From the NCBI RefSeq assembly GCF_013466425.1, contig NZ_CP059165.1:5146001-5210000 (forward strand): 64,000 nt of DNA, given 5' to 3'. The notes below the pieces were generated by a model that saw only the letters and a program-made list of their open reading frames with translations, made no database searches and had not been told where the DNA came from. Both the position numbers and the translations under genes were made by a program. Below, one piece after another: positions 1 to 64,000 of the stretch (within the stretch, counting starts at the first letter, position 1; every line of letters begins with the position of its first letter). The stretch comes from Mycobacterium vicinigordonae (lineage in GTDB: Bacteria; Actinomycetota; Actinomycetes; Mycobacteriales; Mycobacteriaceae).

Positions 1-609
1 GAAGTAGTCGAACCGGTCGGGTTCCAGGATCCCTGCTAGGACGAGCACGCAGTTCTTCTCCAGATCAATTAGGTAACGCTGCGGATCGTCGAGATCGCTG
101 GCCTGGCGCAACCCCATGTACATCGACACGATCAGGCGACCGACGTCGCGAGGCTCCCATGCACCCGAGACATCTCCCTCGGCAATGGCCCGCTCGACAA
201 CCCCGGCGAGCATGTCGATCCAGCCGCCGAGCAACTGCGATTGCAGGCCTTCGGTGCGGCCCACCGACTCGATCAGGTGCGACGCGGCCCTAGCTACGTC
301 TTTGCTCATGTCCTGCACCGCCGCCAGGTAACAGAAGTCGATCAGCGTTTCCAGCCCGGACAGCTGCCTCGCCAGCAAATCTTCCACCGCGACCCGGCCA
401 TCAGCGGTGTGTTGCTCGATGATGGCCACCGCCAGCGCGTGCTTGGAGCGGAAGTGGAAGTACATGGCCCCCTTGGTCAACTCGGCCTCAGCGAGGATAT
501 CGTCGAGGCCGACATCGTGGTAAGCGCGGCGGGCGAACTGGTGAGCTGCGGCCCGCAAAATTAATTGCCGAGTGGTGTCTGCTCGTCCGTCTGCCGGTTC
601 AGTCGACAT
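1..609 (-). CDS. TetR/AcrR family transcriptional regulator (C-terminal end outside window)
   Basis: I read this by reverse-complementing the left edge: 203 codons run from an ATG at 609-607 to the window edge with no stop, so the C-terminus is missing. The N-terminus has a typical TetR helix-turn-helix: a helix around RQLILRAAAHQFARRAY, then LDDILAEAELTKGAMYFHF, where the TKGAMYFHF segment is the hallmark recognition helix. The remainder is helical and would form the ligand-binding and dimerisation domain. The arrangement LTKGAMYFHFRSKHALA resembles gamma-butyrolactone-receptor-like (ScbR-type) regulators, but the ligand cannot be deduced. It is transcribed away from the PE/PPE pair, with a 394-bp gap between them, so it may control itself, the PE gene, or genes to the left. 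Confidence 0.85.
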   Translation of the reverse strand, partial: MSTEPADGRADTTRQLILRAAAHQFARRAYHDVGLDDILAEAELTKGAMYFHFRSKHALAVAIIEQHTADGRVAVEDLLARQLSGLETLIDFCYLAAVQDMSKDVARAASHLIESVGRTEGLQSQLLGGWIDMLAGVVERAIAEGDVSGAWEPRDVGRLIVSMYMGLRQASDLDDPQRYLIDLEKNCVLVLAGILEPDRFDYF

Positions 610-1003
610 TTGACCCGTGGGACTCGTCTGGCCGTGCCCGATAGCCGGGTGCGCTCCGCACACGGACCGAGGTCGCGTTGTCGGCGCCGTTGCCCGTCCC
701 CGTCACCATTTCTTGTGCCCTCCTCGAGCGGGCCGAACCGGTTCCCTTTGCTAGGAGCACCGGCATATCTCCGGCGGCGCCCTGACCGCCACTTGCGAGG
801 TTATCAGCCGGGCCGCAGCCCGAAGTGTTCTACGCCACAAAAGACTGCAAATTACCTCGGACAGTACCTAAGGTTGGCTTCAACCCTTCTAATAGTTCAA
901 AAAGTATGTAGATTGGGTATTCAGAAGATCGATGGTTTGATGCCACCGCGACCGCGGCCATCTCGCCACCGCAGCCTGTGACCAACTTGGTTAGGAGAGA
1001 CGG
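610..1003. other. Intergenic region between tetR and PE gene
   Basis: This 394-bp gap separates divergent genes. I see no convincing ORF in it. Positions about 850-925 are clearly more AT-rich than the surroundings and are the likeliest place for promoters. An AGGAGAG ribosome-binding site at 993-999 sits 4 bases before the PE start codon. No clear operator palindrome was found by eye. Confidence 0.4.
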
Positions 1004-1303
1004 ATGTCGTTCGTGACCACCCACCCGGAAGTCTTGGCAGCCACGGCAGGCACTCTGCAGAACATCGGCTGCGCTGTTAGCACCGGAAGTGCCGAGGCGG
1101 CGGTTCCAACGACCGCCCTGGCACCGGCGGCAGCCGACGAGGTGTCGGCCCTCACGGCCATGCAATTCGCCGCCCATGGACAGCTCTACCAAGCGGTGAG
1201 CGCGCAGGCCACAGCGATTCACCAGATGTTTGTGCAGGCCATGGCGGTCAGCTCCGCTTCCTACGCCGCCACCGAGGCCGCTAATGCGGCCTCGGCCGGT
1301 TGA
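1004..1303 (+). CDS. PE family protein
   Basis: This 99-residue protein is a bare PE domain: it begins [18 protein letters not shown] and has the Pro-Glu pair at residues 8-9. The rest is Ala-rich and would form the two-helix hairpin, and the end, [13 protein letters not shown], carries the YxxxE motif of type VII secretion substrates. PE proteins pair with PPE proteins and are exported by ESX systems in mycobacteria. The PPE gene follows within 30 bases, so the two are probably co-transcribed and secreted as a heterodimer. The start is fixed by AGGAGAG upstream and the conserved N-terminus. No ESX genes are visible in this window, so the exporting system cannot be named. Confidence 0.93.
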
Positions 1304-1332
1304 TCCATGTTGATCCAGGGGGAATGACAGCA

Positions 1333-2487
1333 ATGGACTATGGCGCACTGCCACCGGAGTTCAACTCTGCCCGGATGTACGCCGGCGTCGGTGCAGCGCC
1401 GCTGCTGACCGCGGCGGTGGCCTGGGACAACCTGGCGACTGAATTGCAATCGGCAGCGTCGTCCTACACGGCCGTGATCGGGACGCTGACCGGCGGACCA
1501 TGGCTTGGACCGGCAGCGATATCCGCCGCCGCGGCCGCCACCCCGTACGCCGCCTGGATGGGTGCCACCGCAGCACAGGCCGCGGAAGCCGCCAGCCAGG
1601 CCCGAGCGGCCGTCGCGGCCTACGAGGCCGCGTACGCGATGACGGTCCCACCAGCGGTGGTCAGTGCCAATCGAATACTGCTGGCCACGCTGGTCGCGAC
1701 CAATTTCTTCGGCCAGAACTCACCGGCCATTGCCGCGACCGAGGCCCACTACAGCGAAATGTGGGCGCAGGATGCCGCAGCCATGTATGGCTATGCGGCC
1801 AGCTCCGCGGTGGCTTCGGCCCTCACCCCATTCGAAGCTCCGCCGCAGGTCACCGACGCCGCCGGCGTTGCCTCACAAGCCGCCACGGTCTCGCAGGCCA
1901 CCGGCGAAGCCGCCTCGACCCAGACCACCCTGGCCTCACTGGTGAACTCTCTGCCCTCGACGCTGCAGGGGCTGGCGACTCCCACGTCGCTGGGTTCGAC
2001 GGAGTCGGCCGCCGCGATCCTGCCGACCACCGGGTCCACCTCCAGTGGCGACCTGGCCAACATGCTGAACATTGCCGTCATGCCGTTGTTCGCGCTCAGC
2101 AGCTTGTTGAGCATCGCGCAGACCATGCAGGGCATGGCGCAGGCGGCGGCCGCGCAGGTCGCCGAAGTCGCGGCGGATGCGGCCGAGGCAGCGGCGGGTG
2201 CGGTGGACGCGGGCGCCATAGGCGCCATGGGACAGGCCGCCGCCCTCGGCTCGCTGTCGGTACCACCCGCCTGGACCAGCGTGATCCCAACCGCACACCT
2301 CGCCGGGGTCAGCTCGGCGCTGCCCGCTGCCGGCGGTGGCGGACCGGTGAGCACGGTGCCACCCAGCCTGCTGGGCGGATTGCCACGCAACGCCGCAGCT
2401 CAGGGACCGGTTGCCGGTCCCCGCTACGGCCTGGTGCCGACTGTGATGGCGCAACCGCCGTCCGCTGGGTACGGCACTTTCGCCTGA
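1333..2487 (+). CDS. PPE family protein, SVP subfamily
   Basis: The 384-residue product starts [18 protein letters not shown], with the Pro-Pro-Glu motif at residues 7-9. The roughly 180-residue PPE domain contains a conserved WxG turn (GGPWLG). The middle is Ala/Ser/Thr-rich, and [10 protein letters not shown] near residue 315 matches the GxxSVPxxW signature of the SVP subfamily. The C-terminus ends in a short PRYG..P tail typical of that group. I chose the ATG at 1333 because GGGGG at 1318-1322 is well placed; the ATG at 1324 would add three residues and lies too close to that site. It is coupled to the preceding PE gene and probably exported with it to the cell envelope. Confidence 0.92.
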
Positions 2488-2584
2488 CCCCGTCGGCCGG
2501 CTGGGAGCGCATACATTGCACGCCCGGCGCGTCTCCGCTCAGCAGTCTCCAAAATCATTGTTATCAGACTCACAGTTCATCTTT

Positions 2585-2616
2585 TTGCTGTAAATCATTC
2601 TAAATGTATGTATACT
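2585..2616 (+). promoter_or_regulatory. Possible promoter of the polysaccharide operon
   Basis: The 188-bp gap before the cytidylyltransferase gene turns AT-rich at about 2550-2620. TATACT at 2611-2616 is a good sigma-A type -10 element; TTGCTG at 2585-2590 is a weak -35 with a long, 20-base spacer. The start codon lies 60 bases downstream, behind AGGGGG. This is inferred from composition only. Confidence 0.35.
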
Positions 2617-2675
2617 AGCCATGCGGCGGTTGTCTGGTATGTGGTTGGACTAGAAGCCCGAAGGGGGCAGGTTAG

Positions 2676-3473
2676 ATGAAGGTGGTTCTTTTCTGCGGCG
2701 GCTACGGCATGCGAATGCGCAGCGCTGACGGCGACCTCGTCCCGAAGCCGCTACAGATGGTGGGCCCGCGACCGCTGCTCTGGCACGTGATGCGCTATTA
2801 CGCGCATTACGGCCACACCGAATTCATTCTGTGCCTCGGCTACGGCCAGGCCATGGTCAAGGAATTCTTCGTCAACTACCGCGAGACCGAGTCCAACGAC
2901 TTCGTGATGCGCGGCGGCAACGTCGAACTGCTCGACACTGACATGTCGGACTGGACCATCACCTTCGTCGATACCGGGCTGGAGTCGCCGATCGGCGAGC
3001 GCCTGCGTCGGGTGCGCAAGTACCTCGGCGACGACGAGTACTTCCTGGCCAACTACGCCGACGTACTCACCGATGCCCCGCTGGACACGATGATCGACCG
3101 CTTCCACGACAGCGGCGCCACCGCCTCGATGCTCGTCGTGCCACCACAGTCGTCGTTCCACTGCGTCGACGTCAGCACCGGCGGCGACATCAAGGAGATC
3201 GCCCCGATCGCCAAGTTCCCGATCTGGGTCAACGGCGGCTACTTCGTGCTGCGCCAGGACGTGATCGACCTGATCCCGGAGAACGGCGATCTAGTCGGCG
3301 ACGCATGCATGGCGCTGGCCGGCACCGGGCAGCTGTTGGGCTACCAACACGACGGATTCTGGAAGCCGGCCGACACCTTCAAGGAACGCGCCGAACTCGA
3401 CGCCGACTACAACCGCGGTATCCGCCCCTGGGCAGTTTGGGAGACCCCCGAACCGGCGGACCTGTCAGCATGA
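2676..3473 (+). CDS. rfbF: Glucose-1-phosphate cytidylyltransferase family protein
   Basis: This 265-residue sugar nucleotidyltransferase has the N-terminal Rossmann signature FCGGYGMRMR followed by PKPLQMVGPRPLLWHVMRYY. This matches the RfbF/DdhA branch, which makes CDP-glucose from CTP and glucose-1-phosphate. FLANYADVLTD carries the metal-binding Asp, and the C-terminal HDGFWKPADTFKER is also typical of RfbF. It is the first gene of the + strand polysaccharide block, and its stop overlaps the next start (ATGA). A CDP-glucose 4,6-dehydratase would normally accompany it, but none is in the window, so later CDP-sugar steps must be elsewhere or the substrate may differ. The start is supported by a GGGGG-rich ribosome-binding site. 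Confidence 0.85.
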   Translation: MKVVLFCGGYGMRMRSADGDLVPKPLQMVGPRPLLWHVMRYYAHYGHTEFILCLGYGQAMVKEFFVNYRETESNDFVMRGGNVELLDTDMSDWTITFVDTGLESPIGERLRRVRKYLGDDEYFLANYADVLTDAPLDTMIDRFHDSGATASMLVVPPQSSFHCVDVSTGGDIKEIAPIAKFPIWVNGGYFVLRQDVIDLIPENGDLVGDACMALAGTGQLLGYQHDGFWKPADTFKERAELDADYNRGIRPWAVWETPEPADLSA

Positions 3474-4135
3474 ACCCGCTGACCATCGGGGGCGGCATTG
3501 CCTCCGTCGCCGTCGTGGGCGCCCATTGCGACGACATTGTCATCGGCGCCGGTGCGACGCTGATGCAGATCGAGCGCGACAACCCCGGTCTAGTGATCCA
3601 CGCGCTGGTGTTGAGCGGCGCGGGAACCGACCGGGAAATCGAAGAGAAGAGCGCGTTCGCGGCCTTCTTCCCGCGCGCCGACGTGCGACTGACCGTCGCC
3701 GACCTGCCCGACGGACGCCTGCCGCAGTACTGGGGCCAGGTGAAGCAGCGGCTCGCCGAATTCCGCCACAGCTGCCACCCGGACCTGGTGCTGGGACCTC
3801 AGCGCGACGACTACCACCAGGATCACCGCCTACTCGCCAAGCTGCTTCCCACCGAGTTCCGCGCCCATCTGCTACTGGGCTACGAGATTCTCAAGTGGGA
3901 GTCCGACCTACCCAATCCCACGCTCTACGTACCGATTCCAGCCGACCTCGCTCACCGGAAGGCCCGGCTGCTGGCCCAGTGCTATCCCTCGCAGGCCGCG
4001 CGGGACTGGTTCGACGACGAGATGTTCCTGGGGTTGATGAGGGTCCGCGGCGTTCAATGCCGATCCCGGTACGCCGAAGCCTTCGTGGTGGAGAAGGCCG
4101 TACTGAGCCCGATCACCAGCCGCCCGGGCGCCTGA
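3470..4135 (+). CDS. PIG-L/LmbE family deacetylase
   Basis: This 221-residue protein has the two zinc-binding signatures of PIG-L de-N-acetylases. AHCDDIVIGAG is the AHPDD motif with Cys in place of Pro, and QRDDYHQDHRLL supplies the HxxH-type pair. Family members remove acetyl groups from N-acetylated sugars and sugar conjugates, for example GlcNAc-inositol in mycothiol synthesis. The position between nucleotide-sugar genes suggests it deacetylates an N-acetyl-sugar of the polysaccharide or its nucleotide precursor. The ATG at 3470 overlaps the previous stop; the longer reading frame upstream overlaps rfbF and was rejected. The exact substrate is not deducible. Confidence 0.85.
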   Translation: MNPLTIGGGIASVAVVGAHCDDIVIGAGATLMQIERDNPGLVIHALVLSGAGTDREIEEKSAFAAFFPRADVRLTVADLPDGRLPQYWGQVKQRLAEFRHSCHPDLVLGPQRDDYHQDHRLLAKLLPTEFRAHLLLGYEILKWESDLPNPTLYVPIPADLAHRKARLLAQCYPSQAARDWFDDEMFLGLMRVRGVQCRSRYAEAFVVEKAVLSPITSRPGA

Positions 4136-4174
4136 CGACACGGTTCGACTCACAAGAGGGGACAACAGATCCGG

Positions 4175-4735
4175 ATGAAGTACACACCCACCAGCGTCGC
4201 GGGCGTGACGATCGTCGACATCGAACCGCACCGCGACCACCGTGGCTTCTTCTCGCGAGTCTTCTGCGCCGAAGAATTCGCCGAGCACGGACTGATACCC
4301 GACGTCTCCCAGACCAGCATCTGCTTCAACCAGACTCGCGGCACGGTGCGCGGCCTACACCGCCAACTCCAGCCTCACGCCGAAGCCAAGTTGGTGCGCT
4401 GCATCCGCGGCGCGATAGCCGATGTCGCGGTGGACGTACGACCGGAGTCGCCGACTTTCGGCAAGCACGTAATGGTGGAGTTAAGCGCGGACAACCACCG
4501 CGCCCTGTTCCTGCCGCCCTATGTTGCACACGGCTTCCAAACTCTCACCAACGACACCGAGCTGATCTACCAGATCAGCGGGCCGTACGTGCCGGGCAGC
4601 GAAGAGAACTTCCGTTACAACGACCCAGAATTCGGTATCCAATGGCCTCTGCCGGTGACGGTCATCTCCGAAAAAGACGCCAGCTGGCCCCTGTTGACTG
4701 CCGGGCTGGCCCCGACCGGAACCACCCCGAGATGA
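4175..4735 (+). CDS. dTDP-4-dehydrorhamnose 3,5-epimerase-like protein
   Basis: The 186-residue cupin protein matches the RmlC family in length and motifs. RGFFSRVF is near the N-terminus, GTVRGLHRQ carries the catalytic His, VDVRPESPTFGK the partner Asp, PPYVAHGFQTL the second conserved His, and RYNDPEFGIQWP is the C-terminal signature. RmlC epimerises C3 and C5 of dTDP-4-keto-6-deoxyglucose, but RmlC-like enzymes also act on CDP- and GDP-4-keto sugars. No RmlA, RmlB or RmlD lies nearby, so it either uses the housekeeping dTDP-sugar pool or works with the CDP-sugar made by rfbF. The presence of C-methyltransferase-type genes downstream suggests a branched or unusual deoxysugar. Confidence 0.88.
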   Translation: MKYTPTSVAGVTIVDIEPHRDHRGFFSRVFCAEEFAEHGLIPDVSQTSICFNQTRGTVRGLHRQLQPHAEAKLVRCIRGAIADVAVDVRPESPTFGKHVMVELSADNHRALFLPPYVAHGFQTLTNDTELIYQISGPYVPGSEENFRYNDPEFGIQWPLPVTVISEKDASWPLLTAGLAPTGTTPR

Positions 4736-4771
4736 CCCGGCCACGCGAAACACATTGGGGGTAGCGCGGTT

Positions 4772-5623
4772 ATGACCAACAACGCATGCCCCCAAGCCTC
4801 GGTACGTATGGTCGTCAGCGGCAGCATCGTCGAGCGCTGCGAAACTCACGAGGTGCTGTCGATCATCGACTCGCGGCTAGGCCCGAACTCCGGACGTGCC
4901 TTGGCGGTTGGCTCGGTAAACCTCGATCACCTGCACCACTTCCGTAGGCTGGGCGCAGCCCCCAACGGCCTGCTGGATTGGCTGCTGCTTGCCGACGGCA
5001 TGCCGATCGCCTGGCGCGGTCAACTGCTCACCGCCAAACCGTGGCCCCGGGTGACCGGCGCCGACCTGCTCCCGGCAGTACTGGCGTTGGCAGAAGCCGA
5101 CGGACACCGAGTCGGGTTCTTCGGCGGCAGCGCGGCGACGCATCGCCGGTTGGCCGAACATTTGCGCGAAACCAATCCCGCGCTGGCGGTTTCGGGCATG
5201 TGGGCGCCCAACCCCGACGACATCGAAACCGGATCCCCGCAGCTGTGTTCAGCGATCCGGGCGGCACGGACCGACATCCTGATCGTCAGTCTAGGTAAGC
5301 CTCGACAGGAGCATTGGGTCGACCAGCACGGGTACGCCACGGGCGCAAAGGTTTTCCTACCATCGGGCGGTGCCATCGACTTCCTGGCCGGCACCACTAG
5401 CCGCGCGCCCGACTGGATGCAGCGGTCCGGACTGGAATGGCTGTATCGGCTGACTCGCGAACCGCGCCGGCTGGCCCGTCGCTACCTGCTGCAAGGTCCG
5501 ATCGCGCTGTTGCGCGCCCTTCGCGCCCAGCTGATCTGCTACCCCGGCGTCCACTACGTCGCCACACCCGTACACGAGCATGTCGAAACCTCCTGCGTCA
5601 GAACCGAAGCGGTGTCCGCATGA
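4772..5623 (+). CDS. WecG/TagA/CpsF family glycosyltransferase (GT26)
   Basis: The 283-residue product carries the diagnostic motifs of GT26. DGMPIAWRG is at about residue 76, VGFFGGSAATH is a nucleotide-sugar loop, LGKPRQEHWV is the conserved PKQE-type segment, and SGGAIDFLAGTTSRAPDWMQ is followed by GLEWLYRLTREPRRLARRYL, which ends the family domain. These enzymes add the second sugar (often ManNAc or ManNAcA) to an undecaprenyl-diphosphate-linked first sugar. In this operon it would act right after the phosphoglycosyltransferase encoded next. It ends 16 bases before that gene. Confidence 0.9.
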   Translation: MTNNACPQASVRMVVSGSIVERCETHEVLSIIDSRLGPNSGRALAVGSVNLDHLHHFRRLGAAPNGLLDWLLLADGMPIAWRGQLLTAKPWPRVTGADLLPAVLALAEADGHRVGFFGGSAATHRRLAEHLRETNPALAVSGMWAPNPDDIETGSPQLCSAIRAARTDILIVSLGKPRQEHWVDQHGYATGAKVFLPSGGAIDFLAGTTSRAPDWMQRSGLEWLYRLTREPRRLARRYLLQGPIALLRALRAQLICYPGVHYVATPVHEHVETSCVRTEAVSA

Positions 5624-5639
5624 CAGAGGAGCGGCCAGC

Positions 5640-7142
5640 ATGACTGCCACACTACGAACACAGAAACGCCGGTCCGCTGTCGTCCCGCTGCCCATGGCGA
5701 AAAACGGCGTGGGTGGGTTTCCGCGTTGGCAGCAACAGTACTCGGCGCGGCTGCGCATCACCGACTCGATCATCGTCTGCGTGGCGATCTTGCTCGCGCA
5801 GTTGGTCCGATTCGGCGACACCCCTAACAGGTCCGGGTATCCGGGCCCGGTGATGACGCTGTTCTCGTGTCTTTTCGCACTGCTGTGGCTCACTTCGATC
5901 TCGGTGTTCCAAGCCCGTTCCCCCCGCGTCATCGGTGCGGGCATCGACGAGTACCGCCGCATCGCCAGTGCGTCATTCTCGGTGTTCGGCATCATCGCGA
6001 TGGTCACGCTGCTCGCCAAGATCGATCTGGCTCGCGGGTATCTGGCCGTCGCACTACCGGTCGGTACACTCGGCCTGCTGCTCAGCCGCAACGTGTGGCG
6101 TAAATATGTGTGGCGCAAGCGAGCTCAGGGCCACTACCAGACAATGGTGCTGGCGATCGGCGATCGGTCCGGCGTCACACACTTGGCGCACGAACTCATC
6201 CGCAGCCCCAGAGACGGCTATGTCGTTGTCGGCGTGTGCATCCCAGGCTACGGCGGGTACCGCGGTGAAACCATCAAAGTGGGCGGCAAGGAGATCCCGA
6301 TCCTCGGGGACGAGACCGGTGCCGTCGCAGCCGTCGGCGCGTGCGGGGCCGACACGGTGGCAGTTACACGCACCGAACAATTCGGGGTGCACGGCATCCG
6401 CGACCTGATGTGGCAACTCGAGACGATGGACGTCGACATGGTGGTCTCGCCAGGCGTGATGGACGTCGCGGGGGCCCGGTTGACCATGCAGCCCATCGCG
6501 GGATTTCCACTGCTGCACGTCGACAAGCCGCAATACGAAGGGACGCAACGCCTACAGAAGCGCGCGTTCGACTTCTGCTTCGCCCTGGCCGCGCTGCTGG
6601 CTACCGCGCCCATACTGGTCCTGGCCGCCATCGCCATCAAGTTGACTAGTAGGGGTCCCGTCTTCTACCGCGCCGAACGCATCGGCCTGGACGGCCAGCC
6701 CTTCACGATGTTGAAGTTCCGCACCATGGTCGACGGCGCGGACCAGCAGATCGACCACCTGCTGCCGCTGAACCAGGGGTCCGGCATGCTGTTCAAGATC
6801 CACCAGGACCCCCGCGTCACGTCGGTCGGAAAAACGCTGCGCCGCTACAGCATCGACGAGTTGCCGCAATTTATCAACGTGCTCAAACAGGACATGAGTG
6901 TGGTGGGTCCTCGCCCGCCGCTGCGGCGCGAAGTGGAGAACTACGACGGCCAGGTCAAGCGGCGGCTGCTGGTGAAGCCGGGCGTCACCGGCCTCTGGCA
7001 AGTCAGCGGACGCTCCGACCTGTCCTGGGACGACTCGGTCCGACTCGACCTTTCCTATGTAGACAACTGGTCGATGGCCGGCGATCTAGTCATCATCGCC
7101 CGCACCCTCAGAGCCGTCCTCGCTAGCGACGGAGCCTATTGA
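5640..7142 (+). CDS. Polyprenyl-phosphate glycosylphosphotransferase (WbaP/CpsE-like)
   Basis: This 500-residue membrane protein has four N-terminal transmembrane helices (residues 40-160), a soluble central CoA-binding-like domain, and a C-terminal bacterial sugar transferase domain. That domain is marked by KRAFDFCFALAALL, RGPVFYRAERIG, FTMLKFRTM, VGPRPPLRREVE and VKPGVTGLWQVSGRSD. The family transfers a sugar-1-phosphate to polyprenyl phosphate at the cytoplasmic face and starts each repeat unit. I chose the ATG at 5640 because GAGGAG at 5626-5631 is well spaced; the longer frame from 5580 overlaps the previous gene. Its stop overlaps the flippase start. It is the committed initiating enzyme of this locus. 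Confidence 0.93.
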   Translation: MTATLRTQKRRSAVVPLPMAKNGVGGFPRWQQQYSARLRITDSIIVCVAILLAQLVRFGDTPNRSGYPGPVMTLFSCLFALLWLTSISVFQARSPRVIGAGIDEYRRIASASFSVFGIIAMVTLLAKIDLARGYLAVALPVGTLGLLLSRNVWRKYVWRKRAQGHYQTMVLAIGDRSGVTHLAHELIRSPRDGYVVVGVCIPGYGGYRGETIKVGGKEIPILGDETGAVAAVGACGADTVAVTRTEQFGVHGIRDLMWQLETMDVDMVVSPGVMDVAGARLTMQPIAGFPLLHVDKPQYEGTQRLQKRAFDFCFALAALLATAPILVLAAIAIKLTSRGPVFYRAERIGLDGQPFTMLKFRTMVDGADQQIDHLLPLNQGSGMLFKIHQDPRVTSVGKTLRRYSIDELPQFINVLKQDMSVVGPRPPLRREVENYDGQVKRRLLVKPGVTGLWQVSGRSDLSWDDSVRLDLSYVDNWSMAGDLVIIARTLRAVLASDGAY

Positions 7143-8644
7143 TGAAAGGCGGTCGCGTGATCGAGCCGACGGCACAGGCTCCGCAGGAGGAGTCCCCGGA
7201 GTCGTCGGCTGTGCCCGACGTACCGCAGTCACGGATTGCGCACGCGTTCTCGATCCAGCTCATCTGCCGGTCGCTGGGAATGGTGGCCTCGGTGATCTCG
7301 GTGTCGATGACCGCGCGCTATCTGGGCCCGGGTCGCTACGGGCAGCTGATGGTCGCAGTCGCCTTCATCGGAATGTGGACCAGCATGACCGATCTCGGCA
7401 TTACCACCGTGATCGTGCGGCGCGTCACGTCCGGCCGCGGCGAGCTGGAACGTCTGGTCCGCGTCAACAGCGGCCTTTCCCTGGCGTATTGCATTCCGCT
7501 GGCGGTGATCGCCTCCGTCACCGGCTGGCTGATCTACCGCGACGCTGACGTCCGCGTGATGCTGGTGGTGTTGTCCGGGCAACTGCTGATGTTGACCATG
7601 CGCACCCGGTTCGAACCGGTATTCCTTTCCACGGTGCGCTTTTCCGCGGTCGCCGCCTCCGACGTCGTAGGCCGGTTGGGCACGCTGGCGATGATCAGCT
7701 GGCTGGTGACCACCCACGCCGACGTCGCCTGGTTTGCGGTCGCTCAACTAATTCCGCCGCTCGTGCAACTGGCCATCCAGGGTGCGGCAGCCGCCCAGCA
7801 CATCTCGCTGCGCCCGGTCTTCTCAGCCACCGAATCCATCGACCTGCTACGGGAAAGCCTGCCGCTGATGGGCGTTGCGGTAATCGGAATACTGTATTGG
7901 CGCGCCGACGGGGTGATCCTGTCGCTCCTCAACTCCCACGCCGAAGTCGGCGTGTACGGCTTGGCCTACACGCTCGCATTCAACACCGAGGCGTTGTCGG
8001 TCTTCTTCCAGAAGTCGACGCTGTCGACCGCCACCGGGCTGTATTCCCGCGACGTCGGCGCCTACGTCGCATTCCTGCGCCGCAGTGTGGAACTCATGAG
8101 CTTCCTTGCCTTCCCGGTCGCCGTGGTGGGCACGTTGCTGGCCGGACCGCTGATCGAACTGTTCGGCGACCGCGACTTCGTCGACCGTGGTGCGCCGACG
8201 CTGGCGCTGCTGCTCATCGCTGCCGCGCTGCGGTTCGTCACCGGAACGCTGGGGCAGGGCTTGTTCGCTTGTCACGAACAACAGTTCTTCTTCCGGCTTT
8301 TCGTCGCGACGCTATTCGTGAACGTGGCACTGAACCTCTGCCTGGACGGGCGATTCGGCGCGATCGGCGCCGGAGTCTCGCTGGTATGTACCGAGCTGAG
8401 TGGTTGGATACTGGCCAGCTGGCGGCTGCGCAGCAACTGCGGCTACCGCACTCCGGTGATCTTCTTGGCGCGGCTGCTGGTTCCGACTGTCGCCAGTGTG
8501 GTGGTGGTGCTGGTCCTTTCGGGATATCACGTGGTGTTTGTCCTGACAGCCGCGGCGGCCACGTACCTCGGGATAAACATGGTGGCCGGCCCCCTCAACT
8601 GGTCGATGCTGACCTCGATCTTCCGGAAACAGGTGACCACATGA
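7142..8644 (+). CDS. Polysaccharide flippase, Wzx/MOP family
   Basis: This 500-residue, very hydrophobic protein has about 12-14 predicted helices. It has the N-terminal features of polysaccharide transporters (MATE/MOP superfamily): a SIQLICRSLGMVASVISVSMTARYLGPGRYGQL stretch in two parts, with YLGPGRYG as the recognisable motif. Wzx proteins flip undecaprenyl-diphosphate-linked repeat units to the outer face of the membrane. It follows the initiating transferase with a TGATG overlap and overlaps the next gene by four bases, so translation is probably coupled. A TTG at 7139 is also possible, but ATG at 7142 is simpler. With the Wzy-like and Wzz-like genes on the other strand it makes a Wzx/Wzy system. 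Confidence 0.88.
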   Translation: MKGGRVIEPTAQAPQEESPESSAVPDVPQSRIAHAFSIQLICRSLGMVASVISVSMTARYLGPGRYGQLMVAVAFIGMWTSMTDLGITTVIVRRVTSGRGELERLVRVNSGLSLAYCIPLAVIASVTGWLIYRDADVRVMLVVLSGQLLMLTMRTRFEPVFLSTVRFSAVAASDVVGRLGTLAMISWLVTTHADVAWFAVAQLIPPLVQLAIQGAAAAQHISLRPVFSATESIDLLRESLPLMGVAVIGILYWRADGVILSLLNSHAEVGVYGLAYTLAFNTEALSVFFQKSTLSTATGLYSRDVGAYVAFLRRSVELMSFLAFPVAVVGTLLAGPLIELFGDRDFVDRGAPTLALLLIAAALRFVTGTLGQGLFACHEQQFFFRLFVATLFVNVALNLCLDGRFGAIGAGVSLVCTELSGWILASWRLRSNCGYRTPVIFLARLLVPTVASVVVVLVLSGYHVVFVLTAAAATYLGINMVAGPLNWSMLTSIFRKQVTT

Positions 8645-10692
8645 CAACCGAGCTGGATCGTGCCTACCTCAAACGCCCGTCGACGATTCCCGGCACGCCG
8701 CGGACCGAGTTACCCCCGGACCGGCCGCTGTCGGCACTGATCGTCACCTACAAGAGCCACGACCTGGTGGAGCAGTGCCTGGCCGGATTGGCCGAACACG
8801 CACCCGAGCTGCCGGTCTACGTCTATGAGAACAGCGGCGACACCTACCCCGGCCGCGCCGAACTGGCCGCCCGCCACCCACATGTGCACTGGGTATTGGG
8901 CCCGGTCAATCTCGGCTTCGGCGGAGCCTTCAACGCGTTGGTGGAGCACACGCCCCCCGACACCGATCTGCTGCTGCTCAACGCCGACACCCGACTGACC
9001 GGGCCGCTGACCCGCACCCGTGCGCTACTGCGCCAGCCCGGTGTCGCGGCCGTCTCACCGCTGATCCAGGACGCAGGAGCCCCCGGGCCGCAGCGGTGGG
9101 ACATCGCGACCCGGCGCCGCACCCTGACGCGGGCGCTGGTGGCCGCCGCAGGCTATTCCGACCGGTTCCGCGGCACCCCGGTCTCTCACCTGTACCCGGA
9201 GCAGCCCGGCGAATCGCAATGTATCGACGGTTATCTGGCCGGTATCTGCCTGGCCATCAGCCGCGCGGCATGGAACCAGATCGGCGGGTTCGACGAGGAA
9301 TTCTTTCTTTACGGCGAGGAAACCGACTGGCAGGAGCGAGCCGCGGCCGCGGGCTGGCGCATTCTGCTGGCCAACGAGCTCGACGTCGACCACGGCAACC
9401 CGGCGGCCGCCAAAGCTCAGCAACGGACCAACGGCGAATCCGTGTGCGCGCATGGTGCGCAAGTCTCCACCGTCGAACGCTTCCGTAACCGGGACCTGTT
9501 GCGCGCCAACATCGCGTTGCTGCTCGAACACCAGGACGGCGTACACCACGCCGACGTCTACCTGGCTGCCACCTCGGTGCTGGACCGGGTGCAGCGCTCC
9601 AAGCGCGAAGTCCGCAAGCTTGCGGTCCGAGCCGGCACCGGCAAACCCGCGATCGTCATCACTACCAATCGCTTGGTGTACGGCGGCGCGGAACGTCAAA
9701 AGGCGCTGCTAGCAGCGGAACTGGCTCGCCGCGGCTACCCGGTCACCATCGTCTGCATGCAGCGGTTCGGGCCGCTGATCAAAGAGATCCCGCACAGCGT
9801 GCGGGTGGTGCGCCAACCCTGGTGGGCGCCGATGGTCGACCTGCCCCCCGGCCCGGCGGTGCTGATCAGTGGCGACACCAATACTGAGACGGGCTTCGCA
9901 ACCCTCTGGCGCGCCAGGTCTGGGAACCGGCGCTGGCTGGTAGCTCCGCACGTTCCGCCAGAGACCGACCGGCCCATCTACTCGCGGCCGCTGACCGCCG
10001 CAATGCGGCGCGCCGATGCATTAATCGTCTTGGCACAACGGCATTGGGAGATGTTGACACCGCACCACAACCTAAAGGGACACCCCTTCATCGCTCCCAA
10101 CGGCGTGGAGCCGGCCTTTGCCCGGGATTTGACCGATTTGGGCCCGCGGATCCGCCCGCCGGGCGCGCCGCCGCACCTGGTGATGCTATCGCGCATCGTT
10201 GAACACAAGAACCCGCAGCTGTTGATCGAGGCGCTCGGGCAGCTAACGGAATTGCCTTGGCGGCTATCAATTTTCGGCGACGGTCCCGATCGCGAGCGGT
10301 TGGAAGCCGGCACTCCAGCGGCCCTTCGGAACCGCGTCCAGTGGCGCGGCTGGTCGCCCGGGCCGGGTCCAGCCTTGGCCGATGCCGATCTGCTTTGCGT
10401 CCCAAGCCGTTCCGAGGCTTTCCCACTGGTGATTTTGGAAGCCATGTCCCGGGGGGTGCCGGTGGCCGCGTCGGGTATCTGCGCGGTCCCCGAGATGCTG
10501 GACTTCGGCAAAGCCGGCTTCGTCGTCGAACCGGTATCGGTGGCAGCCTGGCGAGCCCAGTTAGCCGACATCCTGTCCAAGCCGGAGGAATTGCCGCAGG
10601 TCGGCCGGCGCGGTCTGGAGCGGCTGCACAAGCACTACACGGTCGCTGCGATGGCCGATGCCTACATCGACGCGATCGCCGCGGTGGTGTGA
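8641..10692 (+). CDS. Two-domain glycosyltransferase, GT2 fused to GT4
   Basis: The 683-residue product joins two glycosyltransferases. Residues 25-300 are GT2-like (rhamnosyltransferase type): LIVTYKSHDLVEQCL, LGPVNLGFGGAFNA, LLLLNADTRL in the DxD position, and GFDEEFFLYGEETDW. Residues 335-683 are GT4-like: RLVYGGAERQKALLA at the start, HLVMLSRIVEHKNPQLLIEAL, and SRSEAFPLVILEAMSRGVPV with the ExxxxxxxE-type motif. There is no frameshift between the parts. One chain could therefore add two successive sugars. The ATG at 8641 overlaps the flippase stop; the open frame extends upstream inside the flippase gene, but that part is a shadow. Confidence 0.9.
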   Translation: MTTELDRAYLKRPSTIPGTPRTELPPDRPLSALIVTYKSHDLVEQCLAGLAEHAPELPVYVYENSGDTYPGRAELAARHPHVHWVLGPVNLGFGGAFNALVEHTPPDTDLLLLNADTRLTGPLTRTRALLRQPGVAAVSPLIQDAGAPGPQRWDIATRRRTLTRALVAAAGYSDRFRGTPVSHLYPEQPGESQCIDGYLAGICLAISRAAWNQIGGFDEEFFLYGEETDWQERAAAAGWRILLANELDVDHGNPAAAKAQQRTNGESVCAHGAQVSTVERFRNRDLLRANIALLLEHQDGVHHADVYLAATSVLDRVQRSKREVRKLAVRAGTGKPAIVITTNRLVYGGAERQKALLAAELARRGYPVTIVCMQRFGPLIKEIPHSVRVVRQPWWAPMVDLPPGPAVLISGDTNTETGFATLWRARSGNRRWLVAPHVPPETDRPIYSRPLTAAMRRADALIVLAQRHWEMLTPHHNLKGHPFIAPNGVEPAFARDLTDLGPRIRPPGAPPHLVMLSRIVEHKNPQLLIEALGQLTELPWRLSIFGDGPDRERLEAGTPAALRNRVQWRGWSPGPGPALADADLLCVPSRSEAFPLVILEAMSRGVPVAASGICAVPEMLDFGKAGFVVEPVSVAAWRAQLADILSKPEELPQVGRRGLERLHKHYTVAAMADAYIDAIAAVV

Positions 10693-10750
10693 CACCTGTG
10701 CACACTCCGCAATCCGACCTAGCTCACCCAACCAAAGAATCGAGACTCAG

Positions 10751-12004
10751 ATGAAGTGCCGCCTGTGCGACTCGGACCGGATGCTCAGCGTCCTGGACTT
10801 GGGCGCGACACCGCCCTGCGAAAAAATCCTCGCTGCCGACGAACTCGACCTGCCCGAACCCACCTACCCGCTGCACCTGCGGCTGTGCCAGGACTGCCTG
10901 CTGCTGCAGATCCCGGCGCTGATCACTCCGGAAGAGACCTTCACCGAATATGCCTACTACTCTTCGTATTCCGATAGCTGGGTCGAACATGCGGAGACGT
11001 TCGTCGCCGAGGCAGCCGAGCGGCTGGGTCTTGGCCCCGACTCCTTCGTGGTCGAGGCCGCCAGTAATGACGGTTATCTCCTGCAACACGCGGTTGCCAG
11101 GGGAATCCCGTGCCTGGGTATCGAGCCGTCGTTGAACGTGGGTGCCGCGGCCGTCGAGCGTGGCGTTCCGACGGTATCGGAGTTCCTGGACCAGGATCTC
11201 GCCCGCGGGGTGCGGGCCCAACACGGACCGGCGAATCTGGTGGTGGCCAACAACGTCTACGCGCACATTCCCGACCTGCGCGGCTTCACGCAGTCGCTGC
11301 GGGGCCTACTCGCTGACGACGGCTGGCTTAGCATCGAGGTGCACCACGCGCTAAACCTAGTGTGTCTGGGCCAGTTTGACACCATCTACCACGAGCACTT
11401 CCAGTACTACACGGTGTTCTCGGCGCGAAATGCGCTCGCCAGCGCCGGCCTGGCCGTCGTCGACGTCGAAATGCTGCCCACCCACGGCGGGTCGATCCGG
11501 GTGTGGGCGCGGCCCATAGAGGTCGCCGGACCGCCCACCGACCGGGTCGAGCAGATCCTACGGATCGAAGAGGCCGCGGGATTGCATCGCCCCGAGGGCT
11601 ATCAGCAGCTACGGCAACGCACCGAGCAGATCCGCCATGACCTGCTGCGGTTCCTGCTGCAGTGCCGGGCCGAGGGTAAGCGGGTGGTCGGCTACGGCGC
11701 CCCGGGCAAGGGCAACACCTTGTTGAACTACTGCGGGATTCGCACCGATCTGCTCGAATACACTGTCGACCGTAATCCGTACAAACACGGGCATTTCACG
11801 CCGGGCACCCGAATCCCGATTCACGATCCCGACCGCATCGCCCAGGACCGCCCGGACGTGATCCTGGTGCTGCCCTGGAACCTGGAGACCGAGATCACCG
11901 AACAACTGAGCTACGTCACCGAGTGGGGCGGTCAGATCGTCTACCCGCTCCCCAACCTGCACCTGGCGACCAGCGTGAAATCGCGCAGTGCCGCACTCGC
12001 ATGA
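10751..12004 (+). CDS. Class I SAM-dependent C-methyltransferase (NovU/TylC3-like)
   Basis: This 417-residue protein has the three-part layout of sugar C-methyltransferases. A small N-terminal zinc domain has CRLCDS near residue 3 and LCQDCLLLQ around residue 48. The central Rossmann methyltransferase domain has VVEAASNDGYLLQ as SAM motif I and GIEPS as motif II; the EHFQYYT segment contains the catalytic His/Tyr group. The C-terminal domain starts at VVGYGAPGKGNTLLN. Enzymes of this type methylate C3 (or C5) of 4-keto-6-deoxysugar nucleotides. It should act on the sugar also handled by the RmlC-like epimerase. The stop overlaps the next gene, a related protein. Confidence 0.88.
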   Translation: MKCRLCDSDRMLSVLDLGATPPCEKILAADELDLPEPTYPLHLRLCQDCLLLQIPALITPEETFTEYAYYSSYSDSWVEHAETFVAEAAERLGLGPDSFVVEAASNDGYLLQHAVARGIPCLGIEPSLNVGAAAVERGVPTVSEFLDQDLARGVRAQHGPANLVVANNVYAHIPDLRGFTQSLRGLLADDGWLSIEVHHALNLVCLGQFDTIYHEHFQYYTVFSARNALASAGLAVVDVEMLPTHGGSIRVWARPIEVAGPPTDRVEQILRIEEAAGLHRPEGYQQLRQRTEQIRHDLLRFLLQCRAEGKRVVGYGAPGKGNTLLNYCGIRTDLLEYTVDRNPYKHGHFTPGTRIPIHDPDRIAQDRPDVILVLPWNLETEITEQLSYVTEWGGQIVYPLPNLHLATSVKSRSAALA

Positions 12005-13098
12005 ACGGGTGCCGGGCGTGTGGCAAGCGTGGCCTGACCCGGGTGCTCGACCTAGGGAATGTGCCGGCGGCTGACCATTTTCCGTTGCTCAGCGAGCCGA
12101 TCGACCCCCGGGAAACGGCACATGAGCTGGCAATGGACCTGTGCGGGAGCTGCGGCCTGGCCCAACTCGCCGACGACGACACCATCACCGAAGAACCCCG
12201 CGGTGTCGAGCCGCAAGCACTCCGCGACCAGGCCGCCGACGCGGTGCAGCGCGTCGCCGATCGCGGCTGGCTGCGCGGTCGCACGGTCCGCGAGTTCGGC
12301 AGTCCACACGGCGGGACCTGGTTACCGTTGCTCGCCGAGCGCGGCATGGCCCAAGCCGAGGTCGCCGATCTGGTGCTGGACTCGTTCGGCGTCATGCATG
12401 AGGCGGATCAACGGGCCTCCTTCGAGCTGCGCGCCAAGGTGACCGCCCCGGGCGGAGTGCTGCTGGTGCAGTTCCCGTCGTTGCAGGCAATGATCGAGCA
12501 GGGCCAGTGGAACTCGCTGCGCCACGGTCACTTCGGCTACTACTCGCTGACTGCGATGACCAATCTGCTGCGTGCGGTCGGGATGAGTGTGGCCACCGCG
12601 TGGCAGTTCGACCTTTACGGCGGGACTTTTCTGGTGGCCGCTGTGCACGGCCACGTCGAACCCGACCAGTACGTCCACGACATCCTGGCCCGCGAACGCG
12701 AATTCGGGGTGATGCAACCGGAGGTGCTGAGACGCATGCAGCGGGCCGTCGACGCCCATGCCGCGCAGTTGCGCGCATGGCTGGCGGCACAGTCCGACCA
12801 GGGCCGCACTGTATACGGATACGCCGCCGGTTCGCGGGTTCCGGCACTGTTCAGCATTGCAAAGGTGGACCGGCGGCTGGTCATGGCTGTGGCCGACGGC
12901 TCTGCCGCCAAGCAGGGCCGCCGGCTGCCCGGCACCGACATCGCCATCATCTCCCCCGAACAACTCATCGCCGCCGACCCCGACCGGGTCCTGCTGACGC
13001 TGCCCGATCTCTACGGCGAACTGCAGCAACAATACCCGCAGTTCGCCGGGCGCTGGTGGGTGGACAACGGCCCGCTGCAGAGTCAGAATTCATTGTGA
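12001..13098 (+). CDS. C-methyltransferase paralogue with a degenerate SAM-binding region
   Basis: The 365-residue protein is laid out like the preceding C-methyltransferase: an N-terminal zinc domain (CRACGKRG and LCGSCGLAQL), a central domain, and a C-terminal Rossmann-like domain starting at VYGYAAGSRVPALFS. In the central domain, motif I reads VREFGSPHGGTWL instead of the E-x-x-x-N-D-G form. The segment with GIEPS and VVANNVYAHI is largely missing, which shortens the protein by about 50 residues. HGHFGYYSL still corresponds to the EHFQYYT region. It may be a non-methylating partner, a subunit of a heteromer, or an enzyme with altered chemistry. The four-base overlap with the intact paralogue suggests made-together proteins. 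Confidence 0.75.
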   Translation: MNGCRACGKRGLTRVLDLGNVPAADHFPLLSEPIDPRETAHELAMDLCGSCGLAQLADDDTITEEPRGVEPQALRDQAADAVQRVADRGWLRGRTVREFGSPHGGTWLPLLAERGMAQAEVADLVLDSFGVMHEADQRASFELRAKVTAPGGVLLVQFPSLQAMIEQGQWNSLRHGHFGYYSLTAMTNLLRAVGMSVATAWQFDLYGGTFLVAAVHGHVEPDQYVHDILAREREFGVMQPEVLRRMQRAVDAHAAQLRAWLAAQSDQGRTVYGYAAGSRVPALFSIAKVDRRLVMAVADGSAAKQGRRLPGTDIAIISPEQLIAADPDRVLLTLPDLYGELQQQYPQFAGRWWVDNGPLQSQNSL

Positions 13099-14168
13099 AT
13101 CCTCCTCGGGTGCTTTGGCTTTCGCCATGGATGCGGCCGTTGGCGCGCGTTCAGGCCGAGGCGTTGCAGCGCCGGGGCGCCGACGTGTTGCTGGTCACCT
13201 CAGATCAGCATCCGGAGTCCGACGGGCCCCGTGATTACGAGCTGGTGCTCGACCCGCGGTTCCGCAGTGCCGCGACGTGGCCGGCCACAGTTAGGGCTTG
13301 GCGCCGGGTCCGGGATTTCCGGCCCGACGTGGTGCTCACCGAACTGGTCCGCGACCCGCGCTGGATCGCACTGGCCGGTGGAGCACCGCGGGTGCAGCTG
13401 GTGCATGACGACCGACCGCATGACGTGGCCGAACAACGACCCGGCTACGAGGCCGCGGTCTTCGACCGCTGGGGTGCAAGCTCTTTGGCAACTATTACCT
13501 ACAGCCGGTACGTGGCAGCCGGGATTGCCGCTCGGCGCGACGTCTCCGGCATGCCGGTGCACGTGGTGCCACTGGCCAGTGACCTAGACCCGGCATTGGT
13601 CCCCGATCCGGCGGCCGCAGACCGGCGACGCGATTTCGTGATGATCGGCCGGCTCAACCCGTACAAGAACGTCGAGGTCGTACTGTCGGCATGGCAGCAG
13701 CATGCGACCGGAACTGGTTGGCGCGGTGACAATCTGGTGCTTATCGGGGACGGTCTGATCGATCCCGATCGATTGCCAGGCCATACCGAGTGGCGTTGCG
13801 GCAGCTACCGTTACGCCGATGTGCTGGCCACGCTGACCGCGGCCAAGGGCTCGGTGGCTCACTACCGGCGCGCCTCGCAGAGCGGGGTGCAAGTGCTCTC
13901 GATGCAGCTCGGCGTGATGCCGATCGTCTCCGATCGCGGCGCCCTACCCGAATATCAGCCCAGCGATTGCCCGCCGGTCAAAGTCGACGATATCGACGCT
14001 CTGACGGCCGCTTTCGACACGCTCGCTGATCCGGACACCGCTGCGCGGCAGGGCGTTGCCGCCGCCCGCCACTACGCGCGCAACTATGCGGTCGGTCATG
14101 CCGCCGAACGGCTGCTCGAGGTGATCGACGCGGCGCGCCGACCGAGGAGAGCCACGGTCGCCTTCTAG
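13095..14168 (+). CDS. Family GT4 glycosyltransferase
   Basis: This 357-residue protein has a GT-B layout. The N-terminal half begins PRVLWLSPWMRPLARVQAEAL, the acceptor side. The C-terminal half contains FVMIGRLNPYKNVEVVLSAW and a shortened donor-binding region, RASQSGVQVLSMQLGVMPIVSDRGALPEY. The usual E-x7-E motif is weak (ASQSGVQVLSMQLG), so the donor is uncertain. The start is a GTG at 13095 overlapping the previous stop (GTGA). It is the last gene of the + strand block, whose genes from rfbF onward are nearly contiguous; a hairpin follows at 14219-14240. Confidence 0.82.
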   Translation: MNPPRVLWLSPWMRPLARVQAEALQRRGADVLLVTSDQHPESDGPRDYELVLDPRFRSAATWPATVRAWRRVRDFRPDVVLTELVRDPRWIALAGGAPRVQLVHDDRPHDVAEQRPGYEAAVFDRWGASSLATITYSRYVAAGIAARRDVSGMPVHVVPLASDLDPALVPDPAAADRRRDFVMIGRLNPYKNVEVVLSAWQQHATGTGWRGDNLVLIGDGLIDPDRLPGHTEWRCGSYRYADVLATLTAAKGSVAHYRRASQSGVQVLSMQLGVMPIVSDRGALPEYQPSDCPPVKVDDIDALTAAFDTLADPDTAARQGVAAARHYARNYAVGHAAERLLEVIDAARRPRRATVAF

Positions 14169-14218
14169 CGTCCCGATGGCCCTGGCCGACACGCACGGCC
14201 CCGGCGCATCCATTGCGA

Positions 14219-14240
14219 TCGGGCACCTGACCATGCCCGA
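14219..14240. terminator. Hairpin between convergent polysaccharide blocks
   Basis: A perfect 7-bp inverted repeat (TCGGGCA and TGCCCGA) with an 8-base loop lies in the 95-bp gap between the + strand GT4 and the - strand GT4-FkbM gene. There is no T-tract, which is common for mycobacterial terminators. The position between convergent genes supports a bidirectional terminator. Confidence 0.4.
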
Positions 14241-14263
14241 AAGCTCCTAGGAGAGGAAGCTGG

Positions 14264-16225
14264 CTAGGACCGGAAGCCATCCACCAGTTCGGGCGACCGC
14301 ACCGCACAGAAATCGTGCACGTAACCCTTCGGCATCGCAAACGGATGGAACTCCCCGGAATTCACCATCGCCAGCTGGTCGCGGTGCACGTCGAACTCGG
14401 CGATCGGCCGCAACCCCGACTCCGTGACATAGAACAGGTGGTATCCAAGAGCTTCGATGAACGCGAAAACCTCGGCGATCGGCGCCGACAAGTGTCGCTG
14501 CTCGATTTCGATCAAAATTGCAGGGCGACAGCGACGTAACGTCTCGGATCCACCATGCAGCACCGACATCTCGTGCCCCTCGACGTCGATCTTGACGAAG
14601 TCGACCCGAGCATCGGGAGCCAACACGTCGTCCAAACGCACCAACGGCACATCGATCTTCAAAACGTCCACGCCTTGACCGTCGAACCCGTGGGCCAGAC
14701 TGCCCTGCGCGGTCACCTGGCGGTTGCGCTGCCGGGGGACCAACAGTTGCGCGGCGCCCGCCTCATCCGACACTGCGGCCTGCTGGAAATGCACGTGCGG
14801 TAGCGCTTGGTCCAGTTTGCGCAGCATCGGCGCATTGTCCGGATGTGGCTCAAAGCTGCACAGCTGCCCGGTTTTTCCGACCCGCCGGGCTAGGTGATAG
14901 CTGAACAAGCCCCAACTCGCACCCACGTCGAGCACCGTCGCCCCGCGGGTGGCGAAGTGATCCGCCACCGACATGGCCCGATCCTGACGCAGTCGGCGCC
15001 GCCACAGCGCCTCCGTGGCCATCGTCATCGCAGTCCGGCCAAACACCCGGCCGACGTTGCGAACCGTTACGTACTTCGCGGCCCAGTTGGCCGCATCACT
15101 TTGCACGAGGAGTTCCTTCACTGACACGGTTGCACCGCCTCTCTGCGAGGTGCGTAGGCACCGCACGTCTGCCCACTCCTGATCCAGCCGGTCATACCAT
15201 CGCTGCAGCCCGAAGTCGCTGGCCCGGCCGCGGGCAGCCCGCGCTAGCTCTGCCCGCAAAGTATCGTCTTTGAGCAATTCCGTGAGGGCAGCAGCGATTT
15301 CGCCCGGACGCCCCGGCTCCACTAGAAGCCCGTTCACCCGGTCGGTGATAGCATCGCCGATGCTGCCGACTGGGGTCGCGACGGGCGCTAGACCGTATGC
15401 CATCGCCTCCAGCAGCGCCATCGGCAGGCCTTCGTCGTAACTTGGCAGCACGAAAATATGTGCACTGCAAAGCAGTAAGTCTCTAGCCGCCGGATCCAGC
15501 CATCCCGCAACGTGAATCGTCTCGGATAATCCCGCCGCCTGCACCGCCGCGCGTACTTCTTCCACGTCTCCGTCACCGGCCAATGTCAGCGAAAGCCGGC
15601 CGCGTAACGAAGGATCGAGCTTGCCGACCGCATCGATCAGGTCATAGCTGCCCTTGCGCACACCCAGCCTGCCGAGCGAAACAGCATGCAAACGATCGAC
15701 ATCCGATTGAACTATCGCTTGTGAAGGAATAGGTACGGCGTTGTTGAGCACGCCGATTTGGTGCTCGGCCAGCCCCAGCCGCCCGGCGTACTCCTGCAGG
15801 TGGCGGCTGCCCAACACTAGCCACCGATCGGCGGCCAGCGCACGCCGCACCATTGGCTGCACCGCTGCCGGCAGGCCGTCGAACCAGCCGCCGAAGTCGT
15901 AGCTATGTGCGTGCACCACGGTGGGTACCTTCGCCAGCCGCGCCGCCGCCATCGGAACCGCCTTGCGCAAAACACTGCCGCCGTGCGCCAGATGGACGTG
16001 CAGGATATCGGCGCGGCCGCGCAGCACCAGCCAGGTGGCGCGAACCATTCCGGACAATCCGACCCAACGTCGATACCAGAACGAGCCCTCGATGTAGGTC
16101 GGCACCATGGTGATGCTGATCCGCGGGTTCGGGTGCGCGGTCATCAGCTTGATAACCGTCGCCATCCCGCCGCGGCTCGCCGCCTGCGCGGGAGCCGGGC
16201 CGACGACCAACACCCGCGTGGTCAT
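14264..16225 (-). CDS. GT4 glycosyltransferase fused to FkbM methyltransferase
   Basis: The 653-residue product joins two enzymes. Residues 1-360 are a GT4 transferase: MTTRVLVVGPAPAQAASRGG opens the acceptor domain, AVSLGRLGVRKGSYDLIDA starts the donor domain, and PSYDEGLPMALLEAMAYG holds the E-x7-E motif. Residues about 375-653 are an FkbM-family SAM methyltransferase: ATVLDVGASWGLFSYHLA is motif I, SFEPHPDN motif II, and VDFVKIDVEGHEMSVLHGG the family signature. FkbM proteins usually make O-methyl ethers on sugars or polyketides. The fusion would add a sugar and methylate it or a neighbour. Its ATG overlaps the stop of the upstream membrane protein by four bases. Confidence 0.9.
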   Translation of the reverse strand: MTTRVLVVGPAPAQAASRGGMATVIKLMTAHPNPRISITMVPTYIEGSFWYRRWVGLSGMVRATWLVLRGRADILHVHLAHGGSVLRKAVPMAAARLAKVPTVVHAHSYDFGGWFDGLPAAVQPMVRRALAADRWLVLGSRHLQEYAGRLGLAEHQIGVLNNAVPIPSQAIVQSDVDRLHAVSLGRLGVRKGSYDLIDAVGKLDPSLRGRLSLTLAGDGDVEEVRAAVQAAGLSETIHVAGWLDPAARDLLLCSAHIFVLPSYDEGLPMALLEAMAYGLAPVATPVGSIGDAITDRVNGLLVEPGRPGEIAAALTELLKDDTLRAELARAARGRASDFGLQRWYDRLDQEWADVRCLRTSQRGGATVSVKELLVQSDAANWAAKYVTVRNVGRVFGRTAMTMATEALWRRRLRQDRAMSVADHFATRGATVLDVGASWGLFSYHLARRVGKTGQLCSFEPHPDNAPMLRKLDQALPHVHFQQAAVSDEAGAAQLLVPRQRNRQVTAQGSLAHGFDGQGVDVLKIDVPLVRLDDVLAPDARVDFVKIDVEGHEMSVLHGGSETLRRCRPAILIEIEQRHLSAPIAEVFAFIEALGYHLFYVTESGLRPIAEFDVHRDQLAMVNSGEFHPFAMPKGYVHDFCAVRSPELVDGFRS

Positions 16226-17718
16226 CGGGCCACTCCATCGGGCACCGAGGCCGGCCGCGCCGCGTAGTCGTCAGTCGCGGGCTCTTCCAACTCCGGGCGG
16301 ACGCGGCGCCGCCCCAGGGTGGCGAACGCCATCGCGGCCCCCAGCGCGATGCCCAGCGTCATCGAGTTGGCCGGGTCCTCGGGCAGCGGATCGATGACGC
16401 ACATCACCAGTAGCCCAACACTTGTCGCCGCACTGACCTTCGCGGGCACCGACGCACTGCGCAGTGCCCGCACCAGCGGTGTCAGTGCGAACACCGCAAA
16501 CCCCGTCATGCCAATCGCGCCGGACTTCGCGAGCCACCACAAGTAGAAGTTGTGGGCATAGGTGGTGCCCAGCGTCTGAGTGAATTCGCTTGGGTCATCT
16601 CCCCCGAACGGCAGCTGGTAGGCATACCCCAAACCATGTCCGAACACTGGGGCCGCAGCGATCGCGTCATTGAGGTGCCGGTCCTCGGCGAACCTGGCCA
16701 ACGTCGAGGGGTCCTCGGTGAGCGCGGTCCCGGTCGACCTGCCTAGCACGCGGTGGCTGAACCCAGTGATCTGGTTGGCCAACCACACCCCTGCCGTGGA
16801 ATCGCCGAGCAGGAACAGCGCCAGCGGGATCGTCACCGCCAGGATGCCGGCACCGGTTAGGGTGAGCCGGGCGGCCCGGCGCACCGCCGACCAGCCCATG
16901 CTGGCGAAGAACGCGACGACGGCGGCGACGCCCACCGACAGGATCGTATTGCGCGAGAACGCCAACACCGCGATCACCAACGCCGGCAGGCCCAGCGCGA
17001 GGTAGGCCGACGGCTTGACCCGACCGGCTATCTGAGCGGCCACCAGCGCGGTAAGCACGGCGATGGCCGGGATGAGGCTGGACGTGATCACCCGGTTGGC
17101 GGCGTCTCCGGTGTCGGCCTGCAGGCTCTCGGTGCGGCCGGCCAACCGAATGCCTCCCGAAGAGCCCAGGATCGCCATACCCGCCGAAAACCACAGTGTG
17201 AAAGCCATCGCGTGAATCGACAGGATGACGTAGTCGCCGTACACCACGACCAGCGCCAGGACGAATCCCGCGAGCATCTCGAACAGGAAGGTCGCCTCAC
17301 GCACCACTATCCCAGTATGGTGTCCGGTTGAAAATCCAACGGCGGCAAAGTAAATGACCACAATCCCGAACATGCCGGGCAGCAGATAGTCGGACATGCG
17401 CAGCCGCACCACCGGCAACACGAAGCAGATGGCCAGGATCAGCACCACGTGCGAGGCGTAAATCGAAACGGGGCCAATCACTTTGCCCACATGTAAGCCC
17501 TGCGGCAGCGCCGCGCAGCCCAGAAACAGTGCCAGCCCGATCATCAACTCCGGCTTGGCCCAGTACACGATCAGGAAGAACGTCAGTCCAACCAGCAGGA
17601 TGCCCTGGGTGGTGTTGCGCACCGAGAGCGCGCCGTAGACGAAGCAGCCGAATCCGAACAGCGCCAATACCGCAGCGGCCATCGCCAAGCGGTGCCGAGT
17701 GCGCAGGTAGACGATCAC
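16222..17718 (-). CDS. O-antigen ligase/polymerase-like membrane protein (Wzy/WaaL type)
   Basis: This 498-residue protein has about 12 transmembrane helices and the large outside loop typical of the O-antigen ligase family. The loop runs from about residue 310 to 400, rich in charged and His residues, with HNFYLWWLAKSGAIG just after it; the H-N-x-x-L pattern is the Wzy_C hallmark. In a Wzx/Wzy pathway this protein would polymerise repeat units at the outer face of the plasma membrane. It overlaps both neighbours by four bases (Wzz-like upstream, GT4-FkbM downstream). Wzy and WaaL functions cannot be told apart by sequence, but the Wzx and Wzz partners favour polymerase. Confidence 0.85.
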   Translation of the reverse strand: MIVYLRTRHRLAMAAAVLALFGFGCFVYGALSVRNTTQGILLVGLTFFLIVYWAKPELMIGLALFLGCAALPQGLHVGKVIGPVSIYASHVVLILAICFVLPVVRLRMSDYLLPGMFGIVVIYFAAVGFSTGHHTGIVVREATFLFEMLAGFVLALVVVYGDYVILSIHAMAFTLWFSAGMAILGSSGGIRLAGRTESLQADTGDAANRVITSSLIPAIAVLTALVAAQIAGRVKPSAYLALGLPALVIAVLAFSRNTILSVGVAAVVAFFASMGWSAVRRAARLTLTGAGILAVTIPLALFLLGDSTAGVWLANQITGFSHRVLGRSTGTALTEDPSTLARFAEDRHLNDAIAAAPVFGHGLGYAYQLPFGGDDPSEFTQTLGTTYAHNFYLWWLAKSGAIGMTGFAVFALTPLVRALRSASVPAKVSAATSVGLLVMCVIDPLPEDPANSMTLGIALGAAMAFATLGRRRVRPELEEPATDDYAARPASVPDGVAR

Positions 17719-19241
17719 GCCGGGCCACTGACCTTGGCGCGGTAGGTCCGGGTGGCTGCCCTGGTGTGCCGGGCAATGCGGGCGTCGGTCAGCACCGTGC
17801 CCACCACGTGGGCGCCGGCCGCGCGAAGCGCGGTTATCGCGTCGGACAATTCGTCCTCGGTGGTCCGACCTGCCCGCGCCACCAGCACCGTGGCGTCCAC
17901 CGCGCCACCGAGCAGGCCGGAGTCGGCTGAAGCCAGCACCGGCGGACCGTCAACCACGGTGCGCTCGAAGGTCTTCGCCACGTCCTTGAGCACCTTGTCC
18001 AGCACTTCGGGCAGGAAGGCGCTGGTGGGCATGGTCTCTCGGCGTACCGCCCGGGCCGCCAAAACGAACAGTTTGGGAATCGACGTCGGTTTGGTTGCCT
18101 CGGTGGCGATGTCGGGATTGGACAGCGCGTTGGACAGCCCTTCTCCGGACTCGACCTTCAGCAGCCCGGCGATCGTCGGCCGGCGCGGGTCCCCCTCGAT
18201 CAGCAGCACGTCCTCACCCAGCTCGGCAAAGGCCCGGGCCAGGTTGATCGCTGTCGTCGTCGTCCCCTCACCGCCGAACGGTGCCGTCAGCAGCACCCGG
18301 TTGGTACCGGGCCCCATCGCCCGCAGCAGCCGCGCGCGCAGACCGCGTACCGCATCGTCGAAGGAGATGTCGGTGCCGAACCGGGGCGCATTGCCGCGGT
18401 GCCCAGGCAATTCGGCCAGCGTCGGCAACCCGGTGAGGCTTTCCAGTTTCGCGCGGTCGCGCACCGTGCGGTCGGCGGCCTCGCGGGTGAGCGCCACCCC
18501 GGTGCCCAACAGCAATCCGGCGACCAGGCCCATCGCCATGTTGCGCACCGGCACGGGCTTGACCGGCTTGTCGGGGACGCCAGGCTGTTCAACGACGGTA
18601 GCCCGGGCCACCGGCAATTGCGCCGGCGGCGGAGAGGTCTGCTGCGTCGACACCTGCTGCGGGTCCGGTGCCGACACCGTCGTCGTCGCCGACACCGGCG
18701 TGGTGGTGTCATCCGCCGGTGGCTGGTCGCTGGCGGGCGCAGCCGAGGGTGGCGGCGGGGCCGCCGTGGGCTGCGGCGCCACGGGTGCGGCGGGGACTTT
18801 CGGACCGGAGCCCAGTGTGCCGACCATGATGGTGAACTCGTCGGCGACCGCCTTGGCCAGCGCCGCAGCGCGATTGGGTTCAGTGTCGGTAACGGTGATG
18901 GTGAATAGCGTCGACTTCGGGGTGAATGCCACCTTGGTCTCGCTGGCCAGGATATCCGCGCTTACCGGCAGGTGGAATTGCTCGACGGCCCGTTCGGCCA
19001 CGGCGTGACCACCAGCGATCGCCGCGTAGGAGGATAGGCGTTCCTGGGCGGCCTGCGTACCCTGGTACACCTGCATCAAGTCGGTTTCACCGGAGAAGGA
19101 GAGCAGGACGGTGGCCGAGGATTCGTAGCTCTTGGTCTGAAAGGCCGTGATGGCCGCCGCGCCGGCCAGGCATGCCAGGACGGCACCGACAACCAGCTTC
19201 CAGTGCAGCAGGATCGTCCGGACAAACGTGCGGAAATCCAT
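17715..19241 (-). CDS. Wzz/BY-kinase-like polysaccharide co-polymerase with altered Walker A
   Basis: The 508-residue protein has the layout of a polysaccharide co-polymerase tyrosine kinase. Transmembrane helix 1 is at residues 16-34, followed by an outside Wzz domain and an unusual Pro/Ala/Thr-rich stretch at about 148-230. Helix 2 is at 235-252, and a P-loop ATPase-like domain extends from about 290 to the end. The Walker A region reads PFGGEGTTTTAIN, so the Lys normally in GEGK(S/T)T is Thr327. Walker A' reads LLIEGDPRRP and Walker B VVDGPP. No tyrosine cluster is at the C-terminus. It probably still controls chain length or export but may not be an active kinase. It is the first gene of a three-gene overlapping unit. 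Confidence 0.85.
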   Translation of the reverse strand: MDFRTFVRTILLHWKLVVGAVLACLAGAAAITAFQTKSYESSATVLLSFSGETDLMQVYQGTQAAQERLSSYAAIAGGHAVAERAVEQFHLPVSADILASETKVAFTPKSTLFTITVTDTEPNRAAALAKAVADEFTIMVGTLGSGPKVPAAPVAPQPTAAPPPPSAAPASDQPPADDTTTPVSATTTVSAPDPQQVSTQQTSPPPAQLPVARATVVEQPGVPDKPVKPVPVRNMAMGLVAGLLLGTGVALTREAADRTVRDRAKLESLTGLPTLAELPGHRGNAPRFGTDISFDDAVRGLRARLLRAMGPGTNRVLLTAPFGGEGTTTTAINLARAFAELGEDVLLIEGDPRRPTIAGLLKVESGEGLSNALSNPDIATEATKPTSIPKLFVLAARAVRRETMPTSAFLPEVLDKVLKDVAKTFERTVVDGPPVLASADSGLLGGAVDATVLVARAGRTTEDELSDAITALRAAGAHVVGTVLTDARIARHTRAATRTYRAKVSGPA

Positions 19242-19431
19242 CCATCAACCTCTCTGAGCGCCCTTGGGCCGGTGCAGCCAGGACCCCCTGACGGTTGCTT
19301 TCGCGGCTTCCGCAAGTCCCGACAGTCAGGTTGCCAGCAGCGAGCCTGACGGTATGCATGATTGATATTGCCATACCTTTGGTACGCTAAACAAACTCGC
19401 AACCGTCTCCAGGTATGCGCTCTTTGATCGG

Positions 19432-21144
19432 CTACGTTTGGCCGGGAGCGGTCAGCACCTCGCGCGGCACATCCAGGGTGGCGATCGGATAGAAGCCGGA
19501 GTCGTCGCGCCCGTCACGGGCCAGCTGCATGGGGGGATAGTTCACCGGATTGGAACCATTCGGCTTGTGCTGCTGCCACTCAACCGCGGCACGCAGCGTG
19601 TAGTGGCCCGGCGGCAATCCTTTGAGGTCGACCCGCACCGTCTCAGCCGCCGACACCGTCGGTGGGGTGTCTGCGCTGCCGCTGCCGGAGGAATCCGGGA
19701 CGAGACCCCGTAAATTCACTGTCCCGGGTATCACCCGGACCGTCTGCCCGCTGAAATCCACCACCCGGTAGGCCGCCACCCATTTCTCGGTCGCTGCGGC
19801 GGCGCCGTAATTGGTCCAATTGACCGAAATCGACGCCGTGTTGTCCTGCAGCGATTGCGAACCCGGCCGAGCTTCCACCGAATAGCGGTAACCTGCAACC
19901 GCATTCGCCTGCGCCCAGAGCACGTACAGCTTGGGATCCATCGGCGAGGTCGCATCCTGATCGGGGAAGTTGACGCTCGAGGTCATCGAGACGTGGTAGC
20001 TGATGACGTCGTGCAGGCCTTTCTCGTAATACTGCTGCGGCGTCATCCCGTTTTGCAGCTGACACCACTCGGTGATCACCGGCGCCTTCCCAAGACGCTC
20101 TTTCAGCTTGTCGACAAGCGAGTCCTGGTTCTGTACATAGCGCCCCGACTCGGCCCAGGCGGGTAGCGGCGAGTAAACGCCGAGACAATCCGACCGAATG
20201 CCCACCGGTGCGACCAATTTCTTGGTGACGTCGTCGGCGAGCAACTGCCGGGTGATCTCGGGGTTATTGGGGGTTACTACCAGCTGGGTGTGCGGGAAGG
20301 CGGCGACGTTGGCCGCGACCAGCTGCGTGATGGACGCCTTGGTGATGTTCTGGTCCCGATATTGGCTGTAGTAGCCCAGGACGCGTTCGCTGTCGTCGGG
20401 GCCGGGTCCCGGTGCGTTCAGCGAGTCACGCAGGTATGCCACGTGGTTCTCGCTGAAGTCGCCGTAGCCGGAGAACTCGAAGACGCTGAGCCGTTCGTCG
20501 TTGTCGTAACGGCGCCCGAGTGCGGCCAGCAGCTGTCCGAAATCGTTCAGATAGGTGGGGTCGTTGAAGTTCGGCACCACCTGCGTCACGCCGGGTGCGG
20601 GCGCCTTCGGGGAGCCGGGATAGCTGGTGCTGGTGCCGGGCTTGGCCCGTTCCCAGTCCGGGATCTCGATATTGGTGTTGTCCGGGTAGCTGGCGTTGCA
20701 GCAGGAGTTGTAGGCCTGCACTCGAAGCGTCAGCCGCATGTGCCGCTCGGCGAGCTTGTTCAGGGTGTCGTCGATGACGCTGAAGTCGTACTTGCGCTCG
20801 TCCGGCGCATCGGGCGGCAGGGTGGCGGGGTCGGTGGGCTGCAACTGGCGCCAGGTGACCCGCAGGCTCGCGTCGTGCGAGGGCGGCCACGCCGGGTAAC
20901 GCTGCTGCGCGAGATCGCGTTGCGGAAACAGCGGCTCCAGCAGGTCTTCGTACTGCCCCCGCAGTGGATTGGGTATTTCCTGGGCGGCCGGCGGGATGGC
21001 CGGACTCACCATCGCGTTCAGCGGACCGGGATTGGTGTGGCCGCGACTGCACCCGACTAGTGCAATCGCCGCGATCAGGACCGTTGCGACGGCGGTCGCG
21101 GACGCGGCAGCGATGAACCTGGGGTTTCTGATCGGTCGAACCAT
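19432..21144 (-). CDS. Lipoprotein, glycoside-hydrolase-like (DUF4832-type)
   Basis: The 570-residue protein has a lipoprotein signal: a hydrophobic helix ending ALVGC, with the lipidated Cys at residue 32. The body looks like a TIM-barrel hydrolase. It contains VTWRQLQP, FSGYGDFSENH with a candidate acid/base Glu, VGIRSDCLGVY and APVITEWCQ with a second candidate Glu. The C-terminal part, from about residue 440, is a beta-sandwich-like region. The combination recalls the DUF4832 family of putative glycosidases. It probably trims or releases the polysaccharide at the cell surface. I chose the ATG at 21144 because the signal peptide starts there; the longer frame overlaps the GGDEF-EAL gene, which stops 11 bases upstream. 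Confidence 0.75.
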   Translation of the reverse strand: MVRPIRNPRFIAAASATAVATVLIAAIALVGCSRGHTNPGPLNAMVSPAIPPAAQEIPNPLRGQYEDLLEPLFPQRDLAQQRYPAWPPSHDASLRVTWRQLQPTDPATLPPDAPDERKYDFSVIDDTLNKLAERHMRLTLRVQAYNSCCNASYPDNTNIEIPDWERAKPGTSTSYPGSPKAPAPGVTQVVPNFNDPTYLNDFGQLLAALGRRYDNDERLSVFEFSGYGDFSENHVAYLRDSLNAPGPGPDDSERVLGYYSQYRDQNITKASITQLVAANVAAFPHTQLVVTPNNPEITRQLLADDVTKKLVAPVGIRSDCLGVYSPLPAWAESGRYVQNQDSLVDKLKERLGKAPVITEWCQLQNGMTPQQYYEKGLHDVISYHVSMTSSVNFPDQDATSPMDPKLYVLWAQANAVAGYRYSVEARPGSQSLQDNTASISVNWTNYGAAAATEKWVAAYRVVDFSGQTVRVIPGTVNLRGLVPDSSGSGSADTPPTVSAAETVRVDLKGLPPGHYTLRAAVEWQQHKPNGSNPVNYPPMQLARDGRDDSGFYPIATLDVPREVLTAPGQT

Positions 21145-21155
21145 TCTCTGTTTGG

Positions 21156-23021
21156 CTAGATCGCGCCGAGCGTGAGTGCCTCGCGGTCGGCGAGGAACGG
21201 CATCGGCATCCAGCGCGCGGACAGCAACGCTTCCATGGCGTTGCCGGGAACAGGGCGCGACAACAGGAATCCCTGCGCGCGGTGACAACCATGTTGCATC
21301 AATGTCAGCGCGGCGGCCGGGGTCTCCACGCCCTCGGCAACCACCTGCAGGCCGAAGGCCTCGGCCAGGCCGATGATCGCGCGCACGATCGCCAGGTCTC
21401 CGGCGTTCGTCCCAAGATCGCGGACGAACCCGGTGTCGATCTTGAGCATGTCGACCGGTAGCGACTTCAGGTGCGACAGCACCGCGTAACCGGTACCGAA
21501 GTCATCGATAGCGATCTGGACTCCGACATCTTTGAGCTCATGCAGCGTCTTGCGGGTTGCGTCGATGTCGTGGACCACGGCACGCTCGGTGATCTCCAGA
21601 CAGACCGAACCGCCGTCGATGCCGAACTCCTCGATCGTGTCGGCAATGCTGCGGACGAAGCCGCGGGTGATCAACTGGACGGGCGAGACATTGATGCGCA
21701 GGATGGCGGTCTGCCCGACGCCGTTAGATCGCCATCGGCTGAATTCGGCGCAGGCGCTGCGCATCACCCAGCGGCCCAGCTCACCGGCCAGGTTGGTCGA
21801 TTCGGCGACGCCGATGAACGAGTCCGGCAGCAACAGCCCCCAGATGGGGTGCCGCCAGCGCACCAGCGCCTCAGCCGCCACGATGGCACCCGTCCACAGG
21901 TCGACCTCGGGCAGGTAGTGCAGCAGCAGGGCTTCGCTGTCGATGTCACCCTGCAGGTGCAGCTCGATGTCGTTGCGAAAAGCGCTCTTGAGCGACATGT
22001 CATCGGTGGACACGGCAACCTGGTTGCCTCCGGCGCGCTTGGCTGTCAGCACCGCCTCGTCGGCACGACGCAGCAGGTCGGTGCTGTTGTCGCGGCCGGG
22101 CATACCGACGGCCAGGCCGATGCTGACGGTCCGGGTGATCTGGTGCCCGCCGATCGCCAGGCGCTCACGCAGCATGCTGCCGAGGCGGCGGGCCAACGAT
22201 TCGGCCGCGCCGCTGGACATGGTTTGTTCCGGGATGACGACGAACTCGTCGCCGCCCAGCCGGGCGATCATGCTCTGCGAGCCCGCGCACACCCGCAGCC
22301 GCTGTGCGAAGACGCGGATGAACCAGTCGCCGGCGGTGTGGCCCAGGTAGTCGTTGATCGACTTCAGCCGGTCGAGGTCCATATAGAGCACCGCGACCGG
22401 GCCGGGGTGGCCGGCCCTGAGCCGATCGGACAGGTGCGCGACCAGTGCCCGGCGGTTGTAGAGGCCGGTCAGGTCGTCGTGTTCGGCCAGGTACCGCAGC
22501 TTCTCCTCCGCCGCGATCCGGGCCTGCAGTTGCGCGAAGAGGGCCGCGACGGCCTCCAGGGTGTTGATCTCTTCCTGTTTCCACTTACGCGCGCCGAACT
22601 TGACGAAACCCAGTACCCCGGTGGTCATTTCGCCGGATACCAGCGGAGCGGCCGCCACCGAGGGCGATGCGGCCTGCTTCGTGCCGCCAATCCAGCGGGG
22701 CAACGAGCGGTTGTTCTGATCGGGCCGGATCACCACCGGCTTCCTGCCGTGTTCGCACTGCGACAACACCGGGTCGGCGCTGGTGAAGTGCACTACCCCC
22801 TGGGGATCCGGGTCCGGCACATCGGGCCGCGGCGGCCACTCCGCAACCAGGACCGAGGCGCGGATGTCGTGGTCGTGGTGACGCAGAAAGCTTGCGTCCA
22901 CGTCGAACTGCTCGACCAGCTGGGCGAGCACCCGTTCGCTGACTTGCGTAGCGGTGGACGCGGTCGCCTCCATGAGCTGGGTGGCCACGGAGGTGACGAC
23001 GAGGTCCAAGCTGCGCGGCAC
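21156..23021 (-). CDS. GAF-GGDEF-EAL c-di-GMP turnover protein
   Basis: The 621-residue protein has a GAF-like sensor (residues 1-165), a GGDEF diguanylate cyclase domain with intact RLGGDEF (GGDEF at 256-260), and an EAL phosphodiesterase domain. The EAL domain keeps its catalytic residues: EALVR at 384-388, INVSP, LEITE, DDFGTGY, LKID, EGVET and QGF. The inhibitory RxxD site expected before GGDEF is GSQS, so product feedback is probably absent. Both activities may work, as reported for the M. tuberculosis protein Rv1354c, which has the same architecture and similar length. The start is GTG. It sits upstream of the lipoprotein and Wzz/Wzy genes in the same direction, which points to control of exopolysaccharide by c-di-GMP. 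Confidence 0.93.
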   Translation of the reverse strand: MPRSLDLVVTSVATQLMEATASTATQVSERVLAQLVEQFDVDASFLRHHDHDIRASVLVAEWPPRPDVPDPDPQGVVHFTSADPVLSQCEHGRKPVVIRPDQNNRSLPRWIGGTKQAASPSVAAAPLVSGEMTTGVLGFVKFGARKWKQEEINTLEAVAALFAQLQARIAAEEKLRYLAEHDDLTGLYNRRALVAHLSDRLRAGHPGPVAVLYMDLDRLKSINDYLGHTAGDWFIRVFAQRLRVCAGSQSMIARLGGDEFVVIPEQTMSSGAAESLARRLGSMLRERLAIGGHQITRTVSIGLAVGMPGRDNSTDLLRRADEAVLTAKRAGGNQVAVSTDDMSLKSAFRNDIELHLQGDIDSEALLLHYLPEVDLWTGAIVAAEALVRWRHPIWGLLLPDSFIGVAESTNLAGELGRWVMRSACAEFSRWRSNGVGQTAILRINVSPVQLITRGFVRSIADTIEEFGIDGGSVCLEITERAVVHDIDATRKTLHELKDVGVQIAIDDFGTGYAVLSHLKSLPVDMLKIDTGFVRDLGTNAGDLAIVRAIIGLAEAFGLQVVAEGVETPAAALTLMQHGCHRAQGFLLSRPVPGNAMEALLSARWMPMPFLADREALTLGAI

Positions 23022-23307
23022 CGGTCCTCCGATTTGTGCACGAGTCGAGTGGCTGCACCGGTTGACGGGCGTCTGACCCAGGCAGCGTCACTGTCGACGG
23101 TCCGCCACGTCCGAATGCCCAGCGATGCGCTTCGAACGGCCCCCTGCATAGCCTGGTTTCCTGGGAAGCACCCGGACCGGCGCAGGTCACGGATGGAATA
23201 TCTGTCGGGAGAGGTTATCACGCGAGCCCGCAGCAGCCCTGGGAAATCTCTGTGACCTGCGCTATCCCACCGACTGTCGCGGTTGGGGGTCCGCTAGTGT
23301 CGGCACG

Positions 23308-24099
23308 ATGTCCGTGGCACGCACAGCCAAGCAGTGGCTCGCGCCTGCGGCGAAGGCCCTCGCGCCGGGGCTGTTTTGGCGACGCAAATACCGCATCCTG
23401 CAACGCCTTGGCGCATCCCGTCCGGATGTGGCGCTGGTGCAATCGCTGTGCGACCCCCATCGGCTCTCATTGGACATCGGCGCCGACATCGGGGAGTTCG
23501 CGATCGCCATGGCCTCGTCGTCACGGTCGGTGATCGCCTTTGAGCCGCGTCCGGCCCAAGCGCGCGAGCTGACGACGATGTTCGCCGCAGTGGGCGCGGC
23601 GGTGCGCGTCGAGGCGCTCGCGCTCTCCGACCGGCCGGGCGTGGTGGCCATGCGGGTAGTCGAGTCCGATCCCGGGCGCAGCACCATCGACGCCGACAAC
23701 GTGCTGGACACCGCAGTCGGCGGACCGGTTGCCACCATCGAGGTCCCCGTCAAACGGCTCGACGACCTGGGCCTGGACGGCGTCGGCCTGATCAAGATCG
23801 ACGTCGAGGGGCACGAACTCGCCGTGCTGCGCGGCGCTGTCGAAACCCTGGACCGCAACCGGCCGACGATCGTCGTGGAGGCCGAGGACCGCCACCACGC
23901 CGGTGCGGTGGCCGAGATCACCCGGCTGTTGACCAGCCTGGGCTACCGGGGCCACTTCACCCTCGACGGTGAGCAACGGCCGATCGAGGAGTTCGATGCC
24001 GCCGCGCATCAGAACCCGGCCAACATCGGCGGCGCCGAGGACGGCTGGGCGCCGCGCGGCGTGTACGTCAACAACTTTGTCTTCACGCCATCGCAGTGA
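23308..24099 (+). CDS. FkbM family SAM-dependent methyltransferase
   Basis: The 263-residue protein has motif I LSLDIGADIGEFAIAMA, IAFEPRPAQ as motif II, and LIKIDVEGHELAVLRGA, the FkbM hallmark; a C-terminal block begins RPTIVVEAEDRH. It resembles the C-terminal domain of the GT4-FkbM fusion in this window, so the two probably share ancestry. The substrate is probably a sugar hydroxyl of a surface glycan or glycolipid. It is divergent from the GGDEF-EAL gene, with a 286-bp gap that would hold both promoters, and 87 bases precede the next gene. Confidence 0.87.
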   Translation: MSVARTAKQWLAPAAKALAPGLFWRRKYRILQRLGASRPDVALVQSLCDPHRLSLDIGADIGEFAIAMASSSRSVIAFEPRPAQARELTTMFAAVGAAVRVEALALSDRPGVVAMRVVESDPGRSTIDADNVLDTAVGGPVATIEVPVKRLDDLGLDGVGLIKIDVEGHELAVLRGAVETLDRNRPTIVVEAEDRHHAGAVAEITRLLTSLGYRGHFTLDGEQRPIEEFDAAAHQNPANIGGAEDGWAPRGVYVNNFVFTPSQ

Positions 24100-24124
24100 G
24101 ACAGCTCACAATTCGCGCCTGTTC

Positions 24125-24151
24125 TGTCACGCCTGGCCGCCCCGCGGTGTC
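24125..24151 (+). promoter_or_regulatory. Candidate ECF41 sigma-factor promoter
   Basis: TGTCACG at 24125-24131, then a 16-base spacer, then TGTC at 24148-24151. As I recall, ECF41 sigma factors recognise TGTCACA in the -35 and CGTC in the -10 region, so this differs by one base in each box. The start codon of the oxidoreductase lies 35 bases downstream behind AGGAG. The linked sigma factor gene suggests self-activation. Confidence 0.5.
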
Positions 24152-24186
24152 TTGAGGGCGTAACCCGATCAGAACAGGAGACAACG

Positions 24187-25392
24187 ATGTCTGAGCTTTA
24201 CGAGCTATCCGAACCGGCGAGCGCCAAGACCCGTGTGGTCGTCATCGGCGGCGGATACGCCGGCACCATGGCCGCCAACCACCTCCGGCTGCGCGAAGAC
24301 GTCGACATCACTCTGGTCAATCCGCGGCCGCAGTTCGTGCAGCGAATTCGCTTGCACCAGTTGGCCGCCGGCACCGGCGCCGCCACCGCGGACTACGGAA
24401 CGCTGCTGGGCGAGGGCATCCGCCTGGTCGTCGACACCGCCACCCACATCGATGCCCCGGCGCGCCAAGTTTCACTGGCATCGGGCGGCGTGCTGAATTA
24501 CGACTACCTGATCTACGCCGTGGGCAGCACCGGGGCCACCCCGGTCGCCGTCCCAGGAGCCGCCGAGTACGCGTTCCACCTGGCCGAACTGGAGGGGGCG
24601 CAGCGGCTCCGATACACACTGGCCGATCTGCCCCCCGCCGCGACCATCACCGTCGTCGGTGGCGGCCTGACCGGCATTGAAGCCGCCGGTGAACTGGGTG
24701 AACAGGGGTGGCCGGTGACCCTGGTCTGCGGCGGTATTCTCGGTCCGTCGCTGAGCGGTCCGGGCCGGCGTTCGGTGGCCAAACAGCTGCGCAAGCTCGG
24801 CGTTAACGTGCTCGAATCCGCGACAGTGACCGAGGTTCGCTGGGACTCGGTGGTGCTGGGCGACGGCGCCGTAATGCCCAGCGAAGCCACGGTCTGGACG
24901 GCGGGATTCGGGGTGCCGGACCTGGCCACACGCAGCGGGCTGCGTACCGACGCGCTGGGCCGACTGCTCACCGACGAGACGTTGACCAGCATTACCGACT
25001 ACCGCATCGTCGCCGCCGGCGACGCCGCCGCGCCCTCCAACCAACCATTGCGGATGAGCTGCCAGGCCGCCATTCCGCTCGCCGCCCAGGCCGCGAACAC
25101 GGTCCTGGCCCGCATCGCCGGCACCGCGCCGGCCCCGTTGAACCAGGCGTTCACCGGGCAGTGCATCAGCGTGGGCCGCAGTTACGGCACCATCCAGCTG
25201 GCCCGCACCGACGACACCCCGGTGAACTTCTACGTCGGGGGTCGCGTCGCCGCGGCCCTGAAGGATTTGGTCTGCAAGGGCACGGTGTGGGGCCTGCGTA
25301 AGGAGGCCGCGAAGCCCGGCTGGTACCGCTGGCTCAAGGGCGGAAACCGGCCGGCGCGGCTCGGCTCCGATGAGCAGGTTGCGGTCCCGTGA
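24187..25392 (+). CDS. FAD-dependent NADH dehydrogenase/AIF-like oxidoreductase
   Basis: The 401-residue flavoprotein has two Rossmann nucleotide-binding folds: VVIGGGYAGTMAANHLR at residue 16 for FAD, and ITVVGGGLTGIEAAGELG at about 157 for NAD(P)H. YAVGST and the late IVAAGDAAAP motif close the FAD site. This is the pyridine nucleotide-disulphide oxidoreductase fold found in type II NADH dehydrogenases. The gene overlaps the ECF41 sigma-factor gene by four bases (GTGA). ECF41 sigma factors are known to be linked to COE genes (carboxymuconolactone decarboxylase, oxidoreductase, epimerase), and this is the oxidoreductase version. The physiological substrate is unknown. A candidate ECF41 promoter lies 36-62 bases upstream. 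Confidence 0.9.
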   Translation: MSELYELSEPASAKTRVVVIGGGYAGTMAANHLRLREDVDITLVNPRPQFVQRIRLHQLAAGTGAATADYGTLLGEGIRLVVDTATHIDAPARQVSLASGGVLNYDYLIYAVGSTGATPVAVPGAAEYAFHLAELEGAQRLRYTLADLPPAATITVVGGGLTGIEAAGELGEQGWPVTLVCGGILGPSLSGPGRRSVAKQLRKLGVNVLESATVTEVRWDSVVLGDGAVMPSEATVWTAGFGVPDLATRSGLRTDALGRLLTDETLTSITDYRIVAAGDAAAPSNQPLRMSCQAAIPLAAQAANTVLARIAGTAPAPLNQAFTGQCISVGRSYGTIQLARTDDTPVNFYVGGRVAAALKDLVCKGTVWGLRKEAAKPGWYRWLKGGNRPARLGSDEQVAVP

Positions 25393-26303
25393 GTTCGCCG
25401 GGGGACGGCAGCGGGCACGCGGAACGGTTCACCCTGCTGCGCCCGCTGCTGTTCACCATCGCCTACGAGATCCTGGGCTCGGCAACCGAAGCCGACGACG
25501 TCCTGCAGGACAGCTACTTGCGCTGGGCGGAGGTCGACCTAGGCGGCGTGCGGGACACCAAGTCCTACCTGGCTCGGCTGGTCACCCGGCAGGCGCTCAA
25601 CTCGTTGCGGGCGCAGGTCCGCCGCCGGGAAGAGTATGTGGGCCCCTGGCTGCCCGAACCGCTGCTGCTCGACGACCACGATGCCAGCGCCGACGTTGTG
25701 CTGGCCGAATCGGTCTCCATGGCCATGTTGGTGTTGCTCGAGACACTCAGCCCGGACGAACGGGCGGTGTTCGTGCTGCGCGAGGTGTTCGGGTTCGACT
25801 ACGGCGAGATCGCCGACGCGGTGGGCAAACCGGCGTCAACGGTGCGGCAGGTCGCGCACCGGGCGCGGGCCCACGTCCAGGCTCGGCGCAAGCGGTTCGA
25901 TAGCGCCGACCCGGGGGATCCCGATCGGCACGCGCGGATCACCCGGCAGTTCCTCAGCACCGCGGCCAGCGGCGACGTCGAGGCGTTGCTGGAGATGCTA
26001 GCCCCGGATGCGGCCTGGGTGGCCGACGGGGGTGGCAAGGTCACCGCGTCCCGCAAGCCGATCGTCGGGGCGCGTAAGGTAGCCGGCGCCGTTGTGGGGC
26101 TGCTGCGCAAGGCGCGTGGGGAACTACAGGTGGAGGCCGTGACTTGCAACAGCGCTCCGGCGGTGGTGCTTTATCTGGACGGCCAGCTGCAGGGGGTGAT
26201 CACGGTGGAGATCGTCGACGACAAGATCACCAACTTCTACGCAATGCGCAACCCTGAGAAGCTGGTGGCGTTGGGTAACCCACGCAGGATCAGCCGCGGC
26301 TGA
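25389..26303 (+). CDS. ECF41 family RNA polymerase sigma factor (SigJ-like)
   Basis: The 304-residue protein begins with sigma region 2 (FTIAYEILGSATEADDVLQDSYLRW in parts) and region 4 (LSPDERAVFVLREVFGFDYGEIA), and then has a SnoaL-like C-terminal extension. Three hallmarks of ECF41 are present: WLPEP in the linker, DGGGK in the SnoaL domain, and NPEKL (NPDKL-type) near the end. In ECF41 proteins this extension acts as a built-in regulator instead of a separate anti-sigma factor. It is translated from a GTG overlapping the oxidoreductase stop. M. tuberculosis SigJ has the same architecture, but orthology was not tested. Confidence 0.93.
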   Translation: MSSPGDGSGHAERFTLLRPLLFTIAYEILGSATEADDVLQDSYLRWAEVDLGGVRDTKSYLARLVTRQALNSLRAQVRRREEYVGPWLPEPLLLDDHDASADVVLAESVSMAMLVLLETLSPDERAVFVLREVFGFDYGEIADAVGKPASTVRQVAHRARAHVQARRKRFDSADPGDPDRHARITRQFLSTAASGDVEALLEMLAPDAAWVADGGGKVTASRKPIVGARKVAGAVVGLLRKARGELQVEAVTCNSAPAVVLYLDGQLQGVITVEIVDDKITNFYAMRNPEKLVALGNPRRISRG

Positions 26304-26325
26304 CACCTTCTGTCAAGCTAAGCCG

Positions 26326-27588
26326 GTGCGAATCGAGCGGCTCGGCGATCTAGGTGGCGCACCGCAGGTGCTGCGCTCGCTCGGTCGCGCGACCGATCGG
26401 CTCGGGTTTGCCCCTCCGGCAGCACTGACCGGGGAGTGGTTCGGCGCGCTGGCGGTGATCGCACCGACCGTGGAGATAGGCCCCGCGGCGACCGGCGACG
26501 TCTTCACCGCGCCGCTGGGCTTTACCGCACCGCCCGAGGGCCGGCCGGGGCCAGTTGGCGGCGGGTGGATCGGCTACTTGTCCTACCCAGATCCCGGCGC
26601 CGACGGGCTGCCGCACCGGATACCCGAAGCGGCCGGCGGCTGGACCGACTGCGTCCTGCGCCGGGACCGAGACGGGCAGTGGTGGTTCGAAAGCCTCTCC
26701 GGTAGCCGGATGCCCGGCTGGTTGGTCGACGCGCTGGGGGCGCCGGCACCCAGAACGGCACCCTTGTGCCAGATCGAATGGCGGCCCGCGGACCGCTCAG
26801 CACACAAAAATGGTGTGCTGCAGTGCCTGGAGGCGATCGCGGCTGGCGAGGTCTACCAGGCCTGCGTCTGCACCCAGTTCACCGGCACAGTCACCGGTTC
26901 CTCCTTGGATTTCTTCGTTGATGGCGTCGCGCGCACCGCCCCGGCCCGCGCCGCGTACGTCGCTGGGCACTGGGGCGCGGTGGCCTCGCTTTCCCCCGAA
27001 TTGTTCTTACGCCGCCACGGCGACGTCGTGACGTCCAGTCCGATCAAGGGAACACTGCCGCTGGATGCCTGGCCGTCGGCGCTGCGGGCGTCGCCGAAGG
27101 AGGTGGCGGAGAACATCATGATCGTAGATTTGGTTCGTAATGACCTTGGGCGCGTGGCGGTTACTGGCACAGTTACCGTGCCGGAGCTGCTGGTGGTGCG
27201 TCGGGCGCCGGGCGTCTGGCATTTGGTATCGACGGTGTCGGCGCAGGTCCCGTCAGAGTTGCCGGCAGCGTCGCTGCTGGATGCCGCCTTCCCGCCGGCA
27301 TCGGTAACCGGAACTCCTAAACTGCGTGCCCGTCAACTTCTTTCGACATGGGAGCCACATCGTCGTGGAATATATTGCGGCACAATAGGATTGATGTCCC
27401 CTATCGCCGGGTGCGAACTCAACGTCGCGATCCGCACGGTTGAATTCGATGCTACGGGCCGTGCCGTGCTGGGCGTCGGCGGTGGGATCACCGCCGATTC
27501 CGACCCCGAGGCCGAGTGGGCCGAGTGCCTACACAAAGCCGCCCCGGTGGTCGGCCTACCCACCGCCGAGATCAGCCGAGTGAGTTAA
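26326..27588 (+). CDS. pabB: Aminodeoxychorismate synthase component I
   Basis: The 420-residue chorismate-binding enzyme contains the C-terminal catalytic domain signatures: EVYQACVCTQF, LSPELFLR, SSPIKGT, IMIVDLVRNDLGRVA, HLVSTVSAQ and PASVTGTPKLRA. The Lys of PIKGT distinguishes PabB (aminodeoxychorismate synthase, folate pathway) from anthranilate synthases, which have PIAGT. It makes 4-amino-4-deoxychorismate with a separate glutamine amidotransferase subunit that is not encoded here. The GTG at 26326 gives the N-terminal domain VRIERLGDLGG. It is the first gene of the core matching Rv1005c to Rv0990c, in inverted order. Confidence 0.93.
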   Translation: MRIERLGDLGGAPQVLRSLGRATDRLGFAPPAALTGEWFGALAVIAPTVEIGPAATGDVFTAPLGFTAPPEGRPGPVGGGWIGYLSYPDPGADGLPHRIPEAAGGWTDCVLRRDRDGQWWFESLSGSRMPGWLVDALGAPAPRTAPLCQIEWRPADRSAHKNGVLQCLEAIAAGEVYQACVCTQFTGTVTGSSLDFFVDGVARTAPARAAYVAGHWGAVASLSPELFLRRHGDVVTSSPIKGTLPLDAWPSALRASPKEVAENIMIVDLVRNDLGRVAVTGTVTVPELLVVRRAPGVWHLVSTVSAQVPSELPAASLLDAAFPPASVTGTPKLRARQLLSTWEPHRRGIYCGTIGLMSPIAGCELNVAIRTVEFDATGRAVLGVGGGITADSDPEAEWAECLHKAAPVVGLPTAEISRVS

Positions 27589-27738
27589 CTGAGCAAACTT
27601 CTTCGCGACAAAGTCGGGTGAGGTAATTTCGCGGAAAGCCCGCGCCGGTCGCCGGGTGCGCCTAAGCTTGCGCCAGCGGTGTGCCAATCGGCGTGGCGTG
27701 GTGCACATCTGATACGCGAGCGGGGCGAAAGGGCTGTC

Positions 27739-29121
27739 ATGAGAGTTGCCATCGTTGGCGCTGCGGCTGCGGCCGTGTTGGGTGGCGCGCTGGCGGTTGC
27801 GCCGTTGACCATCTCCAACCAGAGCAAGGTGCTTTCCGGCGGCACCTGCACCGCCGGAAAACAATGCGACAAGCTGGCCTCCGTCTTGATGCCTGAAACC
27901 GGCAAGCCAACCGGTCTCGCGATGCCGCAGGCCCCCTCCGTGATCGAAGCCCCGCAAGCAGCCGCCCCTGCCACAGCGCCGCAACCAGCAGCGCCCCAAG
28001 CGGTCGCCTACACCGGGCCCACCGGCGGCTCCGGCGCGCTGCCGGACGCCTCGACCGCCGGCCTGTCTCCGGCTGGCCCGCTGCCCGACGCCGCCACTCT
28101 CTCGCCGGGGTACGGCGCCGTTCCAGATATCTACTCGATCCCCGGTGTGCCGGACCTCTACGGTGTTGCGGGCGGCGTGGCCGGCCTCGCCGGCATCCCA
28201 TACGGCGTGAACGCAGCCGCAGCGGTTGTCAACGGTGTGTTGGGCGTCGGCACCGGCCTGGCCAGCGCGGTGACGACGGGCGCGCTGGCGGTCACCTACG
28301 TGGTGCTGGCCTACAACACGCTGCAGTCCTCGGGCCTGCTCCCGGCAGTCAACACCGGCGCGCAGGGCGGGCTCAGCAACCTGCTGCTGCCGGTCGCCAG
28401 CGCACTTCCCGCGGCGGCGCTGCCGGGTTTGAGCCTGCCCGGACTGCCGAACCTGAACCTGCCCGGCCTGCCCGGCGTCTCGCCGGCCGGCATGATCGGA
28501 CTGGCCGCGGCGGGCGGCCTGCCCGGCGTCAGCCTGCCCGCGCTGCCGGGCGTATCGCCGGCAAACCTGATGTCGCTGGCCGCCAGCGGACTTCCGGGGC
28601 TGCCGGGCGTTTCGCCGACCGACTTGCTTGCCCTGGCTTCCGCCGGAGGCATTCCCGGACTTCCCGCCCTGTCCGGAGTGAACCCAGCCGTGTTGTCGGC
28701 CGCGCTGCCGGCGTTGACCGCAGGAATCCCGGGTCTACCGGCGATCCCCGGCGTGGACCCGACCATGCTGGCCGCCGCACTGCCCGCCCTAGCCAGCGCC
28801 CTGCCAGCGGTGAATCCGGCGATGTTGGCCCAGGCGCTGCCCGCCCTGGCCGGCGGCGCCCTGCCCGGCGTCGACCCCGCTCTGCTGGCTGCCGCGCTGC
28901 CGGCCCTGTTGGCCGGCGGCCCGGCGCTGCACGGCGTGGACCCGGCCGCGTTGGCCGCCGCACTGCCGGCGATGCTGGCCGCCGCCGGCGTGCCGACCGG
29001 CTTGCCCGGATTGCCTGGGCTGCCCGGGTTGCCGGCACCCCCGGCGTTGCCGCCGCTGCCTGCCCTGCCCGGTCCGCCGCCGCACCCCCCGCTGTGCGTG
29101 CCGATGGGGCCGTGCATCTGA
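27739..29121 (+). CDS. Secreted/membrane Pro-Gly-Leu repeat protein (Rv1004c type)
   Basis: The 460-residue protein has an N-terminal hydrophobic segment, MRVAIVGAAAAAVLGGALAV, that looks like a signal peptide or anchor. A Pro/Ala-rich linker and a second hydrophobic segment around residues 165-210 follow. From about residue 225 the chain is a degenerate repeat built on LPGLPGVSP and ALPALxxGxPGVDP-like units, ending in a Pro-rich tail with two Cys near the C-terminus. The position next to pabB and rsmI matches M. tuberculosis Rv1004c, a conserved hypothetical. No enzymatic motif is visible; a structural cell-envelope role is possible. I chose the ATG at 27739 because it begins the signal-like segment. 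Confidence 0.8.
   Translation: MRVAIVGAAAAAVLGGALAVAPLTISNQSKVLSGGTCTAGKQCDKLASVLMPETGKPTGLAMPQAPSVIEAPQAAAPATAPQPAAPQAVAYTGPTGGSGALPDASTAGLSPAGPLPDAATLSPGYGAVPDIYSIPGVPDLYGVAGGVAGLAGIPYGVNAAAAVVNGVLGVGTGLASAVTTGALAVTYVVLAYNTLQSSGLLPAVNTGAQGGLSNLLLPVASALPAAALPGLSLPGLPNLNLPGLPGVSPAGMIGLAAAGGLPGVSLPALPGVSPANLMSLAASGLPGLPGVSPTDLLALASAGGIPGLPALSGVNPAVLSAALPALTAGIPGLPAIPGVDPTMLAAALPALASALPAVNPAMLAQALPALAGGALPGVDPALLAAALPALLAGGPALHGVDPAALAAALPAMLAAAGVPTGLPGLPGLPGLPAPPALPPLPALPGPPPHPPLCVPMGPCI
28410..29080 (+). repeat. Degenerate Pro-Gly-Leu coding repeats
   Basis: Within the Rv1004c-type gene, about a dozen imperfect units of roughly 45-66 bases encode variants of LPGLPGVSP and LAAALPALA. The bases have diverged less than random but no two units are exact copies. 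Boundaries are approximate. Confidence 0.6.
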
Positions 29122-29131
29122 CCCGACGGGA

Positions 29132-29995
29132 TTATTCGTCGCCCGACGAATCACGCCGCGACTTCAGCACCGCCTCATAGAGTTGGCGCGAGCGCACCTC
29201 CGGGTAACCCGCCGCTACATGACTGCACGCGTCTTTGACGCGGATGCCGCCTTCGACGAGGTTCTCCACCTCCGCAACCAGGTCGGTCACCAACGTGGAT
29301 AGGTCCGCACGCGGGGTGGCACCGGACAGCACGACGGTGATCTCGCCAAGCACACCTTCAGCCGCCCAGTCGGCCAGCTCGTCGAGTGGTCCGCGCACCA
29401 CTTCCTCGTGCACCTTGGTCAGCTCCCGGCAGATCGCGGCCTGACGAGCCCCGCCGAGCTGGTCGACCGCGTCGCGCAAGCAGGCGGCCAGACGTCGGGG
29501 GGATTCGAAGAACACGCAGGTGCGGCGCTCCTCGGCCAACGAAGCTAGCCAGGACCGGCGGGCCGCGCCCTTGCGTGGGGCGAAACCTTCGAAGCAGAAC
29601 TTCTCCGCCGGTAGCCCGGAAACCACCAGCGCGGTCGTTACCGCCGACGGACCGGGCAGGCAGTGCACCGGCAACCCGGCCTCGATGCACGCCGTCGTCA
29701 GCCGGTAGCCCGGGTCGCTGATGATCGGCATGCCGGCGTCGCTGACCACCAACACCGTTGCCCCAGAGCCGATCGCCTCGAGCAGGGCGGCGACCCGGGT
29801 AGCCTCCACCCGGTCGAACAAGCTGAGCACGCGGCCGCCGATCGTCACGTCGAGTGCCTTGGCGAGGTTGCGCACCCGCCGGGTGTCCTCGGCGGCGACC
29901 ACGTCTGCGTCTGCCAGCGCTTCGATCAGGCGGGGCGATGCATCCGTTGGCTGGCCCAGCGGGGTCGCGGCGAGCAACAGGCGGCCGGTAGTCAC
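29132..29995 (-). CDS. rsmI: 16S rRNA (cytidine(1402)-2'-O)-methyltransferase
   Basis: The 287-residue tetrapyrrole-methylase-fold protein has the RsmI motifs GRLLLAATPLGQ at the N-terminus (family PIGN form changed to ATPLGQ), AEDTRRVRNLAKAL, VLVVSDAGMPIISDPGYRL, PGPSAVTTALVVSGLP, FEGFAPRKGAARR, and VFFESPRRL. RsmI 2'-O-methylates C1402 in the ribosome P site. I chose the GTG at 29995 because it gives the normal N-terminus; the longer frame to 30055 runs into pmt. It is convergent with the repeat-protein gene and divergent from pmt with only 25 bases between start codons, so both transcripts may be leaderless or have overlapping promoters. Confidence 0.95.
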   Translation of the reverse strand: MTTGRLLLAATPLGQPTDASPRLIEALADADVVAAEDTRRVRNLAKALDVTIGGRVLSLFDRVEATRVAALLEAIGSGATVLVVSDAGMPIISDPGYRLTTACIEAGLPVHCLPGPSAVTTALVVSGLPAEKFCFEGFAPRKGAARRSWLASLAEERRTCVFFESPRRLAACLRDAVDQLGGARQAAICRELTKVHEEVVRGPLDELADWAAEGVLGEITVVLSGATPRADLSTLVTDLVAEVENLVEGGIRVKDACSHVAAGYPEVRSRQLYEAVLKSRRDSSGDE

Positions 29996-30020
29996 GACCG
30001 ACAGCCTACGATCGACACCG

Positions 30021-31613
30021 ATGACTGCCCCGCCCCGAGAAACCTCTGTCTGCAACGAGGACCCCGCCGAGGACGGGACTTTTCACCGCGCGTCGACCCG
30101 CCCAGCCGCCACTGTGAGCCCGGCGCCACTGCTGCCCGCCGCCGACTTCGGCCCCACCGACCGGATGCGGGGCTGGGTCACCACAGCGGTCATCACTTTG
30201 CTCGCCGCGCTGACCCGGTTCCTGAACCTGGGCTCGCCGACCGACGCCGGCACCCCGATCTTTGACGAGAAGCATTACGCGCCGCAGGCCTGGCAGATGC
30301 TCGGAAACCATGGGGTGGAAGATAATCCGGGCTTCGGGTTGGTGGTGCACCCGCCGGTCGGCAAACAGATGATCGCGATCGGCGAGGCAGTGTTCGGCTA
30401 CAGCGGAGTCGGCTGGCGGTTCACCGGCGCTTTGCTGGGTGTACTGCTGGTCGCGCTGGTGACCCGCATCGTCCGGCGTATCAGCCGCTCCACGCTGGTT
30501 GGCGCGATCGCCGGGATTCTGGTGATCTGCGACGGTGTCAGCTTCGTCACCGCACGGACCGCGCTGCTAGACGGATTCCTGACGTTCTTCGTGGTCGCCG
30601 CGTTCGGGGCGTTGATCGTCGACCGCGACCAGGTCCGACAACGCATGCATGTCGCGTTCACCGAAGGACGCTGCGCCGCGACGGTGTGGGGTCCCCGGCT
30701 GGGGGTGCGCTGGTGGCGGTTCGGTGCCGGGGTGCTGCTGGGGCTGGCCTTCGGGACGAAGTGGTCGGGACTGTACTTCATGGCCTTCTTCGGTCTCATG
30801 TCGCTGGCCTTCGACGCGGCGGCCCGCCGCCAATACCAAGTACCGCGGCCCTGGCTGGGCACACTGCGCCGCGACGTCTTGCCCACCACCTACGCGCTGC
30901 TGGTCATCCCGTTCGCCGTCTACCTGGCCAGCTACGCGGGGTGGTTCGCTTCCGAGACCGCGATCGACCGGCACCAGGTCGGCCAGACGATCGGCCCGGA
31001 CAGCGTCGTCCCGCTGCCCGACGCGATCCGCTCGCTGTGGTGGTACACCACCAAGGCGTTCCACTTCCACGCCACGCTGACCAATGCCGCAGGCAACTAC
31101 CACCCCTGGGAGTCCAAGCCGTGGAGCTGGCCGATGTCGCTGCGGCCCGTGCTGTACGCCATCGACCAGAACAACGTTCCCGGCTGCGGCGCGCAATCGT
31201 GCGTCAAGGCCGTGATGTTGGTGGGAACCCCGGCGATGTGGTGGCTCGCGGTGCCGGTGCTGCTCTACACGTCGTGGCGGATGTTCGTGCGACGCGACTG
31301 GCGCTACGCGGTGGTGTGGGTGGGCTACTGCGCGGGCTGGCTGCCGTGGTTCGCCGACATCGATCGACAGATGTACTTCTTCTACGCGGCGACCATGGGC
31401 CCGTTCCTGGTGATGGCGATCGCGTTGATCCTCGGCGACATCCTGCACCAGCCGCGCCAAAACAAGGAGCGCCGCACGCTCGGCTTGATTCTGGTCAGTT
31501 GTTATGTGGCGCTGGTGGTGACGAATTTCGCCTGGCTGTTTCCGGTGCTGACCGGACTGCCGATCTCCCAGCAGACCTGGGACATGGAGATCTGGCTGCC
31601 CAGCTGGCGATAG
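30021..31613 (+). CDS. pmt: Protein O-mannosyltransferase
   Basis: The 530-residue GT39-family membrane enzyme has about 11 helices. The first outside loop contains PIFDEKHYAPQAW, with the Asp-Glu pair needed for catalysis, and HPPVGKQMIAIGE follows. FHFHATLTNAAGNYHPWESKPWSWP is in the large loop and matches actinobacterial Pmt (quoted here in two pieces: FHFHATLTNAAGNYHP and WESKPWSWP). Pmt transfers mannose from polyprenyl-phospho-mannose to Ser/Thr of secreted proteins, after Sec translocation. It corresponds to Rv1002c. The start is an ATG at 30021. Confidence 0.95.
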   Translation: MTAPPRETSVCNEDPAEDGTFHRASTRPAATVSPAPLLPAADFGPTDRMRGWVTTAVITLLAALTRFLNLGSPTDAGTPIFDEKHYAPQAWQMLGNHGVEDNPGFGLVVHPPVGKQMIAIGEAVFGYSGVGWRFTGALLGVLLVALVTRIVRRISRSTLVGAIAGILVICDGVSFVTARTALLDGFLTFFVVAAFGALIVDRDQVRQRMHVAFTEGRCAATVWGPRLGVRWWRFGAGVLLGLAFGTKWSGLYFMAFFGLMSLAFDAAARRQYQVPRPWLGTLRRDVLPTTYALLVIPFAVYLASYAGWFASETAIDRHQVGQTIGPDSVVPLPDAIRSLWWYTTKAFHFHATLTNAAGNYHPWESKPWSWPMSLRPVLYAIDQNNVPGCGAQSCVKAVMLVGTPAMWWLAVPVLLYTSWRMFVRRDWRYAVVWVGYCAGWLPWFADIDRQMYFFYAATMGPFLVMAIALILGDILHQPRQNKERRTLGLILVSCYVALVVTNFAWLFPVLTGLPISQQTWDMEIWLPSWR

Positions 31614-31655
31614 CCGACCACCCTCCGCGCGTCAAGCGTCAGGCCAGCGCGACTT

Positions 31656-31670
31656 CCGGCGCTGCGCCGG
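31656..31670. terminator. GC hairpin between convergent pmt and arcA
   Basis: CCGGCG, loop CTG, CGCCGG: a perfect 6-bp stem in the 66-bp gap between convergent genes. A short GCCCTGGTTT sequence follows. It is a plausible bidirectional terminator. Confidence 0.4.
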
Positions 31671-31679
31671 GCCCTGGTT

Positions 31680-32888
31680 TCACAACAGATCGCGGCTCGC
31701 GGGGCAGGTCATGCAGCGCGGACCGCCGCGCCCGGTGCCCAATTCAGAGCCGGCGATGGTAAGCACTTCGATGCCGGCATCCTGTAGCCGGGCGTTGGTC
31801 TGCACGTTGCGCTCGTAAGCGACCACTACGCCGGGCGCCAACGCCAGAGTGTTGTTGCCGTCGTCCCACTGCTCACGCGCGGCGACGACGGGATCGCGGC
31901 CGGTGTCGATCACCCGCAGCTTGTCCAGGCCCATCGCCGCGGCGGCCGCCGCCACGAACGGGGCCTCGTCGCTGATCGTCACGCCGCCGGGGGTGCGCGC
32001 GATGGTGAACGCCGACAGCGTCTCGACGACGTTGGCGTACATCACCATCGCGTCGACGTCGACCATCGTGCACACCGTGTCCAGATGCATCTGTGCGCGC
32101 TGCTGGGCGATCGGCACCGCCAGCACGGTGTGCGCCAGATCGTCGTCGAAAAGACTGCGCGCCAATGCCTCCGCACCGGCCGGGGTGGTCCGCTCCCCCA
32201 CCCCGACGGCGATCACACCCGGGGCGAGCAACAGCACGTCGCCGCCCTCGACGGGCGCGGTGCGCGATTCGTAGGCTCGCCGCACACCGGTGAACCGCGG
32301 GTGGTGGGCGTAGACAATGTCGGTCAGCGAAGCCTCGCGCACCCGCGCGCGCAGCGCCAGCGACGGGATCACCACCCGCGGACCTATCCAGATCGATGAG
32401 TCGCGGGTGAATACCAGGTTGGGCAGTGGGTCGATCACGAAGTCCGACTCGTGGTGCATCCGCAACACCAGTGACACGTCGGTGCGGGCCGTTGCCGGCA
32501 GCTCCTCGAATGTCATACCGGCGGTTAGCACCCGCGCCAGCGGCGCCGGTTCCAGTCCGCGCAGATGGGCTGAAACCGATTGTGCCAGCGGCATTCCCAG
32601 CCGCCGCGCGTCGACGGCCGCGGCCACCCCCTGCATCCGGGCCGCCCCGCTGTGCTGCAGCGCCTCGGTCAGCAACTCGGAGAGCAGCAGCACCTCCACC
32701 CCGCGAGACCGCAGCAGCGCGGCGAACTCGTCATGCTCGTCCTGGGCGCGTGACACCCACGGCAGCGCGTCGAACAGCAGCTGGTCGTTGTTGCGCGGGT
32801 TGAGCCGGCGCAGTTCGTCGCCGGGGCGATGCAGGATCGCGACCTGTAGCTCGCCCACCTCGGAATTAATCCCTAGCTCGACACCCAC
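31680..32888 (-). CDS. arcA: Arginine deiminase
   Basis: The 402-residue product matches the family length. Features are [21 protein letters not shown] at the start (in two parts), [31 protein letters not shown] with the substrate-binding Glu-Gly-Gly-Asp, and GGPRCMTCP near the C-terminus, whose first Cys is the catalytic nucleophile. It hydrolyses L-arginine to citrulline and ammonia. No ornithine carbamoyltransferase, carbamate kinase or antiporter lies nearby, as in M. tuberculosis where arcA is also alone. I chose the GTG at 32888, which gives VGVELG; the ORF could extend to 32936. Confidence 0.94.
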
Positions 32889-32968
32889 GCCACAAACCGT
32901 AGCGGCGGCTGGGGCCTCTGGCGCGTCACGCACCAAGCTATCGAACTGATGTGCGATAGACTCGCCGC

Positions 32969-33565
32969 GTGGCGATCGCGGTTCAGGGCTCGCTATTCGA
33001 GCACAACGAACGTCGGTATCTCGGCGACGGCGCCTTCCTCGACGTCCGAGCGAACTGGCTGCGAGACTGCGACGACCTGCTCGGCGAACTGCTGCGGATC
33101 GTTCCCTGGCGCGCCGAACGCCGCCAGATGTACGACCGGGTGGTAAACGTGCCGCGACTGGTGAGTTTCCACGACCTCAGCATCGAAGATCCCCCACATC
33201 CGCAGCTGGCGCGAATCCGTCGGCGACTCAACGACATCTACGCCGGTGAGTTGGGCGAACCATTCACCACCGTCGGATTGTGCTGCTACCGAGACGGCTC
33301 CGACAGTGTGGCCTGGCACGGGGACACCATTGGTCGCAGCAGCTCACAGGACACCATGGTCGCGATCGTCAGCCTGGGCGCCACCCGCACCTTCGCCATG
33401 CGGCGGCGCGGTGGTGGCCACTCGTTGCGGTTGCCGCTGGCCCACGGTGATCTGCTGGTGATGGGCGGTTCCTGCCAACGCACTTGGGAGCATTCGGTTC
33501 CCAAGACGTCGGCGGCCGCAGGACCGCGGGTCAGCATCCAATTCCGGCCGCGCGACGTGCGCTAG
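32969..33565 (+). CDS. AlkB-like 2-oxoglutarate/Fe(II)-dependent dioxygenase
   Basis: The 198-residue protein has the core iron-binding residues of AlkB dioxygenases: AWHGDTIG gives the HxD, and WEHSVPK gives the distal His. RVSIQFR supplies the two Arg that bind 2-oxoglutarate. AlkB family members remove alkyl groups from DNA or RNA bases. It corresponds to Rv1000c by position. The start is a GTG at 32969; it is divergent from arcA with 80 bases between the start codons, and convergent with the DUF5642 lipoprotein gene 17 bases downstream. Confidence 0.88.
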
Positions 33566-33582
33566 GTTGGCCCGCCGCGCGA

Positions 33583-34242
33583 CTAGCTGCGGACCGCAGC
33601 CACCGCCTTGACCAGCAGGTCGCGAGCGCGCTGCGTGTCGACCTTGGCGACCGGTTGGCCGGGTATCACCAGCGGGTTGGCGATCACGATCACCTGGTAG
33701 TCGCCGAACTGCGCGGAGTAGTCGTACAGCTCGCCGGTGTGCGCCGCGCCGTCCACCAGTGCCTGCAGCACGCGGTGGATGCCCTGGGTGTGCACACCGT
33801 CGATGTGCGGCGCCTCTACCACTTCAATACCGCCGCGGACCTGCGCACCGGCGAAGCCCACCTTGGTGCAGTCTTTTCCCGGATCGTTGACCGGCAGCGC
33901 CTGGGAGGTCTCCACCGCAATCGCCACGAATCGGTTGCCGTTGCCCTCGGCCGAAATTGCGGCCATGTTGCCCTCCAGACCGGGCGGCATGTCCGGCCCG
34001 ACCGCCGTCTTGGCGCAGCCCGCCGGGTCGAAGCTCAGGCCTTCCGGGAGTTTGCGGGCGGCGAAGAACTGCGGGTCGATGGCGCGTGGGGTGACATTGG
34101 TGACCTTGAATTCCGGACCGAAACTGGATTTCACCTCGCTGATCTTGGCGATGTCGACCTTGGCGGGCTGGGAGGCGTGCGTGCCGCCGGAGCAGCCCAC
34201 GAGCACACACACCGATCCGACTGCGAGCGACACCCTGACCAT
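33583..34242 (-). CDS. DUF5642-type lipoprotein, copy 1 (Rv0999-like)
   Basis: The 219-residue protein begins MVRVSLAVGSVCVLVGCSGG, a clear lipoprotein signal with the lipobox VLVGC. The mature part has VEAPHIDGVHTQGIHRVLQA and ends QRARDLLVKAVAAVRS. The APHIDG...L(V/V)DG... and D-L-L-V-K-x-V motifs recur in the next gene, so the two are paralogues. Function is unknown; the family is restricted to mycobacteria as far as I know. The ATG at 34242 is placed by the signal peptide. The two genes are separated by 28 bases. Confidence 0.8.
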   Translation of the reverse strand: MVRVSLAVGSVCVLVGCSGGTHASQPAKVDIAKISEVKSSFGPEFKVTNVTPRAIDPQFFAARKLPEGLSFDPAGCAKTAVGPDMPPGLEGNMAAISAEGNGNRFVAIAVETSQALPVNDPGKDCTKVGFAGAQVRGGIEVVEAPHIDGVHTQGIHRVLQALVDGAAHTGELYDYSAQFGDYQVIVIANPLVIPGQPVAKVDTQRARDLLVKAVAAVRS

Positions 34243-34270
34243 CGTCGCCAATCTACCGAACCCAGAATGC

Positions 34271-34951
34271 TCAGCCGCGTAACGTCGATACCGTTTTGAC
34301 CAGTAGATCCGCGGCATATTGCGGCGGCAGCGGCGGCAGCATGGAGCCCGGGTCGGTGGTCAGCGAGGTGAATACGTAGTAGGCGCCTAGATACGCAACG
34401 AATGTGTATGCTCGCGAATCGATTTCGCTGCCCGATTCGACTGCGGCGCGGATGTCGGCCACCATTGCGCACGTGTCCGCACCATCGATGTGCGGGGCGT
34501 CGACCAGACCAACGCTCACCAGCGTGCGCCCGGCGGACAGATCCCAGTGCGCGCAGGCCGTCTGCACGTTGCGGTCCAGCTTCGCCAGGCCCCCGGACAT
34601 CGTCACGACCACCGAGTCGACGATGCCGCCCGGTCCGGACGCGGACACGCCCTGCGCGTTCGGCTGGTGACCGTTACCCGGATCTGCCAGGGCCAGACAC
34701 GGCGGCGGGTTCGCCGCGGTATCGCCGCCCAATCCCCAGAGGGCCTTCGGCGACGCGGCGCGGGCGGTGTTGCTCACCTCATAGCCCGCGGGCAGTTCGC
34801 GGGCGACCCGCCTGATATTGCCCGGGTTGACGACCGCGCCGGGCGGGCGACTTGACGTGGGTGCCGACAACGAGGCGGGTGCCGTCGTGGGCTGCTGCTG
34901 GGCGCAGGCGGTCAGCAGGGCCACCGCAAGGCCGATGCATACGCGCCGCAT
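34271..34951 (-). CDS. DUF5642-type lipoprotein, copy 2
   Basis: This 226-residue protein begins MRRVCIGLAVALLTACAQQQ, a lipoprotein signal with the lipobox LLTAC. It shares VDAPHIDGADTC, a central A-C-A-H-W-D-L region and the end ADLLVKTVSTLRG with the preceding paralogue. A further ATG at 34966 would add five residues. M. tuberculosis has one such gene here (Rv0999) in my memory, so this is a tandem duplication or the loss of one copy elsewhere. Function unknown; likely cell-envelope located. Confidence 0.75.
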   Translation of the reverse strand: MRRVCIGLAVALLTACAQQQPTTAPASLSAPTSSRPPGAVVNPGNIRRVARELPAGYEVSNTARAASPKALWGLGGDTAANPPPCLALADPGNGHQPNAQGVSASGPGGIVDSVVVTMSGGLAKLDRNVQTACAHWDLSAGRTLVSVGLVDAPHIDGADTCAMVADIRAAVESGSEIDSRAYTFVAYLGAYYVFTSLTTDPGSMLPPLPPQYAADLLVKTVSTLRG

Positions 34952-34990
34952 GATCGTTGATATCACGGCGGGCGGGTTTGGTCGGGGAGC

Positions 34991-36817
<1,827 letters not shown>

Positions 36818-36818
<1 letters not shown>

Positions 36819-36831
36819 GGTCCCGAGACCT
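36818..36831. terminator. Short hairpin between convergent genes
   Basis: AGGTC, loop CCGA, GACCT: a 5-bp stem that spans the 12-bp gap and touches both stop codons. It is short, so terminator function is only a suggestion. Confidence 0.3.
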
Positions 36832-37082
36832 TAAGAGGCGGCGGCCGCGCAGATGCCGAACAACCGAACTACGGGCGTGCCCGCTTCGTAGTCCAACGTC
36901 GCCGCGCCGTCCGACGTCAGGGTGACCATCGGCGGCTGTCCGTCGCGCTGCGACACCTGAATACTGTCCACCTGAAAAAGACGGAACTTGCCGCCGGTGC
37001 GGGCGGCATCGGGGATTGCGAGTGAGTATCCCGGCTCGACGGCTTCAACGGGAATCTTCTGCAGGTAGTACTGGGTGCTCAT
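36831..37082 (-). CDS. Small conserved-looking hypothetical protein
   Basis: The 83-residue product begins MSTQYYLQKIPVEAVEPG and ends VVRLFGICAAAAS. The middle alternates beta-strand-like segments (FRLFQVDSIQVS; MVTLTSDGAATL), so a small beta-rich domain is likely. I chose the ATG at 37082; the frame is open to 37112. No family is recognised. It is convergent with the methyltransferase, separated by 12 bases, and is divergent from the next gene. Confidence 0.55.
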   Translation of the reverse strand: MSTQYYLQKIPVEAVEPGYSLAIPDAARTGGKFRLFQVDSIQVSQRDGQPPMVTLTSDGAATLDYEAGTPVVRLFGICAAAAS

Positions 37083-37259
37083 TCCGTCGACTTTAGAGAC
37101 GTTGCCGGACACAATTCGACACAGAAACGCGATCTCAGCGAATGTTCAGCTGAATTTTGGACGTTCATCAGGCTGTAGGGCGGATCGCCGTCCGGGGCGG
37201 TGACTGAGGGCCGGCGGGACCAGTAGCGTTTGATTCATGGTCGACGGTTGGAGTGTTAG

Positions 37260-37775
37260 ATGAGTGTCGCCGGCTTGGTGCTCGGCGTGGTTGCCACCGT
37301 GCTCGCCGTGGCGTCCCTGGGCTGGCAGATCGGCACCTACCTGCGGCAGCGGCCGCGTCCCAGACTCACGGCCGTCATCGGCCGGCTGACGCCCGACGGT
37401 TTGGTGACCAACGACGCCAGCGCCGACGTCCGCGAGTGCCTCAGCAATGTCGCCGAGCAACTCGAGGATCTGGTCATCGGGGTGAAGGTGGTCAACGCCG
37501 GCCGGGTGCCGTTTCACGTCGACGGGTGGGCGATACGTTGCGGTCCGGACGGCACCTCGTTGATTCCGATCGGGAAGCCGATCGCCGGTGCCGACGTGCC
37601 GCACGACATTCCGCCCGACGGCAGCGCGGTGTTCTTCACCGAGTTGCAGCATGCACAACACTTCAGCGCCGACACTGGGGGCCCCACCGATCAGCCGTTA
37701 GTGCTAACGGTGGCGTCGGGCACACGCACGTACGCAACCAAACCTATTGCGCCCGAGATCTTTTCAACCAGTTAG
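37260..37775 (+). CDS. Membrane-anchored hypothetical protein
   Basis: The 171-residue protein begins with a transmembrane helix, MSVAGLVLGVVATVLAVASL, followed by a short basic stretch and a soluble domain with beta-rich segments (LVIGVKVVNAGRVPFHVDGW; FFTELQ). Such a layout suggests a single-pass protein with an immunoglobulin-like soluble part. No family is recognised. The gene is convergent with the AraC regulator and their 3' ends overlap by 12 bases. A reading frame starting at 37253 covers the same stretch in another phase and lacks these features, so it is taken as a shadow. Confidence 0.6.
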   Translation: MSVAGLVLGVVATVLAVASLGWQIGTYLRQRPRPRLTAVIGRLTPDGLVTNDASADVRECLSNVAEQLEDLVIGVKVVNAGRVPFHVDGWAIRCGPDGTSLIPIGKPIAGADVPHDIPPDGSAVFFTELQHAQHFSADTGGPTDQPLVLTVASGTRTYATKPIAPEIFSTS

Positions 37776-38750
37776 CGGCACTCGGCCAATGCGCAGCGTG
37801 ACCTGCGGGCTTTGGCCGAACTCGTCGCTGTAGTAACCGGCGAAGCGCCCCAAATGCGCGAATCCCCAGCGGTGGGCGATCTCGCCCACGGTGGCCACGG
37901 TGCCGTTGGCGGTCAGCAGGTCGCGGTGGGCGTGGTGTAGCCGCACCAGCCGTAGGTATTCGGTCGGGGTGCAATCGCGGTGCTTGCGAAACGCGTACTG
38001 CAGCGTCCGTGGCGTGACGTGCACCGTCGCGGCAATATCCGCGAGCGAGATGTCAGCGCGGGCGTTCTCTTCGATGAACCCCATCGCGCGGCGCAGCAGT
38101 TGCGGTGTGCCGCCACGCAACTCCGCACTGGCTGGTTCCGGAGATGCGGTGCTGGGGAAGGACCCCAACAACAGCGCTGCCAGATATTGCTCCACACCGC
38201 CGCGGATCAACGGGTTCTGGTCTGCGTCGCCCGCCGCGGCGCGCCGCAGGTATTCGATGCAGTCGAAGAGGTACCGGTTTGCCGCCGCCGACACCGGAGT
38301 CGAACCGGTCAGCTGGACGGGTTCGCCCCACGGCACGGCGACTCTGTCAAGGATGGACCGCTCGACGACCAGGTTGCGGTAGTGACCAGCACGAACTTGG
38401 CCCCTATAACCTTTGCCGTCTTGCGCGCCGAACACGTAGACCTCGCCGGGCCAGCAGAAAGTCGCCTGCCGCTGATGGCTGGCTTGAAGCGCGCCGGAGA
38501 CCACACCGCTGATGACAATCGATTCCGGCGGGTCCATCTCGTAGCTGAAGCCGCATCCGTAGTCGATGGCATCGATGCCGATGGAACCGAACAAGCTCCG
38601 CTCGATCCGGATCGAGGTGGGCGCACTGTCGGTAGTCGCGTTGATGCGAATTTTGGAGTAGTTGGCACTAAGCGCGATCTCGGCCTCGTCGAGATCGCGT
38701 GTGTCAAGCAGGACCGTGGATTCCACAATGACCTTCGGAGCAGGGGACAC
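37764..38750 (-). CDS. AraC family transcriptional regulator
   Basis: The 328-residue protein has a C-terminal AraC/XylS DNA-binding domain with two helix-turn-helix units: ADISLADIAATVHVTPRTLQ then VGEIAHRWGFAHLGRFAGYY, and the family end SPQVTLR. The N-terminal region looks like the AraC-binding-like cupin domain of the type with YGCGFSYEMDPPESIVIS. AraC members of this type respond to small aromatic or lipid ligands. The start is a GTG at 38750. The flavoprotein gene is in the same direction upstream, with a 212-bp gap, so they may be functionally linked. Confidence 0.87.
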   Translation of the reverse strand: MSPAPKVIVESTVLLDTRDLDEAEIALSANYSKIRINATTDSAPTSIRIERSLFGSIGIDAIDYGCGFSYEMDPPESIVISGVVSGALQASHQRQATFCWPGEVYVFGAQDGKGYRGQVRAGHYRNLVVERSILDRVAVPWGEPVQLTGSTPVSAAANRYLFDCIEYLRRAAAGDADQNPLIRGGVEQYLAALLLGSFPSTASPEPASAELRGGTPQLLRRAMGFIEENARADISLADIAATVHVTPRTLQYAFRKHRDCTPTEYLRLVRLHHAHRDLLTANGTVATVGEIAHRWGFAHLGRFAGYYSDEFGQSPQVTLRIGRVPLTG

Positions 38751-38962
38751 CGTTTCGGCGTCCTTCTGAACCGAATGTTCATTCTAGCTGCGGGCGCCGT
38801 GTTGCGCACGGCGTGCTTCGTTGGCACCTCCGACGTGCGGCACGGAGCCCGGCGCGCGGCGAAATGGCCGGCCGCATCATGTTCGACGAATTGCGTCGCG
38901 TCGGCATCGGACTGTTCATGACGAACCGGACCTCTCCACATGGATTGAGTTGCGCCACAACG

Positions 38963-40312
38963 TCACTCGTTGGTTGCCGTCAGTCGGTTGCCAGCCACTA
39001 TCCGGCGCAACAGGGACGGCCGAAGAAATTCCTTGGGATGCTCGAGGAGTTGCATCTGTCTGAATAGCGCCTCGGTGATTACTACGTCGGTCGCCGCCGC
39101 CACGTAAAGCTTGCCCATTGCGAGACTAATGAACTTCTTCGGCTTCGACTGCCAACCATCAGACGGGACAATGGTGAAGTCGAAGAACCGATTCGCCCGC
39201 CACATCGGTGACAACGTCTCGGCGCAGGCGCGAAAGAATCGAAGGCTTAACTGGTCGCTGCCATCGGATATGCACGTTTGGAGCGCCGAAGCTTGTAACG
39301 CCGCTGAGGTCATCCCTTGGCCGTACACGGGATTGAGGCTGCATACGGCGTCGCCCATGACGAGTAATCCCGGTGGAAACCGAGTGAGCTTGTGATAACA
39401 CCGCCAAACGCTAGCGGGATACCGCTGAGTGGATACCTCGCCAATCGGTTCCCCAGTGCGTAATGCCGCAGCGACGTGGTTCGGCACCGACGCGGAAATT
39501 GAGTCAAGTAAGCCTGGCAGGTCTTTGGGTGTCTTCCTGCCAGCAAACCCGATCACCGTGGCGATGACGGTCCCGTTTTCGTAGGGCAACAACCCAAAAC
39601 CCTCCGGCCTGTCGAGTGTGGGAATTTCCAACACGGCTCGCTCGGCAAGCGTCCCAGGTGCCAAGCGGAAGAATTGGCTGGAGTAGCTCAGATCGATCGT
39701 GTACCTGCGTTCAGGAGGCCGCTGATAACCATTAGCCTCCAAGAACGCGGGGGTGCGGGCAGAGCGACCGGTCGTGTCGATCACCAGGTCAGTCGTCAGC
39801 ACGAGTTCCTGGCCGGTTGCGCGCTCGACCACGCGCGCACCCGTGACCCGACCAGCGGGGCCGATCACCATCTCCGCCACGTCGTGGCCATCCATGAACG
39901 TGACGTTGGTAATCGACCGCACCCGCCGTCGAATTATCCCTTCCAGCAGTGGGCGGCTGGCCAAGAACACGACTGTGCCCTCGGATCGTGTGAACCGCCC
40001 CGAACGGCAAAAGACGATGTCACCGACGCCCAGATGGAACAGGGCCGGGTCGTCGGGGCTGTCCAGGACGATGGCACCTGCCGCTTCGAGTTCCTCCAAG
40101 AGACCCGGAAACAAGTCGACGATGTACGGCACACCTCTGCTGAGCATCTGATGCAGATGTCGCCCTTGCGAAACCCCTCGCCGCTGGGATGGGCCTTCCG
40201 GCAACTTGTCACGCTCGACCACAGTGACTGCGTCGTAGAAATCCGACAGCACCCGCGCCGCAAACAGGCCAGCGATACTCGCGCCGCAGACCACTGCGTT
40301 CTCATTACGCAT
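38963..40312 (-). CDS. FAD-dependent monooxygenase-like flavoprotein
   Basis: The 449-residue flavoprotein has the N-terminal dinucleotide fold VVCGASIAGLFAARVL (residues 7-22) and TVVERDKLPEGPSQRRGV, which contains the Arg of the NAD(P)H region. LVIDTTGRSART is the DG-type motif and GDAVCSLNPVYGQGMTSA the FAD ribityl-binding GD motif. The type is close to the halogenase/PHBH-like flavoproteins found in natural-product clusters. The substrate is unknown. I chose the ATG at 40312 (MRNENAV) because it begins the dinucleotide fold; the longer frame to 40462 lacks features. The base composition around 39.0-39.8 kb looks less GC-rich than in the core. Confidence 0.82.
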   Translation of the reverse strand: MRNENAVVCGASIAGLFAARVLSDFYDAVTVVERDKLPEGPSQRRGVSQGRHLHQMLSRGVPYIVDLFPGLLEELEAAGAIVLDSPDDPALFHLGVGDIVFCRSGRFTRSEGTVVFLASRPLLEGIIRRRVRSITNVTFMDGHDVAEMVIGPAGRVTGARVVERATGQELVLTTDLVIDTTGRSARTPAFLEANGYQRPPERRYTIDLSYSSQFFRLAPGTLAERAVLEIPTLDRPEGFGLLPYENGTVIATVIGFAGRKTPKDLPGLLDSISASVPNHVAAALRTGEPIGEVSTQRYPASVWRCYHKLTRFPPGLLVMGDAVCSLNPVYGQGMTSAALQASALQTCISDGSDQLSLRFFRACAETLSPMWRANRFFDFTIVPSDGWQSKPKKFISLAMGKLYVAAATDVVITEALFRQMQLLEHPKEFLRPSLLRRIVAGNRLTATNE

Positions 40313-40468
40313 GTCGCCGGTCCCTCCCGAAAGAGTCCCCCACCAACGCCACACTGGCAGTGCGCTCCACCGCTGTCTACCAACGGACGGACCGAATCTG
40401 CTTGAGATATCGCGCTGCTGAAAGTGCCCTCCGAGCGGGTCCGCTAGTCCTGACGTGCTCAAACTCTG

Positions 40469-40541
40469 TGGAGCTAAGGGGAATCGAACCCCTGACCTAC
40501 TCGATGCGAACGAGTCGCGCTACCAACTGCGCCATAGCCCC
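40469..40541 (-). tRNA. tRNA-Ala (anticodon CGC)
   Basis: The 73-nt sequence read on the - strand folds as a full cloverleaf. The acceptor stem is GGGGCTA with TAGCTCC (one G-U pair), the anticodon stem ACTCG with CGAGT, the loop TTCGCAT gives anticodon CGC, and the T loop is GTTCGAT. The discriminator is A, and CCA is not encoded. It reads the alanine codon GCG, which is common in high-GC genomes. tRNA genes are common integration sites; the accessory patch lies just downstream. Confidence 0.96.
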
Positions 40542-40590
40542 TGACCGCTAGCAGGCTACCAGCCAGTCTCGCAAAGGTCCGAACCGCGGG

Positions 40591-41667
40591 CTACTGGCCG
40601 ACGGCGCGGGGAAGGTCGCGCGGCCAACCGTAGTTGCGCGAGGCCACCGCATAGTCGAGGTGCTCGAAGATCGGGTCCTCGTCGTCGATCTCGAGGACCA
40701 CCGCACCCGGGCGCCGCAGCCGCGAGGGCACCACGTCGTAGTCGCGATCCTCGGTGTTCTCCACACCCATGCGTGCGCGGGCCATCCGCCGCATCCGGCG
40801 CCGACGTACCTGCTCCTCGATCTTGGTCTGCCGGCGCAGGTAGGCCAGGTAGAACATGGTGATCGTGGTGGCAGTCCCGCACACCCACCAGGCGAGCGAC
40901 GTCACCTCGAACGCTGCGATGGCCGAACCGATCAGGACCAGCGCCATCACTACCAACACCCGTTTGCGGAACGCGTACTTGCGGGCACTGACCGCCGCGG
41001 CCGTCGTGTTGTCGTAGCGGCGCCGCCGCGACGCCCCCGACGCGTAGGTCAGCGGGGCCTCCTCCTCGTCGTCCTCCTCCGGCTCCAAACCCGAAGAGTC
41101 GTCGACATATTCGTATTCGTCCTCGGCGAGATCCTCGTCGGACTCGTCAGCCTCTTCGGCCTCAGCGGTGTGCTCAGCGGCTGGTTCGTCGTCGTCTTGG
41201 CTCGCGTCGACTTTGAGCGCGAGCGGTGCGACACCGTCGGGGGCAACGCTGGCGCCCGCCGGCAGCGCGGGAGCGTCCTCGTCGACGACGTCGACGTCGA
41301 GGTAGTCGTCCGCGGTGTCCATCTCGGCCTTGTCAGTCTTGGTCAGAGCCGTGACCACAGATCGTTTGCCGACCATCACGTCGGTGTCGGCGTCGTGGTC
41401 CTTGTCGGCATCGGCGTAGGTCCCGTCGATGCGGTCGGTGTCCCACTCCTCTTCGGGCTGCCAGTCGGGATCACTGCGGTGACCGGCCGCGGGTCCGGTC
41501 CGTTTGAGCAGGCGAGAGCCGGCGCCACCATTGAGGACTCTGGTCGCCAAGGCCACATCGCTGGTGCGCCGTACCGCGTCGCGTTTGCTGATCAGCATCG
41601 GCACCAACACGAACAACCAGAGCACCACAAGCGAGATCCACAACAACGATTGCGGGATGCTTGGCAT
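40591..41667 (-). CDS. glpR: Gephyrin-like receptor membrane protein GlpR (Rv0996 type)
   Basis: The 358-residue protein has an N-terminal transmembrane helix (residues 8-25, SLLWISLVVLWLFVLVPML) and a long acidic middle (120-220, Asp/Glu-rich). Two adjacent helices follow at about 250-285, with basic residues around them, and the end is DPIFEHLDYAVASRNYGWPR. The length, layout and location match Rv0996. In Corynebacterium, GlpR is the membrane receptor of Glp, a gephyrin/MoeA-like protein that binds FtsZ, and Streptomyces SepX is related. The Glp gene (moeA1) lies two genes upstream in the same direction, consistent with a division/polar growth module. Confidence 0.85.
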   Translation of the reverse strand: MPSIPQSLLWISLVVLWLFVLVPMLISKRDAVRRTSDVALATRVLNGGAGSRLLKRTGPAAGHRSDPDWQPEEEWDTDRIDGTYADADKDHDADTDVMVGKRSVVTALTKTDKAEMDTADDYLDVDVVDEDAPALPAGASVAPDGVAPLALKVDASQDDDEPAAEHTAEAEEADESDEDLAEDEYEYVDDSSGLEPEEDDEEEAPLTYASGASRRRRYDNTTAAAVSARKYAFRKRVLVVMALVLIGSAIAAFEVTSLAWWVCGTATTITMFYLAYLRRQTKIEEQVRRRRMRRMARARMGVENTEDRDYDVVPSRLRRPGAVVLEIDDEDPIFEHLDYAVASRNYGWPRDLPRAVGQ

Positions 41668-41841
41668 GATGACCTGCTCTCTTCGGTTCCGCTATCCGCG
41701 AGGCACCTCGTTGGCCTGCGCGGCCGGGTCTCTGTGACCAGGGCAATTACACACCTGTAATTCGCCCCTTTCAAGCATCACACGCCACATATGTCACGCG
41801 AGCCACACTTTTATTTCGGTTTTCTCAAGCGTGTACGTCGT

Positions 41842-42453
41842 CTACGCCCAGCTGGCGCGACCAGCCCGAACCAGCGTCGACGCCACCGACCCGTAGACCT
41901 CTTCGACCGTCAGCCCCACCAACAGATGGTCGCGCCAGGCCCGGTCCACCTCGAGATACCGCCGCAACAGCCCCTCTTCCCGGAACCCGACCTTCGCCAG
42001 TACCGCGCGGCTGGCCGCGTTCTCCGGCCGCACCGTGGCCTCCACCCGGTGCAGCCCCACCGGGCCGAAGCAATGGTCCAAGCCCAGGGCCACCGCCCCC
42101 GTCGCCACCCCGCCGCCGGTGCAGTCGCTGGACACCCAATAGCCAATCCACGCCGACCGCAGCGCCCCGTGCGTGACATTGCCGATGGTTAGCTGCCCGC
42201 AGAACTGCCCATCCAGCTCGATCGCGTACGGCAGCATCCGGCCCTTGCGCGCCTCGGCACGCAGACTCGAACACACCGCCGGCCACGCCGCGGCAGAATG
42301 CCGGACCGCCCAGTCGCCGTCGGTGCTGGGTTCCCACGGTTCGAGATGCGCGCGGTCGGCCGACCGAATCCGGCTCCACTGCGCGCCGTCACGCATCCGC
42401 ACCGCCCGCAGCCGGATCACCCCAGCGGCAACCCGCAGCGGGCCCACGGTCAT
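41842..42453 (-). CDS. rimJ: GNAT family acetyltransferase RimJ-like
   Basis: The 203-residue protein has the RimJ/RimL type GNAT domain. IGYWVSSDCTGGGVATGAVA carries the acetyl-CoA-binding loop, with G-G-G-V-A-T in place of the usual Q-x-x-G-x-G/A, and VRPENAASRAVLAKVGFREEG contains the N-x-x-S motif. This family N-acetylates ribosomal proteins or other targets. I chose the ATG at 42453, which gives 203 residues, the length I remember for M. tuberculosis Rv0995; the frame is open to 42495. It lies 54 bases after moeA1 and is probably in the same transcript. Confidence 0.9.
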   Translation of the reverse strand: MTVGPLRVAAGVIRLRAVRMRDGAQWSRIRSADRAHLEPWEPSTDGDWAVRHSAAAWPAVCSSLRAEARKGRMLPYAIELDGQFCGQLTIGNVTHGALRSAWIGYWVSSDCTGGGVATGAVALGLDHCFGPVGLHRVEATVRPENAASRAVLAKVGFREEGLLRRYLEVDRAWRDHLLVGLTVEEVYGSVASTLVRAGRASWA

Positions 42454-42507
42454 CGGCCAGCCCGGATGCCGGGCGCTGGAACGCAGCAGATTCACGCGCG
42501 GTCGCGC

Positions 42508-43800
42508 TCAGCCGTGCTGAGCCAGGAAGGCAACGTCGACGATCTCCCCGGTCCGGATCTGCTCGGCCCCGCTGGGAACCACCACCAGGCAGTTGGCCTC
42601 GGCAAGAGTGGCCAGCAGATGCGACGACGCCCCGGGCGCGCCACCCAGCGCCTGTACCAAATACTCGCCGCTCTCCTGATCACGCATCAGCTGGCCGCGC
42701 AGATACCCCTTGCGTCCCGCCACTGAGGTGATCGGCGACAGCGTGCGCGCCTGCACCACCCGGCGCATGGGGTGGCGTCGCCCCAGCGAAAGACGGATCA
42801 GCGGACGCACCATAACCTCGAACACCACCAGCGCGCTGACCGGATTGGCCGGCAACAGAAAGGTGGGCACACCGTCGCGCCCGAGTTGTCCGAATCCCTG
42901 GACCGAGCCCGGATGCATCGCGACCCGGACCACCTCCATGTCGCCAAGTTCGGACAGCACCGAACGCACCCCTTCGGCCGCGGCGCCGCCCACTCCCCCC
43001 GCGATCACCAGGACCTCGGCCCGGTTGAGCTGGCCCTCGACCACCTGACCGAGTTCCTTCGGGTCGTTGCTGACGATGCCGACGCGGTTCACCTCGGCAC
43101 CGGCATCGCGGGCGGCGGCGGCCAGGGCGTAGGAGTTGACGTCGTAGACCTGCCCATTGCCCGGGTTCCGGGAGATGTCGACGAGTTCACCCCCGACGGC
43201 CATCACCGACACCCGCGGTCGTGGATGGACCAGTACCCGCTCCCGGCCGACCGCAGCCAGCAGCCCCACCTGGGCGGCACCGATAATCGTGCCCGACCGC
43301 ACCGCCACATCGCCGGGCTGCACGTCGTCGCCGGCCCGGCGGACGTAGGCGCCCGACGGCGCGCCGCGCAGGATCCGGACTCGGTTCATGCCACCGTCGG
43401 TCCAACGCAACGGCAGGACGGCATCGGCGAGTGTCGGCAGCGGGGCACCGGTCTGCACGCGGGCCGCCTGGCGTGGCTGCAGCCTGCTTGGGGTGCGCGC
43501 GCCGGCTTCGATGGTTCCCATCACCGGCAGGGTCACGACCTCACGACCCTCGGCGGCAATCTCGCCGCCGTCACCACCGAACGCCACTTCGACCGGACCT
43601 GAATCACCGACTCCGAGCACGTCGACGCTGCGCACCGCGTAGCCGTCGATGGCGGCCTGATCGAAACCGGGCAACGGGCGTTCGGTCACCACCTCTTCGG
43701 CACACAACAGTCCCTGTGCCTCGGCGATGGCAACCTTGATCGGCCTCGGAGCCACCGCGGCTGCCGAGATCCGTGCCTGCTGCTCCTCCACAGAACGCAC
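42508..43800 (-). CDS. moeA1: MoeA/gephyrin-like protein (Glp, Rv0994 type)
   Basis: The 430-residue protein has the MoeA layout: an N-terminal region (ERPLPGFDQAAIDGYAVRS), a long domain III insertion, the MPT-binding-like fold (VIAGGVGGAAAEGVRSVL, MHPGSVQGFGQLGRDGVPTFLLPANPVSALVVFEV, in pieces), and a beta-barrel domain IV. MoeA inserts molybdenum into molybdopterin. Note GGVGG in place of the typical GGVSVGDYD-type motif, so the metal-binding loop seems altered. This fits reports that the corynebacterial homologue Glp has a role in cell division with FtsZ and GlpR. The start is GTG at 43800. galU is 28 bases upstream and in the same direction. Confidence 0.9.
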   Translation of the reverse strand: MRSVEEQQARISAAAVAPRPIKVAIAEAQGLLCAEEVVTERPLPGFDQAAIDGYAVRSVDVLGVGDSGPVEVAFGGDGGEIAAEGREVVTLPVMGTIEAGARTPSRLQPRQAARVQTGAPLPTLADAVLPLRWTDGGMNRVRILRGAPSGAYVRRAGDDVQPGDVAVRSGTIIGAAQVGLLAAVGRERVLVHPRPRVSVMAVGGELVDISRNPGNGQVYDVNSYALAAAARDAGAEVNRVGIVSNDPKELGQVVEGQLNRAEVLVIAGGVGGAAAEGVRSVLSELGDMEVVRVAMHPGSVQGFGQLGRDGVPTFLLPANPVSALVVFEVMVRPLIRLSLGRRHPMRRVVQARTLSPITSVAGRKGYLRGQLMRDQESGEYLVQALGGAPGASSHLLATLAEANCLVVVPSGAEQIRTGEIVDVAFLAQHG

Positions 43801-43828
43801 AGTGCGCCTTCCTGCTGCCGGCCTGCGA

Positions 43829-44743
43829 CTACTGTTCGGTCAGGCCCAATCGCGCTACCAACCACCGCCGAAGTTCTGGGCCGTAGTCGTCACGATCCAA
43901 GGCAAAGTCAACCGCAGCCTTGAGGTACCCGCCGGGATTTCCCAAGTCGTGTCGGGATCCGCGGTGCACGACGACGTGGACCGGGTGCCCCTCGGAAATC
44001 AGCAAGGCGATCGCATCAGTCAGCTGGACTTCGCCGCCGGCACCCCGGTCGATGCGGCGCAGCGCATCGAAAATCGCCCGGTCGAGCACGTAGCGGCCGG
44101 CCGCCGCGAGCAGGGATGGCGCGTCGTCGGTCTTGGGCTTCTCCACCATGCCCTTGACCTGGAGGACATCAGGATTCGAGCTGTCCGAAACAGGCTCGAC
44201 GTCGAAAACGCCGTAAGCGCTGATCTCGTCGGGCTCGACCTCGATGGCGCACAGCACGGTGCCGCCGTATTGCGCCCGCACCTGCGACATGGTCTCCAAC
44301 ACCCCGGTTGGGAGCACCAGGTCGTCGGGCAGCAGCACCATCACCGCGTCCTCGTCGGCTGCCAGCGTCGGCTCCACGCAGCCGATGGCGTGGCCCAACC
44401 CGAGCGGCTCGGCCTGTACCACCGACTCAACCTTGATCAGCGCGGGCGCTCGACGGACCTTGGCCAGCATGGCTTTCTTGCCGCGCGCTTCGAGGGTGCC
44501 CTCCAGCACCAGGTCCTCAACAAAGTGGGCGACCACGCCGTCTTTGCCTTCGGAGGTGATGATCACCAGCCGTTCCGCGCCGGCTTCGGCCGCCTCCGCG
44601 GCTACCAGCTCGATGCCCGGAGTGTCGACGACAGGAAGCAGCTCCTTGGGCACCGTCTTGGTCGCGGGAAGAAACCGCGTTCCCAGCCCGGCAGCGGGGA
44701 CGATCGCCGTGAGCGGGATCGGGTTTTGCGAGCGTGGAGACAT
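43829..44743 (-). CDS. galU: UTP-glucose-1-phosphate uridylyltransferase
   Basis: The 304-residue enzyme has the GalU signatures AAGLGTRFLPATKTVPKELL (residues 17-36) and VVDTPGIELVAAEA. VVQAEPLGLGHAIG, LLPDDLV, GMVEKP, and HDLGNPGGYLKA mark the catalytic and sugar-binding sites. It makes UDP-glucose for glycans, including the surface polysaccharides in this window. I chose the ATG at 44743 (MSPRSQNPIPL); the frame is open to 44839 but the extra part has no family match. It is divergent from the cyclo-ligase gene with 55 bases between starts. Confidence 0.95.
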   Translation of the reverse strand: MSPRSQNPIPLTAIVPAAGLGTRFLPATKTVPKELLPVVDTPGIELVAAEAAEAGAERLVIITSEGKDGVVAHFVEDLVLEGTLEARGKKAMLAKVRRAPALIKVESVVQAEPLGLGHAIGCVEPTLAADEDAVMVLLPDDLVLPTGVLETMSQVRAQYGGTVLCAIEVEPDEISAYGVFDVEPVSDSSNPDVLQVKGMVEKPKTDDAPSLLAAAGRYVLDRAIFDALRRIDRGAGGEVQLTDAIALLISEGHPVHVVVHRGSRHDLGNPGGYLKAAVDFALDRDDYGPELRRWLVARLGLTEQ

Positions 44744-44798
44744 CGATTCACACCATAACCCGCTGGACGGATGTGGCGGCGGGAAGACCGTAGCTGTC

Positions 44799-45416
44799 AT
44801 GGTTGACGGCATGGCGGACGACGGTGGCGCAGCCAGCAAGGCCGCATGGCGGGAACGGCTGGCGGCCGGACGTCGCGGTGTTGCCGACGACGTCCGCGCC
44901 GCCGAGGCCGCGATGCTTACCTATCATGTCGAGCAGGTGGTGACCAGCGGGATCACCGTGTGCGCGTATGTGCCAGTGGGGTCGGAGCCGGGCTCGACCG
45001 GCATGCTTGACGCGTTGCTGAGCCGTGCCGGGAAGGTGCTGCTGCCGGTGGCACGCACCTCGCCCACCGACACCGCGCAGCGGCTGTGGTGGGGAGAGTA
45101 CCGATCCGGCGACCTGGTGACGGCGCGATGGGGGCTGCGTGAACCGCCCCAGCCATGGCTTCCGCCGTCGGCCCTGGCCGAGGCTGCTCTGGTACTGCTG
45201 CCAGCACTGGCGGTCGACCGGCGCGGCGTGCGGCTGGGCCGAGGACGCGGCTTCTACGACCTGTCCCTCCCACTCCGCGATCCCCAGGCCAGCTTGGTTG
45301 CGGTGGTGCGCGACACGGAACTCGTCGACAGCTTGCCGTGCGAACCGCACGATGTGCCAATGACCCATGCGCTCACTCCGGCACTCGGGCTGATCCCGCT
45401 GCCGATGCGGGAATGA
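44799..45416 (+). CDS. 5-formyltetrahydrofolate cyclo-ligase
   Basis: The 205-residue protein has the family motifs AYVPVGSEPGS, LLPALAVDRRGVRLGRGRGFYD (residues 135-156, the hallmark G-x-G-x-G-F/Y-Y-D loop; quoted here as LLPALAVDRRGVRLG and RGRGFYD), and EPHDVPMTHALTP. It converts 5-formyl-THF to 5,10-methenyl-THF with ATP. Start codon choice is uncertain: ATG at 44799 (MVDGMADDG) or ATG at 44811 (MADDGG), with no strong ribosome-binding site for either. The gene corresponds to Rv0992c. Confidence 0.93.
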   Translation: MVDGMADDGGAASKAAWRERLAAGRRGVADDVRAAEAAMLTYHVEQVVTSGITVCAYVPVGSEPGSTGMLDALLSRAGKVLLPVARTSPTDTAQRLWWGEYRSGDLVTARWGLREPPQPWLPPSALAEAALVLLPALAVDRRGVRLGRGRGFYDLSLPLRDPQASLVAVVRDTELVDSLPCEPHDVPMTHALTPALGLIPLPMRE

Positions 45417-45435
45417 TCGCGATCACGTGGCGGTT

Positions 45436-45462
45436 CTAGCACTTAAGACGGTAGAGTGCTAA
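45436..45462. promoter_or_regulatory. CIRCE element (HrcA operator)
   Basis: CTAGCACTT, 9 bases, GAGTGCTAA. The consensus is TTAGCACTC-N9-GAGTGCTAA; the right half is perfect and the left has 7 of 9 bases. It lies 30 bases upstream of the ruc start codon. HrcA control of the equivalent M. tuberculosis gene (Rv0991c) and its neighbour has been reported, so heat-shock derepression is expected here. Confidence 0.88.
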
Positions 45463-45492
45463 CTCAGACTTACTTATCCCCCGGAGGTTTTT

Positions 45493-45819
45493 GTGCCCAC
45501 GTACAGCTACGCGTGCACCGAGTGCGGCCACCGCTTCGACAAGGTGCAGGCATTCACCGACGACGCGCTGACCACCTGTGAGCAGTGCTCCGGCCGGCTG
45601 CGCAAGTTGTTCAACTCGGTCGGGGTCGTTTTCAAGGGCAGCGGGTTCTACCGCACCGACAGCCGTGAGGCGAGCAAGGCGGAGAAGAGTTCGACCAACG
45701 GGTCCTCGTCTTCGAGCGACTCCGGGTCCAGTGCCACGTCCACGTCGAGCGACAGCAAGTCATCCGCATCGAGCGAGAAGTCGAGCAGCGCCGCCGCGTC
45801 GACGGCCGCCGCTTCGTAA
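45493..45819 (+). CDS. ruc: FmdB-type zinc-ribbon protein, redox-regulated chaperone Ruc
   Basis: The 108-residue protein begins with a zinc ribbon: PTYSYACTECGHRFDKVQAF then TTCEQCSGRLRKLF, so two CxxC pairs are visible. The C-terminal half is a Ser/Lys-rich low-complexity tail. M. tuberculosis Rv0991c, named Ruc, has the same layout and was described as a redox-controlled chaperone that disordered segments help to assemble. The start is GTG at 45493, preceded by GGAGG at 45483-45487. The CIRCE element upstream predicts HrcA repression. It is followed by the SAF-domain gene after 61 bases. Confidence 0.93.
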   Translation: MPTYSYACTECGHRFDKVQAFTDDALTTCEQCSGRLRKLFNSVGVVFKGSGFYRTDSREASKAEKSSTNGSSSSSDSGSSATSTSSDSKSSASSEKSSSAAASTAAAS

Positions 45820-45880
45820 GCTAGCGCTTATCCACAAATAGATCCCGGCCTGACTGCGCTGGTGCTGCACCGCGTCTAAC

Positions 45881-46549
45881 GTGTGCGGCGTGCGGGAACC
45901 GTCATCGCTCAATCCCACTCTGCTCAGCCGCATTTCAACGGGACTGCGCCCGGACTGGGCCCGTACCATGCTGGCCCGAAGGATCGCCGCGGGCGGACTC
46001 GTGGCGCTGGCCGCGGTGGCGGCACTGCGCTCCGATCCCGAGCGCGATCGCGTCGAGGTGTTGGTGGCCGCGCACGACTTGAGCCCCGGCGTCGCTCTGA
46101 CCGCAGCCGACGTGCACATCGAAAAGCGTTTGGCAACAACAATTCCCGACGGTTCACAAACCAACATCCAGACGGTGCTCGGCTCGACGCTGGCCAGTCC
46201 CGCGCGGCGCGGCGAGGTGCTCACCGACGTCAGCTTGTTGGGCAGCCGGTTGGCCGAGTCGACGGCCGGCCCCGGTGCCCGGATCGTGCCGCTACGCCTG
46301 GCCGACAGCGCACTGGTCGACCTGGTCAGGGTCGGCGACGTGGTCGATGTGCTGGCCGCGCCGGCCAACGAATCCCCCGCGACCGCCCGACTGATAGCCA
46401 CCGATGCGGTGGTGGTGCTGGTCTCTACCAAGCAGAAAATCCAGGCGGGCGACAACGACCGTGTTGTGCTGGTCGCGTTGCCAGCTCGGCTGGCAAGCAC
46501 GGCTGCCGCTGCAGCACTGGCGCAGACCGTAACCCTCATCCTGCATTGA
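45881..46549 (+). CDS. SAF domain membrane protein (Rv0990c-like)
   Basis: The 222-residue protein has an N-terminal transmembrane helix (MLARRIAAGGLVALAAVAAL) and a SAF domain of the CpaB/RcpC type around residues 55-130: VEVLVAAHDLSPGVALTAAD, then an adjacent beta region ending IVPLRLADSALVDLVRVGDV. SAF domains of the CpaB type bind glycan in pilus assembly, but no pilus genes are near, and function here is unknown. The start may be the GTG at 45881 or a later one. The location after ruc matches M. tuberculosis Rv0990c, and the CIRCE element may control both. Confidence 0.8.
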   Translation: MCGVREPSSLNPTLLSRISTGLRPDWARTMLARRIAAGGLVALAAVAALRSDPERDRVEVLVAAHDLSPGVALTAADVHIEKRLATTIPDGSQTNIQTVLGSTLASPARRGEVLTDVSLLGSRLAESTAGPGARIVPLRLADSALVDLVRVGDVVDVLAAPANESPATARLIATDAVVVLVSTKQKIQAGDNDRVVLVALPARLASTAAAAALAQTVTLILH

Positions 46550-46580
46550 CGGGCGCCTACTGCGCACGTCCGGCATCTCG

Positions 46581-46596
46581 CCGGTGGCCGCACCGG
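46581..46596. terminator. Hairpin between convergent SAF and amidohydrolase genes
   Basis: CCGGTG, loop GCCG, CACCGG: a perfect 6-bp stem in the 71-bp gap between convergent genes, consistent with a bidirectional terminator. Confidence 0.4.
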
Positions 46597-46620
46597 GGTG
46601 CGACCGCTACCGACCGCTTC

Positions 46621-47889
46621 TTACAGCACCCGGTAAGGGTTGGCATCGTCTCGCTCCCCCGCGTTGTGCTGGTTGAGCGCGCGAATGGACACGTCATGAC
46701 CCTCGGCGGCCTGCCGCAACGCACCGACCGTCGCCTTCTCGCGAGGGATGCGGGCAAACGGGTCGAACGAATACCAGTTCATCGCGTTGAGGTGAGTCAT
46801 CTTGTCGACTTCATCCTCCGGCACGCTTTCCGCGGTAAAGACTTCCCAGAGCTGCTCTGGTGCACCCGGCCACATCGAGTCGCCGTGCGGGTAGTCGGCC
46901 TCCCAGGCGATGTTGTCGATGCCGATCTTGCGACGCAGCGCGGTGCCCACCGGATCGCTGATGAAGCAAGCAAGGAAGTGCTCCCGAAACACCTCGGACG
47001 GGAGCTTGCCACCGAAGTCTTGATGGGTCCACGTCGAATGCACCTCGAACGTGCGGTCCGCTCGCTCCAGGAAGTACGGGATCCACCCCGTGCCGCCCTC
47101 GGCCAACGCGATCTTTAGGTCCGGGTAAGCCTTAATTGCTTTGGACCACAACAGATCCGCGGCCGTCTGCACGATGTTCATCGGCTGCACGGTCATCATC
47201 ACGTCTATCGGCGCGTCGGGTGCCGTCATCACCAATTTGCCGGAGGATCCGAAGTGGATGTTCATCACGGTGTCGGTGTCACACAACGCCTTCCACAGTG
47301 GATTCCAGTAAGGATCGTGAAAGCTGGGGTAACCCATCACGGACGGGTTCTCGGTGAAACTCAACGCGTGCACGCCCTTCTTCGACACCCGCCGCACCTC
47401 CTGCGCACACGCCTCGGCATCCCAGATCACCGGCAACGCCATCGGGATGAACCGTCCCGGGTATGCCCCGCACCAATCGTCGATGTGCCAGTCGTTGTAG
47501 GCCCGTACCAATGCCAGCGAGAACTCCGGGTCGTCGGTGGCAAACAGCCGTCCAGCAAATCCCGGAAAGGACGGAAAGCAGATTGAGGCAAGGACGCCAC
47601 CTGCATTCATGTCTTTGACCCGTTCGTCGATCTGGTAGCAACCGGGCCGGATCTCGTCGAGACTCTGCGGTTCTAGGCCGTACTCGTGCTTGGGGCGGCC
47701 GGCCACAGCGTTGAGTGCCGCATTGGGGATCACTCTGTCACGGAATTTCCACACGTCCGAGCCGTCCGGGCTACGCACCAATCGGGGTGCATCGTCCAAA
47801 TACTTTCCCGGCAAATGATTCTCGAACATATTCGGCGGCTCGACCGTGTGATCGTCGACACTGATCAGAATCATGTCATCGCTGTTCAT
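46621..47889 (-). CDS. Amidohydrolase family metal-dependent hydrolase
   Basis: The 422-residue protein belongs to the amidohydrolase_2 (ACMSD-like) group. It begins MILISVDDHTVEPPNMFENH, where the DxH pair (VDDH) at the first strand is the metal-binding motif. NIHFGSSGK contains the His of strand 5, LKIALAEGGTGWIPY supplies the Glu-Gly-Gly region, and WEADYPHGDSMWPG the catalytic Asp of strand 8. Such proteins are decarboxylases or hydrolases of carboxylated substrates and are often found beside P450s. I chose the ATG at 47889 (47892 is equally good), which overlaps the P450 stop by 14 bases; a start at 47979 would overlap by 104 bases. Confidence 0.88.
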   Translation of the reverse strand: MNSDDMILISVDDHTVEPPNMFENHLPGKYLDDAPRLVRSPDGSDVWKFRDRVIPNAALNAVAGRPKHEYGLEPQSLDEIRPGCYQIDERVKDMNAGGVLASICFPSFPGFAGRLFATDDPEFSLALVRAYNDWHIDDWCGAYPGRFIPMALPVIWDAEACAQEVRRVSKKGVHALSFTENPSVMGYPSFHDPYWNPLWKALCDTDTVMNIHFGSSGKLVMTAPDAPIDVMMTVQPMNIVQTAADLLWSKAIKAYPDLKIALAEGGTGWIPYFLERADRTFEVHSTWTHQDFGGKLPSEVFREHFLACFISDPVGTALRRKIGIDNIAWEADYPHGDSMWPGAPEQLWEVFTAESVPEDEVDKMTHLNAMNWYSFDPFARIPREKATVGALRQAAEGHDVSIRALNQHNAGERDDANPYRVL

Positions 47890-49345
47890 CATCACACCTT
47901 CGAAGACGCAATCCGGCCACGATGCGACTGGACCGTAGGGAACTGAGGGCAGGATTCTTATTGGCTCCGCGCTGCTCATGCGGCAACACTTCTTGGCGAC
48001 GGAAAGGAGTCATGCGCAAGCCCTGGGGCTGGACAATCGCCCAAGGCCGTTCACGAACGCGCACTTTCGGCTCTAGTGACAGATGCCAATCACGCAAAAT
48101 TGTGGCGGCGGTGACCAGCATTTCCGTCATGGCGAATGCGTCACCTATGCACTTGTGTTTGCCAATACCGAAGGGGATAAAAGTATGCCGCGGCACCGGC
48201 GCCGAGTGCTCTGCGGCCCAGCGGTCCGGTTTGAATGCAAGGGGATCGTCATACACCGTTGGATCCCGGTGAATCGCGGTAGGGCTAAAAGCTACCTCCA
48301 CCCCGGCCGGAATCTGGAACTGCCCCAAGCGAACCTCCTCGACGGTTCGGCGGGTCAGGATCGAGTTCGGCGTATGCAGACGCAAAGCCTCGTGGACGAC
48401 CCGTTTCAGCAGCTCGAGATCGCGAAGGTTGTCGTAAGTGATGGGCTCGGCGCCCAACTTGTCGTCGAGTTCGCGGACAACCTCGCGCTCGATCTCCGGG
48501 TGCCGGTCCAGTTCATAGAACAGCCAAGACAGTGTGGTGGAGGATGTCTCGGTGGCCGCGAGCAGCAGGGTGAGCACCTCGTCTCGCACCTGGCAGTCGC
48601 TCATCGGTTGGCCGGTGTCCTCGTCGCGGGCCTCCAGCAGCATGGCCAGCGCGCTCTGGCCACCCTGGCCAGAGCAGCGATACGCCGCTACGAGCTCCGC
48701 GACAAGCTCGCGTACATCGGCGATCGCGCGCTGAAACCGGCGGTTGACCGGAATGGGTAACTGGGCCAGCCACTCGAATGGGTAGAACGTCTGCCAGATA
48801 ACGCCCTGGTTGATAGCGATCAGCGCCTGCTCGACCCGGGATACCGCCGATTGGCCGACATCGGTTTGGAAGAGCCCTCGGCACACCACCGCCAGTGCCA
48901 TCGTGTGAATTTCGTGGGCCACTTCGATCGACCCACCCGGGCGCCATGCCCGCGACAACGTCTGCGCGGACTCGGCCATCACCGCCGTATATCGGGCGAT
49001 CTGCTGGCGGTGGAAGGCCGGTTGGAGCAACCGTCGTTGACGGCGGTGAAGTTCTCCGTCCGAAACGAGCAACCCTTGCCCGAGAGCCTTGCCGGCGCGT
49101 TCGAAAAGCGCTCCGCGAGTGAAGGATTCGGACTGCGAGGTCATCATGTCTCGCACCAGATCGTGCGAGGTGACCAGATAGGCGACACGTGGGCCCAGGT
49201 GAATGGCGACGACGTCGCCTACTGACCGAAGCCGCGCCATGTATCCCAGGGGGTCGCGGGCCAGAGCCCCCAGATGCCCCAGGACCGGCAGCCGACCGGG
49301 GGCGACGGGTGGTGTCCGCACCCCGGGTGGGATGGCGACCGTCAT
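47876..49345 (-). CDS. Cytochrome P450
   Basis: The 489-residue P450 has all core motifs. The I-helix is LLAATETSSTTLSW (Ala replaces the usual Gly in AGxET), ExxR is EALR, and the haem loop is FIPFGIGKHKCIGDAFA, with the ligand Cys at residue 399. SILTRRTVEEVRLGQF lies in the substrate-access region. The tail after about residue 450 is longer than usual and overlaps the downstream gene. The substrate is unknown. It forms a transcription unit with the amidohydrolase and is divergent from the LuxR regulator, so it may belong to the terpenoid cluster. Confidence 0.9.
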   Translation of the reverse strand: MTVAIPPGVRTPPVAPGRLPVLGHLGALARDPLGYMARLRSVGDVVAIHLGPRVAYLVTSHDLVRDMMTSQSESFTRGALFERAGKALGQGLLVSDGELHRRQRRLLQPAFHRQQIARYTAVMAESAQTLSRAWRPGGSIEVAHEIHTMALAVVCRGLFQTDVGQSAVSRVEQALIAINQGVIWQTFYPFEWLAQLPIPVNRRFQRAIADVRELVAELVAAYRCSGQGGQSALAMLLEARDEDTGQPMSDCQVRDEVLTLLLAATETSSTTLSWLFYELDRHPEIEREVVRELDDKLGAEPITYDNLRDLELLKRVVHEALRLHTPNSILTRRTVEEVRLGQFQIPAGVEVAFSPTAIHRDPTVYDDPLAFKPDRWAAEHSAPVPRHTFIPFGIGKHKCIGDAFAMTEMLVTAATILRDWHLSLEPKVRVRERPWAIVQPQGLRMTPFRRQEVLPHEQRGANKNPALSSLRSSRIVAGLRLRRCDDEQR

Positions 49346-49983
49346 TTCGGTCCGCCGTCAGAGCGACGAGGACGCACAAGCGTGTAAGCATCAACCATCT
49401 TCGACAGGCAGTAGGCTTGCGAAAGTTCTTCTAACGCTTCAGCAGCCGACGGACTCATGGGCGCCGACGCTAACACTTCGATGCCTTAGTTTTAAGGCCA
49501 TTGATGCTGCACCGCGCACAATTGAGTCATTTGACTGAACCGCCCTGACAGCAGACAGCACGGTGCTGGCATCGCCCTACCGTCCGTGAGTTTGCCGCGC
49601 AATTGGTTGGCATCGCCGAGCCTCTGTCATTCATGGCACCTACCAGTGCCAGGAATGACAAGCATCTGTGCCGTTCGCGGGAAGTGTCTGCGCAGGAGAC
49701 GGCACACTTGCTAGTCTGCGCCATCAATGATGGGACCCGCCGAACCTCGGTAGGAGACCCAGCAGATTTGTCGACCAGGGACTGCATCGAATCCGCTTCG
49801 CCTCGAGATTGCCTGCCTAAGCCCGGGAGGAGCACTATGCTACTTGCGTACGATCTGCAACAAGCACTCGCACCACACCGGGGCGGCGCCCGGTCGATCG
49901 GATAATTCCATTGCGGCACATGGTGATTGGATGATCTCCTACGACAGCGAAGATAGACCTTCAGCCAACCCGGTGGTGGCCGA
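49346..49983. other. Intergenic region between P450 and LuxR regulator
   Basis: This 638-bp divergent region has no gene I accept. It contains a 48-base relic of a LuxR gene end at 49494-49541 (see separate entry). The part from 49560 to 49905 has an open frame of 100 codons with no family resemblance and no clear start site. GGTGG at 49971-49975 is the likely ribosome-binding site of the regulator. Promoters for both flanking units should lie here. Confidence 0.4.
49494..49541 (+). pseudogene. Relic of a LuxR (LAL) gene 3' end
   Basis: This 48-base stretch matches the last codons of the complete LuxR gene (52663-52710) at 41 of 48 positions. The reading frame and stop codon are kept: KAIDAAPRTIESFD here and KAIDAAPHTIGSSD in the complete gene. 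Upstream of the stretch no similarity to the helix-turn-helix region is visible, so only a 15-codon fragment of a former paralogue remains. Mismatches are spread through both wobble and first positions, which suggests an old event. Confidence 0.7.
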
Positions 49984-52707
49984 TTGATCGATCGGGTAGA
50001 GGAACTAGGCGCGCTGGAGTCGTTTCTCGATGGCGGCGGCCCCTGCGGAGGCATGTTGCTGCGCGGCGAAGCCGGGGTCGGCAAGTCGATGCTCGTGCAG
50101 GAGCTCTCGGACCGAGCGGCGGCGCGGGGTCGGCGGGTATTGCGCTGCAGCGGGGTCGAAGCGGAGGCCTCTTTCGTGCTGGCCGGGCTCAGCCAGCTGG
50201 TCTACCCGCTGCGAGACTTCATCGGCGACCTTGGGATCGAGGATCAGCGCACGTTACAGACAGTGCTGGGAGTGCCATCCGACAAGGCACCATCCGTTAG
50301 CGGGCTTACCTTTGCTTTGTTAAACCTCTTGACCGCGGCAGGCGACGTCAAGCCGCTGCTGGTGGCTCTAGATGACGCGCATTGGTTCGACGATGTCAGC
50401 GCCCGGGTGATCGCGATGGCCGGCCGACGACTTGATGTCGCGGCGGTGCGCCTAATTGCCGCGTGCCGCGCCGAGGTACCAAACGCCCTGGCCGACGGAG
50501 GATGGCCGCAGCTGATGCTGGGTCCGTTCGACGCGGAGTACTCCGCGAGCTTTCTGGACGAGCTCGGTGTCGACTTGACGCCGACGGCCCGCCTGGCGGT
50601 GCTCGACCAGGCCGCTGGCAATCCGTTGGCCCTGGAGGAACTCTCACGGTGTGCGCTGGAGAACGCGTGGACCCACGAAGCACCGTTGCCGCTGACGCAG
50701 CGCTTGGTCGCAATCTTCGGCGAAAGGCTGAAAAGCCTCGACGCGGCCACCAAGACCGAGCTGCTCCGCGGCGCCCTTGACGGCCCCGCGGCACCCGATG
50801 TGATGTCGGCCCCGCCGCGAAACCGCTATGTGATGGAGGGGATTGAGGCCGCCGTCGAGTCCGGCATCCTGATTATCGACAGCCGCGGCGAAATGGTGTT
50901 CCGGCATCCCCTGGTCCGTGCTGCAGTGATCCAAGCCTCGAGCGCGATACACCGCCGTGCTGCACACGCACTGCTCGCCGACATTTATCCCGATGACCTG
51001 GTACGCCGTGCCGCACATCTTGCCGACGCCACCGTCGGTCCCGATCAAGCGGTGGCCGATACCCTCGCCAAGGCGGCCGAAGTCACGATCCGGCGCGGCG
51101 GTGCACGGCAGGCAATTCGGTCGTACCGTCGCGCCGCCGAATTGTGTGAGGAGTCGCGACGCCGAGAAGAACTGTTGGCAGACGCGGCGTTTGTCGCGTT
51201 GCAAGCCGCGCAACTCGACGAGGCCGAGCGCCTCCTGGCGGATGTAGATCTGGGTGCGCGTGCGTCGAGAACCGCGGTGCTTACCTCGTCATTTATTTCG
51301 TTATACCGCTACGGCGATGTGACCGCGACGCATCGGTACCTCGTCGAACGACTGCAATCGGGTGATGACCTTGACCGCGACTCCCTCACCCGGATGGTCA
51401 ACTTGCTGCTTGCGGCCAACATGTTCGCCGCAGATCCCGTTATGTGGGGTATTACCGATACGCTGGTCGACTCGCTCGCCAGCAGGCTGGGCGAGCTGAC
51501 GCTGATCTACCGGGACGCCTGGGCCGATGTGGCGCGCCGCGGCCATGGCGTGCGGCAACGGCTAGACGCGCAATTAAACCGGCTCCCGGAGCTGGATCCT
51601 TGGGATCTGATGCGGCTTGGCCTGTCGGGCTACTACGTCGACGTGATCGAGGACTTCCGTCCAGCCCTAACTCGCATGGTTGATCGCGAAATCGACGGCG
51701 GTGCGGCTACTATCGCGCTCGCGACGCTCGCGCTGGTCATGGTTTACCAGATAGCGACGGGCCAGTGGGCGGAGGCGCTGCGCTCCGGCCAGCGCGGAGT
51801 GTCCTTATGCAGCGAGCACCACTACGGCCTATTCGGGTGTCAGTTCCGAAGCTATTTGGGCCTGCTCGCCGCCCACCAGGGCAATGTCGAGCGTGCCCGC
51901 GCCTTCGCCGCAGAGGTGCGGGTATGGGCAGAGCCACGGCGGGTGGGCTTCTGTCTGGGCAACGCCCAACAGATCGCGGTCCTGTGCAGTCTCGCCGAAG
52001 GCGATTACGAATCGGCCTACCTACACGCCACCGCAATCACCGCAGTAGGCGAGTTCCCGCCGTATTCGCTGCACGCCCCCCGCACCTTGTTCGATTTAGT
52101 CGAGGCCGCCGTGCATACGGACCGGCTAGCTGAAGCGCGCCAGCACCTGCAGGCAGCCGAACGCCTCAAGTTTGGCTATGCCACACCGCGATTGGCCATC
52201 GCGATCGGCGCTGCGGCGGCCTTGTGCGCCTCGGACGAACTGGCTCCGGCGCTGTTCGAGAAGACATTGCGGCACCCCGATATTGCTGCGTTCCCCTTCG
52301 AGCACGCCCGCGTGCGCCTGGCCTACGGGATGCGCCTTCGCCGGTTACGCCGCTACAGCGTCGCTCGGGTGGTACTGGACGCCGCGGAAGAAATCTTTTC
52401 TGGCCTGGGCGCAGAACCGTGGGCCCAGCGAGCACGCAGTGAACTTCGCGCAGCAGGCACCTCGGTACACCACTCGGCCACCGGGGGGCCCGCTCCGCTC
52501 AGCGCGCAGGAACGCCGCATCGCCGAATTGGCCGCCAAAGGGCTGACCAACAAGGAGATCGCCCGGCAGATGAGTCTCTCGCCACGCACCGTTGGCGCGC
52601 ATTTATACCGGTTATTCCCGAAGCTAGGCGTTACCCGGCGCGCCGGATTGCATGACGCTCTCAAGGCCATCGATGCTGCACCCCACACTATTGGGTCATC
52701 TGACTGA
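49984..52707 (+). CDS. LAL-family (MalT-type) LuxR transcriptional regulator
   Basis: The 907-residue regulator has an N-terminal AAA ATPase domain with Walker A GEAGVGKS (residues 28-35) and Walker B LLVALDDAHWFDD (around 120). A long helical, TPR-like middle follows, and the C-terminal LuxR helix-turn-helix is LTNKEIARQMSLSPRTVGAH (about residues 850-870). LAL regulators often control actinobacterial secondary-metabolite clusters. The start is a TTG at 49984 with GGTGG upstream; no ATG or GTG gives an intact Walker A region. The gene is directly upstream of the terpenoid operon and in the same direction, so it is the probable pathway-specific activator. Confidence 0.9.
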   Translation: MIDRVEELGALESFLDGGGPCGGMLLRGEAGVGKSMLVQELSDRAAARGRRVLRCSGVEAEASFVLAGLSQLVYPLRDFIGDLGIEDQRTLQTVLGVPSDKAPSVSGLTFALLNLLTAAGDVKPLLVALDDAHWFDDVSARVIAMAGRRLDVAAVRLIAACRAEVPNALADGGWPQLMLGPFDAEYSASFLDELGVDLTPTARLAVLDQAAGNPLALEELSRCALENAWTHEAPLPLTQRLVAIFGERLKSLDAATKTELLRGALDGPAAPDVMSAPPRNRYVMEGIEAAVESGILIIDSRGEMVFRHPLVRAAVIQASSAIHRRAAHALLADIYPDDLVRRAAHLADATVGPDQAVADTLAKAAEVTIRRGGARQAIRSYRRAAELCEESRRREELLADAAFVALQAAQLDEAERLLADVDLGARASRTAVLTSSFISLYRYGDVTATHRYLVERLQSGDDLDRDSLTRMVNLLLAANMFAADPVMWGITDTLVDSLASRLGELTLIYRDAWADVARRGHGVRQRLDAQLNRLPELDPWDLMRLGLSGYYVDVIEDFRPALTRMVDREIDGGAATIALATLALVMVYQIATGQWAEALRSGQRGVSLCSEHHYGLFGCQFRSYLGLLAAHQGNVERARAFAAEVRVWAEPRRVGFCLGNAQQIAVLCSLAEGDYESAYLHATAITAVGEFPPYSLHAPRTLFDLVEAAVHTDRLAEARQHLQAAERLKFGYATPRLAIAIGAAAALCASDELAPALFEKTLRHPDIAAFPFEHARVRLAYGMRLRRLRRYSVARVVLDAAEEIFSGLGAEPWAQRARSELRAAGTSVHHSATGGPAPLSAQERRIAELAAKGLTNKEIARQMSLSPRTVGAHLYRLFPKLGVTRRAGLHDALKAIDAAPHTIGSSD

Positions 52708-53101
52708 TCCCACCTAGTCCGCCAGGCGCAACCCTGTGCATGTCCCCGCGATGAAGCGACGAAGCAATGAAGCGGGACCAGGGCAAGGAGCACCGCATGG
52801 CGGTCACGCGAACACGGGTGAAGTTCGCCGATGGACTTTGGCGGCATTCGCGGACCGCCGGACGGCTCCGCTACCCCGACCAACAGCGGGCAGCGTACGC
52901 ACGACCCGCGTCCAGCCCACCGGGATTCCCCCCGCCGCTACCAGATAGCCGCGAGGCACAATGCGGCCGCTGTCACACTGCGCCAGTCTTCTGGCGTCAG
53001 CGCTAAAAGCGTTGCACCTCAGGCATTTCAAACGATCTCTCCATCCTCATAGCTACGACGGCCGGTTACGCCCAACCACATGCGATACCAGGAGGCTGCG
53101 A
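52708..53101. other. Intergenic region before the terpenoid operon
   Basis: This 394-bp gap separates the LuxR gene and the prenyl synthase gene. AGGAGG at 53090-53095 lies 6 bases before the ATG and is a strong ribosome-binding site. A possible small ORF (52797-53006, 69 codons, with AGGAG upstream) has no family likeness. The gap should hold the operon promoter and LAL operator sites; no clear palindrome was seen. Confidence 0.4.
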
Positions 53102-54136
53102 ATGTCAGTTGACGCTACTCGCACAAGTGAGTCGTCTCGTTCTGGCTTAGACGTCTTGCGGCGTGCCCAGTGTGATTGTGACCCGTTCTTACGCGACGCA
53201 ATTGGATCACTCAACGAACCGCTAGCGACGATGGGCGGCTACCACTTCGGATGGTGGGATGCCGATAAGGGAGGTGCGCCAGCCACGTCGGGGAAGTCGC
53301 TTCGGGCGGCCCTCGTTTTTGGCGCCGCGCGGGCTTGTGGATATCGCGGCGACGCCACGCCCGCTGCGGCAGCCGTGGAGCTTATTCACAACTTCACGCT
53401 GCTTCACGACGATGTCATGGACGGTGATTCGACGCGCCGGGGCAGAGCCACCGTGTGGAGGGTATGGGGGGTTAATAACGCAATCCTGCTGGGGGACGCG
53501 CTCCACGCCTTAGCGATACGGATCTTGACTGAATCACTCGGGCAGACTGCGGCTCTGAGCGCGATCGCGCGGCTGGAGCAGACTTGCCTCGACCTATGTG
53601 TAGGCCAACACGAAGACTGCGCCTTTGAGCGGTGCATGAGCGTGACGGTTCCCGACTACCTGCGCATGGCAGCCGGCAAGACCGCCGTGTTGATGGGCTG
53701 CGCGTGCGCATTGGGTGCGCTGAGCGCCGGCGCCGACGCGACCACGGTATGCGCATTAGACCGGTTTGGTTACGAGCTCGGCCTAGCGTTTCAAATCGTC
53801 GACGATCTGATTGGGCTCTGGGGAAACCCCGCTGCGACAGGAAAGCCGGTCGGCAACGATTTGGCCCGCCGAAAGGCGACATTACCGATCGTTGTCGCCC
53901 TTAGCTCTACCGGCGAGGCGGCCGTCGAACTGGCGAAGCTGTACAAGTCCGATCACGCGATGACTCAGCAGGAGATTGTTCGTGCTGCCGACCTGGTGGA
54001 GGCCGCGGGGGGCAGGGAGGCCGCGCAGCGTTACGCAAACGAGCGGATGCACGCCGCCATGACCGCGCTGCCCGACTCAATGAAGTCGAGCGAGCTCGTT
54101 GCGTTGGCGCAGTTGGTTATCGATCGTGACAAGTGA
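53102..54136 (+). CDS. Polyprenyl (likely geranylgeranyl) diphosphate synthase
   Basis: The 344-residue trans-isoprenyl diphosphate synthase has the first Asp-rich motif DDVMD at residues 103-107, followed by GDSTRRGRATVW. The second motif region QIVDDLIGLWG (234-235) lacks the final Asp, as is common in the IdsB-type branch of mycobacteria. The aromatic Phe98 is five residues before the first motif, a position that affects chain length; C15 or C20 product cannot be decided from this alone. It condenses IPP with an allylic diphosphate to make the substrate for the terpene synthase. It is the first gene of the operon (9 bases to the P450). Confidence 0.93.
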   Translation: MSVDATRTSESSRSGLDVLRRAQCDCDPFLRDAIGSLNEPLATMGGYHFGWWDADKGGAPATSGKSLRAALVFGAARACGYRGDATPAAAAVELIHNFTLLHDDVMDGDSTRRGRATVWRVWGVNNAILLGDALHALAIRILTESLGQTAALSAIARLEQTCLDLCVGQHEDCAFERCMSVTVPDYLRMAAGKTAVLMGCACALGALSAGADATTVCALDRFGYELGLAFQIVDDLIGLWGNPAATGKPVGNDLARRKATLPIVVALSSTGEAAVELAKLYKSDHAMTQQEIVRAADLVEAAGGREAAQRYANERMHAAMTALPDSMKSSELVALAQLVIDRDK

Positions 54137-54145
54137 GGCCGACCG

Positions 54146-55600
54146 ATGAGACGTAACCGTGTCCTGGCGCCGCATCAATCTGGCGACGACTCGCCGCTGG
54201 AGTCGAAAGTCGTTGTCCACAAAATTCCCACCGCACCGGCGGCATTGCCGCTGGTCGGCCACAGCGTGCCGTTGCTGCGTGACCCACTGTCGTTCCTGCG
54301 GTCCTTACCCGCCCAAGGCGACCTGGTGCGGATCCGGATCGGTCCCGCAGCCGCCGTGGTGGTGTGCACCCCTGAGCTCACCCACCAAGTCCTTTGCGAC
54401 GACCGCACTTTCGACAAAGGCGGCTTTTTCTTCGACAGGTTCAGAGAAATGCTTGGCGACGGTATTGGCACCTGCCGCCGTAGCCAGCACCGACGGCAGC
54501 GCCGCCTTTTGCAACCGGCTTTCCACTCGCAGCGGTTGCCCGGCTATGCGGAGACCATGGTCACCCAGGTGGATGCGACGGTCGGGAGCTGGCGTAACGG
54601 ACAGATCATCGACGTGCCCACGGAGATGATGACGATCACCAGCCGGACGCTGCTCACCACAATGTTCTCCAATAGTCTGCCTGCCTCCGTGTTGCGGGAC
54701 GCCCTCGACGATGTTGCCGCCATTTTCGAGGCCCTGTATTGGCGGATGCTGACGCCGCCGCCGTTGGATCGGTTGCCCACCCGCGGCAACCGTCGCTACA
54801 ACCGCGCCCTGACCCGGTTGCGTCATGCGGTCGGTTCGGCAATTGCCGACCGACGTGCCGATGGCGGCGATCACCGCGACCTTCTCTCGGCGATGCTGAG
54901 CGCCCGCGATGTCGATAACGGCGACGGCGCCCTGACCGACGCCGAGGTCGTCGACCAGGTCGTGTCGTTTTTCGTTGCGGGCACCGAGACCACTGCTCTT
55001 ACGATCGCCTGGGCGCTGCATTTGCTCACCCAGCACCCTGATATCGAACGACGCCTGCACACTGAGATCGATGCAGCCCTGTCGGGCCGCTCAGCCACTC
55101 ACGCCGACTTGCCCCGGCTAGGGTTGGTCAGCCGCATCGTCACCGAGACCCTCCGCCTCTACCCGCCGGGGTGGATCATTACCCGCCAGGTCAGCGCCGA
55201 TACCTGCCTTGGCGACCATCGTATTTCGGCCGGGGCAACGGTGATCTTCAGCCCATACCTGATCCACCATCGACCTGATCTCTACCCTGACCCCGAGCGC
55301 TTCGACCCCGACCGGTGGCTGCCCGAGCGGGCCAAGGCTGTCCGGCGCGACGCCTTCATCCCCTTCGGCGGCGGTGCGCGCAGGTGCATGGGTGATCAGT
55401 TCGGCATCACCGAGGCCGTACTGGCCTTGGCTACCATCGCCGCCAACTGGCGGATGGAGCCGATTCCTGGCCTGCCTGTCCACACAGCCGCGGAAGCGTC
55501 ATTGCGCCCACGAGGACTCCGCTTGGTTGCCATTGCTCGCACGGATGACCACACCCGCGAGAAAACCGGCGCACCTCAAGCGAGCCGACAAATTGGTTAA
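54146..55600 (+). CDS. Cytochrome P450 of the terpenoid operon
   Basis: The 484-residue P450 has FFVAGTETTALTIAW as the I-helix, ETLR as ExxR, and FIPFGGGARRCMGDQFG as the haem loop with ligand Cys414. The N-terminal region PTAPAALPLVGHSVPLL has the Pro-rich hinge typical of the CYP170/CYP183-like group that oxidises sesqui- and diterpenes in actinobacteria, but it has no membrane anchor. Its position between the prenyl synthase and terpene synthase strongly suggests it oxidises the cyclised product. The start is ATG at 54146, 9 bases after the previous stop. Confidence 0.92.
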   Translation: MRRNRVLAPHQSGDDSPLESKVVVHKIPTAPAALPLVGHSVPLLRDPLSFLRSLPAQGDLVRIRIGPAAAVVVCTPELTHQVLCDDRTFDKGGFFFDRFREMLGDGIGTCRRSQHRRQRRLLQPAFHSQRLPGYAETMVTQVDATVGSWRNGQIIDVPTEMMTITSRTLLTTMFSNSLPASVLRDALDDVAAIFEALYWRMLTPPPLDRLPTRGNRRYNRALTRLRHAVGSAIADRRADGGDHRDLLSAMLSARDVDNGDGALTDAEVVDQVVSFFVAGTETTALTIAWALHLLTQHPDIERRLHTEIDAALSGRSATHADLPRLGLVSRIVTETLRLYPPGWIITRQVSADTCLGDHRISAGATVIFSPYLIHHRPDLYPDPERFDPDRWLPERAKAVRRDAFIPFGGGARRCMGDQFGITEAVLALATIAANWRMEPIPGLPVHTAAEASLRPRGLRLVAIARTDDHTREKTGAPQASRQIG

Positions 55601-55615
55601 CTCGGAGGTGCGCTC

Positions 55616-56611
55616 GTGACCATCACCGCGGATTTCACGCTGCCCGAAATCCATTGCCCGTTTCCGTCCGCCTTCGCCCATTCACGTCACTCGGCCGGAG
55701 CCGAAGTAAAACAGGCAATGTCGACCGTCCTCCACGGCAGCACAGGCAATTCAGTTCGGCGAGCCGTCTCAGGAATACATCTTGTGGACTATGCCGGCCG
55801 CCTTTATCCCGACGTGACGGCGGACGGGCTGCAGACAATCGCCTGGTACTTTTCCTTCTTCTCCCTGCTAGACGACTGGTCCGAACAGCAGGACGGCGAC
55901 GGACACCCGGATACCCCGGGGCTGATCCAGCACCTTCACCGCGCGGCACTTCGGCTGCTCGACTACCCCGACGCGGATAGCAACGATCCCCGCATTCTTG
56001 AACTGGCCCACGTTGTTCGCCCACTCAGTCGGCTTCTCAGTGCCACAGCCAATCCGGACATTGTCGAACGCTTCCGGATCGCTCTCGAAAGAGCCCTGCA
56101 AGCCCGGATTTGGGAACTTGATCACCTAAGAACCGGGAGTGTGCCGTCCTTGGCGGTGTATCCGCGGTTGCGGCGGCAGAGCTCGATGGCCCTTCCCCTG
56201 CTCGAGCTTCATCCGGCGCTCCTGGAACTGCCTACCACCGCGCAGTCGCTGGACCATCCAGCAGTCCGACAGCTGCGCACGATGCTGCTCAACTGCGTGT
56301 TGTGGAGCAATGACTTGTTATCGCTGGCAAGGGAACTACGTGAACGGTCTTGCATGAATCTCGCCCTCGTCTTGCAGGAGGACCTCGGATGCGATCTCCA
56401 ACGAGCCGTGACTGAGGTTGGCCAGATGATCAAACGAGAAGCCCTCGCATACCTTCTCCTCAAGGAGCAGCTCCCTCGCATAGGTATCAGTTCATCGGAC
56501 GAATTAGCTTCCGTCACAGCGCTTCTCGATCGCGAGGAACGGTGGTATGCCGACTCGATCCAATGGCATAAATCCCCGCGCTATCAGGGCGACCCAGTGC
56601 AGGCGCAATGA
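55616..56611 (+). CDS. Class I terpene synthase
   Basis: The 331-residue protein has both metal-binding motifs of class I terpene cyclases. DDWSE is at residues 86-90 within SFFSLLDDWSEQ, and the NSE triad is in SNDLLSLARE (Asn232, Ser236, Glu240). The C-terminal RY pair, which senses diphosphate, is Arg322-Tyr323. Such enzymes ionise a linear prenyl diphosphate, or a bicyclic one from a class II enzyme, and quench the cation. The product cannot be predicted. The start is a GTG at 55616 with GGAGG at 55603-55607. It is 15 bases after the P450 and 55 bases before the membrane protein. Confidence 0.93.
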   Translation: MTITADFTLPEIHCPFPSAFAHSRHSAGAEVKQAMSTVLHGSTGNSVRRAVSGIHLVDYAGRLYPDVTADGLQTIAWYFSFFSLLDDWSEQQDGDGHPDTPGLIQHLHRAALRLLDYPDADSNDPRILELAHVVRPLSRLLSATANPDIVERFRIALERALQARIWELDHLRTGSVPSLAVYPRLRRQSSMALPLLELHPALLELPTTAQSLDHPAVRQLRTMLLNCVLWSNDLLSLARELRERSCMNLALVLQEDLGCDLQRAVTEVGQMIKREALAYLLLKEQLPRIGISSSDELASVTALLDREERWYADSIQWHKSPRYQGDPVQAQ

Positions 56612-56666
56612 CACCGCAACCAAGCACAGCACGGCAAGTCAACCACCCCACGATTGGAGAGCAGCG

Positions 56667-57383
56667 ATGACCATAGGCATCTTGGACGCCACAGACGCGA
56701 GGGATATCCGAGCCGCTGGATGGGCCGGCATTCTGGCCGTCATCCCCGGAATTGTGGCGAACTTTCTAACCGGTACCCCGCAGGAGCCCTATCCCAATTG
56801 GGCCTGGACCGACCAGCATCTGGTCAGCTACTTCGCTGGCCAGCAGTCGGCGGTCGCCGTGCAGCTCCTGCTCACGAATGCGGGTTTCGTCTTACTGATA
56901 TGGGTGGTGGCCGGCGTGAAACGAGCGGTACTCACCGACACCCGGCCGTCGCTACACACCGACCTGATGGTCCCATCCGCCGCGATAACGACGGTCGCGC
57001 TACTGCTAGGCAACGGCCTCTACTGGACCGCGGGGTTACGGGGCTTCCCCCCGCAGTTGGTTCGACTCGCTTTCGACATGCTCATTACCTCCGGATACAT
57101 CGGTGTCATGATCAGTGCGGCGGTCATGCTCTTTAGCGTCGGCATCGCCATGCGGCGCAGCGCGGTCTTCCCCAAATCACTGGCGATCGTCACGCCCTGG
57201 GCGGCCATTCCACTGGCCGCCGGCCCATTCTGCTTGTTGGCCGACTCCGGCCCGGCGGCACCCATCAGCTTCTTGAGCTTGGTCCCGTACTTGGTGCTTT
57301 ACGTCTGGCTCGCGGTCACCGGCGTCGTCATGTTACGACTCACCGCCGCCAACCGCGTCGCACTCAGCCAGTCGACCGACTAG
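56667..57383 (+). CDS. Six-helix membrane protein of the terpenoid operon
   Basis: The 238-residue protein has about six hydrophobic helices, at residues 17-35, 63-84, 101-122, 139-162, 172-192 and 203-225. The first loop contains Pro-rich TPQEPYPNWAWTDQH, with acidic and aromatic residues. I do not recognise the family with confidence; DUF4386-type proteins look broadly alike. Size and helix count are also similar to membrane terpene cyclases of the Pyr4/DmtA1 kind, which are nearby in concept only. A transporter or membrane-bound tailoring enzyme is possible. It sits in the middle of the operon, behind an AGAG site and ATG at 56667. Confidence 0.7.
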   Translation: MTIGILDATDARDIRAAGWAGILAVIPGIVANFLTGTPQEPYPNWAWTDQHLVSYFAGQQSAVAVQLLLTNAGFVLLIWVVAGVKRAVLTDTRPSLHTDLMVPSAAITTVALLLGNGLYWTAGLRGFPPQLVRLAFDMLITSGYIGVMISAAVMLFSVGIAMRRSAVFPKSLAIVTPWAAIPLAAGPFCLLADSGPAAPISFLSLVPYLVLYVWLAVTGVVMLRLTAANRVALSQSTD

Positions 57384-57448
57384 ACGCATACCTATCAACA
57401 GGGTTGGCAACTCAAATCTGCACAGCCACCGACACTTTGGAGACCGGT

Positions 57449-58465
57449 ATGAATACGCCCATTCAACGAGCCATCACATACCTCGCCGAACAGCACGCCA
57501 TCGGTTATCCGAACGCGGTGCACAAGATGGGTTCCTACTCAACCGCGAAGTTTGTTCAACTCGCGGCCGATCACCTTGGCCTCACTGCAGACCAGGTACA
57601 CAAATTCTCCACATTCACGTGTGAGAACAAGGCGTATCACGTGGCGATGATCACGGACGCCCTGCAAGACGCGGTCGAGGCGGGACATTCCCAATGCCAA
57701 GCGATGGTCGATGACAATGTCGACTATCTGCTCGGCTGCCGGGATGAAATATCCTGGCGCTACTTTCCCGGGTTCGATCCACTACCGTACGACGCCGACA
57801 GTCTTGGCCAGATAACACAGGTGCTTGTTCGAGCGGGGCGAGCGGAGCCCGAAATACTAGAGAAAGCATTCGAACTCGCTGCCCTTAACGCATGGCCAGA
57901 CGGCCCCATAAGTACTTTCTTCGCGACCGATCCGAACGACAGAATCACTGTCAACAAGATCTGGGGCCGTGGGCGCGACGACAGCGGACGCGACGCCGAG
58001 GTCGTCGCCAACCTTCTCTACGGGGCCATGCTCTATCAAGATAGAGTGGGCGACTCACCATTAACCCCACTGCTGGAAACAGCAACCAAGTGGCTGACGA
58101 TTCAACAACAGCCGATGGGGTTCTGGCGTGCCGCATGGTATGTCGGCACCTCCTATAGCACTTATATTGTTGTGCGCCAACTTGTTGCGGCGGGTGGCTA
58201 CCAGGAATCAGTTGACCATGCGGTCCGCTTTCTCAGCCAAGCACCTGCGCCCGATCCGCTGAACCGAGCCCTGGCGATGCTGGCGATGACCGCGACGAAC
58301 CGCACACCCGATCGCGAGGACCTAGACCTTCTTCGGGACACCCAATTCCATGATGGATCCTGGGAAGCCATCCCGCTGCTGGACAACCACGCACGAATCT
58401 GGGGAAGCCGCGCAGTCAGCACCGCCATCTGCCTCAAGGCACTGGTGCGGCAGGAGTCTCAGTGA
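57449..58465 (+). CDS. Short alpha-toroid protein (squalene-cyclase/class II cyclase-like)
   Basis: The 338-residue protein looks like a single alpha/alpha barrel of the prenyltransferase/squalene-oxidase repeat fold. Two QW-type repeats end in QQQPMGFW (218-226) and DTQFHDGSW (297-305), and [12 protein letters not shown] is another helix pair. YDADSLGQ (DADS at 115-118) lies where class II cyclases have DxDD. The catalytic Asp of SHC is the third position (Asp117 here), and the fourth is Ser, as in oxidosqualene cyclases, where Cys follows the catalytic Asp. It could be a small class II cyclase or a non-catalytic partner. I chose the ATG at 57449 with GGAG upstream; a TTG at 57404 also opens the frame. 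Its stop overlaps ispH. Confidence 0.75.
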
Positions 58466-59448
58466 CTATTGCCGATTCCCCGCCGCAGCTGCAGTCGCAG
58501 TTATCCACTACCACAGTACTTTTAGCGTCGCCACGCTCATTCTGCGCGGGTGTGCAACGGGCCATCGAAACGGTTGAGCGGGTGCTCGATCGTGCCACGG
58601 GGCCGGTGTACGTGCGCAAGCAGATTGTGCACAACCGCACAGTAGTCGCCGAATTGAGCTCCCGTGGAGCAATTTTCGTCGACGAACTGGACGAGATCCC
58701 CGATCCACCCGCCCTGGGTACCGTCGTGGTCTTCTCCGCTCATGGCGTGTCCCCGGCAGTGCACGCGGCAGCCAAGCAACGCGGACTGGAAGTCGTTGAT
58801 GCCACCTGTCCGCTGGTCACGAAGGTTCATGTGGAAGCCACGCGGTTTGCCGGGCGGGGCGACACGGTGCTGTTGATCGGACACGCTGGACATGAAGAGA
58901 CGGAAGGCACGCTGGGGGTTGCTCCCGAGTCAACCCTATTGGTACAGAACGTAGATGACGTAGCCAGCCTGGATCTCCCCGGAGACGCCCAAGTGTCGTA
59001 CCTGACTCAAACGACGCTAGCGTTGGATGAAACCTCCGACGTCATAGCTGCGCTGCGTCGGCGGTTCTCCAGGCTTAGCGAACCGCCGTCAGAAGACATC
59101 TGTTACGCGACGACCAATCGCCAGCGCGCGGTCGACGCAATCGTCGGGCAATGCGATGTCCTGCTGGTGATCGGGTCACAAAACTCGTCGAACTCGCAGC
59201 GGTTGGTCGAGTTGGCCCGACGGCGCGATACTCCGGCCTACCTAATCGACGGGCCAAGCGATATCGACCCGAGGTGGCTGGATGCAGTGGCAGTGATCGG
59301 CGTCACTGCTGGCGCTTCGGCGCCACCGCAGCTGGTTGAGCAGGTGGTCGACGCACTGCGGCAGCGCGGGCCGATTGATGTGGTCGAAGACCCGGTGACG
59401 ACGGAATCCGTGCGGTTCAACCTGCCGCGAAAGGTGCGCGCGCTGTGA
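58462..59448 (+). CDS. ispH: 4-hydroxy-3-methylbut-2-enyl diphosphate reductase (second copy)
   Basis: The 328-residue protein has the three cluster-binding Cys in RSFCAGV (about residue 28), DATCPLVT and [21 protein letters not shown] carries the substrate-binding His, [13 protein letters not shown] the catalytic Glu, and [12 protein letters not shown] the Ser/Asn site. IspH makes IPP and DMAPP from HMBPP. Mycobacteria normally have a housekeeping ispH elsewhere, so this is probably an additional copy, like M. tuberculosis lytB1. The start is a GTG overlapping the previous stop, and the gene overlaps dxs by four bases. Confidence 0.95.
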
Positions 59449-61304
59449 CCATTGCCATGCGGGCCGATCAGCCCGACCTACTGTCATTCATCCGGGGTCC
59501 GCAGGATGTCCAAGCTCTGTCTGATGACCAATTGCCGTTGTTGGCTGCGCAGATACGCCGGCGCATGATTGACACGGTTACGAGCACCGGGGGTCACCTC
59601 GGCGCGGGGCTAGGTACTGTCGAACTAACCATCGCGCTGCACCGCGTGTTTTGCTCCCCGCGCGACATTGTTGTGTTCGATACCGGACATCAAACGTACC
59701 CGCACAAACTACTGACCGGCCGCATCAATCAGTTCGACACCCTGCGCCAACCCGCCGGGTTGTCGGGATATCCAAGTCGCAGCGAATCAGACCATGACTG
59801 GGTCGAAAACTCACATGCATCAGTAAGTTTGGCATGGGTCGACGGTATCGCCAGAGCACTGAGCCTGCAGGGTCGGCATGATCGCCATGTCGTAGCTGTC
59901 ATTGGCGATGGGGCCCTTACCGGCGGAGTCGCGTGGGAGGGTCTGAACAATCTGGGCGGCACCGACCGCCCGGCGATCATTGTGCTCAACGACAACGGAC
60001 GGTCCTATGATCCCACGATCGGCGCTGTCGCCGCGCACCTCGAGGAACTCCGCCGCGGTGCTAGCACAGTTCCAAATCTGTTCGAAGTCTTAGGGTTTTC
60101 GTATATCGGCCCGGTAGACGGTCACCACATCGAATCGATTTGCGTGGCGCTACGGCAAGCGGCCGCACTGAACCAGCCGGTCGTCGTCCACGCGGTCACC
60201 GCCAAAGGGCGCGGGTATCCACCGGCCGAAGCGGATGAAGACGACCGCATGCATGCCTGCGGTGTAGTCGATGTAGCGACCGGCCGGCCCACCAAGAAGA
60301 GCCCACCGACCTGGACTGACATATTCGAGCAAGAGCTCGTGCGCATCGCGGACGAACGGCCAGAGGTCGTCGGAATGACAGCCGCCATGCGCCTGCCCGC
60401 CGGCCTTGGAGCGCTATCACGCAAGTACCCCGAGCGAGTATTCGACTCGGGCATTGCCGAACAACACCTACTGGCCTGTGCCGCAGGCCTGGCAAGTGCG
60501 GGGGCACATCCTGTGGTGACGCTCTATTCGACCTTCCTGAATCGAGCCTTCGACCAGTTGATGTTCGATGTCGGACTGCATCGCCTGCCCGTCACGCTAG
60601 TCCTTGACAGAGCCGGTATTACCGGCCCGGACGGAGCAAGCCATCACGGAATGTGGGATTTGGCGCTGCTGGCCACGGTGCCTGGAATGCGCGTCGCCTG
60701 CCCACGTGACGAGCTGAGACTGCGCCAACAGCTCTCCGCAGCAGTTGGACTGACGTCACCAAATGCTGTGCGCTATCCGAAAGGATTACCCGACAAGGAT
60801 ATTCCAGCAATCGACCACATCGCTGGGGTCGATGTCCTTTACCTCAGCGGGACATCCCGTCGTGACGTGCTGCTGATCGCGGTAGGTGCGATGGCGCGAC
60901 CATGCCTCGACGCCGCGCAGTGCCTCAGTGCGGCGGGCGCCGGTGTGACCGTCGTCGACCCAGGTTGGGTCTGGCCACCCAACCCCGTCCTGATCGAGTT
61001 GGCCAGCCAGCATCGGATCACCGTCACAGTCGAGGATGGAGTCGCCGAAGCGGGGATCGGCACCCGAATGCGCCACCAAATCAAGCAGCTGAGTCCCCAA
61101 GCACATATCTACAGCCTGGGCTTGCCGACGGACTACATCGCACACGCCGCCCGCAACCAGATCCTCGACGAGTTCGGCATGTCCGGAACCGTAATCGGTG
61201 CAAAGTGCCGGTCATTGCTCGAAGCGGCCAGCACAGTTCCGACGGTCGATCGGTGCGCCTATCAGCGTGATCTAGTCATGGGCGTCCCACCGGAGACACG
61301 ATGA
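59445..61304 (+). CDS. dxs: 1-deoxy-D-xylulose-5-phosphate synthase (second copy)
   Basis: The 619-residue thiamine-diphosphate enzyme has [31 protein letters not shown] (quoted in part as GGHLGAGLG) and [13 protein letters not shown] for cofactor binding. GIAEQH carries the catalytic Glu, and [11 protein letters not shown] and [15 protein letters not shown] complete the DXS signatures. The usual GHSSTSIS segment is ENSHASVS here. DXS is the first and flux-controlling MEP step, using pyruvate and glyceraldehyde-3-phosphate. As with M. tuberculosis dxs2, it is probably an additional copy that raises precursor supply for the cluster. The GTG start and the stop overlap both neighbours by four bases. 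Confidence 0.95.
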
Positions 61305-62488
61305 CTGTCGCGCTCGGTATCCCCGCACCGCCAGTTCCGACGTTGGCCCCGCGACGTCCGACCCGCCAACTGATGGTCGGCAACCAGGGCATCGGAAGCG
61401 ATTATCCCGTTGCGGTGCAATCGATGACGACGACAAAGACCCATTGTGTGAACTCGACCCTGCAACAGATCGCCGAGCTGACAGCAGCGGGCTGCGACAT
61501 CGTGCGAGTGGCGTGCCCACGTCAAGAGGACGCCGACGCGCTACCTCAGATCGCCAAGCGAAGTCCTATCCCGGTAATCGCGGATATCCATTTCCAACCC
61601 AAGTACATCTTCGCCGCGATTGCCGCTGGGTGTGCCGCTGTCCGGGTAAACCCAGGCAACATAAAAGAATTCGACGGCCGGGTGGGAGAGGTGGCCAAGG
61701 CTGCGGGTGACGCCGGCATCCCGATCCGCATCGGAGTCAATGCCGGCTCATTGGACCGGCGGTTCATCCAGAGGTACGGCAAGGCCACCCCAGAGGCGCT
61801 AGTGGACAGCGCACTCTGGGAGGCATCCCTGTTTGAAGAACACGGTTTTGGAGATATCAAGATCAGCGTGAAACACCATGATCCAGTCATCATGGTGGCC
61901 GCGTACCAGCTACTGGCCGCACAGTGTGACTATCCGCTTCACCTCGGTGTCACCGAAGCCGGTCCCGCATTCCAGGGCACCATCAAGTCAGCAGTCGCTT
62001 TCGGCGCCTTGCTATCCGGGGGCATCGGCGACACCATCCGGGTGTCGCTGTCGGCGCCGCCAGTCGAAGAGGTCAAGGTTGGCAATCAAATCCTCGAATC
62101 ACTCAACTTGCGGCCGCGATCGCTGGAGATCGTGTCGTGTCCGGCCTGTGGACGTGCGCAGGTCGACGTGTACAGATTGGCCAATGAAGTCAGCGCTGGC
62201 CTTGACGGGCTTGGGATTCCGCTGCGGGTTGCAGTGATGGGTTGCGTAGTTAACGGTCCTGGCGAGGCACGTGAGGCGGACCTGGGTGTGGCCTCCGGAA
62301 ACGGCAAAGGACAGATCTTTGTCAAGGGTGAGGTGATTAAAACCGTACCCGAGTCACAGATTGTGGAGACGTTGATTGCGGAGGCTTTGCGAATCGCAGA
62401 AGAGCAGGGATATGTCATTCCGTCGGCGGACGTCAGTGTGCAGGGTGTCCCGATCCCCGCTGCGGTAATCAGGGACGAAGCCGTTTGA
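61301..62488 (+). CDS. ispG: 4-hydroxy-3-methylbut-2-en-1-yl diphosphate synthase (second copy)
   Basis: The 395-residue protein has [14 protein letters not shown] at the TIM-barrel start, [20 protein letters not shown], and the iron-sulphur domain motifs SCPACGR and [14 protein letters not shown]. These give the three Cys and one Glu ligands of the [4Fe-4S] cluster. IspG reduces MEcPP to HMBPP, the substrate of IspH. The presence of ispG here is not part of the M. tuberculosis tuberculosinol region as I remember it. The ATG overlaps the dxs stop by four bases. Confidence 0.95.
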
Positions 62489-62538
62489 CGTTCGAATAGT
62501 TCTCGGATTACTGGTTTTCGGGTTTGAGGGAGGTGTGA

Positions 62539-63837
62539 ATGGACAGCAACGAACGCTACGTTTCTCGGCTGGCGCCGTTGACCCTGAGAGTGAAGGGCAT
62601 GGCCAGCCCACAGCCCGTGTACCACCAGAAGGCCAAGGATGTGCGGGCCGAACGGGCCGAGGCGGGGGTGGTGACGTTGTACCGGCGCGACGACGTGGTC
62701 CGGATCAACCGTCATCCGGCCGTGCTGGGCGCGGGGGGTCGTGGCGGGAACTTCGGCAATGATAATCCCTTAATTCCGTTGGAGATCGACGGCGAGGACC
62801 ATAAGAAGTGGCGGCAGCTGCTGGACCCGCTCTTTGCGCCCAAGCCGATGGCACGGTTGGAAGGCTTGGTTCGCAAGCGCGCTGCAGAACTGGTAGACGG
62901 CTTTGCCGACGCGGGTACCGCCGAGTTGTACGAGGACTACTGCGTGCCACTGCCATGTTTGACGTTTCTGGAATTCGTCGGCGCCCCGGCCGAGGACATT
63001 GAATTCTTCGTACATTTCAAAGATGGCGTGTTGCATCCGCAAGGGAACACTCGCGACGAGATTCGGGCCAGCCAGGCCGCCTCGGGAGCCACGCTAGTCG
63101 ACTACTTCAGCAAGTTCTTTACCCAACGGCGAGCCGAAGGTGTTCGGGGTGACGATGTCCTTGCGGTGTTGCTGCGCTCGCAGATCGACGGTCGACCGCT
63201 TACCGATGCCGAACTACTGAACATCATCTACCTGCTGATGTTTGCCGGCCTGGACACCGTTACCGCGTCCATGTCGTGTCTACTAGCGTGGCTGGGCCAA
63301 CACCCGCACGAGTGCCGCCGGTTGGCCGAAGACCCCGCCCGAATCCCGGCTGCGGTCGAAGAACTAATGCGCCACCAATCACCGGCACCTAGCAGCATCC
63401 GTTACGCCACAGCGGATATCGACCTCGGCGACGGCCTAACGATCCAAGCCGGAGAAGCGATCCACGTCAGCTGGGCCGCCGCCAACGTCGACCCGACCGC
63501 GTATCCCGATCCCTTGCGGGTGGACTTCGAACGCGGGCGATTCCACCACCTCGCCTTTGGCAGCGGGGTCCACCGCTGCCTTGGTTCGCATCTGGCTCGG
63601 CTCGAATTGCGAGTCGCGCTCGAGGAGCTCTTGGCTCGCATCCCCGATTACGCAGTGGATACGGATGCGCTGGTCTACGACAACGTGTCTGTGCGCACCG
63701 TGCAACAACTGCACATCGCCTTCGACACCAACGCCGGGATCGCCGCATCCGGAGCCGGGGCTGCGTCGAACAAGACGGGGCTTGCCGCCAGCCACTGCCG
63801 AAGTCCAACAGATTCAGTCCATAGTCGTCATAGGTAG
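62539..63837 (+). CDS. Cytochrome P450, second of the terpenoid operon
   Basis: The 432-residue P450 has LLMFAGLDTVTAS as the I-helix (AGLDT), EELMRH as ExxR, and HLAFGSGVHRCLGSHLARLE as the haem loop, with ligand Cys347. It is different in sequence type from the P450 at 54146: this one is the class I soluble bacterial kind common in mycobacteria. The tail after about residue 400 is Ala/Gly-rich and probably disordered. It is 50 bases after ispG and probably the last gene of the operon. A later oxidation of the terpene is the most likely role. The start is ATG at 62539, with GGGAGG upstream. Confidence 0.9.
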   Translation: MDSNERYVSRLAPLTLRVKGMASPQPVYHQKAKDVRAERAEAGVVTLYRRDDVVRINRHPAVLGAGGRGGNFGNDNPLIPLEIDGEDHKKWRQLLDPLFAPKPMARLEGLVRKRAAELVDGFADAGTAELYEDYCVPLPCLTFLEFVGAPAEDIEFFVHFKDGVLHPQGNTRDEIRASQAASGATLVDYFSKFFTQRRAEGVRGDDVLAVLLRSQIDGRPLTDAELLNIIYLLMFAGLDTVTASMSCLLAWLGQHPHECRRLAEDPARIPAAVEELMRHQSPAPSSIRYATADIDLGDGLTIQAGEAIHVSWAAANVDPTAYPDPLRVDFERGRFHHLAFGSGVHRCLGSHLARLELRVALEELLARIPDYAVDTDALVYDNVSVRTVQQLHIAFDTNAGIAASGAGAASNKTGLAASHCRSPTDSVHSRHR

Positions 63838-63910
63838 ACCCATGGCCGGCAACAAAATTAAGCAAGGAAATGGCAATCAATGGGGGGCAGACGCGTCGTT
63901 AGGAGCCGCG

Positions 63911-64000
63911 ATGCTTGGCCGGGACCTATTACCCCAGGGGCGACTTCGTCGCACTATGCCGCTGGCCGGATTCACCGCGCGCGCAGCTAGCGGGCGCCTG
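63911..64000 (+). CDS. Start of an ORF cut by the right window edge
   Basis: An open frame of 30 codons begins at ATG 63911 with AGGAG 63901-63905 upstream, and runs to the window end. The reading MLGRDLLPQGRLRRTMPLAG and then FTARAASGRL is basic and could be the start of an ABC1/AarF-like kinase, but the piece is too short to classify. The 73 bases between the P450 and this start hold no other feature. Confidence 0.35.
   Translation, partial: MLGRDLLPQGRLRRTMPLAGFTARAASGRL

What the first reader, a model, noticed from the sequence alone, without database searches (positions are those of the whole stretch)
53102..63837. Terpenoid operon with its own MEP enzymes (DXS, IspG, IspH)
Nine consecutive + strand genes (gaps of 65 bases or less; three four-base overlaps) encode prenyl diphosphate synthase, P450, class I terpene synthase, membrane protein, alpha-toroid protein, IspH, DXS, IspG and P450. 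This supplies the first and the last two (iron-sulphur) steps of the MEP pathway, elongation, cyclisation and oxidation. It recalls the tuberculosinol region Rv3377c-Rv3383c of M. tuberculosis (cyclases, dxs2, lytB1, idsB), but here there are an added ispG, two P450s, a membrane protein and a short toroid. I know of no described product for this arrangement.
Basis: partly seen in the sequence, partly recalled or inferred. Interest (0 to 1): 0.92.

Follow-up and report, generated by a model that had tools for sequence, protein, structure and literature searches.

The report
Mycobacterial diterpenoid cluster with MEP genes
A few mycobacteria carry a conserved gene cluster that looks built to make an unknown oxidised terpenoid: it brings its own copies of building-block enzymes, related to those in the tuberculosinol operon, joined to a different pair of ring-forming enzymes.

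Summary
In detail: nine + strand genes (53102-63837; gaps of 55 bases or less, three 4-base overlaps) encode an IdsB-type prenyl diphosphate synthase, P450, class I terpene synthase, membrane protein, single toroid, IspH, DXS, IspG and P450. Housekeeping DXS, IspG and IspH lie elsewhere in the genome. The gene order is kept in M. szulgai and M. angelicum, under purifying selection. Synthase and toroid homologues were each found in the same 3 of 396 Mycobacterium genomes.

(1) IdsB, IspH and DXS are closest to those of the tuberculosinol-type operon, not to the genome's own copies; only IspG resembles the genome's own. So a shared precursor cassette carries different cyclases. [quoted passage not shown] (3) The cluster is larger: two further P450s, two mycofactocin-coupled SDRs, another SDR, an aldehyde dehydrogenase, an amidohydrolase and a LuxR-type regulator are conserved, partly beyond the window's end.

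Most likely it makes a GGPP-derived, heavily oxidised diterpenoid. Order of cyclisation and product are inferred. Nine paper searches found no description. New variant of a known kind.

The parts
46621..47979 (-). amidohydrolase (PF04909), conserved cluster neighbour
   Evidence: Pfam; 78-80% identical gene in the M. szulgai and M. angelicum clusters
47876..49345 (-). P450c, divergent to the regulator
   Evidence: Pfam/NCBIfam; about 80% identical gene at the same place in M. szulgai and M. angelicum
49984..52707 (+). AAA/LuxR-type (GerE) regulator
   Evidence: Pfam; 82% identical gene directly upstream of the operon in both other species
53102..54136 (+). IdsB-type GGPP synthase
   Evidence: NCBIfam NF045549 607.9 bits against cut-off 475; PF00348
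54146..55600 (+). cytochrome P450 a
   Evidence: PF00067; haem-binding motif FGGGARRCMG
55616..56611 (+). class I terpene synthase
   Evidence: PF19086 E 1.7e-29; D86-[D/E], the NDxxSxxxE triad and C-terminal RY kept in 11 of 11 rows, own included
56667..57383 (+). membrane protein of unknown family, about seven helices
   Evidence: no family match; 6 homologues besides itself, the two named ones are Mycobacterium; weak model (pLDDT 66.5)
57404..58465 (+). single alpha-toroid protein, probable monodomain class II terpene cyclase; DADS motif at residues 130-133 (start may be 57449)
   Evidence: AlphaFold model pLDDT 86.6, pTM 0.88; best PDB matches are monodomain class II cyclases; DxD motif conserved
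58462..59448 (+). IspH (LytB1-type)
   Evidence: PF02401; landmark motifs of E. coli IspH present
59445..61304 (+). DXS, naturally short in a loop where crystallised DXS constructs carry a glycine linker
   Evidence: TIGR00204 516 bits against 465.95; alignment to 8ogh/7a9h
61301..62488 (+). IspG (GcpE)
   Evidence: PF04551; cysteine motifs present
62539..63837 (+). cytochrome P450 b
   Evidence: PF00067; haem-binding motif FGSGVHRCLG

Best explanation
It is a biosynthetic gene cluster for an oxidised diterpenoid. DXS (entry step), IspG and IspH (the two iron-sulphur steps) raise flux through the MEP pathway; the middle enzymes come from the housekeeping set. IdsB makes GGPP. Two cyclases shape the skeleton: the toroid, a monodomain class II cyclase, protonates a terminal double bond with Asp132 of its DADS motif, and the class I synthase ionises the diphosphate. 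P450s a-d and three SDRs (two mycofactocin-coupled) plus an aldehyde dehydrogenase then oxidise the product step by step. The membrane protein may anchor or export it. A LuxR-type regulator controls the operon. Shown: gene content, order, conservation, purifying selection, intact catalytic motifs, shared ancestry of IdsB, IspH and DXS with the tuberculosinol operon. Inferred: MEP flux increase, GGPP as substrate, order of the cyclases, oxidation steps, the regulator's target, the product.
For: Families; second copies of DXS, IspG, IspH; a second IspG in 3 of 20 chosen genomes, exactly the cluster carriers (the two matches in a fourth, G009, are adjacent fragments of one gene); IdsB GGPP-synthase equivalog above its cut-off; whole operon conserved in order in two further species under purifying selection; extended genes conserved; toroid fold and motif; in Streptomyces CB02959 the toroid lies near a DXS-IspG frame, a prenyl synthase and a P450, with no class I synthase among the frames scanned and no match to the window's synthase, as expected of a cyclase in its own right; only one PF19086 synthase in the own genome.
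Against: No product, expression or enzyme data. The nearest solved relatives of the class I synthase are mostly named as sesquiterpene synthases (60 of 68 shown; a labdane-related diterpene synthase, 6oh6, is also there at E 6e-12), which fits FPP as well as GGPP. The toroid matches no Pfam family, and PF13243 missed it in the own genome. MstE and AsDMS act on other substrates, so the toroid's substrate is open. The Streptomyces DXS frame near the toroid looks broken. Promoter and terminator scans were at or below chance level and say nothing on co-transcription.
Confidence: 0.72

Rival explanations
1. The class I synthase is a sesquiterpene synthase working on FPP from the housekeeping pool, and the toroid acts late, on a P450-oxidised or otherwise head-grouped terpenoid, as MstE does on a prenylated aromatic acid. 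The product is a sesquiterpenoid or a mixed terpenoid.
For: Nearest solved relatives of the synthase include muurolol, cubebol, pentalenene and epi-isozizaene synthases; NCBIfam near-matches are mostly sesquiterpene synthases, all below cut-off. A P450 directly precedes the toroid in all three Streptomyces/Micromonospora loci.
Against: The operon carries its own IdsB-type GGPP synthase, as does the diterpenoid tuberculosinol-type operon. Sequence does not settle substrate length.
Confidence: 0.22
2. The toroid is not a cyclase but a non-catalytic partner or carrier for the terpenoid.
For: Identity to solved monodomain class II cyclases is only 17-22% over the aligned part; the last Asp of the canonical DxDD is Ser in 23, Thr in 11 and Asp in 3 of the 37 homologues that cover it.
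Against: DxD kept in 37 of 37 homologues that cover the site (2 of 39 do not); a DxDT variant is catalytic in AstC (PMC13244436, passages); the closest folds are monodomain class II cyclases.
Confidence: 0.15
3. The cluster, at least its flanks (amidohydrolase, SDRs, aldehyde dehydrogenase, and in the other species a gene that looks like an enoyl-CoA hydratase by eye), serves breakdown of a terpenoid rather than its making.
For: P450, SDR, aldehyde dehydrogenase and amidohydrolase are also typical of catabolic operons (general knowledge).
Against: Prenyl synthase, two cyclase-type proteins and three MEP enzymes in one operon are biosynthetic.
Confidence: 0.08

Closest known systems
Tuberculosinol (isotuberculosinol, 1-TbAd) operon, Rv3377c-Rv3383c type
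   Same: IdsB, IspH and DXS in this order, closest relatives by sequence; precursor genes beside a class II and a class I cyclase.
   Different: Cyclases unrelated by tblastn: monodomain toroid and PF19086 synthase in place of the Rv3377c/Rv3378c types; four genes between IdsB and IspH; added IspG, P450s, membrane protein, regulator and oxidising flank.
Streptomyces hopanoid (hpn) cluster, e.g. S. fungicidicus plasmid p1
   Same: ispG and dxs copies beside a prenyl synthase gene; IspG 79.5% identical to the window's.
   Different: Has squalene/hopene genes, for which the own genome gave no PF13243 match; DXS 49% and IdsB 42% identical.
Monodomain class II terpene cyclases (MstE, Cystobacter and Archangium cyclases 8pak/8paj, Actinoplanes 6ij1)
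   Different: 17-22% identity; substrate and product unknown; here it sits with a class I synthase and MEP genes.
Uncharacterised Streptomyces, Micromonospora and Lentzea toroid genes
   Same: Same toroid family, 55-64% identity for the named ones; a P450 directly upstream in 3 of 3 loci read; IspG, a DXS-like frame and a prenyl synthase in one (L019).
   Different: Luciferase-like monooxygenase downstream in 2 of 3 loci (third contig ends), B12 radical SAM protein in one; no class I synthase seen among the frames scanned.

Membership tests
Tuberculosinol-type operon | IdsB, IspH (LytB1) and DXS (Dxs2) of one lineage, side by side | tested here: met
   63-65, 75-77 and 67-70% identity to L037/L038/L039 (no DXS in L038) against at most 42, 53 and 51% to own paralogues; DXS clade support 100/100. 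In the window four genes lie between IdsB and IspH.
Tuberculosinol-type operon | Rv3377c-type class II and Rv3378c-type class I cyclases | tested here: not met
   no tblastn match at E 1e-2 of the L039 pair (which matches the solved Rv3377c and Rv3378c proteins at E 2e-259 and 7.7e-145) to the window or to L006, L014, L015
Class I terpene synthase (PF19086) | family score, acidic metal motif, NSE triad, C-terminal RY | tested here: met
   103.4 bits against cut-off 23.7; triad and RY in 11 of 11 rows; in the acidic motif the second Asp is Glu in 9 of 11 rows and the following Ser-Glu is kept in 10 of 11
Monodomain class II terpene cyclase | single alpha-toroid of about 340-370 residues | tested here: met
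Monodomain class II terpene cyclase | catalytic DxD[D/T/S] motif at the same place | tested here: met
   aligned to DADS of 8pak and 8paj; kept in 37 of 37 homologues covering it. Alignment to MstE Asp109 itself was not seen here.
Monodomain class II terpene cyclase | proton-initiated cyclisation | not testable with these tools
   needs an enzyme assay
GGPP synthase IdsB | NCBIfam NF045549 equivalog cut-off | tested here: met
   607.9 bits against 475
Hopanoid cluster | squalene-hopene cyclase with PF13243 | tested here: not met
   0 matches in the own genome; the same search rang in 2 of 14 control genomes

The most novel reading that the evidence does not exclude
A monodomain class II cyclase and a class I synthase act in sequence on GGPP, giving a cyclic diterpene by a two-enzyme route not built on the usual beta-gamma class II enzyme. 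Mycobacteria exchange such cyclase modules on one ancestral IdsB-IspH-DXS cassette, so the tuberculosinol operon is one of at least four variants of a modular terpenoid system that makes different, mostly undescribed lipids.
Probability: 0.4. Interest if true: 0.8.

Novelty: new variant of a known kind. Interest (0 to 1): 0.64.

Why it matters
A well-studied mycobacterial terpenoid, tuberculosinyladenosine, comes from an operon whose precursor genes appear redundant and whose dxs2 was reported to be an inactive pseudogene (PMC3470408, passages). Here the same cassette looks intact, is joined by IspG, and is tied to other cyclases and a long oxidation series in other mycobacteria. That points to a wider family of mycobacterial diterpenoids, gives a natural case of MEP flux control packaged with its product pathway, and supplies a testable candidate for a monodomain class II cyclase paired with a class I synthase.

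Tried and rejected
Considered and rejected: a chance run of genes (order conserved in three species); the MEP genes being the only copies; presence of the operon on a known plasmid (one partial match covering 9% of the query, a hopanoid-cluster ispG; toroid and synthase as proteins found only matches under 60% identity, 1 and 22 records); the toroid as an EutC-like tailoring protein (EutC resembles a retinaldehyde-binding protein, PMC11574762, passages).

Led nowhere: fold search of the membrane protein (model pLDDT 66.5; no match with E 0.001 or better among 651 with E 10 or better); promoter and terminator scans (1 against a shuffled mean of 3.3, and 8 against 9.0); a toroid search of 394 genomes of the class, where the only match was the window's own, although homologues exist in Streptomyces, Micromonospora and Lentzea. 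The genome searches hold one genome per species, so carriers known only at strain level may be missed.

Rows dropped: from the trees, genome G009's DXS (L075) and its two IspG fragments (L059, L063).
Full report
What is there. Pfam and NCBIfam identify an IdsB-type GGPP synthase, two P450s, a class I terpene synthase (PF19086), IspH, DXS and IspG. The membrane protein has no family match. The toroid has only a weak squalene-cyclase match. Gaps are 9, 15, 55, 20 and 50 bases, with three overlaps of four bases. A LuxR-type ATPase regulator (PF13191, PF00196) lies 394 bases upstream; in M. szulgai and M. angelicum that gap is 36 and 84 bases by longest frames.

Copies. The own genome (6,266,765 bases, one contig) has one further DXS with a full-length match, one further IspG and one further IspH, five polyprenyl-synthase matches in all, and a single PF19086 synthase, the one here. 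The enzymes look able to work: the landmark motifs of IspH, the cysteine motifs of IspG, and the GGHLG, GDGALTGG, IAEQH and GPDGASHHG stretches of DXS are present (the meaning of the motifs is recalled). The DXS is short in a loop where the aligned crystal constructs 8ogh and 7a9h carry a glycine linker (that this linker replaces a cut-out loop is recalled).

Distribution. The toroid was found in 3 of 396 Mycobacterium genomes, the synthase in 3 of 396, the same three genomes. A named search returned 5 loci: M. szulgai, M. angelicum, Streptomyces pathocidini, Streptomyces sp. CB02959 and Micromonospora matsumotoense (records very near the window's genome may be left out there). The protein database held 39 toroid homologues, the named ones from Mycobacterium (including M. 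pseudoshottsii), Streptomyces, Micromonospora and Lentzea, 10 synthase homologues besides itself (only the candidates sharing most words were scored) and 6 of the membrane protein. All ten genes from LuxR to P450b keep their order in M. szulgai and M. angelicum, at dN/dS 0.07-0.23.

A shared cassette. Window IspH searched in 297 Mycobacterium genomes gave strong matches (E 1e-100 or better) in 6: the three carriers and three others, G029, G064 and G105. The stretches around the latter three show IdsB beside IspH in all three, and DXS in two, G029 and G105. G029 carries the real tuberculosinol pair (E 2e-259 and 7.7e-145 to the solved Rv3377c and Rv3378c proteins; names). G105 carries relatives of both at about 29% identity. 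G064 has, next to IspH, another PF19086 synthase, only 22% identical to the window's, and no cassette-type DXS. Identity of the window proteins to these loci is 63-65% (IdsB), 75-77% (IspH) and 67-70% (DXS), against at most 42% (over 104 residues), 53% and 51% to own paralogues. In a tree of 25 DXS the five cassette copies form one clade (100/100) apart from the 19 housekeeping rows; the Streptomyces row has a long branch and its place is unsure. So one precursor cassette, or part of it, is seen with four different cyclase sets. IspG has another history: it is 88% identical to the own housekeeping copy and 79.5% to a Streptomyces hopanoid-cluster copy, and the three cluster copies group together (93/91) among the Mycobacterium sequences in a tree of 24 that is poorly resolved (5 of 21 inner branches well supported). 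In 20 genomes, six of them picked, a second IspG occurs in 3, the carriers (one other genome gave two adjacent fragments of one gene), and a second DXS in 5.

Relatives outside mycobacteria. In all three Streptomyces/Micromonospora loci a P450 lies directly before the toroid. In Streptomyces CB02959 the frame upstream holds DXS and IspG domains and a prenyl synthase follows; the DXS part looks broken. The two longer loci have a luciferase-like monooxygenase after the toroid, and CB02959 a B12 radical SAM protein. The window's synthase found no match in these loci, but not all their frames were scanned, and a very divergent synthase could be missed.

A larger cluster. Nucleotide comparison with M. 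szulgai showed that the neighbours match too. Conserved at 78-92% amino-acid identity in both other species are P450c, an amidohydrolase, two mycofactocin-coupled SDRs (TIGR03971), a further SDR, P450d and an aldehyde dehydrogenase. In the window's genome they lie on both sides of the operon, the right-hand ones after the window's end (L006; its base 1 is window base 63000); in the others they lie together on the left. A fifth P450, an ABC1-type kinase and a carboxymuconolactone-decarboxylase-like gene lie among them in the window's genome and found no match in the stretches of the other two species that were compared. The cluster has lower G+C (62%) than the flanks (66-67%), as of a block of foreign or distinct origin.

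How it most likely works, and how sure. MEP flux is raised at entry and at the two iron-sulphur steps; IdsB makes GGPP; toroid and class I synthase cyclise; P450s, SDRs and aldehyde dehydrogenase oxidise. The first two steps rest on strong family matches, the third on fold and motif, the rest on gene content. The order of the two cyclases is a guess from labdane-type pathways (general knowledge). Sesquiterpene-synthase relatives of the class I enzyme are the main evidence the other way.

What is in print. Nine searches in an open-access library listed no paper whose title or abstract start describes this cluster or its product; the full texts of the listed papers were mostly not opened. Seen as passages: PMC3470408 (tuberculosinol operon), PMC12632256 (M. 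marinum mevalonate operon with IdsB2, LytB1 deletable), PMC11234867 (non-canonical synthases near prenyl synthases, including one of M. marinum), PMC13244436, PMC12365925, PMC11476799 (terpene nucleoside locus), and abstract plus passages of PMC11574762. Subscription papers and preprints are largely not covered.

Noticed in passing
L006:792-3505 and 3516-4133 (right of the window): An ABC1-type atypical kinase, a fifth P450 and a carboxymuconolactone-decarboxylase-like gene lie inside the extended cluster of the window's genome, without a match in the compared stretches of M. szulgai and M. angelicum.
   Followed up: partly
L038:8404-9495 (-): In genome G064 the cassette's IdsB and IspH are followed by another PF19086 terpene synthase, 22% identical to the window's: a further cyclase module.
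   Followed up: partly
L037:12183-12317: In G105, behind DXS, a 45-residue stretch is 60% identical to the start of the Rv3378c-type cyclase, a likely relic, while a cyclase pair about 29% identical to the tuberculosinol pair lies downstream.
   Followed up: no
window 59445-61304; also L014, L015, L037, L039: The cassette-type DXS proteins lack most of a loop where two solved DXS constructs carry a glycine linker (for the window; the others read by eye).
   Followed up: partly
L019:3978-7157: Streptomyces CB02959: DXS and IspG domains lie in one open frame whose DXS part looks incomplete or broken.
   Followed up: no
proteins P0002, P0055: A toroid named from M. pseudoshottsii and a membrane protein named from Mycobacterium both list a longest contig of 6,064,152 bases, but no synthase homologue listed that contig length; the cluster may be damaged or diverged there.
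   Followed up: no
L021: The S. fungicidicus plasmid p1 carries a hopanoid cluster with its own ispG and dxs.
   Followed up: no
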